From positions 1,054,001-1,118,000 of the forward strand of contig NZ_CP121194.1 of assembly GCF_039993895.1 (NCBI RefSeq): a stretch of DNA of 64,000 nucleotides, in the 5' to 3' direction. Below the pieces are notes generated by a model. That model saw only the letters and a program-made list of their open reading frames with translations, was not told where the DNA came from and did no database searches. The stretch is from Edaphobacter paludis. Its GTDB lineage: Bacteria > Acidobacteriota > Terriglobia > Terriglobales > Acidobacteriaceae. Below, piece after piece: positions 1-64,000 of the stretch (its first letter is position 1; each line of letters starts with the position of its first letter). The position numbers and the translations under genes are program-made.

Positions 1-1784
1 TGACTGCCTTCAGGCTTCTACTGGTTAAGCCCATCTTCGATAATGTGTTGAGTCCGCAGGAATCGAAGAGAGTTTTGAATTTTCCGGTGCCGCATACGGG
101 CTGGACGCTTGACCTGAATTTTCTTGTCCCCAACCACTTTCACAATTCATGGACCATTGTTGCCTATGCTCTGGTGGTCTCTGCGCTGCTGAAATCGGTC
201 TGCGATTACGCGGGAACGTACCTGGTGAACTATGCCGGGTTCGGAATGATTACGGACCTGCGCAACGACCTTTACGATGCGATTTTGCGACGCTCTGTCG
301 CGTTCTTTCAGAAGCACGCGACCGGAACCCTGCTGTCGACTTTGATCAATGATATTGAGCGCGTGCAATATGCAATGTCGACGGTGTTGAGCGATTTTCT
401 GCAGCAGTTCTTTACGCTGCTTTTCACGATCGGTGTGGTGATTGTCGTCGGTGGAAAGCTGGCGTGGGTGCTGCTGTTGTTTGTCCCCATTGTCATCTCA
501 TCGGCCCGTCGGATTGGCCGGGGTGTGCGGCACACCACACGCAAAGGGCAAGATAAGCTGGCGGAGATTCAGAACATTCTTCACGAGACGATAACAGGCA
601 ATCGCATCGTGAAGGCCTTTGGAATGGAGTTGTGGGAGACGGACCGCTTCCGCAGGGCGGCGAAACGGCTCTTCCAGGCGAATCTGAAATCGGTGAGCGT
701 GCAGGCGATCAGCTCACCTTTGATGGATGCGCTTGGATCGGTGGGCATTGCATTATTGCTATTGTTTGGCAGGGATCGAATTCTGCACCGCGAGATGACA
801 GCGGGATCATTTGTCACATTTCTTATCGCGGTGTTTACGCTGTACGATCCTGTGCGCAAATTTGCGCTCTTTTATAACAGCTTCCAGCAGGCACTTGGAG
901 CCAGCGAAGACATCTTCAAATTTATGGATGCGCAGGACGATGTGCAGGAGAAGAAGCATGCGCATGTGTTGAAGGGATTCAACAAAGAGATCCAATTCGA
1001 AGATGTGGGCTTTGCTTATGAGAGCGAGGGAGAGACGAAGCAGGTACTGCAGAACATCAATTTCACTGTGCGTCCGGGCGAAGTGCTGGCGTTCGTCGGG
1101 CCGAGTGGAGCAGGCAAATCTTCGCTGGTAAATCTAATCCCGCGCTTCTTCGATGTGAATGAAGGACGGATTCTGTTGGACGGCCATGACCTGCGGGACG
1201 TGACCATTGTTTCGCTGCGAAAACAGATCGGAAAAGTGACGCAGGAGACTGTGCTCTTCAACGACACCGTGCGCAACAACATTGCGTATGGCCAGCCGGA
1301 TGTTCCGATGAGCAAGGTGGAAGAGGCCGCACGCATGGCGTTGGCACATGAGTTCATCATGAAGATGCCCGAAGGCTACAACACCATGATCGGTGAGAAG
1401 GGCGTTCGCCTGAGTGGCGGTGAGCGGCAACGATTGGCGATTGCGCGCGCGATCCTCAAGAATGCGCCAATCCTGATCCTCGATGAAGCAACGTCTGCTC
1501 TGGATATGGAGAGCGAACATCTTGTGCAGGCCGCGCTGGCCAATCTGATGCAGGGACGGACGGTATTTGTGATCGCGCATCGGCTTTCGACGGTTCGCCG
1601 GGCAACGAGAATTGCAGTGATCGAGAACGGCCGAATTACAGAGATGGGCACGCACGATGAGCTGTTATTGCAATCGGGAACGTACCGGCGACTCTATGAT
1701 TTGCAGTTCAGCGGACATGAGGGGAACGTCGCGGGCAATGGTGAAGCTGCTCGGGTGCAGACGGATTTGGAGGGAATTGCATGA
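1..1784 (+). CDS. msbA: ABC exporter, MsbA-type (5' end outside window)
   Basis: Half-size ABC exporter with a transmembrane domain fused to an ATPase, expected to flip lipid A-core or another amphiphile across the inner membrane as a homodimer. The frame is open to the left edge: codons from base 3 read TAFRLLLVKPIFDNVLSPQ, so the GTG at 45 is internal and the true start lies upstream. In the visible 593 residues there are several hydrophobic helices, then Walker A (GPSGAGKSS, about residue 366 of the visible part), Q-loop (VTQETVLF), signature LSGGERQ, Walker B ILILDEATSALD and the H-loop AHRLSTV. It overlaps yicC by four bases (ATGA), so they are probably co-transcribed. The nearby lpxL-like and lpxD genes support a lipid A role, but other substrates cannot be excluded from sequence alone. 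Confidence 0.9.
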   Translation, partial: TAFRLLLVKPIFDNVLSPQESKRVLNFPVPHTGWTLDLNFLVPNHFHNSWTIVAYALVVSALLKSVCDYAGTYLVNYAGFGMITDLRNDLYDAILRRSVAFFQKHATGTLLSTLINDIERVQYAMSTVLSDFLQQFFTLLFTIGVVIVVGGKLAWVLLLFVPIVISSARRIGRGVRHTTRKGQDKLAEIQNILHETITGNRIVKAFGMELWETDRFRRAAKRLFQANLKSVSVQAISSPLMDALGSVGIALLLLFGRDRILHREMTAGSFVTFLIAVFTLYDPVRKFALFYNSFQQALGASEDIFKFMDAQDDVQEKKHAHVLKGFNKEIQFEDVGFAYESEGETKQVLQNINFTVRPGEVLAFVGPSGAGKSSLVNLIPRFFDVNEGRILLDGHDLRDVTIVSLRKQIGKVTQETVLFNDTVRNNIAYGQPDVPMSKVEEAARMALAHEFIMKMPEGYNTMIGEKGVRLSGGERQRLAIARAILKNAPILILDEATSALDMESEHLVQAALANLMQGRTVFVIAHRLSTVRRATRIAVIENGRITEMGTHDELLLQSGTYRRLYDLQFSGHEGNVAGNGEAARVQTDLEGIA

Positions 1785-2686
1785 GCGCTGTGTATTCGAT
1801 GACTGGGTATGCGAGTGTGCGCGGCTCCGTGAAAGAGCAGCTTGGCTTTACGCTGACGATCAAGAGTGTGAACCACAGATTTCTCGATCTGCAATTCCGG
1901 TTGCCGTCCTCCTGCGATGGGCTGGAGATACAGTTGCGGCGAACGCTGAAGGAGAAGCTGCGGCGTGGGCACATTGACGTTACGTTGCAGTTGGAGCGCA
2001 AATCAAATGTGCAGATCCAGTTGAACGCCGGGCTGCTCGATGCTTATGTGAAGGCGTTCCGAGAGGCTTCAGCACTACACGGACTGGCGGGCGAACCGGA
2101 CATGAATGCCTTGTTGCGTCTTCCCGGCCTGATGAGCGCTGAGAGCAACGTGAGCGAAGAGGCGATGCAAGGGCTCGATGAGGCGGTTCTGTCGCTGGTG
2201 GATGAGCTGGTAGTCAAGTTGAATGAGGGACGCGCGCAGGAAGGCGCAGCGCTGGCGGTCGAGTTGCGTGCATCGATGCTGCGATTGCAGGCGTTTGCAA
2301 CGGAGGTTGCAGCGCTGCGCGGCGGAGTGCGCGATGCTTTATTTGAGCGGCTTCGCTCGCGGTTGGCCGAGTTGATTCAGGGGACTTTGGTGAGCGAGGA
2401 ACGCCTGCTTGCCGAAGCTGCGGTGTTGGCAGAGAAGAGCGATGTTGACGAGGAGATCGTTCGACTGCGCACGCATGTCGAGCACTTTATAGCGATACTC
2501 GATGCAGGAGGAGAGCTTGGCAAACGGCTGGATTTTCTGCTTCAGGAGTTGAACCGCGAGGCGAATACGATGCTGTCAAAGACGAGCAGCGCATCAGGTG
2601 TGGATGGTTTGCGGATCACCGAGCTTGGGTTGGAGATGAAGGCGGAGATCGAGAAGGCGCGCGAGCAGGTTCAGAACCTGGAGTAA
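1781..2686 (+). CDS. yicC: YicC family endoribonuclease-like protein
   Basis: A 301-residue protein of the YicC/YloC family. The N terminus has the family hallmark SMTGYAS followed by IKSVNHRFLDLQFRLP, and the C-terminal part (about residues 215-301, DUF1732) contains the conserved stretch around LDFLLQELNREANTM. E. coli YicC is linked to RNA cleavage and small-RNA turnover and to stationary-phase survival; the role here is inferred. Length is normal. The start ATG overlaps the msbA stop by four bases, and gmk follows after a 44-base gap. The yicC-gmk-rpoZ order is widespread in bacteria and makes the assignment firm. Confidence 0.93.
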   Translation: MSAVYSMTGYASVRGSVKEQLGFTLTIKSVNHRFLDLQFRLPSSCDGLEIQLRRTLKEKLRRGHIDVTLQLERKSNVQIQLNAGLLDAYVKAFREASALHGLAGEPDMNALLRLPGLMSAESNVSEEAMQGLDEAVLSLVDELVVKLNEGRAQEGAALAVELRASMLRLQAFATEVAALRGGVRDALFERLRSRLAELIQGTLVSEERLLAEAAVLAEKSDVDEEIVRLRTHVEHFIAILDAGGELGKRLDFLLQELNREANTMLSKTSSASGVDGLRITELGLEMKAEIEKAREQVQNLE

Positions 2687-2730
2687 AGATAACGTGCAGA
2701 TAGATTGCATAGACAGGGTGTTACGAACGG

Positions 2731-3390
2731 ATGGCAGGCATACTTTTTATTATTTCGGCACCCTCGGGGTCAGGAAAATCAACGCTGGTGAGCCAGTTGA
2801 GGACGTTGGTCGCGGGATTGGATTTCTCGATCTCGTATACGACGCGCTCTCCGCGAGGTTCTGAGGAGGATGGCCGCGAGTATCACTTCACCAGCCGGGA
2901 AGAGTTTGAGCGGATGGTCGCGGCGGGTGATTTTCTGGAGTGGGCCGAGGTCTTTGGCAACTACTACGGAACGGCGGTTTCGGCGCTGGCACATGCCAGA
3001 GATGCGGGGAAAGACCTGCTGCTCGATATCGATGTGCAGGGCGCGGTGCAGGTGATGAAGAAGCTGCCCCAGGCGGTGTCGATCTTCATTCTGCCGCCAA
3101 GTCCGGAGGTTTTGGAGATGCGGCTGCGCAACCGCAGCGAGGCGGAGCAGGTGACTTCGGAGGCCGTGATTGAAGGCAGGCTGGCTGAGGCTCGGAATGA
3201 GTTGAAGCGCATTGGCGACTACAAATATGCGCTGGTGAATGACGTTCTCGACCAGGCAGTGGCGGAGATGCGGGCGATTGTTTTGTTTGAGCGCGGGGCA
3301 CGCGATGGAGTGCAGGCAGTGGCCGAGAGTTGCAGAACGGATGCTGCTTCGCCCCGGCTCAGCAGCGCGCTGGGCACTTTTGGCAGATAA
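2731..3390 (+). CDS. gmk: Guanylate kinase
   Basis: Guanylate kinase phosphorylates GMP (or dGMP) to GDP with ATP in the cytoplasm. The N terminus carries the P-loop SAPSGSGKST (residues about 9-18), followed by the GMP-binding segment with SYTTRSPRGSEEDGREYHF and the FLEWAEVFGNYYGT region. The later LLDIDVQGAVQVMK and IFILPPS blocks are also typical. Length (219 residues) is normal. The C-terminal tail beyond about residue 195 is not conserved family sequence. The stop codon TAA at 3388-3390 overlaps the ATG of rpoZ by one base, indicating translational coupling. Confidence 0.95.
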   Translation: MAGILFIISAPSGSGKSTLVSQLRTLVAGLDFSISYTTRSPRGSEEDGREYHFTSREEFERMVAAGDFLEWAEVFGNYYGTAVSALAHARDAGKDLLLDIDVQGAVQVMKKLPQAVSIFILPPSPEVLEMRLRNRSEAEQVTSEAVIEGRLAEARNELKRIGDYKYALVNDVLDQAVAEMRAIVLFERGARDGVQAVAESCRTDAASPRLSSALGTFGR

Positions 3391-3695
3391 TGGACGGCAC
3401 CCACTACGAATTGTCCACGATTGGCTCCGAATTATCTGGGACATTGCGCGGTGCTGAGGTAGATTCTGCTTACGGGGTGAAACGCATGACGATTGAGAAT
3501 GCTTTCCACAACAAATACAGTCTGGTCAAAGGTGCGGCGCGACGGGCGCGTCAGTTGCAGTCCGGCGCGGTTCCGCTGATCGATGCCAAGTCGACGAAAG
3601 CATGCCGCGTGGCTCAGGACGAGATCAGGCAGGGGCATGTGAAGTTCGTGCTGATGGAGAAGGTTGTAGCGCCGACGCTCGACCCCACGGTTTAG
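3390..3695 (+). CDS. rpoZ: RNA polymerase omega subunit
   Basis: Small RNA polymerase subunit that helps fold the beta-prime subunit. I chose the ATG at 3390, inside the TAATG overlap with gmk, giving 101 residues. A later ATG (MTIENAFHN, near 3487) would give about 69 residues and cannot be excluded. The conserved omega core is NKYSLVKGAARRARQLQSGA followed by PLIDAKSTKACRVAQDEIRQ, matching the usual N-[KR]-Y-x-L-V-x-x-A-x-x-R-A-R-Q-L pattern. Position directly after gmk is the standard arrangement. The first 30 residues are not recognisable family sequence. Confidence 0.88.
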   Translation: MDGTHYELSTIGSELSGTLRGAEVDSAYGVKRMTIENAFHNKYSLVKGAARRARQLQSGAVPLIDAKSTKACRVAQDEIRQGHVKFVLMEKVVAPTLDPTV

Positions 3696-3717
3696 CTGCG
3701 CGCGATAGCATAGAACC

Positions 3718-4569
3718 ATGGCAGGAGATCGAGAGCAGCAATTGCGGGCGTACGTCGAATACTTCCGCGACATGGGGATTCATGATTTCTACCGTCGCGG
3801 CGAACCAGTTGCGATAGAAGCGATTGAAATGGCTGCCGCGGTATCTGCGACGGATCCGTCGCCGATCGCTTTGGAAGTCGCGCCCATTCCTGCTGATACT
3901 CCTCCAATCCGTGGTTTTCAGGAGCCGGTCATTCCCAAGCTGGTTAGTTTCAATGATCTTGCACCCATGCCTGAGGATCGCATTCCTGCATCGGAGCGAG
4001 TTGCGGCGTTGCAGGCTATTCGGGAGGAGATTGGGGATTGCACCCGTTGTCCTCTCGCCTATGCAGGGCGGCGCAATATTGTCTTTGGCGATGGCGACCC
4101 AGGGGCGCGGCTGATGTTTGTAGGTGAGGGGCCGGGGGCGGACGAGGACGCCTCGGGTGTTCCTTTCGTGGGCAAGGCCGGACAGTTGTTGAACAACATG
4201 ATTGGCGCGATGGGGCTGAAGCGGGAAGAGGTTTACATCGCCAATATCGTGAAGTGCAGGCCGCCGGCGAACCGCGTTCCGGAGCCGGTCGAGGCCAACA
4301 CCTGCACCCAATTCCTGGTGAAGCAGATCGACGTGGTGCAGCCGGAGGTGATCGTGGCGCTGGGTGCTACGGCTGCAATGTATCTGCTCGGCGTGAAGCA
4401 GTCGCTGGCTTCGCTGCGTGGCCAGTGGCATAGCTGCCGAGGGGCGAAGGTGGTGGTGACCTATCATCCGGCGTTTCTGCTTCGCGATCCCCGGCAGAAG
4501 GGCGAGGCCTGGAAGGACCTGCAGATGGTGATGGCGGAGATGGGACTGAAGGCTCCCCCCAAAGGATAG
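3718..4569 (+). CDS. Uracil-DNA glycosylase, family 4 (iron-sulfur type)
   Basis: Base-excision repair enzyme removing uracil from DNA. Four cysteines at about residues 108, 111, 180 and 196 (CTRC, KCRPP, TCTQF) match the 4Fe-4S ligands of family 4/5 enzymes. The active-site block GEGPGADEDASGVPFVGKAG and the late motif TYHPAFLLR are both present, and the GEGPG form fits family 4. The first roughly 95 residues form a Pro/Ala-rich extension absent from compact thermophile homologues (about 200 residues), which explains the 283-residue length. It starts 22 bases after rpoZ and may be read with that operon. A strong terminator follows at 4687-4718. Confidence 0.92.
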   Translation: MAGDREQQLRAYVEYFRDMGIHDFYRRGEPVAIEAIEMAAAVSATDPSPIALEVAPIPADTPPIRGFQEPVIPKLVSFNDLAPMPEDRIPASERVAALQAIREEIGDCTRCPLAYAGRRNIVFGDGDPGARLMFVGEGPGADEDASGVPFVGKAGQLLNNMIGAMGLKREEVYIANIVKCRPPANRVPEPVEANTCTQFLVKQIDVVQPEVIVALGATAAMYLLGVKQSLASLRGQWHSCRGAKVVVTYHPAFLLRDPRQKGEAWKDLQMVMAEMGLKAPPKG

Positions 4570-4597
4570 GTCTGCGCGCATCCTGTATTCCTTTCTG

Positions 4598-4680
4598 GAG
4601 GGTATCCCCCTCCTGTACTTAAGGTCCTAAAGTCTTCGAAGTAGATACTTTAGGTCCGGACTTCGGTATCGACCTTTGAG
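4598..4680. repeat. Intergenic element, copy A
   Basis: A gene-free segment beginning GAGGGTATCCCCCTCCTGTA, then a TAAAGTCTT core and an imperfect inverted repeat (GGTCCTAAAGT at 4623-4633 against ACTTTAGGTCC at 4647-4657, one mismatch). A related segment lies at 37371-37440 with the same order of blocks: GAGGTA-CCCC-C, TACTTTA and AAAGTCTT. Both are intergenic. I infer a dispersed acidobacterial intergenic repeat; two copies in one window are suggestive only. Confidence 0.4.
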
Positions 4681-4686
4681 AAAATG

Positions 4687-4718
4687 AAAAGCCCCGGCAA
4701 TTTTGCCCGGGGCTTTTT
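4687..4718 (+). terminator. Rho-independent terminator (bidirectional)
   Basis: Stem GCCCCGG (4691-4697) pairs with CCGGGGC (4707-4713), extended by AAAA/TTTT on the flanks, with a nine-base loop and TTTTT at 4714-4718. It follows the uracil-DNA glycosylase gene. The flanking A tract lets it also end transcription coming from the minus-strand ribonuclease gene. Bases 4719-4994 hold no recognisable gene; there is a small inverted repeat around 4900-4920 (GCCTTCCGC/GCGGAGGC). Confidence 0.85.
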
Positions 4719-4994
4719 GGATTTCTGCTTTCATTATTATAGGCGGTTGGAGAAAACTCTTTTGCAATTGATATCGTGTTTGTTTTGAGTCGGTTAGATG
4801 ATTTCGGGGCTTGACAAGATTTTTGCCGGTATTTTTGAGGTTTGTGGCGGGTGGCGAAACGCAACGGCAATAGATCAGTCGTTTCGGCTTCGCCTTCACT
4901 CCGGCCTTCCGCAGAGCGGAGGCTGCTTCGCAGCGGGTTTGAGAAGCGGGGCTGAAGGCTCGCTGTACCCCTGGCTGCATTGGCGGACTAGCTC

Positions 4995-5459
4995 TTAGCG
5001 AGGGGGCGGGATGCGAACGGTGTTGGCGCGGCAGGTGCGAATCGCTCCGCAGGCTATGGGTTGGAGAGTTTTGCTCATGCAGACTTCGATGGCGGTAAGG
5101 TAGTTGTTGCCGCAGCTGAGAGCGAGGCTTTCGGGAGGGAACGATGGGTTGGTCTTTGCGAAGAGATCGAGGATCTGGTAAGGGCCGGTGTTGTTTTGAG
5201 GCCAGAGGCCATGCAGGGTAAAGGCACGGTGCTGGGCGCACTCGGCTGCGGTGGTATGGCTGTGGCAAAACTCGGGCGACCAGGAGAGATTGAGCAGGTA
5301 GTAGTCGAAGGGCTGACTGGTGGCTCCGGCTTGAGTGGTGCGGGCCTGTTGTCGGGATGACTGTTGTCGAATGTTAGACGAATGATTTGGTACTTGAGAT
5401 GAATTACAGCCGAGTGCAAAAAAGATGAGAACGCAGACTGCACTGGATAGGTTCTTCAT
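4995..5459 (-). CDS. Ribonuclease T2 family lipoprotein, internally shortened
   Basis: A 154-residue T2-type ribonuclease relative. The N terminus (MKNLSSAVCVLIFFALGC) resembles a lipoprotein signal with a lipobox-like ALGC, so periplasmic membrane anchoring is likely. The first catalytic block is present (FTLHGLWPQ, about residues 81-89), preceded by the typical YYLLNLSWSPEFC. The C-terminal structural block (LTAIEVCMSK...PIACGAIRTC) is also present. The segment between them, which in bacterial RNase I/T2 enzymes carries the second block (H-E-W-x-K-H-G), is missing: HGLWPQ is followed after only four residues by the YQILDLFAKTNP stretch that normally comes after it. The protein is therefore about 70-80 residues shorter than usual and probably inactive. 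The reading frame is intact, so this is a clean in-frame loss. Confidence 0.75.
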   Translation of the reverse strand: MKNLSSAVCVLIFFALGCNSSQVPNHSSNIRQQSSRQQARTTQAGATSQPFDYYLLNLSWSPEFCHSHTTAAECAQHRAFTLHGLWPQNNTGPYQILDLFAKTNPSFPPESLALSCGNNYLTAIEVCMSKTLQPIACGAIRTCRANTVRIPPPR

Positions 5460-5652
5460 GGACTATGCCTCGGGTGCTGGACTGCATCGAGTTGATGTTT
5501 ATCGATGCGGAAACAGCCATTGATTTGACTGGCATCGTATTCTCGCGCTGCTCCTCATTTGTATCGCACTGGACAGCACGGCTCATATGACATAACTTTT
5601 TTGTTGGAAACTGAAAGACCATTTTTGTGTTGTGAAAGAGATCGAACTTACC

Positions 5653-6993
5653 ATGATGAGTCTGGATCGTAGAGCCTTCTTGAAGGCCGCAGGTATTGCC
5701 GCGGCTGGATCCGGGTTGAAGATGATTGCCCAAGAGCCGCGTGAAACGGGACAAACGATATCCGCTAACGACCATATCCAGATTGCGCTCATCGGCGCAG
5801 GGATCCAGGGCCAGGGAGATACGGGATGGGCAGTCCGGGTTCCGGGAGTGAAGCTGGTTGCCGTTGCCGATTGCTACGATGGTCGGCTGGCGCACTGCAA
5901 AGAGGTGTGGGGCGATGACGTGTTCACGACGCGTGATTACCGCGAGATACTGGCGCGGAAGGACATTGACGCCGTGATTGTCGCCACGCCGGACCACTGG
6001 CACAAGCAGGCTGCGGTGGACGCGATGACGGCGGGCAAGGACGTCTATTGCGAGAAGCCTATGATCCATCTGTACTCGGATGGGCCGGAGATCATCGAGA
6101 CAGCGCGGTCGACGAAGCGGATTATTCAGGTGGGGAGCCAGCGGGTCAGCTCCATCATTTATGCAAAGGCGAAGGAACTGCTTGCCTCGGGTGCTATCGG
6201 CCAACTGAACATGGTGACGGCGCGGTGGGACAGGAACTCCGCCATCGGCGCGTGGGACTACTCGATTCCGCTGGATGCGAGCCCGGAGACATGCGACTGG
6301 CCGCGCTTTGAGGGAACGGCGCCGAAGATTCCTTTCAACGCGGAACACTTCTTTCAGTGGCGCAAGTGGAAGGCCTATGGCAGCGGCGTGGCTGGCGATT
6401 TGTTTGTTCATCTTTTTAGCGGGACGCACTTCATCACCGGGTCGCATGGGCCGACGCGGGCGATGGCTACGGGTGGCATCCGCTACTGGAAGGATGGGCG
6501 TGACGCGCCCGATGTGATGCTGGCGCTGTTTGATTATGCTGAGGGCTTTAATTTGAGCCTGCACGTCAACTTTGTCGACGGCGGGGAGGAGAGCGAAGGA
6601 CTGCTCTTTACCGGCTCGGAAGGCACGATCGAGATTGCGGGCAACTCCGTCATCCTGAATCGCGTGCCGCGTGAGAAGGAGCCGGGATATACCGTCAGCA
6701 CGTTCACCAATGCGATGCAGAAGGAGTACATCGCGAAGTACCGGCAGAAGTATCCGCTGGAACCCTTGACGGAGATGCACCAGACGGGCCTGGAGCGGTT
6801 TGTCGCGCCGAAGGGTTATAGCGACAGCTACGACCACTTCCACAACTTCTTCGACTCGGTGCGTACGCGCAAGCCGGTGGTGGAAGATGCGGAGTTTGGC
6901 TTCCGTGCGGCGGGCGCAGCGCTGCTCAGCAACCTGAGCATGGCGAAGGGAAATGTCGTTCATTGGAATCCCACCACCATGAAACTGGTGTAA
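5653..6993 (+). CDS. Gfo/Idh/MocA family oxidoreductase, Tat-exported
   Basis: NAD(P)-dependent sugar oxidoreductase family. I chose ATG 5653 (446 residues) over the in-frame GTG at 5632, because it places the twin-arginine motif LDRRAFLKAAG right at the N terminus. The signal targets the folded protein to the periplasm, as in other secreted Gfo/Idh proteins. The Rossmann motif IALIGAGIQGQGD follows, then ATPDHWHKQAAVDAM and the catalytic-lysine motif CEKPM, all in family order. Substrate is unknown. An FG-GAP protein and a Tat-type cupin follow on the same strand, which suggests a small periplasmic carbohydrate-related group. Confidence 0.88.
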   Translation: MMSLDRRAFLKAAGIAAAGSGLKMIAQEPRETGQTISANDHIQIALIGAGIQGQGDTGWAVRVPGVKLVAVADCYDGRLAHCKEVWGDDVFTTRDYREILARKDIDAVIVATPDHWHKQAAVDAMTAGKDVYCEKPMIHLYSDGPEIIETARSTKRIIQVGSQRVSSIIYAKAKELLASGAIGQLNMVTARWDRNSAIGAWDYSIPLDASPETCDWPRFEGTAPKIPFNAEHFFQWRKWKAYGSGVAGDLFVHLFSGTHFITGSHGPTRAMATGGIRYWKDGRDAPDVMLALFDYAEGFNLSLHVNFVDGGEESEGLLFTGSEGTIEIAGNSVILNRVPREKEPGYTVSTFTNAMQKEYIAKYRQKYPLEPLTEMHQTGLERFVAPKGYSDSYDHFHNFFDSVRTRKPVVEDAEFGFRAAGAALLSNLSMAKGNVVHWNPTTMKLV

Positions 6994-7033
6994 TCGCAGG
7001 TTCTACAAAAGAAAGTTCGGGTACAAAATTTTT

Positions 7034-8338
7034 ATGAGAATCACTGCTCTTTCGCTCGCTTTTCTTCTTGTCGTGGGCGCCGGTGCTGCCGCTCAGGCGC
7101 AGGACCCGAGTCATGCCACGGAGTTTCGCAAGCCGACTCCGGGTAATGGACCGGATGGCAAGCCGCGGCTGGCATTTCTGACGCACCGCCTGGGCACCGA
7201 CCATGCGGAAGGCATCACGACGCTGGATATGAATGGCGACGGATTTAAGGACCTGGTGAGCGGCGCTTACTGGTATGAAAATCCGGGTCCGCATGGTGGC
7301 GAGTGGAAGCAGCATCAGTACAGGACGGTCGGGGTGCACAACGAGTTTGTCTCCGACTGCGGCGAGTGGACGATTGATGTGAACCACGACGGCGCGCCTG
7401 ACATAGTAACGACAGGATGGATTTCGAATGGGCTGTGGTGGTACGAGAATCCGAAGAAGCCGGGTGCGATGTGGCAGAAGCACTTCATCACGAATAGCTA
7501 TGACACTGAAGGTGGCGCCGAGGGAGATATCAACGGCGATGGCAAGCCGGATATTGCGCTGGCCCACTATAACCATTCGGGTGTGATCTGGGTTGACTTT
7601 TCCGGAGCTACGCCCAAGGTGCATCACGTTGGCGGCAAGGAGCAGGATGGTCACGGCATCGGTGTCGCCGATATCAACGGTGACGGTAAGCCGGATATCC
7701 TGACGCCGTCCGGATGGTTTCAAAATGTGGATGCAGACCATGACAAGTGGATATGGCATCAGGACTGGCGGCTTGGCGACGCTGGGTTTCCGATTCTTGG
7801 GTACGACGTCAACAATGACGGCAAGATCGATTTGATCTACGGGCAGGGGCATGGCTATGGTGTCTACTGGCTGGAGCAGACGGGCACGACGGCGCACCGT
7901 GTCTGGAAGCGGCATACGATTGACGAATCTTTCTCGCAGTCTCATGCGCTGAAGCTGGTCGACCTCGATGGCAATGGAGTGCCGGTGCTGGTGACTGGGA
8001 AGCGGTATCGCGGCCACTCGGGGAACGATCCGGGGTCTTATGATCCTTTGGTCATCTACGCTTACCGGATCGATCGCAAGACGGGCACGTTTACGCGGAC
8101 GGCGATTTCAGTCAATGGTACGGCGGGTATCGGGACGCAGATTGTGGCGGAAGATCTGGACCATGATGGCGATATTGACCTGGCCACTGCAGGTAAGCTG
8201 GGTGTTCATTTCATAGAGAATCTCAAGGTTTCCACGAACGTTCCCAAGGCGACTCGTGAAGCGCAGCAGCCGATTGAGCGCAAATGGCCGTTCCCCGGCG
8301 AAGGTCAGGAAGTTCCGCAGGAGGATGGGCCGCGCTGA
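7034..8338 (+). CDS. Secreted FG-GAP/VCBS repeat protein
   Basis: A 434-residue exported protein with a Sec signal peptide (MRITALSLAFLLVVGAGAAA, cleavage near AQAQ-D). It contains about seven calcium-binding-like repeats spaced across the chain: DMNGDGFKDL, DVNHDGAPDI, DINGDGKPDI (twice), DVNNDGKIDL, DLDGNGVPVL and DLDHDGDIDL. This pattern predicts a seven-bladed beta-propeller of the integrin-alpha type. The sixth repeat is degenerate at its end. Function is unknown; such proteins often bind polysaccharide or protein partners. It lies 40 bases after the oxidoreductase gene and probably forms a unit with it. Confidence 0.82.
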   Translation: MRITALSLAFLLVVGAGAAAQAQDPSHATEFRKPTPGNGPDGKPRLAFLTHRLGTDHAEGITTLDMNGDGFKDLVSGAYWYENPGPHGGEWKQHQYRTVGVHNEFVSDCGEWTIDVNHDGAPDIVTTGWISNGLWWYENPKKPGAMWQKHFITNSYDTEGGAEGDINGDGKPDIALAHYNHSGVIWVDFSGATPKVHHVGGKEQDGHGIGVADINGDGKPDILTPSGWFQNVDADHDKWIWHQDWRLGDAGFPILGYDVNNDGKIDLIYGQGHGYGVYWLEQTGTTAHRVWKRHTIDESFSQSHALKLVDLDGNGVPVLVTGKRYRGHSGNDPGSYDPLVIYAYRIDRKTGTFTRTAISVNGTAGIGTQIVAEDLDHDGDIDLATAGKLGVHFIENLKVSTNVPKATREAQQPIERKWPFPGEGQEVPQEDGPR

Positions 8339-8378
8339 GGTTGGCGGGGATTTCAGAGTAAGAACCTGTATGAGCACA

Positions 8379-8417
8379 GTTCACCGGTTACAAGGATGTC
8401 TCTTGTAGCCGGTGAAC
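8379..8417. other. Long intergenic hairpin
   Basis: GTTCACCGGTTACAAG (8379-8394) pairs with CTTGTAGCCGGTGAAC (8402-8417), a 16-base stem with a single G-U wobble and a seven-base loop. No T tract follows, so it is not a standard terminator. It sits between the FG-GAP gene and the cupin start at 8475, and could act as a processing or stability element. Confidence 0.6.
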
Positions 8418-8474
8418 GCATTTAGGTGGCAACAATGGTGGCGCGAACAGCTCGGATATGATTCACTTTTTTGC

Positions 8475-8987
8475 ATGGCTAACGTACAAACTCGCCGCAA
8501 CTTCCTCTGGACGGCTCCCCTTGCCGCCGCAGTCGCTCTCCCCCTAACGGATACGCTGCTTCATGCCGCGCCTGCCGAAGCCGAGCCGCGTGCGACCTTC
8601 AAGGTGTTTCCGGCGGCGACGCTCGAAGGCATGGTGAAGAGTCTTGAGGAAGCGCCTGCCGCCAAGGACATTGTTCAGGGCAACGTGGGCATTTCGATCA
8701 CGATCAGCGCGGAAGAGAAGAAGGCGGCGAAGGAGTTTGAATACCACCAGCACCGCGACCACGTATTCCAGGTGCTAGACGGCTCGACGCAGTATGAGAT
8801 TGGCGGTACGCCGAAGAATGCGCGGCAGACCAAGCCGGGGGAGTGGCTTGCGCCGGAGTCGGAGGGGCATACGACGATCACGCTGAACAAGGGTGACATG
8901 CTGGTGGTGCCGAGAATGACGCCGCATAAGCGGACCACCGAAGGTATGGTGAGTTTGCTGTTGATTAACGCTGCGACCCCGGCGTAG
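8475..8987 (+). CDS. Cupin-domain protein with twin-arginine signal
   Basis: ATG 8475 gives 170 residues starting MANVQTRRNFLWTAPLAAAV, a short Tat-like signal. An upstream in-frame start at 8412 would overlap a long hairpin and precede the signal, so I reject it. The double-stranded beta-helix core shows motif 1 (EYHQHRDHVFQVLDGS, metal-binding His residues and a variant Glu position) and motif 2 (KGDMLVVPRMTPHKR). It is therefore a small periplasmic cupin, likely metal-binding, of unknown substrate. It follows the oxidoreductase and FG-GAP genes. Confidence 0.82.
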   Translation: MANVQTRRNFLWTAPLAAAVALPLTDTLLHAAPAEAEPRATFKVFPAATLEGMVKSLEEAPAAKDIVQGNVGISITISAEEKKAAKEFEYHQHRDHVFQVLDGSTQYEIGGTPKNARQTKPGEWLAPESEGHTTITLNKGDMLVVPRMTPHKRTTEGMVSLLLINAATPA

Positions 8988-9011
8988 GCACCGGTTCAAT
9001 CTGCATCTGCA

Positions 9012-9063
9012 AAGCTGGGCAGCTTCTGTTCCGGATTCGTGGAGATGGAACTGCTCAGCTTTT
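9012..9063. terminator. Probable terminator between convergent genes
   Basis: AAGCTGGGCAG (9012-9022) pairs with CTGCTCAGCTT (9051-9061) with one wobble, followed by TT. The right arm overlaps the end of the minus-strand VOC gene. The long loop makes this only moderately convincing. Confidence 0.4.
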
Positions 9064-9489
9064 GGCTATGGTCGCTCCCCATTCGCTGGGGCTGATATCA
9101 CGAACGTGTTGAGAAAAGAGCCAGTGGTGGCCATCCAGATCTTCTGCGCCATACTGACGTTCGCCGTAGATGGTCTCCTGAAGATCTTCAATGATCTTTG
9201 CTCCGCTCGCTTTGGCTTGGAGGAGGTGAGCATCGACATCGTCGACAAAGATGGTTAAGGTCTGTGTTCTGTGGCCAAGTTGCGATGGAGACGCGCTTCC
9301 TTCGCGTACTCCCCTGAGCATGATCCAGGCATCACCGAGATGCATCTGAGCGCCGCTGACGGGATCTCCATAGCGATAGTGTTCTTTGAATCCAAACACC
9401 CTGGTCAGCCAATCGATTGCGTCGGGAATGTTCCGGTAAACGATGTGCGGTAACACTGTATTTACCGGGACTGAACGGTTATCCAGCAT
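9055..9489 (-). CDS. VOC superfamily (glyoxalase/bleomycin-resistance fold) protein
   Basis: A 144-residue protein with two beta-alpha-beta-beta-beta halves typical of the vicinal oxygen chelate fold: HIVYRNIPDAIDWLTRVFGF at the N terminus and, in the second half, TLTIFVDDVDAH and YGAEDLDGHHWLF. This resembles the PhnB/YdhR-like glyoxalase subgroup. The specific substrate cannot be told from sequence. It is convergent with the cupin gene and divergent from priA, so it is probably a single-gene unit. Confidence 0.82.
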   Translation of the reverse strand: MLDNRSVPVNTVLPHIVYRNIPDAIDWLTRVFGFKEHYRYGDPVSGAQMHLGDAWIMLRGVREGSASPSQLGHRTQTLTIFVDDVDAHLLQAKASGAKIIEDLQETIYGERQYGAEDLDGHHWLFSQHVRDISPSEWGATIAKS

Positions 9490-9532
9490 ACCCGGGAGCG
9501 TACCACACCGCCGAAGCGGTTAAGCTGGAGGG

Positions 9533-10597
9533 ATGCCTCTGTTTTGCGATGTCGCGCTGCCGGTTCCTCTGGACCAGACCTTTACCTATGCGGTGAACGG
9601 TGTGATGCCGGTGGTGGGGGCGCGGGTGCTGGTGCCGTTCAGCGGGCAGCGGCTGATGGGGGTTGTGGTGCGGGTGCATGAGAATGCACCTGCGGATGGA
9701 TTTGAGATTAAGCCGGTGCAGCAGGTGCTCGATGATGCAGCCCTGCTGCCGGATGAGTTGATGCGGCTGGCTGAGTGGATTGCGCAGTACTATGTCGCTC
9801 CGCTAGGCGAGGTGCTGCGGGGAATGCTGCCGCTGGCCGCGGAGGTGAAACGGCACTTTTTCTACAGGATTGCCGAGCAGGGGCGGAAAGTGCTCTATGA
9901 GGGCGCGGCGAAGGGATCGTCGCGGCGGTCGAAGCTGTCGCCCGAGGAGCAGAACCGCGAGTACGCTGTGTTGAACTATCTGGAAGGTGGCGAGCAGGCG
10001 AAGATGTCGGCGTTGCGGTCGGCTACAGGCGCGAATAAGGCGCTGCTCGAAGGAATGGTCCGCAAGAAGTGGCTGACGCGGGAGGCGGTGGCGGAGGAGC
10101 GCGATGCGCGTCGACTGGAGAAGGTCGCAGTGCTGGCGGTGGATGTGCGTTTGCCAAAGCTCAATGAGAATCAGACAGCAATTCTGGCGGAGTTGGCTGC
10201 GGTGGGTGGGCGGATGCGCGTGAGAGATCTGCGGCAGACGTTGCCAGCGATGCCGGAGTCTACGCTGGGGACGCTGGTGAAGCGTGGGCTGGTGACAGTT
10301 GAAGAAGTCGCGGAAGATTTTCACATGGGCGGCGTGGGTGCGAATGGCAAGAAGCATGCGCATGAGCACGCTCTGAATGAAGCGCAGATGGAGGCGCTGG
10401 GTACGATTGCAGCGGCGATGACGAAGGGCGGGTTTGCGCCGCATCTGCTGTATGGCGTGACGGGCTCGGGCAAGACGACGGTTTACTTTGCGGCGATGCA
10501 GCGAGCGCTCGATGCGAGGAAGTCTGCGCTGCTGCTGGTGCCGGAGATTGGGTTGACCCCGGCAATGACGGGGCAGATGGTGGCGGCGTTTGAGTGA
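9533..10597 (+). pseudogene. priA: PriA, N-terminal part (frameshifted)
   Basis: N-terminal 354 residues of the primosomal replication-restart helicase. It has the 3'-binding domain (CDVALPVPLDQTFTYAV, GARVLVPFSGQRLMGVV), winged-helix region and the first half of helicase lobe 1 with Walker A GVTGSGKTTVY at about residue 308. It ends LVPEIGLTPAMTGQMVAAFE then TGA, in the middle of the helicase domain where PriA normally continues F-G-x-x-V-A-x-L-H-S. The continuation is in the +1 frame (next entry). Omitting the single A at 10593 restores F-G-E-V-A-L-L-H-S, so one inserted base, real or from sequencing, explains the break. Confidence 0.88.
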
Positions 10598-12017
10598 GGT
10601 GGCGCTGCTGCACTCTCAGTTGACGCCGGATGAGCGGGCCGAGCAGTGGCACAGGATTCGCCGGGGCGAAGCGCGGATTGTGGTGGGAACGCGGTCGGCG
10701 GTGTTTGCGCCGATGGTGAATCTGGGGCTGATTATTGTCGATGAGGAGCACGACTCGAGCTACAAGCAGGAGGAGACGCCGCGCTACCACGGCCGCGATG
10801 TTGCCGTGATGCGGGCGAAGTTCAACGATGCGGTAGTCGTGCTGGGATCGGCTACGCCTTCGCTCGAGAGCTGGGCGAATGCGGAGAAGGGTCGGTACGT
10901 GCGCGTCGAGATGAGACAACGGGTTGCCGACCGTCCGCTGCCTGCGGTGGAGCTGGTGGACATGCGCACGGAGTTCAAAGAGACGGGGCAGGAGCAGATT
11001 TTTTCGCGCAGGCTGATCGAAGAGACGCAGGCCACGTTGGACCGGGGCGAACAGGCGATTATTCTGCTCAATCGGCGGGGCTACTCGTTTGTGGTGATGT
11101 GCAGGAGCTGCGGCGACAAGATTGAGTGCGAGAATTGCGCAATCTCCATGACGTATCACAAGCCGGTGAGCGGCAACGAAGGCATAGCGCAGCCGGGGCA
11201 GCGGCTGGAGTGCCACTACTGTGGGTTTCGGCGGTCGGTACCTAAGACTTGCCCGAAGTGTGAGAGCGAGCACCTTTACTTTTTGGGTGCGGGGTCGCAG
11301 CAGGGCGAGGAGCGTTTGCAGGAGATTTTTCCGGCGGCACGGATAGGCCGCATGGACCGCGATACGGTGCGAGGACGCAGCGATATGGAGCGGCTGCTGT
11401 CCCGGCTTCATGCAGGGGAGATCAACCTGCTGGTGGGCACGCAGATGATCGCCAAGGGGCATGACATTCATGGGGTGACGCTGGTTGGCGTTGTGGGCGC
11501 GGACTTTGCGCTGGGGCTGCCGGACTTTCGCGCGGCCGAGCGGGTGTTTCAATTGTTGACGCAGGTCTCAGGAAGGGCAGGTCGGGGCGATCTTCGCGGG
11601 AAGGTGCTGGTGCAGACCTATCATCCTGACCATTATGCGATTCAATTTGCTTCGCAGCATGACTACCCGGGGTTTGTGGCCAAGGAGATGCAGTACCGGC
11701 GGTGGATGCACTATCCGCCGTATGCTGTGCTGGCGAATGTGGTGATCCAGAGCGAGAAGCTGGAGGAGGCTACAGCTTGGTCGGCGGCGCTTGGGCGCTG
11801 GTTCGAGAGGACGCGGCTGGATAAAGTTCGCGTGCTGGGGCCTGCCGCCGCGCCGATTGTGCGGCTGAAGCGGATTTACCGGTATCACTTTGTGCTGAAG
11901 GCAGAGCGGAGGCAGACGCTGGGTGCGGCGCTGCGGGCGATGCTGGCATTTGCGGAGACACAAGGGATTGCGCGCCGAAATTTGGTGGTCGACGTGGATG
12001 CTGTGCATCTAATGTGA
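10590..12017 (+). pseudogene. priA: PriA, C-terminal part (frameshifted)
   Basis: Remaining 475 residues of PriA in the +1 frame. It begins with VALLHSQLTPDERAEQW and GTRSAVFAP, then the Walker B/DEEH motif IIVDEEHDSSYKQEE, the GSATPSLES motif, and the zinc-binding cysteines (CRSCGDKIECENC, CHYCG, CPKC) between helicase lobes. It then has GTQMIAKGHDIHGVTLVGV, QVSGRAGR and the C-terminal domain. Joined to the first part the protein is about 829 residues, within the PriA range. The TTG at 10590 has no convincing ribosome binding site, so independent translation is doubtful. HU lies convergent downstream. Confidence 0.88.
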
Positions 12018-12056
12018 TGCGGTGAGTTAGGGCTGAGTGAGTTGGCTCTCGACGAG

Positions 12057-12326
12057 CTACTCGAGCAGGTGAAGCTCTTTGCCGGGCTTGAAGCGGACGG
12101 CTTTGCCCGGAGCGATGGTGACTTCAGCGCCTGTCCTCGGATTGCGCCCGATACCGGTTTTGCGCGGTTTTACGGTGAAGACGCCGAATCCGCGGAGTTC
12201 GATGCGGTCGCCCGCGATCAGGTTTTGTTTCATGCTATCGAAGATAGCGTCAACGGCAGCCTCTGCTTTTGTTCTCGGCAGGCCGGTACGCTCAACCACC
12301 CTTTGTATAAGATCTTGCTTAATCAT
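12057..12326 (-). CDS. HU/IHF family DNA-binding protein
   Basis: An 89-residue histone-like protein that bends and compacts DNA as a dimer. It begins MIKQDLIQRVVERTGLPRTK and contains the helix segment AVDAIFDSM, the RIELRGFGVF signature and the DNA-binding arm (RKTGIGRNPRTGAEVTI with the intercalating-proline region NPRTG), ending GKAVRFKPGKEL. The GRNP form and length are typical of HU and do not separate HU from IHF. It is preceded by a good sigma-70 promoter on the minus strand (12401-12429), giving a leader of roughly 70 bases. Confidence 0.95.
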   Translation of the reverse strand: MIKQDLIQRVVERTGLPRTKAEAAVDAIFDSMKQNLIAGDRIELRGFGVFTVKPRKTGIGRNPRTGAEVTIAPGKAVRFKPGKELHLLE

Positions 12327-12400
12327 TTGGGGCCGCCGTCCTTGGGCTGTAATTTTTAATCAACACAGATTTTTCTTTAATGACCGGGTTTAGTACCGTG

Positions 12401-12429
12401 ATAGTAGAAAGTCGACACGAGATTGTCAA
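12401..12429 (-). promoter_or_regulatory. Sigma-70 promoter for the HU gene
   Basis: Read on the minus strand: TTGACA (complement of 12424-12429), 17 bases, then TACTAT (complement of 12401-12406). The -35 is a perfect consensus, the spacing is ideal and the -10 matches four of six. Transcription should start near 12394, about 68 bases before the HU ATG. Confidence 0.65.
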
Positions 12430-12555
12430 TGTAAGAACGCTACCGTAAGATGAAGAATCTAATGAGGCAACGGAAAATGGGTGTTCCTGCCCGGTTGCCC
12501 GTGCCGCCTCCAGGGTAAGAGACTCGAATAGGAAGACGAAGGGAAGCAGACTAGC

Positions 12556-13110
12556 GTGGCCATTAAAAGTGACCGCTGGATTCGCCAGCAGGCGATCGAG
12601 CACGACATGATTTCTCCGTTTAGTGAAAAACAGGTTCGGGAGGGCGTGATTTCGTATGGGCTGTCGTCCTACGGATACGACCTTCGGGTTTCGGACGAGT
12701 TCAAGATATTTACGAATGTGAACAGCGCGATTATCGACCCCAAGCAGTTCGACGAACGGTCGTTTGTGACGGTGCAGTCGGACAGTGTGATTGTTCCGCC
12801 CAACTCATTTGCGTTGGCGAGGTCGATTGAGTATTTCAAGATTCCGCGGGACGTGCTGACGATCTGCGTGGGCAAATCGACCTATGCGCGATGCGGAATC
12901 ATCGTAAATGTGACCCCGTTTGAGCCGGAATGGGAGGGGTTTGTGACGCTGGAGATCTCGAACACGACGCCTTTGCCCGCGCGGATCTATGCCAACGAAG
13001 GATTGTGCCAGATTCTTTTCTTCCAGTCCGACGAAGTCTGCGAGATCAGTTACGCGGACCGCAAAGGGAAATACCAGCACCAGCAGGGGATTGTTCTGCC
13101 GAAGCTGTAG
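12556..13110 (+). CDS. dcd: dCTP deaminase
   Basis: Deaminates dCTP to dUTP as the first step toward dTMP. The 184-residue protein starts with GTG (12556) and shows the family blocks [42 protein letters not shown], the substrate-site [16 protein letters not shown], and the catalytic-glutamate region [17 protein letters not shown]. It ends in the usual [13 protein letters not shown] lid segment. Length and sequence fit either a monofunctional deaminase or a bifunctional deaminase/dUTPase; I cannot separate these. It is divergent from HU and precedes a response regulator gene by 76 bases. Confidence 0.95.
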
Positions 13111-13186
13111 CCCGGCGACAGCTGGATTTTCTGGCTGCAATACACGGCCTGCCTACAAACTTTGAGCAGCAGAGGCTGCAAGCGCG

Positions 13187-13834
13187 ATGAGAGAGACAAC
13201 GTCGGAAGGATATCTGCGTATCGGCTTGATCGCGACCGACCCATTGCGGATTATTGGCCTGCAGACGATGTTTTCTGAGAGCGGCACCGAGGTGATTGCG
13301 CTGTCGATGCCGGGGGCGTTGGATGCTTCGGGGGTATCCCTGATTTTGATCGATGCGGGGTGCACTGACCATTTGTTTGAACTGCTGGCGACGTTTCGCC
13401 GACGACGTCCTCGGCTGCGGCTGATCGTGATTGGAGTGCAGGAGGATCACCAATATATTCAGCGGGTGATCGGGGCGGGAGCCAAGGGATATCTGACCCA
13501 TACGGCGAAAGAGAGTGAGTTTCGGCTTGCTATCCAGATTGTTCAGGACGATTCGGTGTGGGCTCCGCGAAAGGTGCTGGCGCGGCTGCTGGAATCGTCG
13601 GCGGCAGACACAGCGAGCGCGGCGATGGAGAGTGCACCGAAGTTTACTGAACGGGAGGGACAGGTGCTCCGATTGCTGGTCGCTGGTAGCCCAAACCGGG
13701 AGATTGCGAGCGCCCTCGGCATCGATGCGGTTACGGTGAAGGCCCATGTAGGGCGGATTATGAGGAAGGTTGGAGTGGCAAACCGTATCGCGCTGACGGT
13801 GGAGACGCTGAATCGGAATCTTTTAGAGAAGTAA
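13187..13834 (+). CDS. NarL-type orphan response regulator
   Basis: A 215-residue regulator: a receiver-like domain (about residues 10-125) and a C-terminal LuxR helix-turn-helix (FTEREGQVLRLLVAGSPNRE, then IDAVTVKAHVGRIMRKVGV). The phospho-acceptor position appears as LILIDAG and the late lysine as GAGAKGYL. The usual N-terminal acidic pair is degenerate (IGLIATDPL, only one Asp), so phosphorylation may be weak or absent. No histidine kinase is nearby. Target genes are unknown. Confidence 0.85.
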   Translation: MRETTSEGYLRIGLIATDPLRIIGLQTMFSESGTEVIALSMPGALDASGVSLILIDAGCTDHLFELLATFRRRRPRLRLIVIGVQEDHQYIQRVIGAGAKGYLTHTAKESEFRLAIQIVQDDSVWAPRKVLARLLESSAADTASAAMESAPKFTEREGQVLRLLVAGSPNREIASALGIDAVTVKAHVGRIMRKVGVANRIALTVETLNRNLLEK

Positions 13835-13950
13835 TTCTTCTGTTATCTAAGTAGTTAACAAGAACCGCTCAAAGGTATATAGACCTTCGTACCGTTGTGG
13901 TGCGGGAGGATGTGAGTCAGAGTGTCATATAGCAACACAGACCTGGGAGA

Positions 13951-14010
13951 GGGGTTGTAGAGATCGTGTCGGGGCTACCCTGGCGCTATCTCTACAACCC
14001 CCATTTTTTT
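13951..14010 (+). terminator. Strong Rho-independent terminator
   Basis: GGGGTTGTAGAGAT (13951-13964) pairs perfectly with ATCTCTACAACCCC (13988-14001), with a 23-base loop, followed by TTTTTTT at 14004-14010. It lies about 117 bases after the response regulator stop. The intervening bases 13835-13950 have a second small hairpin (AAGGT/ACCTT near 13873-13888) and no ORF, so this is either a long 3' UTR or the end of a small RNA. Confidence 0.85.
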
Positions 14011-14127
14011 GACGTTTTGTCATTTGCGATCCCACTAGTACAACTCGTTTTTCGATCCACCCATCTCAATCAGTGTTGCAAGTGGGCCACCTACAATAAA
14101 GTTTGGAAAGCGAAAGGCAAAAAAATT

Positions 14128-14826
14128 ATGAAGCGGATAACAACGATTGCATGTGGATTGGCCATAGTGGCAAGTTCTGTCTCGGCATTTGCAGCATCAG
14201 ATAAGGCCAAATTGACGGAGCGTTTGACGGATGCTCAGAACGTCGTGAGACAGATTATGGCAACGCCCGACAAGGGCATCCCGCAGAGCATTCTTGCAGG
14301 CGCGTCCTGCGTGGTGGTAGTTCCCAGCTACAAGAAGGCAGCGTTCGTTGTGGGCGGCCAGTATGGCCAGGGTGTCGCGACCTGCCGCACGCCACGTGGC
14401 TGGAGCGCTCCAGTATTTGTGCAGCTTGCCGGGGGCAGCTTCGGATTTCAGATTGGCGGACAGTCGACTGACCTGGTTCTGGTTGCGATGAACCAGCAGG
14501 GGCTTCAGGACATGTTGAAGAACAAGTTCAAGATCGGCGGAGACGCTGCTGCTTCGGCGGGCCCGGTTGGCAGAAACGCACAGGCCGGAACGGACTGGAA
14601 GCTGAATGCGGAGTTTCTGACCTACTCGCGGAGCAAGGGGCTTTTCGCAGGCATCAATCTGGATGGCACGGTTCTCTCGCAGAACCAGGACGATACGCGT
14701 ACGATGTACGGCTCCGATCTCCCGTTTGAGACGATCTTGAAGGGCAATCAGGCGACACCGGAAGCTGCTCGTCCATTCGTCCGGACCGTAGCTCATTACT
14801 TCGTGGTGTCGAAGAATAACCAGTAA
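14128..14826 (+). CDS. Secreted SYLF-domain (lipid-binding) protein
   Basis: Exported protein of the SYLF/Ysc84 family. I chose ATG 14128 (232 residues), which follows an AAAGG and begins a normal signal peptide, MKRITTIACGLAIVASSVSAFA; in-frame codons further upstream lie within the terminator region. The conserved block runs from IPQSILAGASCVVVVPSYKK through GGQYGQGVATCR, SAPVFVQLAGGSFGFQIGGQ and STDLVLVAMN to the late SRSKGLFAGINLDGTVL. Ysc84-like proteins bind phosphoinositides in eukaryotes; the bacterial role is unknown. It is monocistronic, bounded by terminators on both sides. Confidence 0.9.
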   Translation: MKRITTIACGLAIVASSVSAFAASDKAKLTERLTDAQNVVRQIMATPDKGIPQSILAGASCVVVVPSYKKAAFVVGGQYGQGVATCRTPRGWSAPVFVQLAGGSFGFQIGGQSTDLVLVAMNQQGLQDMLKNKFKIGGDAAASAGPVGRNAQAGTDWKLNAEFLTYSRSKGLFAGINLDGTVLSQNQDDTRTMYGSDLPFETILKGNQATPEAARPFVRTVAHYFVVSKNNQ

Positions 14827-14843
14827 TTGTGAGCAGGGCTTAT

Positions 14844-14876
14844 CAGGGGCGGCCTACTTGGCCGTCCCTGTTTTTT
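14844..14876 (+). terminator. Rho-independent terminator after SYLF gene
   Basis: CAGGGGCGGCC (14844-14854) pairs with GGCCGTCCCTG (14860-14870) with one wobble, a five-base loop, and TTTTTT at 14871-14876. It begins 18 bases after the SYLF stop. Confidence 0.9.
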
Positions 14877-14912
14877 GTAAGTAAGAAGGCAAGCGACTAG
14901 TAGACTGGATGC

Positions 14913-15857
14913 TTGAGCGACGGTGCACAGCGAAATTCGCGGCGGCCAGGCGTGACTGCCCGGGAATGGGTGGAGTTTTGCGTTGTCCGGATGTTTGTCG
15001 GCTGCCTGGGAATTCTTCCGCGACGGCTCGCACGCGCAGTGGGTGCGGGCATTGGCTGGCTTGCTTTTCAGCTGCTGGGCCGATTGCGTAAGGTAGGCCT
15101 GCGCAATCTGGAGTTAGCATTTCCGATGAAGCCGGCCTCGGAACGCGAGACGATTCTGCGGGCTGTCTATCGGAACCTTGGATATCTGCTGGCCGAGTTT
15201 TGCCAGATGCCGGGTTACACGCGAGAGCAGGCGAGCCGGTTCATTCACTATGACGGGCTTGAGAACTATTTGACCGCGCGCGAACGGGGTAAAGGCGTAT
15301 TGGTGCTGACCGGCCACCTTGGAGCCTGGGAGCTATCGAGTTTTTATCATTCGCTGATGGGCTATCCCATGGGGATGGTAATCCGTCGGCTGGACAATCC
15401 CCTGGTGGATGAGTTCGTGAACCGAATCCGCTGTCTGCATGGAAATCGCGTGATTCACAAGGATGACTTTGCGCGGGGCTTGATCGCTACGATGCGTGCG
15501 GGCGAGACGGTGGGAATTCTGATGGATACGAATATGACTCCGCCACAGGGTGTTTTTGTGCCGTTTTTTGGAGTGCAGGCTTGCACTGCATCGGGTATGG
15601 CGCGGATCGCGCTGAAGACGGGCGCGGCGGTGGTGCCCGGGTTCCTTTTCTGGGAGCAGCGGGAGCAGAGATACGTTTTGCGGTTTGGAGAAGAGTTGAA
15701 CCTGGTTCGGACGGCCGATTCTGAAGAGGACGCGGTGGCCAACACAGCGCTGTTCACCAGTGTGATTGAACGGTATGTGAGGGAATATCCGGAGCAGTGG
15801 CTGTGGATGCATCGGCGATGGAAGACACGGCCGCCGGGCGAGACGGGGATCTACTGA
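14913..15857 (+). CDS. LpxL/HtrB-like lysophospholipid acyltransferase
   Basis: Membrane-associated acyltransferase expected to add a secondary acyl chain to a lipid A precursor. The catalytic H-x4-E motif is [10 protein letters not shown] (about residue 130), with the later [18 protein letters not shown] substrate-site block and the C-terminal [15 protein letters not shown] that is highly typical of LpxL/LpxM. The TTG at 14913 gives 314 residues; a GTG near 14952 is an alternative start because the first dozen residues are unconserved. The stop overlaps the lpxD ATG (TGATG at 15855-15859), so the two are translationally coupled, which supports the lipid A role. Confidence 0.88.
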
Positions 15858-16774
15858 TGGCTAAGATGAGCGAAGTTGCTGATTGGGTTGGGGTGAGTTC
15901 TCCAGCTGTGGATGGGGAGATTACCGCAGTTTCGAGCATCGAGGCGGCGACTTTAACGTCGCTGGTGTTTGCGGTTGACCCTGCCGCACTGGCGGCTGCC
16001 GTGGCATCGCCGGCAGGTGTGATTCTGGCTGGTCAAACATTGAAGGGGACGGAGGATTCCCGGGTCTGGCGCGTGGCTGACCCCCGCTATGCTTTTGCTA
16101 TCGTCGCAAAGAAATTGAAAGGGAAGGGGTTCGAGGCTGGCATTCATCCTTCGGCAGTGGTGGGTGAAGGGGTGGAGATTGGCACGGGAACCAGCATCGG
16201 TCCAGGGGCGGTGATTGGGGATGCCGTGCGCATCGGCAAAGACTGCAATATCCTGGCGCGGGTGACGCTCTATCCGAAGACGGTGCTGGGAGATCGCGTG
16301 GTGGTGCAGGCGGGTGCGGTACTGGGGTCAACAGGGTTTGGCTATGTGCGAAATGCGGAGACCGGCGAGTATGTGGTCTTTCCGCAACAGGGAAGTTTGC
16401 ATGTTGAAGATGATGTTGAGATTGGTGCTAACTCGACCATCGATCGAGGAGCGCTGGGAGAGACGCGCATCGGCAGGGGTACAAAGATTGATAATCTGGT
16501 GCATATCGGCCATAACTGCGTGATTGGAAAGAATGTGATCATCGCGGCGCAGACCGGGATCTCTGGGTCGAGCGTGGTGGAGGACGGTGCGATTCTGGGC
16601 GGGCAGGTCGGGATCGGAGAACACGCGACCGTGGGAGCGGGAGTGATTCTGGGTGGAGGCGCAGGGGTATTGAGTGGGAAGAAGATGCGCGGGCCGGGAC
16701 AGGTCTTCTGGGGGCGGCCGGCGCGGCCTTTGAAGGAGTATCTTCGAGATCTGGCGCGGTTACGGAAGGGTTGA
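15857..16774 (+). CDS. lpxD: UDP-3-O-acylglucosamine N-acyltransferase
   Basis: Third enzyme of lipid A synthesis, transferring a hydroxyacyl chain from acyl carrier protein to UDP-3-O-acylglucosamine. I chose ATG 15857, overlapping the acyltransferase stop, giving 305 residues. An N-terminal uridine-binding-like domain (about residues 1-95) is followed by a left-handed beta-helix of hexapeptide repeats ([20 protein letters not shown] onward). The catalytic-His segment is [16 protein letters not shown], with the preceding STGFGYV and [14 protein letters not shown] blocks diagnostic for LpxD. Confidence 0.95.
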
Positions 16775-16793
16775 TTGAGTTGGGTAAAAGACG

Positions 16794-17411
16794 ATGGCAA
16801 TTCTGGTTGTAGGCGGCCATAGCCGCAACATCGGGAAGACGAGCGTGGTTGCCGGGCTGATCGCCGCGCTGCCGGAGATGCGATGGACGGCGTTCAAGGT
16901 GACGCAGTTCGGCCATGGGGTTTGCTCGGCCAATGGAGAGCCGTGTGACTGCGAGACGGCCGACCACACCATCGCTGTGACGGAAGAGCGGAGAAGAGCA
17001 AGTGGAACTGATTCTGCGCGATACCTTGAGGCCGGGGCGGTGCGGTCATTCTGGGTGAGGACGCGGCAGGGCCAGTTGGCGGAGGCGATGCCGAGGATTC
17101 GCAAGGAACTGGAGCGAGCGGAGAATGCGGTGATCGAGTCGAACAGCATTCTGCGCTTTCTGCGGCCGGATATTTACTTGAGCGTGCTCGATCCGGCGGT
17201 CGCAGACTTCAAAGAGTCGGCACGGCTTTACCTCGACCGAGCGGATGCGGTGCTGGTGCCGGAGGGTGTGCTGGGCAAGCCGGAGTGGAAGGGAGTTTCA
17301 TTGAAGCTGGTGGCGGGGGTTCCTGTGCTTGCGATGCGGCCGCCGGTGTATGTGACGGAAGAACTGGTGCAGTTTGTGGCGGCACGGATCGGTTGCGGGC
17401 TGGTCCGCTGA
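16794..17411 (+). CDS. P-loop protein of unknown function
   Basis: I do not recognise a named family. The 205-residue protein opens with a P-loop-like ILVVGGHSRNIGKTSVVAGL, resembling MobB/SIMIBI-class N termini. Next comes FKVTQFGHGVCSANGEPCDC, with three cysteines within a dozen residues that could bind metal or a cluster. Later blocks are SGTDSARYLEAGA, WVRTRQGQLAEAMP, IESNSILRFLRPDIYLSVLD and LDRADAVLVPEG. It starts 19 bases after lpxD on the same strand and is probably co-transcribed. A role in nucleotide-dependent cofactor handling is a guess. MobB proper lacks this cysteine group. Confidence 0.6.
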   Translation: MAILVVGGHSRNIGKTSVVAGLIAALPEMRWTAFKVTQFGHGVCSANGEPCDCETADHTIAVTEERRRASGTDSARYLEAGAVRSFWVRTRQGQLAEAMPRIRKELERAENAVIESNSILRFLRPDIYLSVLDPAVADFKESARLYLDRADAVLVPEGVLGKPEWKGVSLKLVAGVPVLAMRPPVYVTEELVQFVAARIGCGLVR

Positions 17412-17542
17412 CCTCAAGGACAACGGAAAAAGCAGGATCCGAGATAACCTGTTGACGCAATATACTGCTACATCGGAAGGCGAATAGGGGTGCCGACGTG
17501 CTGAAGTTTGCGCGAACGGCATTCTGACGCAGGGAGAATTGA

Positions 17543-18733
17543 ATGGCGGTTGACGCGAAGACGGCGCTGGTTGGTTGCGATGAAGTGGTTACTCGGGTGA
17601 AGCCGGGACGATTGATGTCGATCGACCTGCTGCGTGGGCTGACCATCGGCTTCATGATTCTGGTTAACAACAACGGCAGCCGTGAGGCGTACGCGCAGCT
17701 GCAGCACTCGGTGTGGAACGGCTTTACGGCGACCGATCTTGTGTTTCCTACGTTCCTGTTTCTGGTTGGCGTCTCGACGGTGTTTTCCACGGCATCGAGG
17801 CTGGCGCGAGGAGACAGCAAGCAGTCGCTTTTTCTGCATACGCTGCGGCGGGCAGTGATCCTGTTTCTGCTGGGACTGCTGGTTAATAGCTTTCCGCACT
17901 TTCACTGGCATACGCTGCGGTTTTATGGCGTGCTGCCGCGGATCGCGATCTGCTACTTCGTTGTGGCCACGCTTTATCTGATAAGCCCGAAGTGGAAAAA
18001 CATGGCGGTACTCGCGGTCGGGCTGCTGGTTGGCTACTGGGCGTTGATGCGGTTCGTTCCTGTGCCGGGATATGGCGTGCCCGTGCGCGATGTTCCTTTG
18101 CTCGATCCTGATCGGAATCTGGTGGCGTGGCTCGACCGACATATCTTTGCGGCGTCGCATCTGTATGAGCGGACGCGCGATCCAGAGGGCCTGCTGAGCA
18201 CGCTGCCTGCATTGGCGACGACGCTGATTGGGTTGCTTACGGGTATCTGGTTGAGGACGCAGCGGGCACTGATGGAGAAGGTGCGTGGGATCGGTTTTGC
18301 GGGTGTCAGTTGCCTTGTGCTGGGATTGCTATGGAACTTCTCGTTCCCGATCAATAAGAAGCTCTGGACGAGTTCGTTTGTATTGTTTGCGGTGGGATGG
18401 AGCCTTTTGCTGCTGGCAGTGTCGATCTGGATGTTCGATGGCGGGACGGAAGGAGAGACGAAGCCGGTGAAGCGGTCGCGATGGTTTACTCCACTTCTTG
18501 TCTTTGGGACCAATGCGATTACGGCGTATGTGTTTTCGGAGCTGCTGGCTGGCGGGATTGGCAGCATCCACATACAGCCTGGGATTAATCTTCAGCGTTG
18601 GCTCGCTAACGGGATTCTAAGTGCGGTACCGTATCCGGCGTTCGCTTCGTTGCTGTATTCGCTCGGCTTTGTTGCGGTGTGCTGGCTGCCAGCTTATGTG
18701 CTGTATCGGCGACGGATCTTTATCAAAGTCTGA
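17543..18733 (+). CDS. DUF5009/HGSNAT-like membrane acyltransferase
   Basis: A 396-residue polytopic membrane protein with about ten hydrophobic segments. The N terminus RLMSIDLLRGLTIGFMILVN is the signature of the heparan-alpha-glucosaminide N-acetyltransferase/DUF5009 family. It is followed by FTATDLVFPTFLFLVGVS and the periplasmic-loop sequence PVPGYGVPVRD, and it ends near WLPAYVLYRRRIFIKV. Members acetylate glucosamine-type sugars across a membrane; the substrate here is unknown. ATG is preceded by AGGGAG. Confidence 0.85.
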   Translation: MAVDAKTALVGCDEVVTRVKPGRLMSIDLLRGLTIGFMILVNNNGSREAYAQLQHSVWNGFTATDLVFPTFLFLVGVSTVFSTASRLARGDSKQSLFLHTLRRAVILFLLGLLVNSFPHFHWHTLRFYGVLPRIAICYFVVATLYLISPKWKNMAVLAVGLLVGYWALMRFVPVPGYGVPVRDVPLLDPDRNLVAWLDRHIFAASHLYERTRDPEGLLSTLPALATTLIGLLTGIWLRTQRALMEKVRGIGFAGVSCLVLGLLWNFSFPINKKLWTSSFVLFAVGWSLLLLAVSIWMFDGGTEGETKPVKRSRWFTPLLVFGTNAITAYVFSELLAGGIGSIHIQPGINLQRWLANGILSAVPYPAFASLLYSLGFVAVCWLPAYVLYRRRIFIKV

Positions 18734-18842
18734 GGGACGTGACCGCTTAACGCCGATCTTTCACCGATGGCAGCGATGGAGCCACGGATGCGCCCGCACG
18801 TGCTGATGCTTTTAACGGTTTTGGTGCATCTGAAATGTTTGC

Positions 18843-20474
18843 ATGGAATTTGACTGGAGAAAGAAGAAGCGTGTGGACGATAGCGGAAAGAAGAGGCGCA
18901 GGCGCGGGGTGTGGGGATGGATCGCTATCTCTGGTTTGCTCGCCGTCATTGTGCTGGTGGTAATTGCCGACGTCATGCTGCATCGCGCTGGGCCGATTCT
19001 GAAGGGGCGCGTAATTGAGACGTTGAGTACAAGGTTCAGGAGCCGGGTCGAGCTGGATCAGCTTCAGGTGTCGGTGTTGCGGGGGCTTGAAGTTTCAGGG
19101 GATGGGTTGCGGATCTTTCCGCCGGACGATGTAGTTGCCGCCGGGGCGACGAAGCCACTGATTTCGTTGACGCATTTTTCGTTTCACGCGCCATTGTCCG
19201 GGCTGTTTATCAAGCCGATGCATGTTGGCACGGTGCATGTGAGCGGTATGGCAATCAATATTCCTCCGCGTGAGATGAGGCAGCAGGGGCATGGGCCGAA
19301 GCGAAAGCTGGGGAAGATCAAGATTGTGGTCGATGAGATTGTCATCGACGATTCGCGGCTGGTGATAGGGACGGAGAAGCCGAATAAAGATCCGAAGAAT
19401 TTTGAACTGCAACAGATCGTGATGCATGATGTCGGGCCTAACAGTCCGTGGCGCTACGATGCGACGTTGGTGAATGCGATTCCGAAGGGCGACATCCATG
19501 CAGTTGGGACGTTTGGGCCGTGGAATGTGGAGAGTCCGGGGGACTCAACGGTAACGGGACACTATACGTTTGACCATGCGGATTTGAATACGATCAAGGG
19601 CATCAGCGGGATGCTCTCTTCCGTAGGAGACTTCAAAGGGCAGCTTGATCGCATCGAAGTCGATGGGACAACGGAGACGCCGGACTTTTCGATTGATACG
19701 GCGAATCATGCGATGCCGCTGCAAACGAAGTTTCATGCAATTGTGGATGGGTTGAGCGGCGACACATATTTACAGCCAGCGGAAGCGAAGCTGGGAGGCT
19801 CGGAGTTTTCGTGCAGCGGAGCCATTGTGAATGTGAAGGGGAAGGGGCACATCATCGACTTGGACGTAAATGTGCCGGATGGGCGGATTCAGGACTTTCT
19901 GAAGCTTGCGGTGAAGACGGAACCAGTGGTGATGACGGGGCGGGTGGCAATGAAAGCGAAGCTGCATATCCGTCCGGGCAAAGAGAGCGTTTCGAAGAAG
20001 CTGGGATTGCAGGGTGAGGCTACGCTGTGGCAGATTCATTTCACGAATCCCGAAGTGGAAGATAAGGTGGACATGCTGAGCCTGCGGGCGCAGGGCGATC
20101 CAAAGGACGCGAAGCCGGGCGCGGAGGATGTTCATTCGCGGATGCAGGGCAAGTTTGTGATGGAAGAGAGGAGGCTGCGCTTCTCCAACCTTTTGTATAC
20201 GCTGCCGGGTGGCTCGGTGCAGTTGAGTGGTGTGTACTCGCTCGACGGGGAAGAGTTTGATTTTACCGGCAAGGTGAGGACGCAAGCGAAGCTCTCGCAG
20301 ATGGTGGCTACGAAGTGGAAGTCATGGCTGCTGAAGCCAGTGGATCCATTCTTCAGCAAAAATGGCGCGGGGACAGAGGTTCCGGTGAAGATTACGGGCA
20401 CGAAGGGCGATCTCAAGTTTGGGCTAGACTTTGGACATAAGGACAAGAAGGGGAAAAACAAGTCTTCCTTCTAA
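18843..20474 (+). CDS. AsmA-like/DUF748-type envelope protein
   Basis: A 543-residue protein with a basic N terminus (KKKRVDDSGKKRRRR), one transmembrane helix (about residues 25-46) and a long beta-rich periplasmic part. The segment VIETLSTRFRSRVELDQLQV, followed by repeated short beta strands (for example GVYSLDGEEFDFTGKVR and VPVKITGTKGDLKFGLDFG), matches the AsmA/TamB-type groove proteins that carry phospholipid to the outer membrane. The shortness and the absence of a recognisable DUF490 end suggest the AsmA or DUF748 subgroup. Function is inferred from the family only. Confidence 0.65.
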   Translation: MEFDWRKKKRVDDSGKKRRRRGVWGWIAISGLLAVIVLVVIADVMLHRAGPILKGRVIETLSTRFRSRVELDQLQVSVLRGLEVSGDGLRIFPPDDVVAAGATKPLISLTHFSFHAPLSGLFIKPMHVGTVHVSGMAINIPPREMRQQGHGPKRKLGKIKIVVDEIVIDDSRLVIGTEKPNKDPKNFELQQIVMHDVGPNSPWRYDATLVNAIPKGDIHAVGTFGPWNVESPGDSTVTGHYTFDHADLNTIKGISGMLSSVGDFKGQLDRIEVDGTTETPDFSIDTANHAMPLQTKFHAIVDGLSGDTYLQPAEAKLGGSEFSCSGAIVNVKGKGHIIDLDVNVPDGRIQDFLKLAVKTEPVVMTGRVAMKAKLHIRPGKESVSKKLGLQGEATLWQIHFTNPEVEDKVDMLSLRAQGDPKDAKPGAEDVHSRMQGKFVMEERRLRFSNLLYTLPGGSVQLSGVYSLDGEEFDFTGKVRTQAKLSQMVATKWKSWLLKPVDPFFSKNGAGTEVPVKITGTKGDLKFGLDFGHKDKKGKNKSSF

Positions 20475-20541
20475 GATTCCTGTGAGAGGTATTCTTCCAT
20501 CGCCTGTTGTTCGCACCTCCACGGGCTCTAGCAATGGGTTG

Positions 20542-21888
20542 TCAATTGCTGCCGGCGCGGTCTTCCATTGCGGGCTCCAGCGGACTTTGCACGATACCCA
20601 TTTCGATATAGATGGGGCGAATGATGGCGCGGATGGACTTGAGTCGGGTGGAGAACCAGAGTGCTCCAGCGAGGCAGAAGGTCCCTGTGATCATGATGGC
20701 GTGGGGCGCGCCGAAGCGGTGTGCGAGGGCGCCCGCGAGCAGGCTGCCGAAGGGCGCCATGCCGACAAAGGCCATGGTGTAGTAGCTCATGACGCGGCCA
20801 CGCTTGTCTTCCGGCACGAGAGTCTGAATGACGGTGTTGCTGGCCGCCATACCCTGCATCATGCCAAAGCCAACGACTGTCATGAGAAGAAGGGAGAGCA
20901 GCAGATTGCGGGAGAGACCGAAGAGGACAAGTGCGGCGCCGAAGACCGCTGCTGAGATCTGGATCATGGTGGTGAGGCCGCGGACGGTTTTGCGGAAGGC
21001 GAGTGAGAGGGCAGAGACAAGAGCGCCTACGCCCGAGGCTCCCATGAGGAAGCCAAGCGTGTGCGGTCCGCCGTGGAGCACCTGCGAGGCGAAGATGGGC
21101 ATCAGGATGACGAAGGGCATCCCCATGAGGCTGAGCAGCGCGAAGAGCGTGAGGATCGTGCGGATGGGAGGGAAGCCGGTGACATAGGACCAGCCTTCTT
21201 TGAGCTGCTCGAGCATAGGGGCTGAGGCGGATCGAGGGGAGGCGAGCGGGATGACCATCATGAGCAGCGAGACCACGACGGCTATATAGCTGAAGCCGTC
21301 GATGGCGAAGCAGTAGCCTTCGCCTACTGCGGCGATGACGATTCCGGCGAGCGCGGGGCCGATGAGACGGGCCATGTTGACCATGGACGAGTTAAGAGCG
21401 ATGGCATTGCCGAGATCCTGCTTGTCGGGATTACCCTCTCCCTCGGAGACCATCTGGACGAGGAAAGCCTGGCGGCCGGGCATGTCGAAGGCGTTGATAA
21501 GACCCTGGAAGGCGCTGAGGGCGATGATCTCGTGGATGGTGATGACTTTGGCGAGTGTAAGCGCGGCCATGGCGAGGGATTGAACGCCCGCGAGGACCTG
21601 CGTCCAGACGAGGAGGTTGCGGCGGTTGAGGCGATCGACGAGGACTCCTGCGAACGGCGCGAGGAGGAAGGTGGGAATCTGTCCGGCGAAGCCGACGACG
21701 CCGAGCAGGAGTGCCGAGCCGGTGAGCCGATAGACAAGCCACGCGGTGGCGATGCGCGTCATCCAGGTGCCGATGAGCGAGATGCTCTGTCCGGTGAAAA
21801 AGAGACGGAAGTTGCGATGGCGTAGCGCTCGCCATGCGTGGGCGTAGCGGCTGGTTTTGGAGGCTGTCGGCTCGGTGGTATTCCCCAT
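20542..21888 (-). CDS. MFS exporter, EntS/MFS_3 type
   Basis: A 448-residue major facilitator with 12 predicted helices. The N terminus ALRHRNFRLFFTGQSISLIG and the loop FAGVLVDRLNRRNLLVWTQ are typical of the MFS_3 (enterobactin exporter-like) group, and the DMPGRQAFLVQMV stretch is diagnostic for that group. Substrate is unknown. It begins eight bases after the upstream HugZ-like gene, so the two are probably one operon. The convergent AsmA-like gene ends 67 bases away, with no clear terminator between them. Confidence 0.88.
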   Translation of the reverse strand: MGNTTEPTASKTSRYAHAWRALRHRNFRLFFTGQSISLIGTWMTRIATAWLVYRLTGSALLLGVVGFAGQIPTFLLAPFAGVLVDRLNRRNLLVWTQVLAGVQSLAMAALTLAKVITIHEIIALSAFQGLINAFDMPGRQAFLVQMVSEGEGNPDKQDLGNAIALNSSMVNMARLIGPALAGIVIAAVGEGYCFAIDGFSYIAVVVSLLMMVIPLASPRSASAPMLEQLKEGWSYVTGFPPIRTILTLFALLSLMGMPFVILMPIFASQVLHGGPHTLGFLMGASGVGALVSALSLAFRKTVRGLTTMIQISAAVFGAALVLFGLSRNLLLSLLLMTVVGFGMMQGMAASNTVIQTLVPEDKRGRVMSYYTMAFVGMAPFGSLLAGALAHRFGAPHAIMITGTFCLAGALWFSTRLKSIRAIIRPIYIEMGIVQSPLEPAMEDRAGSN

Positions 21889-21896
21889 GCTCTCCG

Positions 21897-22682
21897 TTAG
21901 ATGTCTCGCCGGGCGTGGCGGACCATCTCGACGAGAGCGGTGCGGGTTTCGGTGGGGGTTCGGACCTCGGTCGGAAAATTAATGCGGGTGCCTTTCATGC
22001 CTTCGGCGGTTTTGAGGCGGAGGTGAAAGCCGAGGCGATCGACGGCGGTCATGGTGGCCTCGGTGGCTTCGAGCTGGGAGTGGGTGCGCGCGAGGAGAAT
22101 CATGGCGTCGATGTGGTCGACGTTCATGTGGGCGAGGATGCCTTGCGCGGAGTCGGCAAGGGGATCGGGTGCGGCCAGGGCGTAGTCGGCTGCGGTAACC
22201 CAGCCCATGACGCCGAAGCCGCCAACATAGTAGAGGTCGAGGATGTCCATGCGAAAGAAGGAGAAGTCGGCGAAGTCGACCCAGTAGCGGGAGTTCTCGT
22301 GACGGGCGAGGTAGAGTTCGCGGACGGCGGCCTTGTCTTCATCGGGGACTTGCAGGATGTTGCCGATGAGGGTGGCGCGAGCGGCTCCGAGGGGGTCGCC
22401 GTCTGCTGCGGGCTGGGTGACGAACAGGCTGGCCCGAGGGTCGGTCTTGAGGTTCTGCGTATGCATGGCCATGTTGCTGATAAGAAAGAGGGGGCGGCCA
22501 GTATCGTCGAGCGCGTAGGGCATGAGCGAACCAAAGGGAAAGCCGGGCTGCTTGCGCGAGAGAGTGGAGAGGGTCGCGAGGGAATTGAGGTGGAGGAGAG
22601 TGCGGGTGCGCTCGGCGTGAGTGGGCTCGGGAATGACGGGGAGGGCGGGGCCGGTGTAGGCGTGTTGCGGGCGTGTGGACAT
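21897..22682 (-). CDS. HugZ-like/PNPOx-fold (DUF2470) protein
   Basis: A 261-residue protein with an N-terminal split-barrel flavin- or heme-binding domain (ATLSTLSRKQPGFPFGSLMP, NMAMHTQNLKTDPRASLFVT) and a C-terminal DUF2470-like domain (ILAHMNVDHIDAMILLA, then GMKGTRINFP). This architecture is that of HugZ/HutZ heme-utilisation proteins and plant GluBP-like proteins. Whether it binds heme cannot be decided. It is followed immediately by an MFS exporter. Confidence 0.85.
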   Translation of the reverse strand: MSTRPQHAYTGPALPVIPEPTHAERTRTLLHLNSLATLSTLSRKQPGFPFGSLMPYALDDTGRPLFLISNMAMHTQNLKTDPRASLFVTQPAADGDPLGAARATLIGNILQVPDEDKAAVRELYLARHENSRYWVDFADFSFFRMDILDLYYVGGFGVMGWVTAADYALAAPDPLADSAQGILAHMNVDHIDAMILLARTHSQLEATEATMTAVDRLGFHLRLKTAEGMKGTRINFPTEVRTPTETRTALVEMVRHARRDI

Positions 22683-22766
22683 GGGCTCCGTGTTTGTTAC
22701 GTGGTTAGAAGGATTGCTCCAAAAGTTTAGAGAGCTTGTACCTGGAATATCGTCTCTTGCGCGACT

Positions 22767-22979
22767 CTATCTCTTGTGCCGGGCGTAGCGGGTGGTGCTT
22801 TCAATGAGGATGAGAGCGAGTCCGGCGAAGAGAATGATTCCGATGATAGCGGACGAGAGAGCCAGATGAGAGGTGGCCCAGCGCACGAAGCTCAGCCAGA
22901 TAAGAATAGCGAGGGCGAAGGCGCCGTCGTCGACGAAGAGGCCGAAGATCTCGCGGAAGATGTTTTTAATCCACTTCAT
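22767..22979 (-). CDS. Small two-helix membrane protein
   Basis: A 70-residue protein with two hydrophobic segments (AFALAILIWLSFVRWA and SSAIIGIILFAGLALILI) and a basic C terminus (RYARHKR). The N terminus MKWIKNIFREIFGLFVDDGA is amphipathic. It starts ten bases after the COG4280-like gene, on the same strand, and is probably a partner or accessory of it. No named family is recognised. Confidence 0.65.
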   Translation of the reverse strand: MKWIKNIFREIFGLFVDDGAFALAILIWLSFVRWATSHLALSSAIIGIILFAGLALILIESTTRYARHKR

Positions 22980-22988
22980 TCTGGTCTC

Positions 22989-23747
22989 CTATGTATTCGA
23001 TGTGACGGCTTGCGATCGGCTGCGGCAGAGAGGCACCATGAGCAGCGCGATGGCTAGATAAGAGGCGATGAGAGCGAGAATCGACCAGTCGGCTGCGGGC
23101 CATGCGAGGTGCATGCCTTCCCCTACCCAGAAGGTTCCGAAGGCTGAGAGTAGAACGCCGACGATGAACTTGAACGTGTTCTCCGGGACGCGGGCCAGTG
23201 GGCGATGAAGGATGAAGCCAAGAGCGATGACGACGAGCAGTGCAGCTACGGCACCGAGGCTTGCCGGGAGGAGTGCACCGGTGCGGCCCGCTCCGATGGC
23301 GATGACGATGAAGACTACTTCTGTACCTTCGAGCATGGTGATGTGGAAGGTGGCCGCGAAGGCAATTTTGTCCCATGTGGTGTGGCCGGTGCCGAAGTAG
23401 CGCATCAATTCAGTGTTCTTTGCGAAGGCAGCCTGTTCGTCGTGGAGCGGGATGAGCCCGGCGGATCGGAGGATGGCTTTGCGCAGCCAGCGAAGGCCGA
23501 ACAGCAGCAGCAGTGTGCCTACGACAAGCTGGATGATGCGTAGGGGAATGTGGGTGAGCACAGTTCCTAATGCCGCGATGATGACGAGTAGCACTGCGAT
23601 GGCTGTGGCACAGCCGATCAGTGCAGAACGCCAGCCGCGCACGCTGCCCACGGCGAGGACAACCGTGAGCGCTTCGACGCACTCGACGAGCGAGGCGAGG
23701 AAGGATGCAATGACAGAGGTGCCTGTATGTGCCCAGCTTATGTCCAT
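22989..23747 (-). CDS. COG4280-like membrane protein with duplicated ExxE motif
   Basis: A polytopic membrane protein, 252 residues from the ATG at 23747 (preceded by AGAGAGAAG); the in-frame upstream extension to 23855 is not conserved-looking and overlaps the VWA gene. It has about seven helices in two similar halves, each with an E-x2-E pair in its first helix: ASLVECVEALTVVLAVG and ITMLEGTEVVFIVIAIG. Charged pairs in such a position recall FTR1-type iron permeases (REGLE), so an ion-transport role is possible but unproven. It lies 15 bases after the VWA gene and ten before the small membrane protein. Confidence 0.65.
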   Translation of the reverse strand: MDISWAHTGTSVIASFLASLVECVEALTVVLAVGSVRGWRSALIGCATAIAVLLVIIAALGTVLTHIPLRIIQLVVGTLLLLFGLRWLRKAILRSAGLIPLHDEQAAFAKNTELMRYFGTGHTTWDKIAFAATFHITMLEGTEVVFIVIAIGAGRTGALLPASLGAVAALLVVIALGFILHRPLARVPENTFKFIVGVLLSAFGTFWVGEGMHLAWPAADWSILALIASYLAIALLMVPLCRSRSQAVTSNT

Positions 23748-23761
23748 GCTTCTCTCTATGT

Positions 23762-25003
23762 TTAGTGAACGGTCTTCATGCGGCGCGACATGAAGTCCAT
23801 GAGGAGATAGTTGCCGAGGGTTTGGGGCGTGGTGAAGTAGGCTTTGCCGCGGCACATGGCTGAGACCTGCTGAACGAACTGAACGAGGGTGAAATCGCTG
23901 GCCAGCATGAAGGTGTTGATCATGATATTGCTGCGTTTGCAGCGGCTCACCTCTTGCAGGGTCTCTTCGATGACGAGTGGGTCGAGGCCGAAGGCGTTCT
24001 TGTAGATGCGTCCGTCGGGAAGGGTTAGCGCGCTGGGCTTGCCATCGGTGATCATGACGATCTGCTTCATGTCTTTGGTTTGCCGCGCGAGGATGCGCTG
24101 CGCGAGTCGCAGGCCCTCGCGGGTGTTGGTGTAGTGCGGGCCGACTTTGACGCGGGAGAGCTGAGAGATGGGGATCTCTTCGGCCGTGTCGTGGAAGAGG
24201 ACGACGTTGAGCGTGTCGCCGGGGAACTGGGTGCGGATGAGATGCGAGAGCGCCATGGCGACTCTTTTTGCAGGAGTAAAGCGATCTTCCCCATAGAGGA
24301 TCATCGAGTGCGAGCAGTCGAGCAGAACGACGGTGGCGCAGCTTGAGGTATAGTCGGCCTGCTGGACGTGCAGATCGCTGTATTCGATGTTGAGGGGCGT
24401 GTTTTCTTCGCCTTCGACGGCGGTGCGAATACCCTCGCGGGCGAAGACGCTGGAGAGTGTGGCGGTGAGGTCGAGGTTGAGGGTGTCGCCGAACTCGTAG
24501 AGCTTGCTGCTGCCGTTGGTCTCGACGCCGGAGGCCTCGTGGCGGGTGTCGTGGCGGCCGAGGTTGGATTTGCCAAGTGGGCCTAGAAGTTCGCGGAGGG
24601 CTTTGTAGCCGAGGAAGTCCATGGACTTGTCGGTGACCTCGAAGCGAGCCTCGGTGTTGCCTTCGCCTAGCTCGCCCTGGCCCTGTTCGGGCATCTCGGC
24701 GTTGATGAAGTTCTGTTCCTGCATCTTCTGGATGATTTGATCGACTAATTCTTCGACCTGGTCGGCGTTGAGCTGGTCGAACTTTGCTTGTGCCTCTTCG
24801 TCGAAGAGGTCGCCGGATTCGAGGGCCTGCTTGATGGCCTCGCGCAGGTTGTCGAGGGTCTGGTCGCTGAACTCCTGAAACTGTGAGTAAGGATCGTGGT
24901 AGCCGGAGTCGAGCAGGAAGTCCGAGAGGGCCTGCATGAGGTCTTCTAGCCCGAAGCTGGAGGAGAGATCGCCGGTGAACTTGGTATAGCGAATGCGCTT
25001 CAT
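23762..25003 (-). CDS. VWA-domain protein, partner of MoxR-like ATPase
   Basis: I chose ATG 25003 (413 residues, [11 protein letters not shown]), preceded by AGAGGCAG. The frame stays open to 25507, but that stretch is non-conserved Ser/Thr/Arg-rich sequence antisense in codon sense to the methyltransferase gene, so I reject it. The N-terminal 200 residues are helical and acidic ([20 protein letters not shown]). A von Willebrand A domain follows with MIDAS motif LLDCSHSM at about 228-234 and ITDGKPSAL. MoxR-type AAA+ ATPases act with such proteins to remodel or insert metal into targets; the ATPase gene lies upstream on the same strand. Confidence 0.85.
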
Positions 25004-25073
25004 AGGGCTGCCTCTTAGTTTAGACGCGATGGAGCGGCCCGCGGTCGCGGAATTCGCGGCTGCGGCACCCTGT

Positions 25074-25748
25074 TTATAAGCGCGTGCCTGCCATGACGGC
25101 GAAGCGGTTGTCCTTGAACCAGCAATCGGCGTCGGCAAAGCCAGCTTCGCGGAGCCAGAGGATCTGGTCTTCGACGGAGGAGCAGCGGTCCTCCTGCTGG
25201 CGATAGAGAGAGGCTTCGATCTGCTGCTCGGTGGCTCCTGCGGCGCGGACCTGTTGGAGCCAGAGAGCTTTGTAGCGCGCTTCGAGCGCAGAAGTTGGCC
25301 CGGCGACCTGATCGGCATTGACGAAGACGCCATTGGGTTTGAGTGAGGCGTAGGCCTTCTTGAAGACGGTGCGCTTGTCCGCGTCGTCGATATGGTGGAT
25401 GGAGAGCGAGGAGACGATGGAACAGAGATTTTCCGGAAGCGGCTCGGTGACGTAGTCGAGCTGATACCAGGTGATATTGCGATCGTTGCCCAGGCGCGCC
25501 TTGGCAAGGTCGAGCATGGGGGCGGAGAAGTCGATGACGTAGAGATGCGCGGTGGGGAAGCGGTCGCGGAGCAGGCGTGTCATCAGGCCGGAGCCGGCAC
25601 CGAGCTCACAGATGGTCATGGAACGCGGATGGATGAGATCGAGTGCCCAGCGATAGAAGCTATCGTAGCCGGGAATGAGTTTGGAGCGGTCTCGGTCGTA
25701 GGTAGAGGCGGTGGCATCGAAGACGGCTTTAGTCTTGTTCTCACTCAT
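25074..25748 (-). CDS. Class I SAM-dependent methyltransferase
   Basis: A 224-residue methyltransferase from ATG 25748 (a TTG at 25766 is the alternative start). Motif I is ICELGAGSGLMTRLL, followed by the acidic YVIDFSAPMLDLA, and motif IV/post-I around SIVSSLSIHHIDDADK. The N terminus KAVFDATASTYDRDRSKLIP resembles the UbiE/Coq5 or carboxy-SAM group. Substrate is unknown. It sits between a secreted protein gene and the VWA gene within the minus-strand run. Confidence 0.85.
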   Translation of the reverse strand: MSENKTKAVFDATASTYDRDRSKLIPGYDSFYRWALDLIHPRSMTICELGAGSGLMTRLLRDRFPTAHLYVIDFSAPMLDLAKARLGNDRNITWYQLDYVTEPLPENLCSIVSSLSIHHIDDADKRTVFKKAYASLKPNGVFVNADQVAGPTSALEARYKALWLQQVRAAGATEQQIEASLYRQQEDRCSSVEDQILWLREAGFADADCWFKDNRFAVMAGTRL

Positions 25749-25783
25749 GTCTTGAGCATAAGACAAATCAATAATATTGGTGC

Positions 25784-25810
25784 TTTATATAAGCAAGATC
25801 AATGTGTCTA
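25784..25810 (-). promoter_or_regulatory. Possible sigma-70 promoter for the methyltransferase gene
   Basis: On the minus strand TAGACA (complement of 25805-25810), 15 bases, then TATAAA (complement of 25784-25789). Both hexamers match five of six but the spacer is short. It is the most AT-rich stretch in this region and lies about 40 bases before the methyltransferase start. Confidence 0.3.
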
Positions 25811-25836
25811 TTGAAGATGATTTACCTGCATCTGGG

Positions 25837-26460
25837 TCAGAGATGGCTGGCCTTGCAGAGTGGTTCTTTACGGACCTGGTCGAGGAGCGGGGTGGTGAGA
25901 AACTCGGCTGACTTTCCGGCGTAGGTGAGCCGCAACGTCGGGAGAGCCTTGAGATATTGAAGGTAGAAGGTGGAATCCTCCATATTGGAGGAGGCTCCGG
26001 AGGGAGGGTTATAGCGAAATTGCCCCGCGGGAGCGTCTAATTTTTCCCACTGGCGTGTGACTGGCTTGACGTGGGTGTAGCCGAGAAATTCCATGGTGAT
26101 CTTGACTTTGACGGTTGTGGGCGCGAAGACGCCTCCATCGCTCGGCTGCCAGGGACGGTGAAATGCGGTGTCCTCTACACCGCCGTAGTTCGCGAAAAGT
26201 TCAAAGAAGAGTTTGCCGTTGGGCTGTTGGGTGCATTGCGCGGTCAGCGTCGGTCGTGGCTTCGGCTGCTCTTCCGCGGAGGACAGCAGCTTGCCCTCGA
26301 GCAAGAGGCGAGCGTAGGCGATTCCGCTTGCTGGATCGGTTCCTGCGATGCGGCTGAGGCCGGGCACGAGCGTTGAGGTCTGCGCGTCGGCGCCTGGCGA
26401 GAAGCACAGCAAAAGAAGCGCTGATACGGATGCGACCGAGCGGAGGCGAAGGGATTGCAT
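25837..26460 (-). CDS. Secreted protein of unknown function
   Basis: A 207-residue protein with a clear Sec signal (MQSLRLRSVASVSALLLLCF, cleavage near GADA-Q). The mature part is Pro-rich, with TAQCTQQPNGKLFFELFANY, a predicted beta-rich middle (TTVKVKITMEFLGYTHVKPV) and one late cysteine (EPLCKASHL) that could pair with the first. No family is recognised. It lies 44 bases after the MoxR-like gene on the same strand, so it may be exported as part of that module. Confidence 0.6.
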   Translation of the reverse strand: MQSLRLRSVASVSALLLLCFSPGADAQTSTLVPGLSRIAGTDPASGIAYARLLLEGKLLSSAEEQPKPRPTLTAQCTQQPNGKLFFELFANYGGVEDTAFHRPWQPSDGGVFAPTTVKVKITMEFLGYTHVKPVTRQWEKLDAPAGQFRYNPPSGASSNMEDSTFYLQYLKALPTLRLTYAGKSAEFLTTPLLDQVRKEPLCKASHL

Positions 26461-26504
26461 GGGATGGCAGCATAGCAGGAGAGGCGATGCCGATGCGCGG
26501 AATT

Positions 26505-28040
26505 CTAGTTGAAGCCGCGCCGAGTGCGATCTTTGGACATTGAGTCGAGTTCCTGTTGGCGGTTGCGCGTCTTTTCAGCATAGTTTGCCGCTTGGTCGTT
26601 GCGGGACTTCTTTTCTGCGGCGGAGAAGACCCGTTCTTCAGCGCGGCTTATGCGTTTGTGCGCATACATGCCTTCGAGCAGAAATTCGGCGGCGCTCACG
26701 GCTGTTTCGGGTCCCGTCTTTCCGTTGACCTCTAACGGCGAGAGCTTTTCAAAGAGACCCTGTATCTGCTGGAGTTCAGCAAGAGAACCGGCGGCGGGCT
26801 GGGCATCGTTGAGTTGAACTGTGCCGCCGAGGTTGAACCATTCCTCGATCTGCTGGGTGTTGGTGGCGGCGAAATACTGGTCAAACACATAAGCGACCGA
26901 CGCGCGGATGATCTCGCGAATGACGGCGTCGGCTCCGCGCATCTCGCCCTCGTATTCAAGCTCGATCTTGCCGCTGATACCGGGCAGGGCGGCGTAGATA
27001 TCGCCAACGCGGGGGACGGCGATTGTTTCGTCGTGAAGCAGGGCACGGCGTTCGGCGTTGGAGACGACCAGCTCCATGGTGCTGATGGGCAGGCGCTGCG
27101 AGACGCCGCTGCGTTTGTCTACTTTTTTATCTTCGCGGGCGGAGAAGGCGATCTGTTCGACGATCTGGCGGATGTAATGGGGGATTTCGATGTTGCTGGC
27201 GGCGCGTTGCGACCATGCTTCCTGCGTGGTGATGGTGATGGCTTCGTCGATCGATTCAGGATAGTGAGTGCGAATCTCGCTTCCGATGCGGTCTTTGAGC
27301 GGGGTGACGATTTTCCCGCGAGCGGTGTAGTCCTCGGGGTTGGCGCTGAAGACGATGGCGACGTCGAGCGGCAGGCGAACGGGATAGCCCTTAATCTGCA
27401 CGTCGCCTTCCTGCATGATGTTGAAAAGGGCTACCTGAATCTTGCCGGCGAGGTCGGGGATTTCGTTGATGGCGAAGATGCCGCGGTTGGCGCGCGGCAG
27501 GAGGCCGTAGTGCATGGTGAGCTCGGAGCCGAGGTCCTGGTTGCTGCGGGCGGCTTTGATGGGGTCGATATCGCCAACGAGATCGGCTACGGTGACGTCG
27601 GGGGTGGCTAGTTTTTCGACGAAACGGTCGTTGGGGGTAAGCCACGCGATGGGAGTTTCGTCGCCGAGCCTGGCGATAAGGTCGCGGGCAAATTTGGAGA
27701 TGGGGGCGTAGGGGTTGTCGCGGGTTTCCGCTCCGGCAACGTAGGGGCAGGCTGGATCGAGCAGCGTGGTGAGGGCGCGAAGGATGCGCGATTTGGCCTG
27801 TCCGCGAAGGCCGAGCAGGATGAAGTTGTGCTTGCTGAGGATGGCGTTGACGATCTGGGGAACGACGGTGTCTTCGTAGCCGACGATGCCGGGGAAGAGC
27901 GGTTCTTTGGTCTTCGCAGAGTCGCGGAGCTTGGCGATGAGGTTTTCGCGGAGCTCGTCCTTGACACTGCGGGCGAGGCGTTCGGGGGTGAATTCCGATT
28001 TGCGGAGTTGGCCTAGTGTGGTGGGGAGTGCGGTCGCCAT
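26505..28040 (-). CDS. MoxR/ChlI-like AAA+ ATPase
   Basis: A 511-residue AAA+ ATPase from ATG 28040; the longer frame to 28094 is unconserved. Walker A is a variant, FILLGLRGQAKSR at about 74-85 (Ala where a second Gly is usual). Walker B reads GIFAINEIPDL (INE instead of IDE, about 191-193). The pre-sensor region IMQEGDVQIKGYPVRLPLDV and sensor 1 SANPEDYTARGKI follow, resembling the magnesium-chelatase subunit I group. A C-terminal helical tail beyond 400 is less conserved. It most likely works with the VWA protein encoded downstream. The Walker variants appear in the conserved core, so they may be typical of this subfamily. Confidence 0.82.
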   Translation of the reverse strand: MATALPTTLGQLRKSEFTPERLARSVKDELRENLIAKLRDSAKTKEPLFPGIVGYEDTVVPQIVNAILSKHNFILLGLRGQAKSRILRALTTLLDPACPYVAGAETRDNPYAPISKFARDLIARLGDETPIAWLTPNDRFVEKLATPDVTVADLVGDIDPIKAARSNQDLGSELTMHYGLLPRANRGIFAINEIPDLAGKIQVALFNIMQEGDVQIKGYPVRLPLDVAIVFSANPEDYTARGKIVTPLKDRIGSEIRTHYPESIDEAITITTQEAWSQRAASNIEIPHYIRQIVEQIAFSAREDKKVDKRSGVSQRLPISTMELVVSNAERRALLHDETIAVPRVGDIYAALPGISGKIELEYEGEMRGADAVIREIIRASVAYVFDQYFAATNTQQIEEWFNLGGTVQLNDAQPAAGSLAELQQIQGLFEKLSPLEVNGKTGPETAVSAAEFLLEGMYAHKRISRAEERVFSAAEKKSRNDQAANYAEKTRNRQQELDSMSKDRTRRGFN

Positions 28041-28109
28041 GTCTAAGTATAGATGTTTGCTGAAAGCGAAAGGATTTGTGAGTCTTCCTGCCACGAGTGT
28101 GGTCTTGTG

Positions 28110-28418
28110 TCAGGATATCTCTTCACGCAGTGCTTCCATCTCGGCGAGGGCGTGCTGGTTGTTGGTGCGGTTTGCGGCGGCGATGCCTTCGTGGAGACGC
28201 GTGGCGGCTTCCTCGGTGCGGCCTAGTTTGACGAGGGTTTGAGCGGACATCTGGTAAGCAGGGACATAGTCGGGGTTGTGGCCGATGAGGGTGTTGAACT
28301 CGGTGAGGGCCGCGTCGGTGTTGCCTTCGGCTGCGTAGGCCATCGCGAGACCGTAGCGGGTAAAGGCGTCGGCGGGGTTTTGCTCGAGGATCTGGGTGAA
28401 GAGGGCGATCTTGTCCAT
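28110..28418 (-). CDS. Small TPR-repeat protein
   Basis: A 102-residue protein (ATG 28418, MDKIALFTQIL) made of about two and a half tetratricopeptide repeats: NPADAFTRYGLAMAYAAEGN, then NPDYVPAYQMSAQTLVKLGR, and a partial repeat around EEAATRLHEGIAAANR. TPRs mediate protein-protein contacts. It is the first gene of the minus-strand run leading to the MoxR-like ATPase (gap about 70 bases), so it may be a scaffold for that module, though this is inference. Confidence 0.75.
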   Translation of the reverse strand: MDKIALFTQILEQNPADAFTRYGLAMAYAAEGNTDAALTEFNTLIGHNPDYVPAYQMSAQTLVKLGRTEEAATRLHEGIAAANRTNNQHALAEMEALREEIS

Positions 28419-28552
28419 GGCTTTATGGTGCGGTGTTTTGTGCGGCTTGGCAAATTGGAAGCCGCCCACGGACTTATGCGGAGGACGCGGATTAAAGTTG
28501 CGCCGGATGAAGTCGCGGCGCTGGAGGGGCGGCGGCGGTTAGACTTGTAGTA

Positions 28553-29074
28553 ATGAGCGATATGGCCTTAGAACGGACAGTGGAAGAGTCGCAGTCGGAA
28601 CGGAGCGAGATTGTTTTTCCGGCGGATGCGAATGCGCTGGGGAATCTGTTCGGCGGACGTCTGATGCAATACATTGACCTGGTTGGCGCGATGGCGGCGA
28701 GTCGTCACGCCCGCGCGATCACGATAACGGCGAGCATGGACCACCTGGATTTTGTAGCTCCAGTGCGGGTTGGCGATCTGCTGATCCTAAAGGCCAGCGT
28801 GAACCGGGCCTACAAAACCAGCATGGAAGTTGGCGTGAGAGCCATGGTGGAGGATGTTCGAGAGCAGCGGCTGCGCCATGTCTCTTCGGCCTATCTGACC
28901 TATGTGGCGGTGGACCGGGATGGAAAGGGAATCGCAGTTCCGAAGGTGGTGCCGGTGACGGAGCACCAGAAGCGACGATTTGAAGACGCGGGAAGACGGC
29001 GCGAGATGCGTGCGGAAGAGACAATACGGAAGAAGGAGATGCGGATGGCGCTGGGTGAAGGCTGGCATCTTTAG
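28553..29074 (+). CDS. Acyl-CoA thioesterase, YciA/hotdog family
   Basis: A 173-residue hotdog-fold thioesterase. The N-terminal helix carries the typical DANALGNLFGGRLMQYIDLV, followed by AAMAASRHA-type helix and VRVGDLLILKASVNRAYKTS, which match YciA/BFIT-like acyl-CoA hydrolases. The C-terminal 40 residues are basic and charged (KRRFEDAGRRREMR) and not family conserved. Substrate chain length is unknown. It is divergent from the TPR gene and 50 bases before mrp. Confidence 0.87.
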   Translation: MSDMALERTVEESQSERSEIVFPADANALGNLFGGRLMQYIDLVGAMAASRHARAITITASMDHLDFVAPVRVGDLLILKASVNRAYKTSMEVGVRAMVEDVREQRLRHVSSAYLTYVAVDRDGKGIAVPKVVPVTEHQKRRFEDAGRRREMRAEETIRKKEMRMALGEGWHL

Positions 29075-29124
29075 GACAGGGAACAGGAATCGCGGAACAG
29101 GGAATAGAACGACAGGAGAAGACG

Positions 29125-29958
29125 ATGGGACACGCAGGAGCAGGAGCACCGCAGGGGCCGCAGCCTTTGCCCGGAGTGGAGTATGTAGTTGCCGTTGGAA
29201 GTGGCAAGGGTGGGGTGGGCAAGACGACAGTGGCGGTGAACCTGGCTGTCTCGCTGGGCAAGTTGGGGTATAAGGTCGGGCTGCTCGACGCCGATATCTA
29301 TGGGCCGAATGTGCCGATGATGCTGGGCGTAACGCGGCAGCCGAACATTGTCGGCGAGAACCGGATTGAGCCGATCCTGTCGCATGGAGTGAAGTTTATT
29401 TCGGTGGGACTGATCTCGCCGGGCGATAAGCCGATGGTGATGCGTGGGCCGATGCTGCACCAGATCATCCGCCAGTTTTTGCAACAGGTGGAGTGGGGCG
29501 AACTGGATTTTCTGATCGTCGATCTGCCTCCGGGAACGGGCGATGTCGTGATCTCGTTGGTGCAGACCGTCCCGCTGACTGGAGCTATCGTGGTTTCAAC
29601 CGGCTCGGGCGTTGCGTTGCAGGATGCGCGGAAGGCATTGGAGATGTTTCACCAGGTGAAGGTCGAAGTGATCGGAATGGTGGAGAACATGTCGCAGATG
29701 ACGCTGCCCAGCGGAGAGGTCATCGACGTCTTTGGCGCGGGTGGCACGGAGCGGACGGCGGCGCAGTTTGGGCTGACGTTCCTTGGAGCGGTCGAGCTTG
29801 ATCCGGCGATTCGCGAGGGCGGCGACACGGGACTGCCGGTGACGCTGGCTGGCCCGGATTCGGCGAAGGCGAAGGCGTTTTATGAGGTCGCAAAGAAGGT
29901 TGCGGCCAAGGCGGAGGAGATTGCTGATAACAGCGAGGATGTGCTCGAAATCAGCTAG
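29125..29958 (+). CDS. Mrp/NBP35 family P-loop iron-sulfur carrier
   Basis: A 277-residue ParA-like ATPase, with deviant Walker A GSGKGGVGKTTVAVNLA at about 27-43, Walker B-like region VDLPPGTGDVVISL, and GMVENMSQMTLP in family position. Mrp/ApbC proteins bind and transfer Fe-S clusters; the CxxC pair of many Mrp proteins is not visible here. The N-terminal DUF59 (FeS_assembly_P) domain of larger Mrp proteins is absent: only about 25 residues precede the P-loop. ATG is preceded by AGGAGA, supporting the start. hrcA follows after 44 bases. Confidence 0.87.
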   Translation: MGHAGAGAPQGPQPLPGVEYVVAVGSGKGGVGKTTVAVNLAVSLGKLGYKVGLLDADIYGPNVPMMLGVTRQPNIVGENRIEPILSHGVKFISVGLISPGDKPMVMRGPMLHQIIRQFLQQVEWGELDFLIVDLPPGTGDVVISLVQTVPLTGAIVVSTGSGVALQDARKALEMFHQVKVEVIGMVENMSQMTLPSGEVIDVFGAGGTERTAAQFGLTFLGAVELDPAIREGGDTGLPVTLAGPDSAKAKAFYEVAKKVAAKAEEIADNSEDVLEIS

Positions 29959-30002
29959 TTGACTGCCAGCGTAAACTTAAAGGCAGCGGGAGGTAGTCAG
30001 GA

Positions 30003-31088
30003 ATGGCGGATGCGGTTACGGCGCGGCAGCGAGCCATTCTGACGGCCGTGGTCGAGAGCTATATCGAAACCGGCGAGCCGGTGGGTTCGGGAACGATTGC
30101 GCGCCTGCAGCATGGCGATGTCTCAGGAATGAGTCCGGCGACGATTCGCAACGAGATGGCGGAGCTTGCCGATGTAGGTTTGCTGGAGCAGCCGCATACC
30201 TCGGCGGGACGCATCCCGACAGCGCGGGCGTTTCGGATGTATGTGGAACAATTGAGCGGCGGCGCGAATCCCCGCATCGATGCAGCGCGTTTACCCGCAC
30301 GGTCGCGGCGGCAGATCGATTCGAGCTTTGTTGGACTGGCGGGGATACAGGCCGTGTTGGAGCGTACTTCGCATGTGCTGGCGACCTTGTCCAGTGGTGT
30401 TGGCGTAGCCCTTGCGGCGGCTACGGAAGGCGACATGCTGGAGCATGTGCATTTTTCGCGCCTGGCTGCGGCCAGGGTGTTGGCTGTTGTTGTGACGCGC
30501 AGCGGCTTGGTGCGCGACCGGGTGCTGGCGCTAGATCGGGATCTGACGCTGCGTGAGCTCGAGACGGCGGCGAACTTCCTGAATGAGAACTTTCGCGGAT
30601 GGAGCGTGGAGCGCGTTCGCGCCGAGATTGCCCGCCTGCTGGAGCAGGAGCGGAGTGAGTATCAGCGGTTGCTGAATTCCGTACAGCAGCTTTGGGTGAA
30701 GGCTCTCCCCGAGAGCGATGTGTCGATGCAGACGGTCTATGTGGATGGTGTGGCTAACCTGCTGGGCAGCCAGGGGTTGGGCAGCTTTGAAGACCGGGAG
30801 CGGCTGCGGGAGGTGCTGGCGGCGCTCGAAGCGAAGCAGCGGCTGGTCGAACTGCTGAATGCCTATATCGATACGCGACAGGAGAGCGTACGCGTTGTGT
30901 TCGATCTGGAGGAGCATGCCCCCGAGATGGCTGGGCTGGTGCTCATTGCCGCTCCCGCGCGGATGGGTGGTGAAAGCCGCGGGACCGTCGGCGTGATCGG
31001 GCCGAAACGAATGCACTACGAGAACACCATGAATGCGGTTGGCTATATTGCACAGGTATTCGACCGGATGCTGCATCCAATAGAGTGA
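30003..31088 (+). CDS. hrcA: Heat-inducible transcription repressor HrcA
   Basis: Repressor of class I heat-shock genes. The N-terminal winged helix (ARQRAILTAVVESYIETGEP, then SPATIRNEMAELADVGLLEQ and PHTSAGRIPT) is diagnostic. The C-terminal effector domain includes GVALAAATEG and NFLNENFRGWS, and it ends with the family block GVIGPKRMHYENTMNAV. Length is normal at 361 residues. It starts an hrcA-grpE-dnaJ cluster. No CIRCE inverted repeat (TTAGCACTC-N9-GAGTGCTAA) is visible upstream of hrcA or grpE in this window. Confidence 0.95.
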   Translation: MADAVTARQRAILTAVVESYIETGEPVGSGTIARLQHGDVSGMSPATIRNEMAELADVGLLEQPHTSAGRIPTARAFRMYVEQLSGGANPRIDAARLPARSRRQIDSSFVGLAGIQAVLERTSHVLATLSSGVGVALAAATEGDMLEHVHFSRLAAARVLAVVVTRSGLVRDRVLALDRDLTLRELETAANFLNENFRGWSVERVRAEIARLLEQERSEYQRLLNSVQQLWVKALPESDVSMQTVYVDGVANLLGSQGLGSFEDRERLREVLAALEAKQRLVELLNAYIDTRQESVRVVFDLEEHAPEMAGLVLIAAPARMGGESRGTVGVIGPKRMHYENTMNAVGYIAQVFDRMLHPIE

Positions 31089-31185
31089 CGGATTTCTGCT
31101 GGTGGGGTAGACGATGACAGTAGAGCGGCAGTGGGGTCGACTCGCGCGATGGGCTCGAATGGGCAACAATAGAAGAGGTAACGAT

Positions 31186-31755
31186 ATGAGGAGACACGAA
31201 CACATGCAGGACGAGATGACTGTAGAAGCTGTGCAGGAAGGCGACGTTGTGCCAGGATCGGCGGTTGAGCCGGTAAATGAGATGAGCACGGCACAAGCGG
31301 AGCTGGAGCAGGTGAAGGGCGAGCGCGACCAGTTGATCGATCGTTTGGCCCGGCTGCAGGCTGAGTTTGAGAATGCCCGCAAGCGTGAGTCGAGGGAACG
31401 TGCCGATGCACGGGATTATGTAGTTTCGAGCACCGTGGAGCCGTTTCTGGGAGTGATGGACAACTTTCAGCTTGCCATGAAGTCCGATGGGACCGTGGAG
31501 CAGTTGCGGAACGGCGTGGGACTGATTCTAAAGCAGATGGAGGACGCTCTCCGCGCAATGAACGTGGTTCCTGTCGAAACCGTCGGGACGCAGTTCGACC
31601 CTCGAATCCATGAGGCTTTGGGCAGCATCGAAACTAAAGAGTTTCCCGATCATCAGGTACTGGAAGAGGTTCGCCGCGGGTACAAGATCCGCGAGAAGCT
31701 GCTGCGGCCCGCGCTGGTAAGGATTGCCGCGAATGCGGAGCAGGTATCGGACTAG
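31186..31755 (+). CDS. grpE: Nucleotide exchange factor GrpE
   Basis: Releases ADP from DnaK. I chose ATG 31186 (189 residues), with AGAAGAGG seven bases upstream; an in-frame ATG at 31114 is possible but has no good ribosome site. An acidic low-complexity N terminus is followed by a long coiled coil (ELEQVKGERDQLIDRLARLQ) and the family signature RLQAEFENARKRESRE. The beta-domain includes EPFLGVMDNFQLAM, and it ends in the GrpE C-terminal wing EVRRGYKIREKLLRPALV. It lies between hrcA and dnaJ. Confidence 0.95.
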   Translation: MRRHEHMQDEMTVEAVQEGDVVPGSAVEPVNEMSTAQAELEQVKGERDQLIDRLARLQAEFENARKRESRERADARDYVVSSTVEPFLGVMDNFQLAMKSDGTVEQLRNGVGLILKQMEDALRAMNVVPVETVGTQFDPRIHEALGSIETKEFPDHQVLEEVRRGYKIREKLLRPALVRIAANAEQVSD

Positions 31756-31815
31756 GGCTACGGCATGCGCCAGTATGCGCGACCTATAGCAAGTTATTAG
31801 AAGAGAGACTGTGGA

Positions 31816-32955
31816 ATGAGTGCGACGGCAAACGTGACGAAGATCGATTTTTATGAAGTGTTGAGTGTTTCGCGGGATGCGAGCGACCAGGAGCTGAAGA
31901 CGGCTTACCGCAAGCTGGCGATGCAGTATCATCCCGACCGCAATCCGGACGATCCGACGGCTGAGGAGAAGTTCAAAGAGTGCAGCGAGGCTTATCAGGT
32001 CCTGAGCGACCCGGAAAAGCGCGCGGCCTATGATCGTTATGGCCATGCCGCGTTCAATGGTGGTGGCCCCGGCGCGGGTGGTAATCCGTTCGGCGGTGCA
32101 CAGGATCTTGGCGACATCTTCGGCGACTTGTTTGGCGAGATGTTCAACATGGGCGGCGGCGGCCGCAAGGCCTCGCGCGTACAGCGCGGGCGTGACTTGC
32201 GCTACGATCTGACGCTGGAGTTCGAAGAGGCGGTCTTCGGCAAGGAGAAGGAGATCACCATCCGCCGCATGGAGACTTGCATCGATTGCAAGGGCTCGGG
32301 TGCGGCAAAGGGTAAGGCTCCCGTGACCTGCACGCAGTGCGGCGGGCGCGGTCAACAGCGGTTCCAGCAGGGCTTCTTTTCCGTGGCGCGGACTTGCTCT
32401 GTCTGCGGCGGCACAGGAACGCTGATCGTCGATCCCTGCCAGACTTGCCGGGGCGAGACGCGAGTACAGACGGAGCACAGCATTCTGGTCAAGGTTCCCG
32501 CTGGCGTGGAGCAGGACACGCGAATTCGCTACCAAGGCGAGGGCGAGGCCGGAAAGTTTGCCGGGCCTGCGGGCGATCTCTACGTCGTGCTGAACGTGAA
32601 GGCCCACAAGTTCTTCGAGCGCGAGGGCGACGACCTGCATTGCGTGATGCCGATCTCATTTCCGCAGGCAGCGTTGGGAACCGAGTTGGAGATTCAGACG
32701 CTCGAAGGGGAAGCGACCATCAAGATCCCGGAGGGAACGCAGAGTGGCAAAGAGTTCAAGCTACGCGGCAAAGGCGTGCCTCACCTCAATTCTCATGGCA
32801 AGGGCGATTTGATCGTCGAGATTCGCGTGCAGACGCCGGGCAAGCTGACCAAGCAGCAGAAGGAGTTGCTGCGGCAATTAGGCGAAACGATGGTGGTGGA
32901 GAACACGCCGACTTCGCGCGGACTCTTCGACAAAATGAAAGAGATCTTCAGCTAG
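31816..32955 (+). CDS. dnaJ: Chaperone DnaJ
   Basis: Hsp40 co-chaperone of DnaK. J-domain at residues 10-75 with the essential HPD (QYHPDRNPDD), then a Gly/Phe-rich linker (NPFGGAQDLGDIFGDLFGEM). The zinc centre has four repeats: CIDCKGSG, CTQCGGRG, CSVCGGTG and CQTCRGET, the last with a relaxed second half. The C-terminal domains contain VKVPAGVEQDTRIRYQGEGE. Length is normal at 379 residues. dnaK itself is not in the window. Confidence 0.95.
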   Translation: MSATANVTKIDFYEVLSVSRDASDQELKTAYRKLAMQYHPDRNPDDPTAEEKFKECSEAYQVLSDPEKRAAYDRYGHAAFNGGGPGAGGNPFGGAQDLGDIFGDLFGEMFNMGGGGRKASRVQRGRDLRYDLTLEFEEAVFGKEKEITIRRMETCIDCKGSGAAKGKAPVTCTQCGGRGQQRFQQGFFSVARTCSVCGGTGTLIVDPCQTCRGETRVQTEHSILVKVPAGVEQDTRIRYQGEGEAGKFAGPAGDLYVVLNVKAHKFFEREGDDLHCVMPISFPQAALGTELEIQTLEGEATIKIPEGTQSGKEFKLRGKGVPHLNSHGKGDLIVEIRVQTPGKLTKQQKELLRQLGETMVVENTPTSRGLFDKMKEIFS

Positions 32956-33021
32956 ATTGAACTACAGGTCTGAGTCCGAAAGGATGAGCTAAACACCAGT
33001 GTATTTACTGGTCTGATTTAT

Positions 33022-33054
33022 GAAAATGCCCCAGTATTTTGCTGGGGCATTTTC
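33022..33054 (+). terminator. Rho-independent terminator after dnaJ
   Basis: GAAAATGCCCCAG (33022-33034) pairs perfectly with CTGGGGCATTTTC (33042-33054) around a seven-base loop TATTTTG. The TTTT within the right arm serves as the T tract. It lies 67 bases after the dnaJ stop and is likely bidirectional. Confidence 0.85.
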
Positions 33055-33088
33055 ATTGCAATTTTGGCTTTCGAAAGATATCAGAGTG

Positions 33089-33116
33089 ATTAAAATTATG
33101 TAAAGAGAATTTTAAT
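33089..33116. promoter_or_regulatory. AT-rich inverted repeat upstream of beta-barrel gene
   Basis: ATTAAAATT (33089-33097) and AATTTTAAT (33108-33116) form a perfect nine-base inverted repeat separated by ten bases, a shape and spacing typical of a dimeric repressor or activator site. It is about 115 bases before the beta-barrel gene start. No regulator is identified. Confidence 0.3.
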
Positions 33117-33228
33117 GTTCTTCAAACTTTAGCCGAGGAGGACGCATCTACTACAGTAGCGATCCTTCGCTAAATGACGCTGCTTCAAGGTTTATCGAAC
33201 ATATACCTTCCAGCAGCGCAGGAGAACT

Positions 33229-33879
33229 ATGGTTAAAATTTTACTCGCATGTTTGCTGGTTATACCTGTCGGGCTTCAGGCTCAGAGTTCCAACAGCAAT
33301 AGCTCATCAATCGTCGCACCGGATAGCTCAGCCGGCGGAAGCCCTTCTGCCCAGCAGCCACAAGCCACCTCTGGAGGATTCTTCAGTCGGGGAGTGTTTA
33401 CCCCATCGATGCATGATGCGCCAGTTGGTTCGTTCACAGCAAGCTATGTGTATCAGTACGCACCGGACCTCGCAGGCGCAAATCGCAGCCTGATGGGATG
33501 GTCGGCAACGCCGGAGGTGAACTTCACAAAGTACCTCGGGTTGCAGGCGGAGTTTACCAGTCTCTACATGCGCAGCGTCTATCCCGGACAGGACAGGCTC
33601 ATGATGGCTGCGGGTCCGAGGTTCAACTTTGCGCCGCACTCGAGGTTCAGCCCCTTCGCATTTGCCGAGGGCGGAGAGATTCGAGCCACACGGAAATTGA
33701 GCGATGTCTCCGATTGGAACCCGGTGGCGACAGGCGGAATCGGGCTCAACTACAAGATCTCGCGCGGTATTTCGTTTCAGTTGATTCCTGGCGAATATGT
33801 GGGACAGCTTCAAGACGACAATAGCTGGAATCACAGCTTTATGTCGAAGGCTGGCATTACCTTCAATTTTTATAAGTAA
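33229..33879 (+). CDS. Outer-membrane beta-barrel protein, probable
   Basis: A 216-residue exported protein with a Sec signal (MVKILLACLLVIPVGLQAQS), preceded by AGGAG five bases before ATG. A Ser/Asn/Pro-rich linker follows, then alternating strands ending in an aromatic (ITFNFYK), as in OmpA/OmpW-type barrels: SFTASYVYQYAPDL, PEVNFTKYLGLQAEFTSLYM and AGPRFNFAPHSRFSPFAFAE. Eight strands are expected. The function is unknown. It is monocistronic, with terminators on both sides. Confidence 0.72.
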   Translation: MVKILLACLLVIPVGLQAQSSNSNSSSIVAPDSSAGGSPSAQQPQATSGGFFSRGVFTPSMHDAPVGSFTASYVYQYAPDLAGANRSLMGWSATPEVNFTKYLGLQAEFTSLYMRSVYPGQDRLMMAAGPRFNFAPHSRFSPFAFAEGGEIRATRKLSDVSDWNPVATGGIGLNYKISRGISFQLIPGEYVGQLQDDNSWNHSFMSKAGITFNFYK

Positions 33880-33915
33880 GAAATGGCTGGAGGTCATTGC
33901 GACGCGGATTTTCTG

Positions 33916-33951
33916 GAGCTGCTTACGGTCATTACCGTGGGCAGCTCTTTT
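33916..33951 (+). terminator. Rho-independent terminator after beta-barrel gene
   Basis: GAGCTGC (33916-33922) pairs with GCAGCTC (33941-33947), with an inner ACGGT/ACCGT stem, followed by TTTT. It begins about 36 bases after the gene stop and separates it from the convergent rsmE gene. Confidence 0.75.
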
Positions 33952-33982
33952 CATTTGGCCCTCAAATAAAGCGAGCTCGAGC

Positions 33983-34708
33983 TTAGGAGAGATGAGTTGA
34001 GGTGATGGCGATCGCGGCGATTGCTGCGGTTTCGGCGCGGAGAATACGAGGGCCAAGCGTAACAGGCGTCCAGTGATGCGTTGTGAAAAGTGCCATCTCT
34101 TCCGGCGTCCAGCCGCCCTCGGGCCCTATGGCCAGAGCGACCGTCTCGTAACCCGTAGCTTGCCTCGAGACTGCGAGAGCTGCGGACAGAGTGGTGGCCT
34201 GTTCGGTCTCAGAGAGGAGAATGTGGATCGCGCTTTGCTCTTGTTCGAGAGCGGCCTTCAGAGTGGTGGGAGCGGCAATCTCGGGGATGTCGGTACGGCG
34301 GGATTGCTTGGAGGCTTCGAGAGCGATGCGTCGCCAGCGCTCGGCGCGCTTCGGGGCGGCAAGTGTTAGATGCTTTTCGGTTCTGCGGGCAAGAATGGGA
34401 GTGATGCGCGCCACCCCAAGCTCGGTGGCCTTTTCGATGGCCCATTCCATGTGGTCGAACTTGAAGACGGCGAGTAAAAGATGGAGCGGAAGCGCGGCGT
34501 CGGCTTCGAGCTCTTCGTGCAGCGTGAACAGGACATTGTCTTCGGAGACGCTGGTCACTTCAGCGCGGTGGAGGAAGCCTCCCGCGACGACGTCGAAGAT
34601 CTGGCCGGGTTCGGCGCGGAGTACGCGGGCGAGGTGGGCGGCCTGATCTCCACTGAGCGAGGCTGTAGTGGCGGTCCAGTTATCGGCGATCCAGCGGCGG
34701 CGGGTCAT
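33983..34708 (-). CDS. rsmE: 16S rRNA (uracil-1498-N3)-methyltransferase
   Basis: Methylates U1498 of 16S rRNA as a SPOUT-class trefoil-knot enzyme. The N-terminal PUA-like part has HLARVLRAEPGQIFDVV, and the knot at the C terminus contains the family signature LAIGPEGGWTPEEMALF and TLGPRILRAETAAIAAI. Length (241) is normal. It starts nine bases after the upstream membrane-anchored protein gene on the same strand. Confidence 0.93.
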   Translation of the reverse strand: MTRRRWIADNWTATTASLSGDQAAHLARVLRAEPGQIFDVVAGGFLHRAEVTSVSEDNVLFTLHEELEADAALPLHLLLAVFKFDHMEWAIEKATELGVARITPILARRTEKHLTLAAPKRAERWRRIALEASKQSRRTDIPEIAAPTTLKAALEQEQSAIHILLSETEQATTLSAALAVSRQATGYETVALAIGPEGGWTPEEMALFTTHHWTPVTLGPRILRAETAAIAAIAITSTHLS

Positions 34709-34717
34709 TCCTGATTA

Positions 34718-35356
34718 TTACTGATCGAAGTTGGTAGAGGTTTTCTTGCTATTCAGCGGGATGGTGATGGGGAAGGTCCCGATGTGATAAAGATCCACAT
34801 TGAGGACGGCGGATTTGCGGTGGTTCCACGTATCCAGTGTGATGGGGAACTGGAGAAGAACCATGCCTTCTGCGGAGCCGCCGGGAGCGATGAGGATTTC
34901 GCGGCGGAGCGGAGCCGAGGACAGTGGCTTGAGCGCGGGGAAGGAGGTGTAGATGTTGGGAAGGTCCTTCGCTTCGGCAGCGGTGGTCGTGATCTCCTGA
35001 TCGTCGGCGGTGAGAAGTGTAGCGGTGAAGTCTTTGAGAAAGAGAGGAAGGCGCAGAGGGTCGTCGACGCGCAGGTTTGCCAGGACGTAGAGGTTATCCT
35101 CGGCTTTGTCGCTGCCTACGACGAGAGAATCGGACTTGAAGACAGTATGAGTGGGATATACGGCTGTGTGGGTGATGGTAAGGTCTACCGTTTGGGCCGG
35201 CGTGTGGCGGATCACCAGGGCGAGGACAAACCCAAGCAGGAGAAACGCAATAAGGACCGGGGCGATCAGGTTGCGCTGCGTTTGTTGTTCAAATCGTAAG
35301 TCGGTCACTGGATTGAGAATAGCAAGAGAGGATGGCTTATCAAGATTTTTTCTCAC
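34718..35356 (-). CDS. Membrane-anchored protein of unknown function
   Basis: A 212-residue protein from GTG 35356 (an internal GTG about 16 codons later is an alternative start). One transmembrane helix lies near residues 31-50 (NLIAPVLIAFLLLGFVLALV), and the rest is a beta-rich periplasmic domain (LYVLANLRVDDPLRLPLFLK, FTATLLTADDQEITTTAAEA). The arrangement resembles DUF4352-like immunoglobulin-fold proteins, but no named family is recognised. It is nine bases before rsmE and probably cotranscribed with it. Confidence 0.6.
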   Translation of the reverse strand: MRKNLDKPSSLAILNPVTDLRFEQQTQRNLIAPVLIAFLLLGFVLALVIRHTPAQTVDLTITHTAVYPTHTVFKSDSLVVGSDKAEDNLYVLANLRVDDPLRLPLFLKDFTATLLTADDQEITTTAAEAKDLPNIYTSFPALKPLSSAPLRREILIAPGGSAEGMVLLQFPITLDTWNHRKSAVLNVDLYHIGTFPITIPLNSKKTSTNFDQ

Positions 35357-35405
35357 GGTGACACTACACTAAAGTATGCATACCTCGCTAGAGGCTGGCG
35401 TGGTG

Positions 35406-36455
35406 TTATTGGACGGCATATTCATCGAGCAGGACGCTGACCAAGGCCGCCGTGGGAACGGCAACGAGGGCTCCTACGACGCCAGCCAGAGCGGTTCCGC
35501 AGAGCAGGGCGATAAGCACGGTCAGTCCCATGAGGTTGACGCTGGATCGCATGATGCGCGGTGTGAGGTAGGCGTTCTCGATGTTGACATAGATGAGATA
35601 GAAGATGAGGACGCCGGCGACCTTGCTCCAGGAATCGAGTGCCGCTACGCCGGTTACGAGCACCATCGTGACGATGCCTCCGGCGATGGGAATGATGTTG
35701 AACAGGCCCATCAAGACTCCGAGGAGGAGGAAGTAACGGACGTGGAGCAGGCCAAAAACGATGGTGCTGCAGACACCAAGAATCAGCATGAGCAGACCTT
35801 GCCCTAAGAGCCATTTGCTGACCTTCAACTCTGCCTTGTGGAGGGTTTGGTCTAGACGAGCACGCTGCGGATAGGGAAACAGGGAGAGAAAGAAGCGGTA
35901 GGCGTATTCGCCTTCGAGCATGAAATAGATGCAGAGGAAGGCAGCAGTGAGGATGTCGAAGAGGTGCGAAAGCCAGGCGGGCAGAGAGGTAAAGAGGTAG
36001 CTGGCAGTTTCGGTAAGCGCTCCCTCAGCACGCTGGATCACGGAATCGAGATTGAATTTGGCGGCGAAGGGAAGTTTGTTGATGCGTGCAACGGCTTCGG
36101 GTATGCGCTGGGGAAGCTCGGTCGAGAACTCGCGGAGGTCTCTTACGACAGGCGGCAGACCAAAGGTGAAGAAGATAGTGAGGGCGACAAGGACACCGGC
36201 GATGAGAATGACGATGGCGATGCCGCGGGAGGGGCGATAGCTGCGAAATTCGAGCTTGGTAATGCGAACGACGAGGGGCGTAAAAACGACCGCGAAGAGG
36301 GCGCTGACGTAGATAATCTCCAGCTCTTTAAGCAGGTGCCAGGCCAGGTAGAGCGCGAGCAGGACGGCAATGCTGAAGAGAATGTGGCCGCGTACTGCTT
36401 TCCGGGATTCTTTTTCGCCGGGGGTAAGGTTGGGCGTTGAGGTGGCCAGCTTCAT
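35406..36455 (-). CDS. AI-2E family transporter (PerM/YdgK-like)
   Basis: A 349-residue membrane protein with about seven hydrophobic helices. The typical features are the early SALFAVVFTPLVVRI, the amphipathic TFGLPPVVRDLREFSTELPQ, and the late helices with GVLMGLFNIIPIAGGIVTMV and the conserved PRIMRSSVNLMGLTVLIALL. Family members are suggested to export AI-2 or to act as sodium-proton exchangers; the substrate here is not known. ATG is preceded by AGGAG at five bases. Confidence 0.88.
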   Translation of the reverse strand: MKLATSTPNLTPGEKESRKAVRGHILFSIAVLLALYLAWHLLKELEIIYVSALFAVVFTPLVVRITKLEFRSYRPSRGIAIVILIAGVLVALTIFFTFGLPPVVRDLREFSTELPQRIPEAVARINKLPFAAKFNLDSVIQRAEGALTETASYLFTSLPAWLSHLFDILTAAFLCIYFMLEGEYAYRFFLSLFPYPQRARLDQTLHKAELKVSKWLLGQGLLMLILGVCSTIVFGLLHVRYFLLLGVLMGLFNIIPIAGGIVTMVLVTGVAALDSWSKVAGVLIFYLIYVNIENAYLTPRIMRSSVNLMGLTVLIALLCGTALAGVVGALVAVPTAALVSVLLDEYAVQ

Positions 36456-36507
36456 TCTCCTGTGGGGCTTGTGACAGGTTGGATGCAGATAATGTGCGCG
36501 CGGCGGT

Positions 36508-37098
36508 TCAGAGACGATCGTGCGGAGTTTGAGTAAGCGCGGCGATCAAGGCATCGACGGTCTCCTCCGAGGTGAGGACGGTGGTGTCGATGGTGAGATG
36601 GGCTAGGCGACGATAGAGCGGGTGACGGGCACTGAAGCGGAGTTGGGCTGCATCCGGATCTTCGAGCACAGGCCGAGCGATGCCCTGCATCATGCAGCGA
36701 TCGAAGAGGACGGGGAAGGGCGCGTCGAGGAAGATGGTGAAGGTCGCGGGGGTCTGCTCCAACAGCAGACGATTGGTCAGGCCCTCGGGAGTTCCTCCGC
36801 CCAGGGCGAGAACTGTATTGGACTGGCCGAGCGCGGAGGCCAGTGCGGTGGATTCGAGGAGGCGGAAGCGGGCTTCGCCGTGGCGATCGAAGAGCTGGGG
36901 AATGGTGGCTCCTGTGCGCTGCTCAAGATGGGCGTCAAGGTCGAGGAAGGTCCAGCCGAGGCGCGAGGCGAGGACGCGGCCGATGGTTGACTTGCCCGCG
37001 CCCATGAATCCGGTGAGGACGAGACGTCGAAGGTGCGGCGGGCTGGCCAGTTCGATCACGGGTTTCATTTCGGATTCAGTGTCGGTTTGATTGCTCAT
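36508..37098 (-). CDS. aroK: Shikimate kinase
   Basis: Phosphorylates shikimate in the aromatic amino-acid pathway. I chose ATG 37098 (196 residues, MSNQTDTESEM), although an in-frame start at 37152 exists. The P-loop is LTGFMGAGKSTIG, followed by the shikimate-binding FLDLDAHLEQRTG and LGGGTPEG, with the lid arginine in GIARPVLED. Length is slightly longer than usual because of about 25 unconserved N-terminal residues. It follows the AI-2E gene on the same strand in reverse order, with 52 bases between. Confidence 0.92.
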   Translation of the reverse strand: MSNQTDTESEMKPVIELASPPHLRRLVLTGFMGAGKSTIGRVLASRLGWTFLDLDAHLEQRTGATIPQLFDRHGEARFRLLESTALASALGQSNTVLALGGGTPEGLTNRLLLEQTPATFTIFLDAPFPVLFDRCMMQGIARPVLEDPDAAQLRFSARHPLYRRLAHLTIDTTVLTSEETVDALIAALTQTPHDRL

Positions 37099-37370
37099 GG
37101 ATATCATGGCCTTCTTTAGTTTAGTTTGGCTTGGATTTTTGGTGGCGAACATACAAAAGCCACGATCTTTAGGATCGCGGCTCGGGAAGTTCGAAGACTC
37201 TGAAAGTTGGCGCTGGTATCAGAGAGTCATGCGAGGGTTCCGCCGGGCCGCAGCAATGGGCCAGTAGCGGAAGCTAAAGAAAGCGGGCTGGAAGCGGCTC
37301 GACATGACAAGTTCACAATACACGGGCAAGGTTGCGGTTGCAAGGATTAACTATTGCCATTTGCTCCCGC

Positions 37371-37440
37371 GAGGTACCCCCTACCCCATACTTTACCTGC
37401 AAAGTCTTCCATCTAAAAGAGATATTTCTAAAGTCTTGTA
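37371..37440. repeat. Intergenic element, copy B
   Basis: GAGGTACCCCCTACCCCATA, then CTTTACC and two direct AAAGTCTT blocks (one near 37401, one near 37430). It resembles copy A at 4598-4680 in block order and spacing. It lies in the gene-free stretch 37153-37832 between aroK and the anti-sigma gene. In the same stretch ACCTGTTT-T-AAACAGGT (37464-37480) is a nearly perfect palindrome of unknown role. No gene is convincing here; a frame at 37547-37798 has no support. Confidence 0.4.
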
Positions 37441-37463
37441 TCCATTGAGGTTGCGGGTAAAGT

Positions 37464-37480
37464 ACCTGTTTTAAACAGGT
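37464..37480. promoter_or_regulatory. 17-base palindrome in gene-free stretch
   Basis: ACCTGTTT and AAACAGGT form an eight-base inverted repeat around one central T. It is a plausible dimer-binding site but no flanking gene start lies within 300 bases, so its role is unknown. Confidence 0.25.
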
Positions 37481-37684
37481 TAGGGGCGAGTAGTAGAGAC
37501 GAGTTCCAGGGATTATTCTTCCCCGTTTTCTATTTTAGTAAATTGAATGAAACTGATATGCAGTTTTTGGATGTTTATTTTCGTTGCTGCAAGCTATTCA
37601 ATTGTATGGAGTTATTTGAATAGGTGGTGTTTCAAAGGATGCTCGCGGGACTTGACAAGAATATTGCTTTGCCTGGGTGCAAGC

Positions 37685-37715
37685 CAAAAATACACCGGTC
37701 TCTCCGCTCCGGTGT
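37685..37715 (-). terminator. Terminator after sigma/anti-sigma genes
   Basis: Inverted repeat ACACCGG (37692-37698) and CCGGTGT (37709-37715). On the minus strand it is followed by ATTTTTG (complement of 37685-37691). It lies 118 bases downstream of the anti-sigma gene stop, as expected for the end of that operon. Confidence 0.6.
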
Positions 37716-37832
37716 CAAAAGCGTGGCCTCTGGTAAAAGATGGCTTGAGCTTTGTGAGTGGAGTGGAGAGAGCGGTGTGGTTTTTCAGCATCCGTTAGCA
37801 AACCATCTATGAGGATATGGCAGATGGGCCGA

Positions 37833-38132
37833 TTATTCAGAAGTATGAGGCGCTGCGGCTATGCGATCTGAATCCATACCTTCCTGGATCTTTTTCCATA
37901 CATTGTCGCTGGGTTCGAGTGTGGGTTGCAGAAGAAGGCTGGCCTGATCGGCGATGTACTGCAGATCGCGTACGAGAGCCGAACAGTTGTCGCAGACCTT
38001 CAGGTGCTCGACCAGAGCTGGATCTTCGGGAATACCGTTACCGCCGGAGGCGAAGAGATCAGGGAGCTGCTCCTGAAACTCGGCGCAGGAGATGGTGGCA
38101 GGAAATTTCGAATTGGAATTGTTCGAAGTCAT
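37833..38132 (-). CDS. Zinc-type anti-sigma factor
   Basis: A 99-residue protein with a putative zinc-binding anti-sigma fold: [14 protein letters not shown] at the N terminus, then [14 protein letters not shown], giving the HxxxCxxC pattern of the zf-HC2 family. No membrane helix is visible, so it should be cytoplasmic. Its ATG overlaps the sigma factor stop by four bases (ATGA on the minus strand), and it should bind and inhibit the sigma factor encoded just upstream. A longer upstream extension of the frame is unsupported. Confidence 0.85.
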
Positions 38133-38791
38133 TGAGCGGCCTCCTTGAGGCCGGCTTGCTGGATAGACTGCTCGGGTTGACGAAGCAGTTCGCGTAGCTT
38201 GAGTCGTGCCTTGTGTAGCTGGGATTTGCTGTTTCCGGTGGAGCATTCGAGCATGGTGGCAATTTCATTATGCTCGAAGCCTTCGACGTCGTGGAGAATG
38301 AATACCATGCGGTAGCCAGGGGGTAACGAGGTCACGGCGCGCTCCAAGGCCACTCGGTCGACCGAACCAGCGAGTTGCGGGTCACGGCTGCCGAAATCGC
38401 GCTTTGGTGCGTCGTCTTCCGATGGGTTGATCGTCTCTTCGAGAGAGACCAGATTCAAGCCCTTTTTGCGGAGATGCATCAGGACCAGGTTGACGGTAAG
38501 GCGATGCAGCCAGGTCGAGAAGGCCGATTCCCCGCGGAAGCTGCCGATCTTGCGAAAGAGGTGGAGAAAGGCCTCCTGGGTCATGTCTTCGGCTTCGGAG
38601 ACGTTGCCGAGCATGCGGAGGCAAAGGGTGTAGACGCGGCGCTTATGGAGCGCATAGAGCTTGGAGAATGCTTCGGCATCTCCGTTTTTTGCGGCCTCGA
38701 TGGCTTCGGCTTCACCGGCGATCGGCGGATTTCGTTTGAACAGGCTGGGCCCGGGCTTCGTTTCAATCATACGTAGGCCTTGTTGCTCCAT
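38129..38791 (-). CDS. ECF-type RNA polymerase sigma factor
   Basis: A 220-residue extracytoplasmic function sigma factor. Region 2 includes [38 protein letters not shown] and [11 protein letters not shown], and region 4 (about 145-200) has [20 protein letters not shown] and [20 protein letters not shown]. The RpoE-like group is likely. The start at 38791 is uncertain; MIETK about seven codons later is an alternative. Its own anti-sigma factor follows, so autoregulation is expected. Confidence 0.9.
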
Positions 38792-39114
38792 GATGGTTTG
38801 AACTCCATGCTTGTGCGTTGCTTCGTTGTCGCCTGCTTGAAGCTTATCGCAAACGGAGGAATTGGATGGTTCTGAGGTTGGAGGGGAGATGCAGTCAAAA
38901 GGTTGTTTATCCCTCTGTATAAGACGGATTTCAAAGGGTTTGGTTAGGTAGCTGGCTTAGGGTGATTCGATTGCGAATATTCGCTCATAGACGCTAATTC
39001 AGGACAGGGAAGAGCAAAAGGCAAAATACTGGGGGTCTTTCCACTGCGCTTCGCTCCGGTCGAGATAACTTTGCTTTGGTCATAAATGATGTGCGTCTGC
39101 CGCTTCATGAAGTT

Positions 39115-40224
39115 TTACGATCCGATGAAGCGGGCGTAGAGGGAGCGGGCGAGGGTTACGTCGGTGGTGCCCTGGATGATGGCGCGGCCATCTGCGAAGA
39201 GGGTGAGGGTGTGGGGCGGGCGCTCGAAACGCAGGAGGAGATCGTTGAAACGGACGGTGCCGTGCGGGCTGAGGCGGTCGCGCATGGCGCTGAAGTCGAC
39301 GGGGCGGTGGTGCTCGTGGATCTGGACGGAGTTTCGTCCGCAGAGTGTGATGTGGGGGCGGCCTTCGCCGGCGAGATGAGTGAACTGCCGCTGGCCACAG
39401 ACGGTGCAGCCGGGGCGGGGCTGGCTGGTCGAGATCTCGGAGCGCTCGCTCGTCCAGAGGTCGAAGGAGAGTAACGATCGGCGCATGAGGTTCGATTGGC
39501 CGGTGAGAAATTTGAGGGCTTCGGTGACCTGGATGGACGCCGCCAGATTGACGGCGGTGCTGAGGATGCCAGAGGTATCGCAGGTTTCGACCGGTCCCGT
39601 GGGGGGCTTGGGGAAGATGCAGGCGAGGCAGGCGGTGGGGGAGTAAGGAACAGGGATCGGGGAAAGAGGGTCAGGGGTGCAGCCCGGAGGGAGGATGTTC
39701 ATGGTTGCAGCGTAGGCGCCGATGGCGGCGGCGTAGATCCAGGGCTTCGCTTGCTGGACGGCGAAGTCGTTGATCAGGTAGCGGGTTTCGAAGTTGTCGG
39801 TGGCGTCGAGGATGAGGTCGGCGGAGCTGAGGAGTTCAGCAATGTTGGCTGGAACGAGGTCTGCGATGTGAGCGTGGACGACGACGCCGGAGTTGAAGAG
39901 CGCGATCTTGCGGCGGGCGGCTTCGGCCTTGGGCAGAGATTCCAGGGCGTCGGCTTCGTCGAAGAGGACCTGGCGCTGGAGATTGGATGGCTCGACAAAG
40001 TCGCGGTCGATGAGGGTAAGCGTGCCGACGCCGGCGCGGGCAAGGAGCGATGCGGAGGCCGCCCCGGTAGCCCCAACTCCTATGATGGCAACGTGGGCGG
40101 AGGCGAGCTTCTGCTGACCTGCTTTACCGATGCCGGGAAAGAGCATCTGACGCGAATAGCGGTCTTCATTCGAGATCGTGGTGGAACTCAAAATGGCTGC
40201 GGGGATGGAGGCGTCCTGGGGCAT
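39115..40224 (-). CDS. MoeB/ThiF/HesA family adenylyltransferase
   Basis: E1-like enzyme that adenylates the C-terminal glycine of a ubiquitin-like sulfur carrier such as MoaD or ThiS. The 369-residue protein has EDRYSRQMLFPGIGKAGQQK, the ATP-binding AIIGVGATGAASASLLARAG, LIDRDFVEPSNLQRQVLFDE, ILDATDNFETRYLIND, the catalytic-cysteine region VETCDTSGIL and a zinc site formed by CLAC and CTVC. The C-terminal 90 residues form a small extra domain. moaD/moaE are encoded 15 kb away at 55659-56377. Function as MoeB or ThiF cannot be separated from sequence. Confidence 0.88.
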   Translation of the reverse strand: MPQDASIPAAILSSTTISNEDRYSRQMLFPGIGKAGQQKLASAHVAIIGVGATGAASASLLARAGVGTLTLIDRDFVEPSNLQRQVLFDEADALESLPKAEAARRKIALFNSGVVVHAHIADLVPANIAELLSSADLILDATDNFETRYLINDFAVQQAKPWIYAAAIGAYAATMNILPPGCTPDPLSPIPVPYSPTACLACIFPKPPTGPVETCDTSGILSTAVNLAASIQVTEALKFLTGQSNLMRRSLLSFDLWTSERSEISTSQPRPGCTVCGQRQFTHLAGEGRPHITLCGRNSVQIHEHHRPVDFSAMRDRLSPHGTVRFNDLLLRFERPPHTLTLFADGRAIIQGTTDVTLARSLYARFIGS

Positions 40225-40385
40225 AGTAAAAGCGGCTGCGTGCGCTCAAAGAGCGCTGCTCTTTCGTAGTATAGGGAATGCGTGGATGGTTGATGGGAGT
40301 TGGCCGACATCGCAGGAGTTTTTGGCATCCAATCCTGCTCAGGGCAAGTCTTATCCTGCTCCGACTAAGTGTTCAGTATTGACTG

Positions 40386-43300
40386 GTGAGAGAAACAGAG
40401 AAATGGCGGGTGTGCTTGTCGGGTTGGCTTAGGAGAGGATGTGCGGGTTTGAGGCTTAGGAGAGGAGGTACTGGGCTCGCGGCGGCGACTCGATTGATTG
40501 CCGCGCTTGTGCTGCTGGGCGGTTTTGCGACTGCGCAGAATATTCCTTCGCCTGTTCCCTCTCCGGTTCCGTCGACCACAGATGGAGAGCAGGCTCCTGC
40601 CGTGGTGCCGAACCCCAGGATTGTGCCGCAAGCGCCGACTGCGGAGACGCCGGAGGAGGCGCAGCAGCGGATCAACGCATCTCTGGCTGACTTTGGTCCG
40701 GCACTTTCGACGACAGTGTGGCAATGGAAGGGGTTGCACGTCAGCAAGATTGAATTTGAAGGGGTGACCTTCGATGCGACGGACAAGTTGCCGAGCCAGC
40801 TTGCGCAGAAGGCGGGCGCGCCCTTCGATCCGGAGAAGGTTCGCCAGAGCACGCGACGGTTATTTGCCAGCGGGCGTTATCGCGATGTCGAGGTGAGGGG
40901 CGTTCGGCAGGGCGACAGCGTAACGCTGATCTTTGCCGGATCGCCGCGGTATTACGTTGGCCGGGTGACAATTGCGAACGTCAAGAGCGAGCGACTGACT
41001 TCGTTGCTTGAGTATGCGACCAAACTGAGTCCGGGGACAGGGCTGACTCGAACGGCAGTGTCGGATGGAGTGGAGGGGATTAGACAGACGCTGGAGCAGC
41101 AGGGCTATTACCAGCCGAAGGTCTCTGCGAAGACGGTGACCGATGAAGCTGGAGACCAGGTCAATGTGACGTATACGGTCGATGTTGGGCCGCAGGCGCG
41201 CATCGGGCAGGTGCAGTTGGAGGGTACCGACCCTGGACTGACGCTGGAGCAGTTCAAGAAAAAGGGAAAGTTGAAGACCGGGAAAAAAGTGACCCGGGAC
41301 ACGACCAGCAATGCGCTGACGCGACTGCGCGCTCAATATCAGAAGAAGGACCATCTGGAAGCGGTGGTGACGCTGCAGAAGCAGACGTATGTCCCGGTGC
41401 GGAAACAACTGGACTACGACTTCCACGCTGACCAGGGACCGGTGGTAAAGGTACTGGTGGAGGGGGTGAAGCTCTCGAAGAGCCGCCTCCATCTACTGGT
41501 GCCGATCTTTGAAGAGGGGACCATCGACAACGACCTGCTGAACGAGGGCGTCTACAACATTCGCGACTACGTGCAGCAGCAGGGATACTTCGACGCGACG
41601 GTTCAGGTCCGCGTGATCGGAGAAGATACGCCGTCGGAGCGAGTGGTATTCACGGTCGATCGGGGCGCGAAGCACAAGGTGCTCGCTGTGAATATCAAGG
41701 GAAATAAGTACTTCACTGCGGACCTTCTCAAAGAGAGGATGCAGGTGCAGAAGGCCAATCTGTACCTGCGCAGTGGACGGTATAGCCCTTCGCTGGTGAC
41801 GGCGGATGTCAATTCGATTGAGGCGCTGTATCGAGCAAACGGCTTCGATCAGGCCAAGGTGACTACCGATGTTAAGGACGTTGATGATGCACCGGATGGC
41901 AAGCCTCTGAAATTCGCGCAGATTCGTGTGACCTATGTGGTGAATGAAGGGAAGCAACAGAAGTTTGGCACCGTCAACCTGGCTGGCGTCGATCCGAGCC
42001 GTATGACCGAGATCAAGGGCCTGATGAACTCGCAGCAGGGCCAGCCGTTTTCGCTGGTGACGCTTTCGGGCGACCGTGACGCGGTGCTGGGATACTACCT
42101 GAGTCACGGATTTGATCAGGTGAGGGTTGAGGTTAAACAGGAGAACAAGGCTGATGCCACCAAGGTCAATGTCGTGCTGAATGTGACCGAAGGGCCGCAG
42201 GTTTTTATCAATCATGTGTTGCTCTCGGGGATCGATCGCACCAAGCCGGCGGTGGTGGAAAAGCGCATCCTGGTGCACCCGGGCGACCCGCTCGACCAGA
42301 GCGCGCTGCTGGAGACGCAGAGAAATCTTTACAACATGGCACTCTTCAATGAGGTTGTGGCGGCAGTGCAGAATCCAGCGGGAGATGCGCCCACAAAGAA
42401 TGTACTGGTGCAGGTGACTGAGGCGAAGCGGTGGAATATTACATACGGAGTTGGACTCGAAGCGCAGACGGGCACCCCGAGCCGGGGCACGATCTCGGAG
42501 GCTTCGTGTATACAACTCGGCAATCCCAGTTGCAACAAAGATATAACCCAGAACGGTAAAGCGGGAGTCAGCCCGCGAGTATCGATCGACGTATCGAGAA
42601 TTAATCTACGCGGTACGGAAGACTCGCTGACGTTGCACGGGTCGTATGGGCTGTTGGAGGAGATTGGAACGCTGACCTTTCAGAATCCGCATTTGTTTGG
42701 GAGAAAGGATCTTTCGGCGAGCCTCTCTGGCGGTTACTCGAATGTGCAGGACATCACGACGTTTGCCTCTTCCACGCTGCAGGGTGATTTTCGGGTGACG
42801 GAGAAGGTGAAGCGCGCAGATACGTTTATGTACGACTTTCAGTACCGCAGGGTTAAGGTCGATCCCAACAGCCTACAGGTTTCGGCGGACTTGATCCCAT
42901 TACTCTCGCAGCCTGTCCGGGTAGGCGGGCCCGGGATTACGTGGTTCCACGACACGAGGTCGCCGAGTCCGCTGGATGCGGTGAAGGGCTCGTACACGAC
43001 CATCCAAGGTTTCCTGGCATCGTCGAAGTTCGGATCGCAGACCGACTTCTACAAGCTCGATGGAACCAACTCGACCTACTATGAGTTCGGCAAACAGAAA
43101 TATGTGCTGGCGCGAAGCACGCGTATTGGATATGAGCGGGCTTCGGGCGTGAATCCCAACGCAACAACGGACGTCTGTCAGGGAGTCCTGCTGACTACTA
43201 ACCCCAGTTGCGACGCTGTGCCGCTGCCGGAGCGGCTATATGCCGGCGGTGCGAGTTCGCATCGAGGTTTTGGAATCAATGCTGCGGGGCCGCGTGATCT

Positions 43301-43721
43301 ACAGACGGGTTTCCCGGTAGGCGGCAAGGCCGCGCTGGTCAATTCGCTCGAACTGCGTCTGCCGCCCCCGACGCTGCCCTATGTGGGGAGCAGCGTTAGC
43401 TTTGTGGTCTTTCACGATATGGGGAATGTGTTTCAGAATGCGGGCGATATGTTTCCCAGCTTTCTACGGTTTCATCAGCCGAACAAGCAGACGTGCTCGG
43501 ATGTATCGGGTAAGGTCGGCACGTGCAACTTCAACTATTTCTCTCATGCCGTTGGTTTGGGAGCGCGCTATAAGACTCCCGTTGGGCCGATCCGCGTGGA
43601 CTTCAGCTATAACCTGAATCCACCGATGTATCCGGTGATCTATGACTTCAATAATCATCCTCCACACGTAGGTCAGGCTGGTCACTTCAATTTTTTCTTC
43701 AGCATTGGACAGAGCTTCTAA
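40386..43721 (+). CDS. Omp85 outer-membrane assembly protein with about seven POTRA repeats
   Basis: A 1111-residue BamA/TamA-family protein. The signal region is near residues 31-52 (LIAALVLLGGFATAQ); the GTG at 40386 is uncertain and the start could lie up to 20 codons downstream. I count seven POTRA-like repeats starting at about residues 117, 190, 270, 352, 430, 524 and 605 (for example HVSKIEFEGV, KVLAVNIKGNKYFTADLL and FINHVLLSGI). A barrel from about 682 follows, with the L6-loop RGF motif (SSHRGFG, about 957). Canonical BamA has five repeats and TamA three. It is followed directly by a SurA-like gene (stop TAA immediately adjoining ATG) and tamB. Confidence 0.87.
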   Translation: MRETEKWRVCLSGWLRRGCAGLRLRRGGTGLAAATRLIAALVLLGGFATAQNIPSPVPSPVPSTTDGEQAPAVVPNPRIVPQAPTAETPEEAQQRINASLADFGPALSTTVWQWKGLHVSKIEFEGVTFDATDKLPSQLAQKAGAPFDPEKVRQSTRRLFASGRYRDVEVRGVRQGDSVTLIFAGSPRYYVGRVTIANVKSERLTSLLEYATKLSPGTGLTRTAVSDGVEGIRQTLEQQGYYQPKVSAKTVTDEAGDQVNVTYTVDVGPQARIGQVQLEGTDPGLTLEQFKKKGKLKTGKKVTRDTTSNALTRLRAQYQKKDHLEAVVTLQKQTYVPVRKQLDYDFHADQGPVVKVLVEGVKLSKSRLHLLVPIFEEGTIDNDLLNEGVYNIRDYVQQQGYFDATVQVRVIGEDTPSERVVFTVDRGAKHKVLAVNIKGNKYFTADLLKERMQVQKANLYLRSGRYSPSLVTADVNSIEALYRANGFDQAKVTTDVKDVDDAPDGKPLKFAQIRVTYVVNEGKQQKFGTVNLAGVDPSRMTEIKGLMNSQQGQPFSLVTLSGDRDAVLGYYLSHGFDQVRVEVKQENKADATKVNVVLNVTEGPQVFINHVLLSGIDRTKPAVVEKRILVHPGDPLDQSALLETQRNLYNMALFNEVVAAVQNPAGDAPTKNVLVQVTEAKRWNITYGVGLEAQTGTPSRGTISEASCIQLGNPSCNKDITQNGKAGVSPRVSIDVSRINLRGTEDSLTLHGSYGLLEEIGTLTFQNPHLFGRKDLSASLSGGYSNVQDITTFASSTLQGDFRVTEKVKRADTFMYDFQYRRVKVDPNSLQVSADLIPLLSQPVRVGGPGITWFHDTRSPSPLDAVKGSYTTIQGFLASSKFGSQTDFYKLDGTNSTYYEFGKQKYVLARSTRIGYERASGVNPNATTDVCQGVLLTTNPSCDAVPLPERLYAGGASSHRGFGINAAGPRDLQTGFPVGGKAALVNSLELRLPPPTLPYVGSSVSFVVFHDMGNVFQNAGDMFPSFLRFHQPNKQTCSDVSGKVGTCNFNYFSHAVGLGARYKTPVGPIRVDFSYNLNPPMYPVIYDFNNHPPHVGQAGHFNFFFSIGQSF

Positions 43722-44558
43722 ATGCAATGGATGAGACACAATGCGGGATTTGGGTTGGTTGGCGGACTGATGTTGGCGACTGCGTTGATGCAGCCTGGGA
43801 CGGGCTGGGCACAGGCTGCTGCCGTGCAGACGCCCACCGCACCGACGTCGGAAACACAGATGCCGACAGCGGAGCCCCCTGCGGCACAGAAGCCTGCCGC
43901 ACCACTTGGACCTGATTCGTCTCTGCCCGGGGCGGGACAGGGAGCCGTGCTCGACCGGGTCGTTGCAGTGGTGAACGGCGATTTGATTCTTGAGAGCGAT
44001 ATTGATGAGGAGCAGCGATTCGAGGAGATACAGCCTTACCGCGCTGTCGATTCGAACCACTCGCGCGAATTGACCGTGAGACGGCTCATCGATCGAACAC
44101 TGATCCTTCAGCAGGCAGAGGTTGAGCCCGAGACTGCGGTTTCAGACGGTGAACTCGACGCTCAGCTGGCAACGCTGCGCAAGGACATTCCGGCTTGCAA
44201 ACAGTATCACTGCGAGACTGAGGCGGGCTGGGCAAAGTATGTGAATGACCACGGTTTCACTGTGGAAGAGTTCCGCGCGCGATGGCGGCAGCGGATGGAG
44301 TTGCTGAAGTTCATCGAGGTGCGCTTTCGCAACGGCATTCGGATTTCGGACGACGATATCAAGGCATATTACGAAAAGACGATGCTGCCAGAGTATGCAA
44401 AGCGGCATGTGACGCCGCCGAAACTTGAGACGATTTCGCCGCGCATCGAAGAGGTGTTGCTGCAACAGCAGGTCGGCAACCTTCTACGGGACTGGCTGAC
44501 ATCGTTGCGTGCGCAGGGACGCGTACGAATTATGCGACCGGGTGAGGTGGCGCCGTGA
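43722..44558 (+). CDS. SurA-like periplasmic chaperone without PPIase domain
   Basis: A 278-residue exported protein: a signal peptide (cleavage near TGWAQA), a Pro/Ala/Thr-rich linker to about residue 70, then the SurA N-terminal domain (VLDRVVAVVNGDLILESDID, RRLIDRTLILQQAEVE, YVNDHGFTVEEFRARWRQRM). The sequence runs straight to the C-terminal helix (LLQQQVGNLLRDWLTSLRAQ) with no parvulin-type PPIase domain. It is therefore a chaperone-only SurA relative. ATG begins at the base after the Omp85 stop, and its own stop overlaps tamB by four bases (GTGA), so all three are coupled. Confidence 0.82.
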   Translation: MQWMRHNAGFGLVGGLMLATALMQPGTGWAQAAAVQTPTAPTSETQMPTAEPPAAQKPAAPLGPDSSLPGAGQGAVLDRVVAVVNGDLILESDIDEEQRFEEIQPYRAVDSNHSRELTVRRLIDRTLILQQAEVEPETAVSDGELDAQLATLRKDIPACKQYHCETEAGWAKYVNDHGFTVEEFRARWRQRMELLKFIEVRFRNGIRISDDDIKAYYEKTMLPEYAKRHVTPPKLETISPRIEEVLLQQQVGNLLRDWLTSLRAQGRVRIMRPGEVAP

Positions 44559-47500
44559 GCGATCGAGAGAAGATGCCGCTGCCCGAAAGACTGGAAGAGA
44601 AGCTCAATGAGGAGCTCGTCAAGATGAAGCGCTCCCTTGGCGGAAGAGCTGCGCACGTCATTGCGTGGATCTTTGGCGGCTTCAGCATTCTTCTGCTTGT
44701 TCTGGTGGCGGCGTTCTCCTGGTACTCGACGACGAATGATTTCAATCAGCGGGTAAGCAAAGCGGTTGTGAACGTGCTGGAGAATGCGACCGGCGGTCGC
44801 GTTGAACTTCAGAAGATCAGCTTCAAACTTTGGCACCTTGCCATCGAGGCCGATGGCCTTGTGATTCACGGGCTCGAAGGCCCGGGAGAAGCGCCGTATC
44901 TGTCGGCGGACAAGATACAGGTAAGCGTCAGGATCTTCAGCTTCTTTTCTCATGTAGCAGGCACCGGCATCGCATCGCACGTCAGCCTGAGCTTTCTGCG
45001 TGTGGACAATCCGCAGGTGCATCTGATAATCGACAAGAACGGGAAGACAAACCAGCCTGTGCCCAAGCATCCGAGTACGAGCAAGGAGCCGGTACTCGAT
45101 ACGCTGCTGGACCTGAAGGCGAAGCAGGTCGAACTGGCGAACGGCGTGCTCCTGCTGAACGATCGGGCGATTCCGTTTGATCTGGCAGCGCGCGATCTCG
45201 ATGCCGAGGTCCACTACATTGCATCGAGCGATCACTACGGTGCCACGGTCGATCTGAAAGACCTGCGGACGAAGCTTGACAAGGAGCCAGAGGCGAACTC
45301 CACGCTGCATGTCGAGGCCGAGGTAGGCCGGAACATGGCTGAGGTAAAAAACCTCGTGCTGCATACGGGCGAGGCATCGGAAGTGAAGGCGAGCGCGAGC
45401 ATCAAGAACTTCGCCCATCCTGAGTGGCAGGCAAGCGTAGACGGCACTCTGGAACTAAAGCAGATTGCCGTGTTGAGCGGCGTGGACGGATTGAAGGCTG
45501 GCACCGTGGACCTCGTCCTGAAAGGCCACAGTTGCTATACGACACCGGCTGCCGCGCAGAAGCATCCCAGATTCTGGCAGCGGCTTCATCCGAAATCGAA
45601 TGGGAAGCCGAGTACGAAGGTTCTGCCGCCCGACCCGGATTGCGTTGCTGGATATCTGCTGGTGGGCAACGCGAAGATACACAAGGCGGCCTATCGCGAT
45701 GAGTACGTCAGACTGAGCGATATAGACGGCAGCTCCGATTTACATATCACGCCGACGGAACTGCTGCTGACTGCGTTGACTGGGTACCTTCCCGGCGGGG
45801 GAAGCGCGGCGGGCGAGCTGCGCATATCCAACTGGCTGGGCGAGGTCCCGGCGAATGCTCCTGCTTCGCCCACGACGAAGGCCGCGGTGACCACTACCAA
45901 TGCAACGGCGAATGCGATGGGCGCAAAGGCTCCCATTACAGGAAAGATCGCGTTGCCGCCTGTCGAGCGGGCGCACGCCTATCTGTCGGCCACGATCAAC
46001 AAAATTCCGCTGCGCACCATCATGGATGTTACGGCGCCGGAGAACTATGGCGATCTGGGTTTTGATACCGCCGTGAGTGGCCCGGTCAAGATGGAATGGG
46101 GCGGCCCGGCGAAGGACATCGCCGACACGGTGGTCGCCGATGGCACACTGAAATTTGCGCCGACCGGAGTTCATCGCAAAGGTGCGCTCTCGGATATTCC
46201 GGTGACCGGCGAGGCGCGAGCGCATTACTCGGGAACTAACGAGACAGTCCAGATTGAGAATATAACGCTGCAGACGCCGCAATCGAACATCGACGCAAGT
46301 GGCATCCTGGGGGTAAATGAAGGCGATCCGCTGACGGCATTGCGCGTCGACTTGACGGTGCGCGACCTTGGCGAATACAACCAGTTGCTGTTGACGCTGG
46401 GACTCGAAGGGAATGGCAAGAAGGGCGCAGCGGCAATTCCTGTCGTGCTTCATGGAGCGCTCCAGTTCAACGGAACGGCGCGTGGAGCGATCCGCGATCT
46501 CGATGTGAAAGGCCACCTCGACGCGTCAAATGTAGAGGCGAAGATCGGCACGACGGATGCTCTGATCGATTCGCTTGTTGCGAACGCAGAGTACTCGCCC
46601 AACTCGGGACTGCTGGTGGCGACTTCGACGGTTAAGCGCGGAACCGCCGTACTGAAGGTGATTGGCGATTTGAAGCCGCGGAAGGTGGTATCGCATCGCG
46701 GCGTCACGACCTATGTGTGGGACGAAGGCATGGCTCTCGACGCGCAGGTGCAACTGGCCGATGCGCAGATGGCTGATTTGCTTGAGATAACCGGCCAACA
46801 GCAGAAGGTTCCGGTGACGGGAACGGTCGCTGCGAATGGGCATCTGTCGGGAACATTGAAGCAGTTAAACGGCAGTGGGCACCTCTCGCTGCTGAAGGGC
46901 ATTGCCTATGGAGAGCCGTATGACTCCGCTGCGGCTGACCTGACCGCGCACGGCCAGGATATTGAAGTGAGTAATGTTCTGTTGAAGCTTCATGGAATGG
47001 AGATTGCCGGCAATGGCGGCTACGACATGGGCAGTGAACATCTTCACGGCCACATCGAAGGGCAGAATCTTTTGCTGTCAAAGTTCGACACAGTGCAGAA
47101 GGCGAATTCCAGCGTAGACGCGACGCTGAGCGTGGTCGCCGATGCGAATGGCACCTTGAAAGAGCCGGGACTGAAGGCCAACGTGAAGCTGTCTGGCATC
47201 ACCGTCAAAGGGCAGCCTGTGGGCGATGCCGTCGCCGAGGCACACACGCAGGGCGAGACGATGTATGTCACGGCCAACTCAACAGCCGTCGGAGCGAAGC
47301 TCGTGGCGACGGGGCAGGTGCAGTTAAGTGGCAACTACGAAACTCAGGCGAAGGTGACGCTGACCGGCCTCGACATTGGCAAGCCATTGGCTATGTTTGG
47401 CACCGGCACCCTGAAGGCGCAGTCAGCGATCAATGGTACGGTCACGGTGAGCGGGCCGCTCAAGACACCGAAGGCGCTGAGTGGAACCGCGGAGTTCAAC

Positions 47501-48943
47501 CCGGTCGACGTGACGTTGCAGGGCGTGGAACTGAAGGCCGCCGAACCCTTGCGAGCGAGTCTGAAAGATGGAATGGCGACGGTGGAGCAGCTTCACATCA
47601 CCGGCCAGGACACGGACCTCAAGTTCAGCGGGACGGCGCAGATATTCGGCGTGACAGATCCGAAGGGTGGCAAGCTGAACGTGAAGGGAAGCGGAAGCGT
47701 CAGCATGGCGCTGCTGCATACATTCCGCTCCGACCTGATCACGAGTGGAAAGATCGAGTTTACGGTTGCCGCGGGCGGGCAGGTGAAGAACCCCGCGCTC
47801 ACTGGCAAGGTGCAGTTCGACAACGTGAACCTGGCTATGGACGGGATTCCGAACGGTCTCAACAAGATGAATGGCACGCTCGTCTTCAATGAAGACCGGC
47901 TGCAGGTCGAGAACCTGACGGCAACTACCGGAGGCGGTCAGTTGAAGATTGGCGGCTATATCCGCTATCGCAATGGCCTGTTTGCCGACCTGAACGCGAC
48001 TGGCGATGTCGTGAGGGTGCGGTTGTATGGCCTGAGTGCTACGGCAACCACAAAGCTGAGGTTGCAGGGTTCTTCGGACAGTGCGCTATTGAGCGGAACG
48101 GTGTTGCTGACAAGGTTCGGCGTCGGGCCGGATGTCGACCTTGCGGCATTTGCAGCGACTGGCGGCGTGAGTGCGCCGCCTGACCCGAATGCTCTCTCCA
48201 ACAAAATTCGCCTCAGTGTACGGATCACGAGTTCGCCGCAGCTGGACTTTCAAAACTCGTACGCCAAACTTGCGGGAACGGTGGACCTGACCGTACGCGG
48301 AACGGTTGCGACACCTTCCGTGCTGGGCCGCATCCAGATCACCGATGGCAGTGCGACTTTTGCGGGTACGAAGTACCAGTTGCAGCGCGGCGATGTCTAC
48401 TTTACCAACCCCGTGCGCATCGACCCGATCATTGATCTCGACGCCACCGCACAGGTCGAGAACTACGACATCACGGTCGGCCTGCATGGAACCATGACGA
48501 ACCTCAAGCCGACGTACAGATCGGAGCCTCCGTTGAGCGAAGCCGACGTTTTCGCTCTGCTGGCGCTCGGCCGCACCCAGGAAGAGGCGCAGATTTATTC
48601 GGAGAAGCAGGCGCAGGCGGGCACAGATCCGACGACCAGCGCGCTGCTTGGCGGAGCACTGAATGCGACCGTGAGCAATCGCGTGGAGAAGCTGTTCGGT
48701 GTGGGAAGTGTGAAGATCGATCCCGCATTCGTGGGAACGCTGGGAAACTCGGCGGCAAGAATTACGGTGCAGCAGCAGCTATCGAAGCAGATCACGGCGA
48801 CCTTTGCCACCAACGTTAACAGTTCGGCGCAGCAGTTGATCCAGGTGCAATATGACCTGAATCACAATATGTCCATCGTGGTGACGCGCGACGAGTCCAA
48901 CGTCTTCAGTATTGTTTATAAGCTGCGGCAAAGGTATCGTTAG
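44555..48943 (+). CDS. tamB: Translocation and assembly module protein TamB
   Basis: A 1462-residue inner-membrane-anchored, periplasm-spanning protein with one helix (about 36-55, AWIFGGFSILLLVLVAAFSW) and a very long beta-helical groove that carries lipid to the outer membrane. The N-terminal AsmA-like part has VLENATGGRVELQKISFKLW. The C-terminal DUF490 domain is clear: PTYRSEPPLSEADVFALLAL, NRVEKLFGVGSVKIDPAF and ITATFATNVNSSAQQLIQVQ, ending SIVYKLRQRYR. The start is GTG 44555 overlapping the SurA-like stop. The adjacent Omp85 protein should be its outer-membrane partner. Confidence 0.9.
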   Translation: MSDREKMPLPERLEEKLNEELVKMKRSLGGRAAHVIAWIFGGFSILLLVLVAAFSWYSTTNDFNQRVSKAVVNVLENATGGRVELQKISFKLWHLAIEADGLVIHGLEGPGEAPYLSADKIQVSVRIFSFFSHVAGTGIASHVSLSFLRVDNPQVHLIIDKNGKTNQPVPKHPSTSKEPVLDTLLDLKAKQVELANGVLLLNDRAIPFDLAARDLDAEVHYIASSDHYGATVDLKDLRTKLDKEPEANSTLHVEAEVGRNMAEVKNLVLHTGEASEVKASASIKNFAHPEWQASVDGTLELKQIAVLSGVDGLKAGTVDLVLKGHSCYTTPAAAQKHPRFWQRLHPKSNGKPSTKVLPPDPDCVAGYLLVGNAKIHKAAYRDEYVRLSDIDGSSDLHITPTELLLTALTGYLPGGGSAAGELRISNWLGEVPANAPASPTTKAAVTTTNATANAMGAKAPITGKIALPPVERAHAYLSATINKIPLRTIMDVTAPENYGDLGFDTAVSGPVKMEWGGPAKDIADTVVADGTLKFAPTGVHRKGALSDIPVTGEARAHYSGTNETVQIENITLQTPQSNIDASGILGVNEGDPLTALRVDLTVRDLGEYNQLLLTLGLEGNGKKGAAAIPVVLHGALQFNGTARGAIRDLDVKGHLDASNVEAKIGTTDALIDSLVANAEYSPNSGLLVATSTVKRGTAVLKVIGDLKPRKVVSHRGVTTYVWDEGMALDAQVQLADAQMADLLEITGQQQKVPVTGTVAANGHLSGTLKQLNGSGHLSLLKGIAYGEPYDSAAADLTAHGQDIEVSNVLLKLHGMEIAGNGGYDMGSEHLHGHIEGQNLLLSKFDTVQKANSSVDATLSVVADANGTLKEPGLKANVKLSGITVKGQPVGDAVAEAHTQGETMYVTANSTAVGAKLVATGQVQLSGNYETQAKVTLTGLDIGKPLAMFGTGTLKAQSAINGTVTVSGPLKTPKALSGTAEFNPVDVTLQGVELKAAEPLRASLKDGMATVEQLHITGQDTDLKFSGTAQIFGVTDPKGGKLNVKGSGSVSMALLHTFRSDLITSGKIEFTVAAGGQVKNPALTGKVQFDNVNLAMDGIPNGLNKMNGTLVFNEDRLQVENLTATTGGGQLKIGGYIRYRNGLFADLNATGDVVRVRLYGLSATATTKLRLQGSSDSALLSGTVLLTRFGVGPDVDLAAFAATGGVSAPPDPNALSNKIRLSVRITSSPQLDFQNSYAKLAGTVDLTVRGTVATPSVLGRIQITDGSATFAGTKYQLQRGDVYFTNPVRIDPIIDLDATAQVENYDITVGLHGTMTNLKPTYRSEPPLSEADVFALLALGRTQEEAQIYSEKQAQAGTDPTTSALLGGALNATVSNRVEKLFGVGSVKIDPAFVGTLGNSAARITVQQQLSKQITATFATNVNSSAQQLIQVQYDLNHNMSIVVTRDESNVFSIVYKLRQRYR

Positions 48944-49036
48944 AGCCGATGGAGGGCATTTTTTGCATCTTATCTGTGTGATTTGCCGCGGACCGGCCCG
49001 GATACGCTGAGGCTGGTCTGCCGGAAGGAAAGATCG

Positions 49037-49840
49037 ATGCCAGTGAAGAAGAACGTGAAGATTGCAGCACTCCTCGGGTTGTCGTGTGCGCTTATGTTTG
49101 GTCCCGTTACTAAAGGCGTAGCACAGGCCCCTGCGGCAACTGCGGCCAGCAGTTCGTCCGACGCGCAGATTCAGGCGGACGTTATGAAGGCGCTGAGCAA
49201 CAGGAGATTCAAAGGGGTCACTGCTACCGTTCAGGACGGCATCGTCACGCTGAACGGTACGGTTGATGTCTATAGCGACAAGGAAGACGCGGACAAGCGG
49301 GCGCATCGCCGCAAGAATGTGAAGGGCGTTCAGAACCTGATTGAAATTGGCGGCCCGGTAGTCGACGATGCGACGCTACGCAATAAGCTGGCGGAAAAGC
49401 TTGCTTACGACCGCGTCGGTTATGGAACGACCGCCTTCAACGCCTTGACCATCGGCGTCAAGAATGGTGTGGTCAGCCTGGGAGGCACAGCCTATGGCCC
49501 GGTCGATCGGGACTCGGCGGTCAGCCTGGTTTCGAACTATCCCGGAGTAAAGGACGTGATCGACAACATCAACGTCGCGCCCGTATCGCCAATGGATGAC
49601 CGCATTCGGTTGGCAGAGGCACGGGCCATTTACGGCGCGCCGCAGTTGAATAAGTATGCGCTCGATCCGGCCAAGCCTATTCGGATCACGGTCATCAATG
49701 GCAACGTCACCTTGTCGGGTGTGGTGGATAGCCAGTCGGACAAAGACATTGCCAACATCCGCGCGAACGGCGTTCCGGGAGTCTTCAAGGTGATCAACGA
49801 CCTGCAAGTCGCTGGCGCGCCACCTGAAGCCGAGAAATAG
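49037..49840 (+). CDS. BON-domain periplasmic protein
   Basis: A 267-residue exported protein (ATG 49037, MPVKKNVKIAALLGLSCALM; AAGGAAAG lies upstream). It has three BON-type domains, near residues 45-105, 110-180 and 195-255: VTATVQDGIVTLNGTVDVYS, ALTIGVKNGVVSLGGTAYG and RITVINGNVTLSGVVDSQSD. BON domains bind phospholipid membranes, as in OsmY and Kbp. It probably helps maintain the envelope. A short hairpin follows before ubiA. Confidence 0.87.
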   Translation: MPVKKNVKIAALLGLSCALMFGPVTKGVAQAPAATAASSSSDAQIQADVMKALSNRRFKGVTATVQDGIVTLNGTVDVYSDKEDADKRAHRRKNVKGVQNLIEIGGPVVDDATLRNKLAEKLAYDRVGYGTTAFNALTIGVKNGVVSLGGTAYGPVDRDSAVSLVSNYPGVKDVIDNINVAPVSPMDDRIRLAEARAIYGAPQLNKYALDPAKPIRITVINGNVTLSGVVDSQSDKDIANIRANGVPGVFKVINDLQVAGAPPEAEK

Positions 49841-49871
49841 ATTTAGAAATAGTTCAGATTGATAAAGCATT

Positions 49872-49908
49872 GGGGCTACCTCGACAAACGGCGGGGTTGC
49901 CCCAATTC
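49872..49908 (+). terminator. Possible weak terminator after BON gene
   Basis: GGGGCTACC (49872-49880) pairs with GGTTGCCCC (49895-49903) with one mismatch, followed by AATTC then TTTTA. The T tract is interrupted, so confidence is limited. Confidence 0.4.
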
Positions 49909-49923
49909 TTTTACGATAGAGCA

Positions 49924-50790
49924 ATGAGCTCATTGTGGAAGAGTACGGTTGTAACGCTTGAGATGATCAAGTGGGAGCACTCGATCTTTGCGCTGCCGTT
50001 CGCGCTTACCGGAGCGGTGCTGGCCGCCGATGGCTGGCCTCCGCTGCGGGTGCTGGGCTGGATCGTGGTTTGCATGGTGGCAGCGCGGTCGGCGGCGATG
50101 GCCTTCAACCGCCTTGTCGATGCTCGTCTTGATGCGGCCAATCCAAGGACGGCGATGCGGGCAATTCCTGCAGGTGCCTTGAGCGGGAGATTCGTCGGCG
50201 GCTTTGTTGTGGTATCGGTGGTTGTCTTCGCGCTCGGTGCGGCGATGCTGAACAAACTTACCCTCGAACTCGCTCCAGTAGCGCTGGCCGTGGTGCTGGC
50301 ATACAGCTACATGAAGCGCATTACGCGATGGTCGCACTTAGTTCTGGGACTGGCGCTGGGGATTGCTCCATCGGCAGCATGGATCGCAGTGCGTGGACAC
50401 TTCGATATGCGCATCGCGGTGCTGACGGTCGCTGTGCTGCTGTGGGTCGGCGGCTTTGACGTGCTTTATGCCTGCCAGGATTTTGAGCATGATCGCAAGG
50501 TCGGGCTGAATAGCGTGCCGCAGGCTTTTGGCATCGCCCCCGCATTCTGGATCGCTCGCGCCATGCATGCCGGTATGCTGCTAATGCTCTGCTGGCTGAT
50601 CGTGCTCTTCGGGCTTGGGAAGGTCGCTGTGTTTGGCGTGGTGCTGGTGGCATTGTTGCTGCTCTACGAGCATCTGATCATTTCGCCGAAAGACATGCGG
50701 CGGATGAATGCAGCCTTCTTTACCCTGAACGGTGTTATCTCGGTGGTGTTTTTTGGCTTCGTCGCGGCGGACGTCTTACTCCGGCGATAA
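49924..50790 (+). CDS. UbiA-family prenyltransferase
   Basis: A 288-residue integral membrane prenyltransferase (ATG 49924, MSSLWKSTVV). The two aspartate-rich motifs are FNRLVDARLDAANPRT and YACQDFEHDRKVGLNSV, both with the expected spacing of about 90 residues. It likely prenylates an aromatic ring for quinone synthesis (UbiA-like), though MenA-like activity is possible; no other quinone gene is nearby. About eight transmembrane helices are predicted. A perfect terminator follows. Confidence 0.88.
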   Translation: MSSLWKSTVVTLEMIKWEHSIFALPFALTGAVLAADGWPPLRVLGWIVVCMVAARSAAMAFNRLVDARLDAANPRTAMRAIPAGALSGRFVGGFVVVSVVVFALGAAMLNKLTLELAPVALAVVLAYSYMKRITRWSHLVLGLALGIAPSAAWIAVRGHFDMRIAVLTVAVLLWVGGFDVLYACQDFEHDRKVGLNSVPQAFGIAPAFWIARAMHAGMLLMLCWLIVLFGLGKVAVFGVVLVALLLLYEHLIISPKDMRRMNAAFFTLNGVISVVFFGFVAADVLLRR

Positions 50791-50792
50791 CA

Positions 50793-50820
50793 AAAGGCCC
50801 ACCGCGAAGGGTGGGCCTTT
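50793..50820. terminator. Bidirectional Rho-independent terminator
   Basis: AAAGGCCCACC (50793-50803) pairs perfectly with GGTGGGCCTTT (50810-50820) around a six-base loop. It begins three bases after the UbiA stop and also ends transcription of the convergent CsbD gene. Confidence 0.85.
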
Positions 50821-50839
50821 GCCTGCTGTTTGCTGCGGT

Positions 50840-51199
50840 TTAGTGGACTTGCCGGATATCGTCGTCGTGATGCAGGTGATGCTTCACCTCATCCAGCTTA
50901 GTGTTGATCTTGTCTTTAACGTTCTGCGCGGTGGATGTGACCTTCTCGCGAACATCGTGAGCCTTTTCGTCACTGCGTGCTTTCAGATCCGCGCCTTCTG
51001 CGGTGCTACGGGCGCGTGCTTTGTCGCTCACGTCCGCTGCCGTGTCCTTTGCGTTGCCCCAGGCTTCCTTCACGTTGCCTTTTACCTGCTGGGCTGCACC
51101 AGAGTTGGCAAGTTTCTGATTGCCAACTGCTTCGCCGACTTTCTCTTTGACTTTGCCGGCAACCTGGTCGAGTTTACCCGTTACTTTGTCCTTGTTCAT
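50840..51199 (-). CDS. CsbD-like general-stress protein
   Basis: A 119-residue hydrophilic protein (ATG 51199, MNKDKVTGKLDQVAGKVKEK). The N-terminal CsbD signature GKLDQVAGKVKEKVGEAVGN is followed by a low-complexity Ala/Lys/Asp-rich tail of amphipathic-type repeats (KARARSTAEGADLKARSDEK and VTSTAQNVKDKINTKLDEV), then HHLHHDDD near the end. CsbD proteins are induced by sigma-B-type stress; the function is unknown. It lies close to the DUF5670 gene on the same strand. Confidence 0.87.
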   Translation of the reverse strand: MNKDKVTGKLDQVAGKVKEKVGEAVGNQKLANSGAAQQVKGNVKEAWGNAKDTAADVSDKARARSTAEGADLKARSDEKAHDVREKVTSTAQNVKDKINTKLDEVKHHLHHDDDIRQVH

Positions 51200-51263
51200 T
51201 GAGTGGCTCCGTTTTTCCGTACGTTTGCGTATGTTTGTTGAGGACCGTATTTTTTCGTCGGCC

Positions 51264-51413
51264 CTAAACTGCTCGTCTACCTGACATGAGGTTGAAGATA
51301 AGAACGATGATGGCAAGGACCAAAAGAATATGGATCCAGCCGCCGAGGGTGTAGCTGCTGACCAACCCTACAATCCAGAGGATGAAGAGGATAATCGTGA
51401 TAGTCCAAAGCAT
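51264..51413 (-). CDS. DUF5670 (Lmo0937-like) small membrane protein
   Basis: A 49-residue frame. It starts MLWTITIILFILWIVGLVSS, is hydrophobic through two helices with a GGWIHILLVLAIIVLI middle, and ends NLMSGRRAV. This matches the Lmo0937/DUF5670 stress-induced membrane protein family. The start is preceded by AGGAGA at seven bases. It lies 64 bases upstream of the CsbD gene on the same strand, so both are probably expressed together under stress. Confidence 0.85.
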   Translation of the reverse strand: MLWTITIILFILWIVGLVSSYTLGGWIHILLVLAIIVLIFNLMSGRRAV

Positions 51414-51562
51414 GGGTCGTTCTCCTGAAGTTAATGTCTGGCGCGGTTGATGCCGTTCGCTATAAATGACCGCTTATGGCACGTGGCCTTCCTGTTGTAA
51501 GTTGCCGGGGAGAAGAACGAGGTTGCCAGTGAGCATAAAATATGAGTTTTTGAGAGGTCAGA

Positions 51563-52411
51563 TTGAAGATCGCAATTCAGGGAGAGATGGGGTCGAATAG
51601 TCACATGGCGACTCTGGAGATGCTGGGGAGCGCTGATATTCTGGCGTGCAGCGTATCTGCCGAAGTCATGGCAAAGCTGGTAGCGGGCGAGGTCGATGGC
51701 GCTGTGCTGCCCATCGAAAACAGTCTCCATGGGTCGGTGGCCGAGCACTATGACCTTTTGCTTGAGCTTCCTGTGCGCATCGAGCGCGAGAGCCAGATGC
51801 ATATCCGCCACAATCTAATCGCCATGCCCGGGGTCAAACTGCGAGATATTCGCCGGGTGATGTCTCATCCGGTTGCCTTGTCGCAGTGCCGCCACTTTTT
51901 TGCCGCTCATCCCGAGTTCGAGGCCGTGCCATTCTATGACACGGCAGGGAGTGTGAAACATCTGATGGAGGCAGGTTTACGGGATACTGCCGGTATGGCC
52001 CCGGAGCTGGCCGCCACTGAATATGGCGCCGAAGTTTTGATGGCCGGGGTGGAAGATCACGCTGAAAACTACACCCGCTTTCACCTGATCCGACGTGCAG
52101 AAGCTGCCGTTGAAGACGTGGAAGTAGAAGAGGCAAACAAGGTAAGCGTGGCCTTTGCCGTCGAACACCGGCCGGGTACCCTTGTGGATGCCTTGAAGCT
52201 GCTGGCTGCGGCAGATGTCGACCTGACCAAGATCGAGTCACGCCCCGTCCCGGGCAGCCCCTGGGAGTACGTGTTTTACGTCGATATCCGGTTTGCGGAC
52301 GCGGCCAGAGCCGATGCCGCGGTCGCTGCGCTGCGGGACCATTGCCGCATGGTTAAGGTGCTGGGACGCTACCGGGCAGCCGAAACGAACCTTCAGGAGA
52401 TCAACAAATGA
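51563..52411 (+). CDS. pheA: Prephenate dehydratase
   Basis: Converts prephenate to phenylpyruvate for phenylalanine synthesis. The 282-residue protein starts with TTG 51563, with GAGAGG seven bases upstream. The catalytic domain has IQGEMGSNSHMA, VDGAVLPIENSLHGSV, the catalytic-Thr motif NYTRFHLI, and MSHPVALSQCRHFF. The C-terminal ACT domain (about 195-270) contains the phenylalanine-binding block LTKIESRPVPGSPWEYVFYV, so feedback inhibition by phenylalanine is expected. The separate chorismate mutase is not here. Confidence 0.94.
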   Translation: MKIAIQGEMGSNSHMATLEMLGSADILACSVSAEVMAKLVAGEVDGAVLPIENSLHGSVAEHYDLLLELPVRIERESQMHIRHNLIAMPGVKLRDIRRVMSHPVALSQCRHFFAAHPEFEAVPFYDTAGSVKHLMEAGLRDTAGMAPELAATEYGAEVLMAGVEDHAENYTRFHLIRRAEAAVEDVEVEEANKVSVAFAVEHRPGTLVDALKLLAAADVDLTKIESRPVPGSPWEYVFYVDIRFADAARADAAVAALRDHCRMVKVLGRYRAAETNLQEINK

Positions 52412-52555
52412 GTTGCCGGGAGTGCCTTTGATGAATAAGCTCACTTCTGCCGATGACGGAGGGAGGGCAGGCGGCGTCTTAGAGACAGGCACGGGTTGCG
52501 ACCAGATTAAGACTTGCTGCATCCAATAGCTAGTAATTTGATAGAGGAACACTCA

Positions 52556-55006
52556 ATGCCAAACGATTTTGTAAGTGTGATTCAACCAAAGGCTCCAAAA
52601 AACGGAGAAACGGCTGGAGATCAGTCAGTTGCCAAAAGCCCTATCCCGGTACTTCCAGTGCGGGACACGGTGCTTTTCCCTCATGCCGTCCTGCCGTTGA
52701 CGGTCGGGCGTGAGAGCTCGATCCAGCTCATCCAGTCGCTTGGCGAGGAAAAGACCATTCTTGTGGTGGCACAACGGGATGCCCGCCAGGACACGCCACT
52801 GGGAGCAGATTTATACGCTATTGGCACCCTCGCGACCGTTCATAAAGTAGTGAAAATGCCTAACCAGAGCCTGTTCGTCTTCACAGAAGGCAACGAGCGC
52901 GTCCATGTGGGAGAGTTTTCGCAGTTGACGCCATTCATGACGGCTGAGTATGCGCCAATCGAGGAGATCCCCCCGACCGGCTCCCCCGAAGCCGAGGCCC
53001 TTCAGCGCAACGTGGTCAGCCAGTTTCAGGCGATCGTGACATCGTCGCCGACCCTGTCAGACGATCTTCAGACGATTGCGATCAATATCGATGAGCCGGG
53101 GCGGCTGGCCGACTTTATCGCTTCGTCGCTGCCGTTTTTGACGACGACCGACAAGCAGGAGCTACTCGAAACGCCGGATGTCTCGGCACGTCTTGAGCGC
53201 ATTAACAAGCACCTTGCCAAGGAGATTGAGGTTCAGCAGCTTCGCAACAAGATTCAGAGCGAGGTGCAGGACTCGGTGCAGCAGTCGCAGCGCGACTACT
53301 ACCTGCGCGAGCAGATGAAGGCCATCCAGAAGGAACTGGGTGATCTTGACGACTCGCAGAAGGATATCGCCGAGCTGAGGGAGAAGATCGAAAATGCCGG
53401 AATGCCGGAGGAGGTCAAGAAAGACGCCCTCAAGGAACTCGGCCGTCTGAGCCGGATGAACGCGATGGCCGCCGACTACAGCCTGACGCGCAACTACGTC
53501 GAGTGGCTGGCCGTGTTGCCGTGGTCGAAGAGCTCCGCCAGCGAGATCGACATCGTTAAAGCGAAGGAGATCCTTGATACGGACCACTACGGCTTGCAGA
53601 AGGTCAAAGACCGCATTCTGGACTATCTCTCCGTCCGCCGTCTGAAGCCGGACATGAAGGGGCCTATCCTCTGCTTCGTGGGACCTCCGGGCGTTGGCAA
53701 AACATCGCTTGGACGCAGCATCGCGCGTTCGCTGGGGCGCAAATTCTCCCGCATTTCGCTCGGCGGCATGCACGACGAGGCTGAGATTCGTGGCCATCGC
53801 CGCACCTACATCGGTGCGCTTCCGGGCCAGATTATCCAGAACCTGAAGCGCGTCGAGACCAACGATCCCGTCTTCATGCTTGACGAGATCGACAAGCTGG
53901 GCCGCGATTTCCGTGGCGACCCTGCAAGCGCGCTGCTTGAGACGTTGGACCCGGAACAGAACAACACGTTCCGCGACAACTATCTCGACCAGCCGTTCGA
54001 CCTGTCGAAGGTGCTCTTCATCTGCACGGCGAATCAGCTCGATACGGTTCCTGCGCCGCTGCTCGACCGGATGGAGATCATTGAGCTCACCGGGTATACC
54101 GAAGAGGAAAAGGTCAACATCGCTGAACGCTACCTTATTCCGCGCCAGATCAAGGAGAACGGCATCAATTCGGAGATGGTCGAGTTCCCGACGGCAAGCG
54201 TCCACCTGATCTCACGGCATTACACCCGCGAAGCAGGCGTCCGCAAGCTCGAACAGCTCATCGGAACGGTCTGCCGCAAGGTAGCCCGCCGTGTGGCCGA
54301 AGGCAAGACGGAGAAGGTCGTCATCACTCCGGAGATCGTTCACGAGTTCCTTGGCGGTGTTAAGGTCCGTGTCGATACCGAGATTGCCGAGCGCACCAAG
54401 CGTGCAGGCGTCGCGGTCGGCCTGGCCTGGACACCGGCAGGCGGTGACGTGCTATTCATCGAAGCCAACCGTATGAAGGGCAAGGGCGGCTTCACCATTA
54501 CCGGACAGATCGGCGATGTGATGAAGGAGAGTATGCAGGCTGCGCTTACCTGGGTCCGGTCCAACGCCGCTTCGCTGGGGCTCGATGAGGACTTCACCAA
54601 GGACTCTGATCTGCACATTCACGTGCCGGCGGGAGCTATCCCGAAGGACGGCCCATCGGCTGGCGTGACCATGGCCACGGCGTTGGTGAGCCTCTTGACG
54701 GATACCCCGGTGCATCCATTGACCGCGATGACCGGCGAGATAACGCTTAGCGGCAATGTGTTGCCGGTGGGCGGAATCAAGGAGAAGTTCCTTGCCGCCA
54801 AGCGGGCGGGCGTTCGCGACGTCATCATGCCGACCGAGTGCAAGCAGCAGGTGGACGAAGACCTCACTCCCGACCAGATCGAGGGTGTCAAGATCCACTA
54901 TGCCTCGCGCATCGAAGAGGTGCTCGCCGTAGCGTTGCCGCACACCAAGCGGGAAGCAGTTGAGGACGAGCAAGTCCGCGAAGAAGTATTACAAGCAGTG
55001 GTATAA
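52556..55006 (+). CDS. lon: ATP-dependent protease Lon
   Basis: An 816-residue LonA protease that degrades misfolded and regulatory proteins. I chose ATG 52556 (MPNDFVSVIQ, GAGGAA upstream). It has the N-terminal substrate-binding domain (IPVLPVRDTVLFPHAVLPL), an AAA+ domain with Walker A GPPGVGKTSLG (about 376) and Walker B PVFMLDEIDKL, and the protease domain with catalytic Ser in PKDGPSAGVTMA (about 701) and Lys in GGIKEKFLAAKRAG (about 743). All key residues are present. It is monocistronic with its own terminator. Confidence 0.96.
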   Translation: MPNDFVSVIQPKAPKNGETAGDQSVAKSPIPVLPVRDTVLFPHAVLPLTVGRESSIQLIQSLGEEKTILVVAQRDARQDTPLGADLYAIGTLATVHKVVKMPNQSLFVFTEGNERVHVGEFSQLTPFMTAEYAPIEEIPPTGSPEAEALQRNVVSQFQAIVTSSPTLSDDLQTIAINIDEPGRLADFIASSLPFLTTTDKQELLETPDVSARLERINKHLAKEIEVQQLRNKIQSEVQDSVQQSQRDYYLREQMKAIQKELGDLDDSQKDIAELREKIENAGMPEEVKKDALKELGRLSRMNAMAADYSLTRNYVEWLAVLPWSKSSASEIDIVKAKEILDTDHYGLQKVKDRILDYLSVRRLKPDMKGPILCFVGPPGVGKTSLGRSIARSLGRKFSRISLGGMHDEAEIRGHRRTYIGALPGQIIQNLKRVETNDPVFMLDEIDKLGRDFRGDPASALLETLDPEQNNTFRDNYLDQPFDLSKVLFICTANQLDTVPAPLLDRMEIIELTGYTEEEKVNIAERYLIPRQIKENGINSEMVEFPTASVHLISRHYTREAGVRKLEQLIGTVCRKVARRVAEGKTEKVVITPEIVHEFLGGVKVRVDTEIAERTKRAGVAVGLAWTPAGGDVLFIEANRMKGKGGFTITGQIGDVMKESMQAALTWVRSNAASLGLDEDFTKDSDLHIHVPAGAIPKDGPSAGVTMATALVSLLTDTPVHPLTAMTGEITLSGNVLPVGGIKEKFLAAKRAGVRDVIMPTECKQQVDEDLTPDQIEGVKIHYASRIEEVLAVALPHTKREAVEDEQVREEVLQAVV

Positions 55007-55023
55007 CAATCTCGCATCCAATC

Positions 55024-55058
55024 AAGGGCGGCTCCCGCAGTGGGGTCGCCCTTTTCTT
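55024..55058 (+). terminator. Rho-independent terminator after lon
   Basis: AAGGGCG (55024-55030) pairs with CGCCCTT (55047-55053), with inner CCC/GGG pairing, followed by TTCTTT. It begins 18 bases after the lon stop. Confidence 0.75.
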
Positions 55059-55080
55059 TGGCCAGGAGGGAGCCTTCAGC

Positions 55081-55632
55081 ATGATGACCATCGGCCACTC
55101 GACATTGCCGCTGGAAGTTTTTATCCAGGCTCTCAAAGACAACTCCTGCAATCTTCTGGTGGACGTAAGAAGCATCCCACGTTCCCGCCACAACCCTCAG
55201 TTTGAGCAGCCAACGCTCTTCGCGGCGCTCGAAGCTGAAGAGATTGCCGCCGTGTGGAATCAAGCTCTCGGTGGCCGTCGCCGCACCCACAAGGACAGCT
55301 TCAATCGGGGCTGGCGAAACACCAGCTTTCGCGGCTATGCGGACTACATGCAGACGCCGGAGTTTTCTGCGCAGATCGACTGGCTGATGGCGCTGCCCAA
55401 CCTCGATGCCACCGTGGTGATGTGCGCCGAGGCAGTTCCGTGGCGCTGCCACCGCTCACTGATCAGCGATGCGGTACTCGCCCGTGGCGGTATCGCCGAA
55501 GACATCTTCGTTCCGGCAAAGGGCAGCAGCTTCCGCAAGCCGCATGAGCTTACGAAGTTTGCGCGGGTTGAGGGTTCGCGGGTCTGGTATCCCTCGCTGG
55601 AAGAGGAAGCGAACCCAACGCTGTTCGACTAA
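55081..55632 (+). CDS. DUF488 family protein
   Basis: A 183-residue protein starting MMTIGHSTLPLEVFIQALKD, the conserved TIGHS opening of DUF488, followed by LVDVRSIPRSRHNPQFEQ and the late MCAEAVPWRCHRSLISDAVL with the paired cysteines typical of the family. Biochemical function is unknown. It stands alone between lon and the moaD-moaE genes, starting 22 bases after the lon terminator. Confidence 0.88.
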   Translation: MMTIGHSTLPLEVFIQALKDNSCNLLVDVRSIPRSRHNPQFEQPTLFAALEAEEIAAVWNQALGGRRRTHKDSFNRGWRNTSFRGYADYMQTPEFSAQIDWLMALPNLDATVVMCAEAVPWRCHRSLISDAVLARGGIAEDIFVPAKGSSFRKPHELTKFARVEGSRVWYPSLEEEANPTLFD

Positions 55633-55658
55633 AGTCCCCAGCGCGGTATGCTACGGAT

Positions 55659-55925
55659 ATGCGCGTCAACGTGCTTTATTTTGGAACATTGAAGGATTTA
55701 TTTGCCCTCCAGCAGGAGCCGCTGAACCTGCCTGAGGGCGCGACCGTCGAAGCTCTTCTCAGCCTTTTACGCGCTCAAACGTCTAAGCAGAGCGACATTT
55801 GGAGGACACTCGCGGTGGCGGTCAATCGAGATTATGCCGGTTTGGCGACGGTGCTTCGCGAAGGCGATGAAGTTGCTCTTCTGCCACCGGTAAGCGGCGG
55901 CTCGCAAAGCAGGTGCGAGGCATGA
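55659..55925 (+). CDS. moaD: MoaD/ThiS-type sulfur carrier with C-terminal tail past diglycine
   Basis: Small subunit of molybdopterin synthase, an 88-residue ubiquitin-like protein (MRVNVLYFGTLKDLF, then GDEVALLPPVSGG). In canonical MoaD the diglycine is the last residue pair so it can be adenylated and converted to a thiocarboxylate. Here the frame continues seven residues beyond, SQSRCEA, before TGA at 55923. The extension arises because the gene overlaps moaE. Either the tail is cleaved off, the mature end differs, or the carrier is inactive. It overlaps moaE by four bases. Confidence 0.85.
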   Translation: MRVNVLYFGTLKDLFALQQEPLNLPEGATVEALLSLLRAQTSKQSDIWRTLAVAVNRDYAGLATVLREGDEVALLPPVSGGSQSRCEA

Positions 55926-56377
55926 GAGTTGAGCTAGGCACCGCAGTCATTCCCTCGGCGCAAGTGTTGGATGAGATGAAGGCCGCCACCGACGGCGCGG
56001 TCTGCGTCTTCGACGGCATCGTGCGCGACAATACGCGTGGACGCAGGACGCTGTTTCTTGATTACGAAGCTTATGAAGAGATGGCGCTCGACCAGATGCG
56101 CGGTCTTGCCGCTGAAGCCATAACAAAATTTCCCATCCGCGACGTGGCCCTGCTGCATCGCCTGGGACGGCTTGAAGTCGGCGAGACCAGCGTGCTGATC
56201 GTCGTCGTCTCCGCGCATCGCGGAGCGGCCTTCGACGCCTGCCGCTGGCTAATCGATACGCTTAAAAAGACTGTCCCCATCTGGAAGAAGGAGCACTTCG
56301 TCGATGGTGCGGTATGGGCGGCGGGCGAGCCGTTCCCGGATGAGATCGTGGCCGCTATCGACCAGGAGACGAAGTGA
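55922..56377 (+). CDS. moaE: Molybdopterin synthase catalytic subunit MoaE
   Basis: Large subunit of molybdopterin synthase, which inserts two sulfurs from MoaD into precursor Z. The 151-residue protein starts at ATG 55922, inside the overlap. Family blocks include GAVCVFDGIVRDNTRGRRTL, FLDYEAYEEMA, LLHRLGRLEVGETSVLIVVV, SAHRGAAFDACRWLIDTLK and TVPIWKKEHFVDGA with the catalytic lysine pair. It is followed by a VWFA gene overlapping by one base. Confidence 0.94.
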   Translation: MRVELGTAVIPSAQVLDEMKAATDGAVCVFDGIVRDNTRGRRTLFLDYEAYEEMALDQMRGLAAEAITKFPIRDVALLHRLGRLEVGETSVLIVVVSAHRGAAFDACRWLIDTLKKTVPIWKKEHFVDGAVWAAGEPFPDEIVAAIDQETK

Positions 56378-57303
56378 TGAAGCTGGCTGCCGTCATGCTT
56401 GCCGCAGCGCTGATGCCGCAGGCCCCGATTGAGCGCCGGCCGCCGCCGCAGGTGCCGACGATCAAGGTCGAAACTCGGCTGGTGAACGTCGCCGTTAACG
56501 TATTGGATGAGCATGGTGCGCCCGTCTCAGGACTTACGCAGAATGACTTTCAGATTGCTGAGGACGGTCGCCCGCAGAAGATTGCCTTCTTTGAGAAAGA
56601 GTCGTCGACGCCGCTCTCCATCGTCCTCGCAATTGACGCCAGTGCAAGCGTGATGGCGGATGCGCGGCTGGAAAAGGAGGCAGCCAAACACTTCGTCAAT
56701 GCGCTGCTCCGCGACCAGGACGAGCTCGACCTGATGGATTTTTCCGACACGGTTCGCGAGATTGTGCCGTTCACCAATCAAAAAAAGGAGATCGAGCGTG
56801 GTCTGAACGATTTGAAGCCGGGAGATGAAACGGTTCTGTACGACGCCATTTACCTGGGCTCGCAGCGTCTGGCCGGCACTCCTCAGGCCGCGGGGCGACG
56901 GCGCGTTCTGGTGCTGATTACCGACGGCGTCGATACCAACGGAACGCGCTATGAACAGGCGTTAGAGGAGGCGCAGCGTGCCGGGGCCATGGTCTACTCG
57001 CTCATCATTGTCCCTGTCGAGGCGGACGCGGGGCGCAACACCGGAGGCGAACACGCCCTTATCCAGATGGCGCAGGACACGGGAGGAAAGTATTACTACG
57101 TGGGAGACCCGAAGGATCTGGAACCAGCCTTCGCGCACCTGTCGGATGATCTGCGCACACAGTACGTGCTTGGCTACTATGCTCCGCAAGGGGTACGACA
57201 CGAGCAATCATTACGCGCAATTAACGTTCAGATGAAAGATCCATCCTTACGCGGGAACTATATTCTGCGCTACCGCACCGGATACTATTCGGATGCGCGT
57301 TAG
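56377..57303 (+). CDS. Secreted VWFA-domain protein, acidobacterial type
   Basis: A 308-residue exported protein (ATG 56377; GTG 56374 is the alternative) with a signal-like MKLAAVMLAAALMPQ and a Pro-rich stretch. The N-terminal module VETRLVNVAVNVLDEHGAPV and GLTQNDFQIAEDGRPQKIAF is the acidobacterial-enriched domain that precedes the VWA fold. The VWA domain has MIDAS motif AIDASASVMADARL and VLITDGVDTNGTRYE, ending AHLSDDLRTQYVLGYYAPQG. Its start abuts the moaE stop, so they are co-transcribed, though no functional link is known. Confidence 0.85.
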   Translation: MKLAAVMLAAALMPQAPIERRPPPQVPTIKVETRLVNVAVNVLDEHGAPVSGLTQNDFQIAEDGRPQKIAFFEKESSTPLSIVLAIDASASVMADARLEKEAAKHFVNALLRDQDELDLMDFSDTVREIVPFTNQKKEIERGLNDLKPGDETVLYDAIYLGSQRLAGTPQAAGRRRVLVLITDGVDTNGTRYEQALEEAQRAGAMVYSLIIVPVEADAGRNTGGEHALIQMAQDTGGKYYYVGDPKDLEPAFAHLSDDLRTQYVLGYYAPQGVRHEQSLRAINVQMKDPSLRGNYILRYRTGYYSDAR

Positions 57304-57333
57304 TCTTATGACTGGAAGACTGGGAGGTCGTTT

Positions 57334-58209
57334 GTGAATAAATTCGAGTTTGCACATGTGGCAGATGGAATTGCGCGACAGGCCGGAGCGCTGCTTCGGA
57401 AGTTCTATGAAAAAGGCGTGTCCACCGAGTACAAGGGCGACGTCGATATAGTCACCGAGGCCGACCGGGCCAGCGAGCAGCTCATCCGCGAGAAGTTGAA
57501 GATGGCATTTCCGACCCATGGGGTCTATGGCGAAGAGGGAACTCGGGACCAGATGGAGAGCGAGTACCGTTGGTACGTCGATCCGCTCGACGGTACTACC
57601 AACTTCGCCCACGGCTTTCCGGCTTTCTGCGTCGTGCTTGGGCTGGAGCATCGTCCCGCGGGACTGGCCGCTGATGCGGACGGCGAGATCATCGCTGGAG
57701 TCGTCTACGATCCACTGCGCAACGAGATGTTCTCGGCAGAGCGAGGCAAGGGTGCCTTCCTTAATGGGCGCGCTATCCATGTCTCAAAGACCAAGACGTT
57801 GCAGGAGTCGCTGACCGCAACCGGCTTCCCCAGTCATAAACGGCATGCCAGCCCGAATATTCACTTCTATCATCAGATCACGTTGCGTTCTCACGGAGTT
57901 CGCCGCGCTGGTTCGGCCGCGCTGGATCTGGCTTACGTGGCATGCGGTCGTCTTGATGGCTTCTGGGAGTTCAACCTGAATCCCTGGGATACATCGGCCG
58001 GAGTGCTGCTGGTGACCGAGGCAGGAGGAACGGTGACTCGCTTCGATGGCAGCAAGTTCACGTTGGACAGCAGTGAGGTGCTGGCGACAAATGGGCTGAT
58101 TTTGCCGGAGATAAAGAACGTCTTCACCGAGCTGTTCGCGGGCAGAGGATTGGAGCCTATTCCTACACCGGCAGAGTTCGCCGCGAGGCGGGCTGAGGCT
58201 GCCAAGTAA
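57334..58209 (+). CDS. Inositol monophosphatase family protein
   Basis: A 291-residue lithium-sensitive-type phosphatase (GTG 57334). Metal-binding motifs are present: GEEGTRDQ, WYVDPLDGTTNFAHGFP and the late LNPWDTSAGVLLVTEAGG. It hydrolyses inositol-1-phosphate or related substrates, such as NADP(H) phosphatase or histidinol phosphate in some members. The C terminus has a Gly/Arg-rich tail. Substrate is not determinable here. Confidence 0.88.
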   Translation: MNKFEFAHVADGIARQAGALLRKFYEKGVSTEYKGDVDIVTEADRASEQLIREKLKMAFPTHGVYGEEGTRDQMESEYRWYVDPLDGTTNFAHGFPAFCVVLGLEHRPAGLAADADGEIIAGVVYDPLRNEMFSAERGKGAFLNGRAIHVSKTKTLQESLTATGFPSHKRHASPNIHFYHQITLRSHGVRRAGSAALDLAYVACGRLDGFWEFNLNPWDTSAGVLLVTEAGGTVTRFDGSKFTLDSSEVLATNGLILPEIKNVFTELFAGRGLEPIPTPAEFAARRAEAAK

Positions 58210-58385
58210 ATGCGAGGGGGAGGCGGATAGAGTTCCGTAGCGAAACCCCACGAACCAGGTTCAGAAAAGTCGTACTTCCTGAGAGCAATCCATTTGCAGA
58301 GCAAGTAGGAAGTGCTGCTAAAATCGAGACACAAGCTCAGACACAACCAGTGATTTTCAAGTTGTAAAAAGGGAGATTTAACGAG

Positions 58386-58646
58386 ATGGCTTATGTGATT
58401 GCGGAACCTTGTATCGGGACGAAGGACTCGGCTTGCGTAGACGCCTGCCCGGTGGACTGCATCCACCCGAAGAAGGATGAGGACGGCCACGCCGACTCCG
58501 AACAACTGTTTATTGATCCGGTCGAGTGCATCGACTGCGGCGCATGTGTTCCCGTCTGCCCGGTATCGGCGATCTATGCAGCCGACGACCTGCCGGAAAA
58601 GTGGGCCGACTACCAGACCAAGAACGCAGCTCACTTCGGACGGTAG
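58386..58646 (+). CDS. 7Fe-type ferredoxin
   Basis: An 86-residue ferredoxin. Cysteines at 9, 17, 21, 25 and 48, 51, 54, 58 (CIGTKDSACVDACPVDC and CIDCGACVPVC) give the pattern of Thermus/Azotobacter-type ferredoxins with one 3Fe-4S and one 4Fe-4S cluster. The Cys at position 12 expected for a full 4Fe-4S first cluster is Thr here. The C-terminal AIYAADDLPEKWADYQTKNA is family-typical. It is an electron carrier of unknown partner, monocistronic, with a strong terminator following. Confidence 0.92.
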   Translation: MAYVIAEPCIGTKDSACVDACPVDCIHPKKDEDGHADSEQLFIDPVECIDCGACVPVCPVSAIYAADDLPEKWADYQTKNAAHFGR

Positions 58647-58668
58647 TTCCATAGCGATACGAACATCG

Positions 58669-58704
58669 AAAGCGCGCGGCCAAGGGGCTGCGCGCTTTGT
58701 TTTG
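58669..58704 (+). terminator. Rho-independent terminator after ferredoxin gene
   Basis: AAAGCGCGCGGCC (58669-58681) pairs with GGCTGCGCGCTTT (58686-58698) with one wobble, a four-base loop, and TTTGTTTT following. Confidence 0.85.
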
Positions 58705-58728
58705 TGTTGAAGTAACAAGCGGGCGCGG

Positions 58729-59481
58729 ATGATTCAGCGGCAGAGCGAGGCGATCGTATTGCGAGCATGGCCCTTTCAGGAGGCGGACCTTCTGGTTAGC
58801 CTGTTCACGCGCGAACAGGGACGCATCAAGGGAGTGGCCCGCCATGCCATGCGTTCCCGCCGCCGCTTTGGTGGAGCGCTGGAGCCGATGACCCACGTTC
58901 GCGCCAGCTATGCGGAGAGGCCGCGACAGGAACTCGTACGCCTCGACGCATTCGAGATCCTCTTCTCCCCACTGAGCCAGCCCATCGACTATGCTCGGAC
59001 CGCGGCACTGCAACTGGTAGCCGAGGTTCTGGAAGAAGCGCTGCCGGAGCAGGCTCCCGAAGATGCGGTGTTTCGTCTGGCGCTGGCGGTTTTACAAGAG
59101 ATTCAGGTGGGCCAGGTGTCGGTTCCGGTGACTTATTTCGCCCTCTGGATGAACCGCCTGATGGGATGGATGCCGGAGCTTGGCCACTGCGTCGTCTGCG
59201 GTCTCGACCTGCGCGGCGGCACCGTTTGGTACTCACCAACCAGTGACGGAGTTACCTGCGCCGACGACCGCCGCAACGGCAGCCTGGCCCTCTCTGCCGA
59301 GTCGGTTTCCATCGCCGTCCGCGTCTTTCGCGGAACGGTGCGCGAGCTGGCAAAGGAGCCATGGCCTGCAACTCAACTCGAGAGCCTTCAGCGATTCGCA
59401 GTAGATACATTGGAGCGGCACCTCGAACGAAAGCTGACCAGCGCCCGGGCATTGTCACGGATCGGGAGAAATTCAGCTTGA
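58729..59481 (+). CDS. recO: DNA repair protein RecO
   Basis: Mediator of RecA loading in the RecFOR pathway. A 250-residue protein with the N-terminal OB-fold (SEAIVLRAWPFQEADLLVSL, FTREQGRIKGVARHAMRSRR, PMTHVRASYAE), a helical middle and a zinc-like CVVCGLDLRGG followed later by CADDRRNGS. Length and blocks are normal. It is separated from glyQ by about 100 bases. Confidence 0.92.
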   Translation: MIQRQSEAIVLRAWPFQEADLLVSLFTREQGRIKGVARHAMRSRRRFGGALEPMTHVRASYAERPRQELVRLDAFEILFSPLSQPIDYARTAALQLVAEVLEEALPEQAPEDAVFRLALAVLQEIQVGQVSVPVTYFALWMNRLMGWMPELGHCVVCGLDLRGGTVWYSPTSDGVTCADDRRNGSLALSAESVSIAVRVFRGTVRELAKEPWPATQLESLQRFAVDTLERHLERKLTSARALSRIGRNSA

Positions 59482-59583
59482 AATATCGGGAGAGGGAAAT
59501 GACCATCGTTGTGTGACCATAGCCGCTCAATGGTTGAACGGGCCGGAAAAATTTGCTCCAGAAAAAACAACATTTAGAATCGG

Positions 59584-60582
59584 ATGACTACACAAACAGA
59601 AAAGAGACCCATGCAGGCGACAGGTGAGAAGAAGGCAGCGCGTACATTTCCCGCCCTAACATTTCAGGAGCTTTTGTTTACCCTGCAGCGATTCTGGGCC
59701 GATCAGGGTTGCGTGTTGCAACAGCCTTATGACGTTGAAGTTGGCGCAGGTACCATGTCGCCCGACACTTTCCTCCGAGTCCTCGGGCCCAAGCCGGTGC
59801 GGATTGCGTACGCGCAGCCTTCGCGTCGCCCGGCGGATGGCCGCTATGGTGAAAACCCTAACCGCCTCTTTCGTCACACTCAGCTTCAGGTAATTCTGAA
59901 ACCGCCACCGGTTCGTATTCAAGAGCTTTATCTTGAGTCACTTACCGCCATCGGGATTGATCTGCGCGAGCACGATATCAAGTTCGAAGAGGATAACTGG
60001 GAGTGGCCCGTGGGAGGCGCGTGGGGTGTGGGCTGGCAGGTGATGCTGGACGGTCTTGAAATTACCCAATTCACCTATTTTCAGCAGTGCGGAGGCATGG
60101 ACCTTGACCCGATCTGCGGCGAAATCACTTATGGACTGGAACGAATCGCAGGGTTCTTGCAGGATGTTGACTCTATCTACGACATCGTCTGGGCGGTCGA
60201 ACCGGATACGGGCCGCAAGGTAACGTACGGCGAAATGCGGCTGGCGGAAGAAGAGCAATTTTCCGCATACAGCTTTGATTACGCTGATGTTGCGAAGCTG
60301 TGGGAGCATTTGAATCTCTACGAATCAGAGTGCCTAAGTCTATTGGATCAAGCCAAAGGCTTCGAAAAAATGGACCAGCTCGAATTGAAGCGATTTCCGG
60401 TGCTGGGTGCGTATGAGCTGGCGTTGAAGTGTTCTCATGTCTTCAACTTGCTGGATGCGCGGGGAGCCATCTCGGTCACCGAACGAGTGGGCGTGATGGC
60501 GCGGATTCGAACGCTGGTTGTGGGTGTAGCCAGGATTTATGCGGCGCAGGGACAGCAACTTAGCGGCACAGTGAAAGAGTAA
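59584..60582 (+). CDS. glyQ: Glycyl-tRNA synthetase alpha subunit
   Basis: Catalytic subunit of the alpha2-beta2 glycyl-tRNA synthetase. The core starts [20 protein letters not shown] and shows [50 protein letters not shown] and [20 protein letters not shown], all highly conserved class II motifs. ATG 59584 gives 332 residues; ATG 59611, ten codons later, has the better-placed AAAGAGA and may be the real start. The beta subunit gene follows eight bases after. Confidence 0.95.
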
Positions 60583-60590
60583 GGACGGTT

Positions 60591-62693
60591 ATGGCAGAGT
60601 TTCTGTTCGAGATTGGGTTGGAGGAGATTCCGGCGCGCATGATCGCCGGGGCGCAGGCGGAGTTGCAGCGCCGCGTGGTGACGTTGCTGGAGCGGGAAAG
60701 GCTGGTATCGGCTGGGGTTGCGAGCAAAAGCTTCGCAACGCCGAGGCGGCTGGCAGTCTGGGTGGCCGACGTGGCGGAGCGTCAGGAAGACGTGGCTGAG
60801 GAGCTGGTGGGGCCATCCATAAAAGTGGCTTATAAGGACGGAGTGCCGACGGCTGCGGCTCAGGCGTTTGCGCAGAAGGCAGGCGTTGCGGTGGGGGCAT
60901 TGAAGACTGTGACGACCTCCAAAGGAGAGTACCTGGCTGCGGCCACAACGAAGCAGGGCCGGGAAACTGCTGAGGTAATTGTGGCGGAGCTTCCGAAAGA
61001 ACTGGCGGGGATCTACTGGGCAAAGAACATGTACTGGCGTGCGGGACGTCCCGAACGGTTTGTACGGCCTGTGCGGTGGATGGTGGCGCTGCTGGGGGCG
61101 AAGACCGTGCCGGTGAACTTCGGTGGGTATGAGGCTGGCGCCGTGACCTATGGGCATCGGGTCCTGTTTGGTGATGAGGCAATTGTGCTGAAGTCGCCGG
61201 GGGAGTATGAGCAGGCGCTTGAGCAGGGTTTTGTCGTCGCTGATGTTGAGGTGCGGCGGCAGAGGATTCGCAAGGCTATGGATGCTGTGACTCGTACCGT
61301 CGCTGAAGTGCGGTGGCGCGAGGATGAGGAACTGGTGGAGACGGTGACTCAGCTTACGGAGTGGCCTTCGGTGGTTATGGGCGGATTCGAAGCAGAGTAT
61401 CTGACGTTGCCGGAGGAAGTTCTGGTGACGGTGATGCGGGACCACCAGAAATACTTCGCCGTAGAGGACAAAGCGGGCAAGCTCGCGCCTCATTTCCTGG
61501 CGGTGTTGAATACAGCGGCGGATGAGGCCGGGCTGGCGGTGATTCGTCATGGGAACGAACGAGTGCTGCGTGCGCGGTTCAACGATGCGCGGTTCTTCTG
61601 GGAGTTCGATCAGCGAGTTCCGTTGGTGGACCGTGTGGAGTTGCTGAAGAACGTCACGTTTCAGAAAGAGCTGGGCAGCTATGCGGCGAAGACCTCGCGG
61701 GTGCGCAAGCTCGCCTCAGGCCTGGCCGGGCTGGTGCTGGAGCGCAAGTGCGAGTTGAATCCTGTGGCGCTGGATGAGGCTGCATCGTTGGCTAAGACGG
61801 ATCTGACCAGTGAACTGGTAAAGGAATTTACCGAGTTGCAGGGAATCGTGGGCGGCCTGTACGCGCGGGCGCAAGGTTACGGCGTGGCGACTGCCGAGGC
61901 GATTTATGACCAGTACAAGCCGGTGTCGATGGAGGATTCAGTTCCGCGCACGGTGGAGGGTGCGGTGCTCGCGATTGCCGACAAGGCCGATACGATTGCC
62001 GGAATGTTCGGGTTGGGGAAGGAACCTACGGGCTCCAAAGATCCGTTTGCGTTGCGGCGGGCGGCGAACGGAATTGTAAAGATTCTTGCGGAGACGGCGG
62101 TGGCTTTGCCGCTGACATTGGCTGAGATTGCGGCGGCGGCCTGTGGGCAAAATGAGACATTGGCGGGGAAGGTTCGTGGGTTTCTCGCGGAGCGGCTGGA
62201 GTTCTATCTGCGCGAAGCTCGTGGTCATGCCTATGACGTAGTGAAAGCGGTGCTGGCAGTTGGAGCGGAGGATGTCCGGGATGCGGTGGCGCGGGCGGAG
62301 GCAGTGACGGCTGTGCGAGGTTCGGATGACTTTGCCGCTGTTTCGGCTGCTTTCAAGCGTATGAGGAACATTCTCGCGCAAGCGGCTGAGAAGGGGATTG
62401 CCCCGGCAGCGCGTGTTGAAGCGGTGCTGTTAACAGAGGCTACGGAGAAGGCTTTGGCGGAGCGGTCTTCGGAGCTGGCGGCGGATGTTCTGGCTTTGCG
62501 TGGAGAACGAAACCATAAAGCTGCACTGGAATCGATTGCCACGCTTCGACCGCAGGTAGATGCTTTCTTTGACGCTGTGATGGTGATGGCCCCGGACGTA
62601 GAGGTTCGAGCGAATCGCCTGGCGCTTCTCGGTCGAGTGCTGGGGGATTTCTCAGGGATCGCGGAGTTTTCGGAGATTGTAACGGCGGGTTGA
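60591..62693 (+). CDS. glyS: Glycyl-tRNA synthetase beta subunit
   Basis: tRNA-binding subunit of the two-subunit glycyl-tRNA synthetase. A 700-residue protein beginning MAEFLFEIGLEEIPARMIAG, with KSFATPRRLAVWV, RAGRPERFVRPVRWMVALLG and ALRRAANGIVKIL in family order, ending in a DALR-type anticodon-binding domain (LALLGRVLGDFSGIAEFSEI). It forms an operon with glyQ. Confidence 0.95.
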   Translation: MAEFLFEIGLEEIPARMIAGAQAELQRRVVTLLERERLVSAGVASKSFATPRRLAVWVADVAERQEDVAEELVGPSIKVAYKDGVPTAAAQAFAQKAGVAVGALKTVTTSKGEYLAAATTKQGRETAEVIVAELPKELAGIYWAKNMYWRAGRPERFVRPVRWMVALLGAKTVPVNFGGYEAGAVTYGHRVLFGDEAIVLKSPGEYEQALEQGFVVADVEVRRQRIRKAMDAVTRTVAEVRWREDEELVETVTQLTEWPSVVMGGFEAEYLTLPEEVLVTVMRDHQKYFAVEDKAGKLAPHFLAVLNTAADEAGLAVIRHGNERVLRARFNDARFFWEFDQRVPLVDRVELLKNVTFQKELGSYAAKTSRVRKLASGLAGLVLERKCELNPVALDEAASLAKTDLTSELVKEFTELQGIVGGLYARAQGYGVATAEAIYDQYKPVSMEDSVPRTVEGAVLAIADKADTIAGMFGLGKEPTGSKDPFALRRAANGIVKILAETAVALPLTLAEIAAAACGQNETLAGKVRGFLAERLEFYLREARGHAYDVVKAVLAVGAEDVRDAVARAEAVTAVRGSDDFAAVSAAFKRMRNILAQAAEKGIAPAARVEAVLLTEATEKALAERSSELAADVLALRGERNHKAALESIATLRPQVDAFFDAVMVMAPDVEVRANRLALLGRVLGDFSGIAEFSEIVTAG

Positions 62694-62822
62694 ATAGATA
62701 AAGTTCACGGTATATCGATGCGTAGAAGGATGTAACGCTTTACACAGCGAGAGATTTATCGTTTAGTGGTTGCTACTGTTTAGACGTGAATCATTCCTCC
62801 GGAAGATAGATTGGAGTATTCC

Positions 62823-64000
62823 TTGACTCGTCTCTCTCGCGCGGTAACCCTATTGGTCGTTTTGTGCGGCGCGTCTTTGTATTCGGTTGCCGACGATATA
62901 CCTCGTCTGGAAAAAAAGGATGGGCGCTTCGCGCTTATCGTAGAGGGGAAGCCGTTTCTCATGCTCGGCGCTCAGATTAATAACTCCAGTTCGTGGGCGA
63001 GCGAACTGCCGAAGGTCTGGCCGGCTCTCGAAGATATGCACGTCAACACGGTTGAAGCGCCGGTCTATTGGGAGACGATGGAGCCGGAGCCGGGCAAGTT
63101 CGATTTTGCGAATGTCGATCTGCTGGTGAATGGGGCACGCGAACATCATCTGCGATTGGTACTTCTCTGGTTCGGCACATGGAAGAATGGCCAGGCGCAT
63201 TATGTGCCGGAGTGGGTGAAGAGCAATCCCGAGAAGTATCCGCGAGAGATAAGTTCTTACGGAAAGATTCTCGACGTTTTGTCGCCGAACTCAGCCAACA
63301 ATCTGGAAGCGGACAAGCATGCGTTCTCTGCGCTGATGCGCCATATCAAGGAAATAGACTCGGCCCAGCACACCGTAATCATGATCCAGGTGGAGAATGA
63401 GTCGGGATCGATCGGGTCGGTTCGCGATTTTTCCGGTGCGGGGCAAAAAGACTTTAATGCGCCGGTGCCATCGAGTCTCGTAAGTGCGCTTCATCTTTCT
63501 GCAGGGCCGTGGTCGAAGGCTTTCGGCGCGGATGCAGATGAGCGCTTCGCTGCGTACTCGACGGCGCACTACATCAATGAAGTCGCGCAGGCGGGCAAGG
63601 CGGAGTATCCGTTGCCCATGTACTGCAACGTGTGGATCACTTATCCGGTTGCGGCGCTCGAAAATCGCGATCGTCCAGTCCCGGGACAAGAGTATCCAAG
63701 CGGTGGTCCTCAACAGGGTAATATCGCGATCTGGAAGGCGGCTGCTCCGTCGATCGATATCCTCGCACCGGATTTTTATTCAGACGATGTCGATCTTTAT
63801 CACAAGGTCATTGCTGCCTATCATCGCGATGACAACGCGCTGTTTATTCCGGAGACAGGGAGAACGGCGAACTTTGGCAGATATTTCTTTTATGCTCTCG
63901 GGCATGGTGCGATCGGCTTTTCTCCTTTCGGAGTGGACTATACCGGATGGTGGGGTGCCGAACAGAAGGTGCCTGAGGTGTTGTCCGAGAATTATGAGCT
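62823..64000 (+). CDS. DUF5597/GH35-like beta-galactosidase (3' end outside window)
   Basis: A frame open to the right edge; only the first 392 codons are visible. TTG 62823 is preceded by GGAG. It starts with a signal peptide (LSRAVTLLVVLCGASLYSV) and then the catalytic barrel. GRFALIVEGKPFLMLGAQIN and VNTVEAPVYWETMEPEPGKF are the family opening; the acid/base glutamate is in MIQVENESGS, and the nucleophile glutamate is in LFIPETGR. This matches secreted beta-galactosidases with a C-terminal DUF5597 domain. Substrate is probably a galactoside in plant polysaccharide. The stop lies beyond the window. Confidence 0.85.
   Translation, partial: MTRLSRAVTLLVVLCGASLYSVADDIPRLEKKDGRFALIVEGKPFLMLGAQINNSSSWASELPKVWPALEDMHVNTVEAPVYWETMEPEPGKFDFANVDLLVNGAREHHLRLVLLWFGTWKNGQAHYVPEWVKSNPEKYPREISSYGKILDVLSPNSANNLEADKHAFSALMRHIKEIDSAQHTVIMIQVENESGSIGSVRDFSGAGQKDFNAPVPSSLVSALHLSAGPWSKAFGADADERFAAYSTAHYINEVAQAGKAEYPLPMYCNVWITYPVAALENRDRPVPGQEYPSGGPQQGNIAIWKAAAPSIDILAPDFYSDDVDLYHKVIAAYHRDDNALFIPETGRTANFGRYFFYALGHGAIGFSPFGVDYTGWWGAEQKVPEVLSENYE

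Follow-up and report, generated by a model that had tools for sequence, protein, structure and literature searches.

The window analysed here, the whole 64-kb stretch of DNA, contains on its forward strand three genes without gaps between them, which encode an Omp85 protein, a protein resembling the core of the chaperone SurA, and TamB. The features are as follows.

40386-43721, + strand: Omp85 protein of the TamB-linked class, seven POTRA domains and a barrel (1111-aa open reading frame)
40737-40934, + strand: POTRA 1 (PF07244, 31.2 bits; AlphaFold2 model)
40950-41186, + strand: POTRA 2 (PF07244, 36.9 bits; AlphaFold2 model)
41199-41396, + strand: POTRA 3 (PF07244, 25.8 bits; complete unit in the AlphaFold2 model, block pLDDT 86-93)
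41448-41666, + strand: POTRA 4 (PF07244, 37.3 bits; AlphaFold2 model)
41679-41951, + strand: POTRA 5 (PF07244, 42.4 bits; AlphaFold2 model)
41964-42194, + strand: POTRA 6 (PF07244, 32.6 bits; AlphaFold2 model)
42207-42422, + strand: POTRA 7, adjoining the barrel (PF07244, 28 bits; AlphaFold2 model)
42603-43718, + strand: Omp85 beta-barrel (PF01103, 116.1 bits; AlphaFold2 model; matches to Sam50, BamA and TamA barrels)
43722-44558, + strand: SurA-core-like protein, 278 aa, no PPIase domain (near-cut-off SurA_N matches, model, conserved position)
44555-48943, + strand: TamB, 1462 aa (PF04357, 122 bits), overlapping the preceding gene by 4 bases

The Omp85 frame has a predicted GTG start, and its TAA stop codon (43719-43721) abuts the ATG of the SurA-core gene at 43722, while the GTG of tamB at 44555 falls where tamB and the end of the SurA-core gene overlap by 4 bases. 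One gene and no gaps separate Omp85 from TamB, the partnership looked for in a TAM. The first-pass annotation took the three genes for a tight operon, and the abutting and overlapping reading frames, in an order kept in close relatives, suggest that they form one. Promoters and terminators were predicted no more often than in shuffled sequence, and Rfam and tRNA scans of the 64-kb window were empty. The forward strand continues past tamB with ORFs (48983-50790) that we take to resemble a BON-domain protein and a UbiA-type prenyltransferase.

How many POTRA domains does the Omp85 protein possess? Over the whole protein Pfam finds PF07244 in seven stretches (E 1.4e-54), and in the search of its own genome all seven lie above the cut-off of 21.3 bits, POTRA 3 being the weakest. 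The matches start at about residues 118, 189, 272, 355, 432, 527 and 608, nearly identical to the seven positions proposed from the letters of the sequence (about 117, 190, 270, 352, 430, 524 and 605). Structure prediction, which the first-pass annotation had suggested beside a profile search, agrees: the AlphaFold2 model (58-sequence alignment; mean pLDDT 83.5, pTM 0.61) consists of seven beta-alpha-alpha-beta-beta units, at model residues 34-103, 106-182, 188-265, 269-341, 346-436, 442-517 and 523-595 (protein numbering is the model residue plus 84), with the barrel after them. Together the Pfam matches and the model rule out fewer than seven POTRAs or chance matches, and the Pfam score and predicted fold of POTRA 3 support it as genuine. 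An in-house POTRA profile gives seven matches in 55 of 58 aligned Omp85 homologues and six in the other three; it was built from these homologues and phylum relatives, is not independent evidence, and undercounts (five in E. coli BamA, four of five in the organism's own BamA, two of three in E. coli TamA). In Foldseek searches with the Omp85 model, solved BamA chains rank first, and after realignment the structural matches are Sam50, BamA and TamA chains. By eye, there is no cysteine directly behind the signal-like stretch of the Omp85 protein.

The 278-aa protein encoded between Omp85 and TamB is like SurA in that its model, with a core pLDDT above 90, best matches SurA bound to BAM (TM by target 0.69-0.73 for the top three SurA chains on BAM), and by the model and these structure matches it has the SurA core fold. 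Unlike SurA, it has no parvulin PPIase domain (Pfam, up to E 1), and its SurA_N matches fall slightly below the Pfam cut-offs. Three rotamase matches are found elsewhere in the genome, as are two weak relatives of the SurA-core protein, both in frames with a PPIase domain. A hydrophobic, signal-like stretch can be discerned by eye at its N terminus. The 56 SurA-core proteins of one alignment (A2, the window and 55 of 79 loci) have in common an invariant CX4C cysteine pair (C159, C164), which is missing from the aligned SurA-like proteins of other families and from three of the window's own family (L159, L168, L171). The third protein belongs to the TamB family (PF04357, 122 bits against a cut-off of 22.4), although it scores only 35.5 bits on the NCBI TamB equivalog model, whose cut-off is 825. 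Its gene is the sole one found with PF04357 in the search of its own genome, and the protein has, by eye, a hydrophobic stretch near residues 35-55.

A second Omp85 protein beside a separate BAM

The source genome, a single contig of 4.04 Mb that is 99.5% complete and of which the window covers C1:1054001-1118000, contains two PF01103 genes: that of the seven-POTRA Omp85 and that of a canonical BamA of 966 aa (C1:3821664-3824561) with five POTRAs, which scores 433.5 bits on the NCBI BamA model. There are also three matches to the BamD-type YfiO, the best with an E of 9e-31. A second bamA was what the first-pass annotation had advised looking for, and its presence contradicts the proposal there of a module in place of separate BAM and TAM systems, as the same chromosome encodes a five-POTRA BamA and a BamD homologue. 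Replacement of BAM by the window's Omp85 is ruled out by the second PF01103 gene, its five POTRAs, the barrel tree and the BamD homologue; we read the module as a TAM-type supplement to a separate BAM. The organism's own BamA has a match in all 50 Acidobacteriota genomes searched, and the barrel tree includes those from 26 of the other 49. Far from bamA lies a 460-base copy of its 3' end, 98.9% identical (L251 4126-4585; G000:C1 at about 1981125-1981584), which leaves a 145-aa ORF with the barrel end.

With seven POTRAs the Omp85 protein has neither the five of BamA nor the three of TamA. It passes the NCBI BamA equivalog TIGR03303 (327 bits against a cut-off of 297.15) and fails the NCBI TamA equivalog (82 against 625 bits). 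The barrel tree, which is of the quick kind, unrooted and with long branches, has 116 rows, five of 121 having been dropped for odd length or lack of a POTRA match, L181 omitted, and the unfused rows thinned to about one per family. It places 28 BamAs (from E. coli, this organism and the 26 other acidobacterial genomes) on one side of a branch with support of 99, and gathers 82 TamB-linked Omp85s, including the window's, into one group outside BamA (support 98). The tree puts E. coli TamA not in the seven-POTRA group but, on an unsure branch (88), next to short proteins of acidobacteria that have about three POTRA matches. Five such short Omp85s, encoded beside TamB (L099, L107, L121, L144 and L146), group weakly with E. 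coli TamA.

Conservation and fusion in the Acidobacteriota

A search by Omp85 alone found 237 loci in close relatives, of which 80 were kept, 57 of them aligned with the window's Omp85 in alignment A1. Two loci (L038 and L044) are titled Rhodanobacteraceae and are perhaps misbinned; the remainder are titled Acidobacteria or carry genus names that we take to be Acidobacteriaceae. One of the loci, L046, is that of the isolate Terriglobus roseus DSM 18391. A SurA-like gene is found downstream of Omp85 in 79 of the 80 loci and TamB in 78, the exceptions (L050 and L056) being contigs that end too soon. In the phylum, PF04357 is present in 129 of 149 genomes, among the matches listed, and from these we sampled 120 TamB regions of 100 genomes and 52 families; the 29 TamB-positive genomes omitted were the organism's own, eight others of its family, four of family f19, 11 of f21, and one each of f2, f5, f12, f15 and f45. 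In one genus of f45 (g65), none of the six sampled genomes (G081, G098, G107, G116, G124 and G148) has a PF04357 match among those listed, possibly a natural loss of TamB.

A separate Omp85 accompanies TamB in 72 of the 120 regions, parts of the two share one frame in 34, and TamB is alone in 14. Among the 72 unfused modules, 40 include a SurA-like gene, arranged as TamB-Omp85-SurA in 33 and as Omp85-SurA-TamB in seven, six of the latter from the window's family. The other 32, some of them cut by contig ends, have no SurA-like gene in the region and are ordered TamB-Omp85 (27) or Omp85-TamB (4), plus one with TamB over two frames. No match to the SurA-like profile was found in the 34 fused regions, two of which end at a contig edge, or in the 14 with TamB alone. 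The presence of a SurA-like gene in 40 of 72 unfused modules versus 0 of 32 fused ones with at least 600 bases downstream gives a Fisher p of 6e-9, a value that ignores relatedness and counts as lacking the gene some unfused modules cut by contig ends. Given its absence from 32 of the unfused and all of the fused modules, the chaperone is not universal in the module. Nor are seven POTRAs a phylum-wide rule, since 13 of the 72 unfused Omp85s have two or three matches to the undercounting profile, some of the 72 proteins being cut by contig ends (seven matches in 29, six in 24, five in 4, four in 2, three in 9 and two in 4). In the window's family, two genomes each have an additional Omp85-TamB pair (L165 and L203) with no SurA-like gene in the region.

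TamB and Omp85 occupy one open frame, of 1855-2779 codons, in 33 of the 149 genomes, among the matches listed. All listed TamB matches with a frame of at least 1855 aa were fetched, and all 34 were called fused. They come from 33 genomes and 21 families. In L181 the POTRAs share the TamB frame and the barrel has slipped into another; without it the numbers are 32 and 20. L102 has one POTRA match, and in L200 and L217 the frame is cut off by the end of the contig. In ten genomes a fused module coexists with an unfused one. Most fused calls were made with in-house profiles together with the Pfam TamB match; Pfam on whole frames gave TamB, POTRA and Omp85 in the three that were scanned, and the organism's own BamA, as a BLAST query, matches inside four (G005, G028, G032 and G040). 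The domain order, in seven frames, is TamB, POTRAs, barrel. The POTRA span is about five lengths in 27 of 33 fused proteins, seven in two, six in two, four in one and one in one. The TamB C-terminus is retained, with 18-160 residues (median 42.5) between the TamB and POTRA matches, the largest gaps being in frames where the TamB match stops early. The stretch between TamB and POTRA 1 is mostly without a signal-like hydrophobic run: the maximum 12-residue hydropathy is -0.12 to 1.59 in the 60 residues before POTRA 1 of the 34 fused frames. For comparison, 59 unfused proteins with at least four POTRA matches reach 1.2 to 3.43 over the 110 residues that precede the first match; these stretches differ in length, and two of the unfused values fall within the fused range. 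An internal re-start of Omp85 within the fused frames is unlikely given their low hydropathy before POTRA 1.

Has the fusion a single history? In the barrel tree 29 fused rows form a single group (support 82), the seven-POTRA fused L116 and L179 sit with the unfused L126 (99), and the fused L158 sits with an unfused row inside another unfused group (96). With labels set by architecture before the tree was made, one origin of the fused form is rejected by the AU test (p 4.3e-7), so that fusion, or splitting, would have happened more than once; gain and loss are indistinguishable on an unrooted tree.

A probable TAM-type module and its alternatives

We consider it probable that the locus is an acidobacterial form of TAM, in which a seven-POTRA Omp85 docks TamB, with a SurA-type protein as third component, beside a normal BAM. 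The Omp85 and TamB of the window most likely form one trans-envelope unit, for which the fused relatives provide indirect support as to a physical complex; of the combined module first proposed, the joint unit is thereby favoured, and the inclusion of BAM, which is separate, falls away. TamB, with a putative anchor in the inner membrane, would span the periplasm, with its C-terminal strand meeting the Omp85 barrel. In cryo-EM of E. coli TamAB, TamB lies on the POTRAs with its last strand on beta 1 of TamA (PMC12800296), and in a Borrelia model TamB strands complete the BamA barrel and closure of a POTRA ring is proposed (PMC13382580). By curling back, the POTRA array may keep TamB close to the membrane. 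The POTRAs may receive outer-membrane proteins, still unfolded, from the SurA-core protein, and the groove of TamB, judged by TamB homology, could conduct phospholipid. We lean slightly towards a history of more than one fusion or splitting in which, should the C-terminal strand of TamB meet the barrel in the manner of E. coli TamAB, a short linker to POTRA 1 would curl the POTRAs back. Against the TAM reading we count that the BamA equivalog accepts the Omp85 while the TamA and TamB equivalogs do not accept their counterparts here, and that BamA comes first in Foldseek. Also on this side are the many modules lacking a SurA-like gene, the position of E. coli TamA in the tree and the unfused Omp85s with two or three POTRA matches.

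The module is like the proteobacterial TAM in that Omp85 and TamB are encoded side by side, apart from BAM, and unlike TamA, with its three POTRAs (PMC4104836), the Omp85 has seven and a SurA-core gene in its operon. The BamA-TamB hybrid of Borrelia similarly has a BamA-type Omp85 as the TamB partner (PMC13382580), although Spirochaetes have no BamA apart from the TamB-linked protein, which bears five POTRAs (PMC4494059), whereas here there are two separate proteins. It is also reminiscent of TamL-TamB of Bacteroidota, where a lineage-specific Omp85 is the TamB partner, but TamL is a lipoprotein with three POTRAs ('Omp85 lipoprotein', PMC4104836), and no cysteine follows the signal-like stretch here. 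The closest precedent is that of Heinz, Selkrig, Belousoff and Lithgow (2015; PMC4494059), who described second BamA copies in TamB operons of Acidobacteria, grouping with TamA and some with seven POTRAs. The window's gene belongs with these, sharing the phylum, the TamB operon, a canonical BamA besides, and the seven POTRAs, and the core of our finding, a second seven-POTRA Omp85 in a TamB operon, is already known from that work. The words SurA, fusion and fused are absent from its main text. The literature searched on TamB-Omp85 fusion, TamB with SurA and TamB in Acidobacteria, with preprints outside its scope and few subscription papers covered, reports no natural fusion and no SurA-like gene in a TamB-Omp85 operon. 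Two extensions were not found in print: the SurA-core gene kept with the module, and the TamB-Omp85 single frames.

Could the module be mainly a phospholipid bridge, with TamB as conduit, Omp85 as anchor and little or no folding of barrels? TAM's share in protein folding versus phospholipid movement is disputed, and lipid bridging has been proposed for the AsmA-like class to which TamB belongs (PMC11014939). The genome has one TamB and one AsmA match (PF04357 and PF05170 searched). However, the operon's SurA-core protein suggests substrates that are unfolded proteins, and the Omp85 barrel is well conserved. We regard a mainly lipid-bridging role as possible, though doubtful; it is compatible with the TAM reading, which leaves the shares of folding and lipid transport undivided. 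A second BAM, in which the Omp85, as a BamA paralogue with added POTRAs, would fold barrel proteins of its own and TamB would only be co-regulated, would account for the score above the BamA equivalog cut-off, the BamA chains at the head of the Foldseek matches and the SurA-type protein encoded next door. It is improbable, as the Omp85 lies outside the BamA group in the tree, and the TamB linkage survives different gene orders and fusion at more than one place in the tree, which exceeds what co-regulation needs. That five or fewer of the POTRAs are true and the rest spacer, in keeping with the suggestion that divergent inner POTRAs such as POTRA 3 of seven are possibly not genuine (PMC4494059) and with POTRA 3 being the weakest Pfam match, is scarcely credible with that match above cut-off and modelled as a full fold at high confidence.

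A SurA-core gene in the module would speak for substrates that are proteins. For annotation, we caution that the NCBI BamA equivalog accepts the window's TamB-linked Omp85, the true BamA and a fused frame alike. The single-chain TamB-Omp85 proteins, if they remain uncut, would fix a 1:1 stoichiometry and be one-gene material for structure determination and reconstitution, and the curling of the POTRAs back towards the barrel, if true, would make them a natural ruler for TAM geometry.
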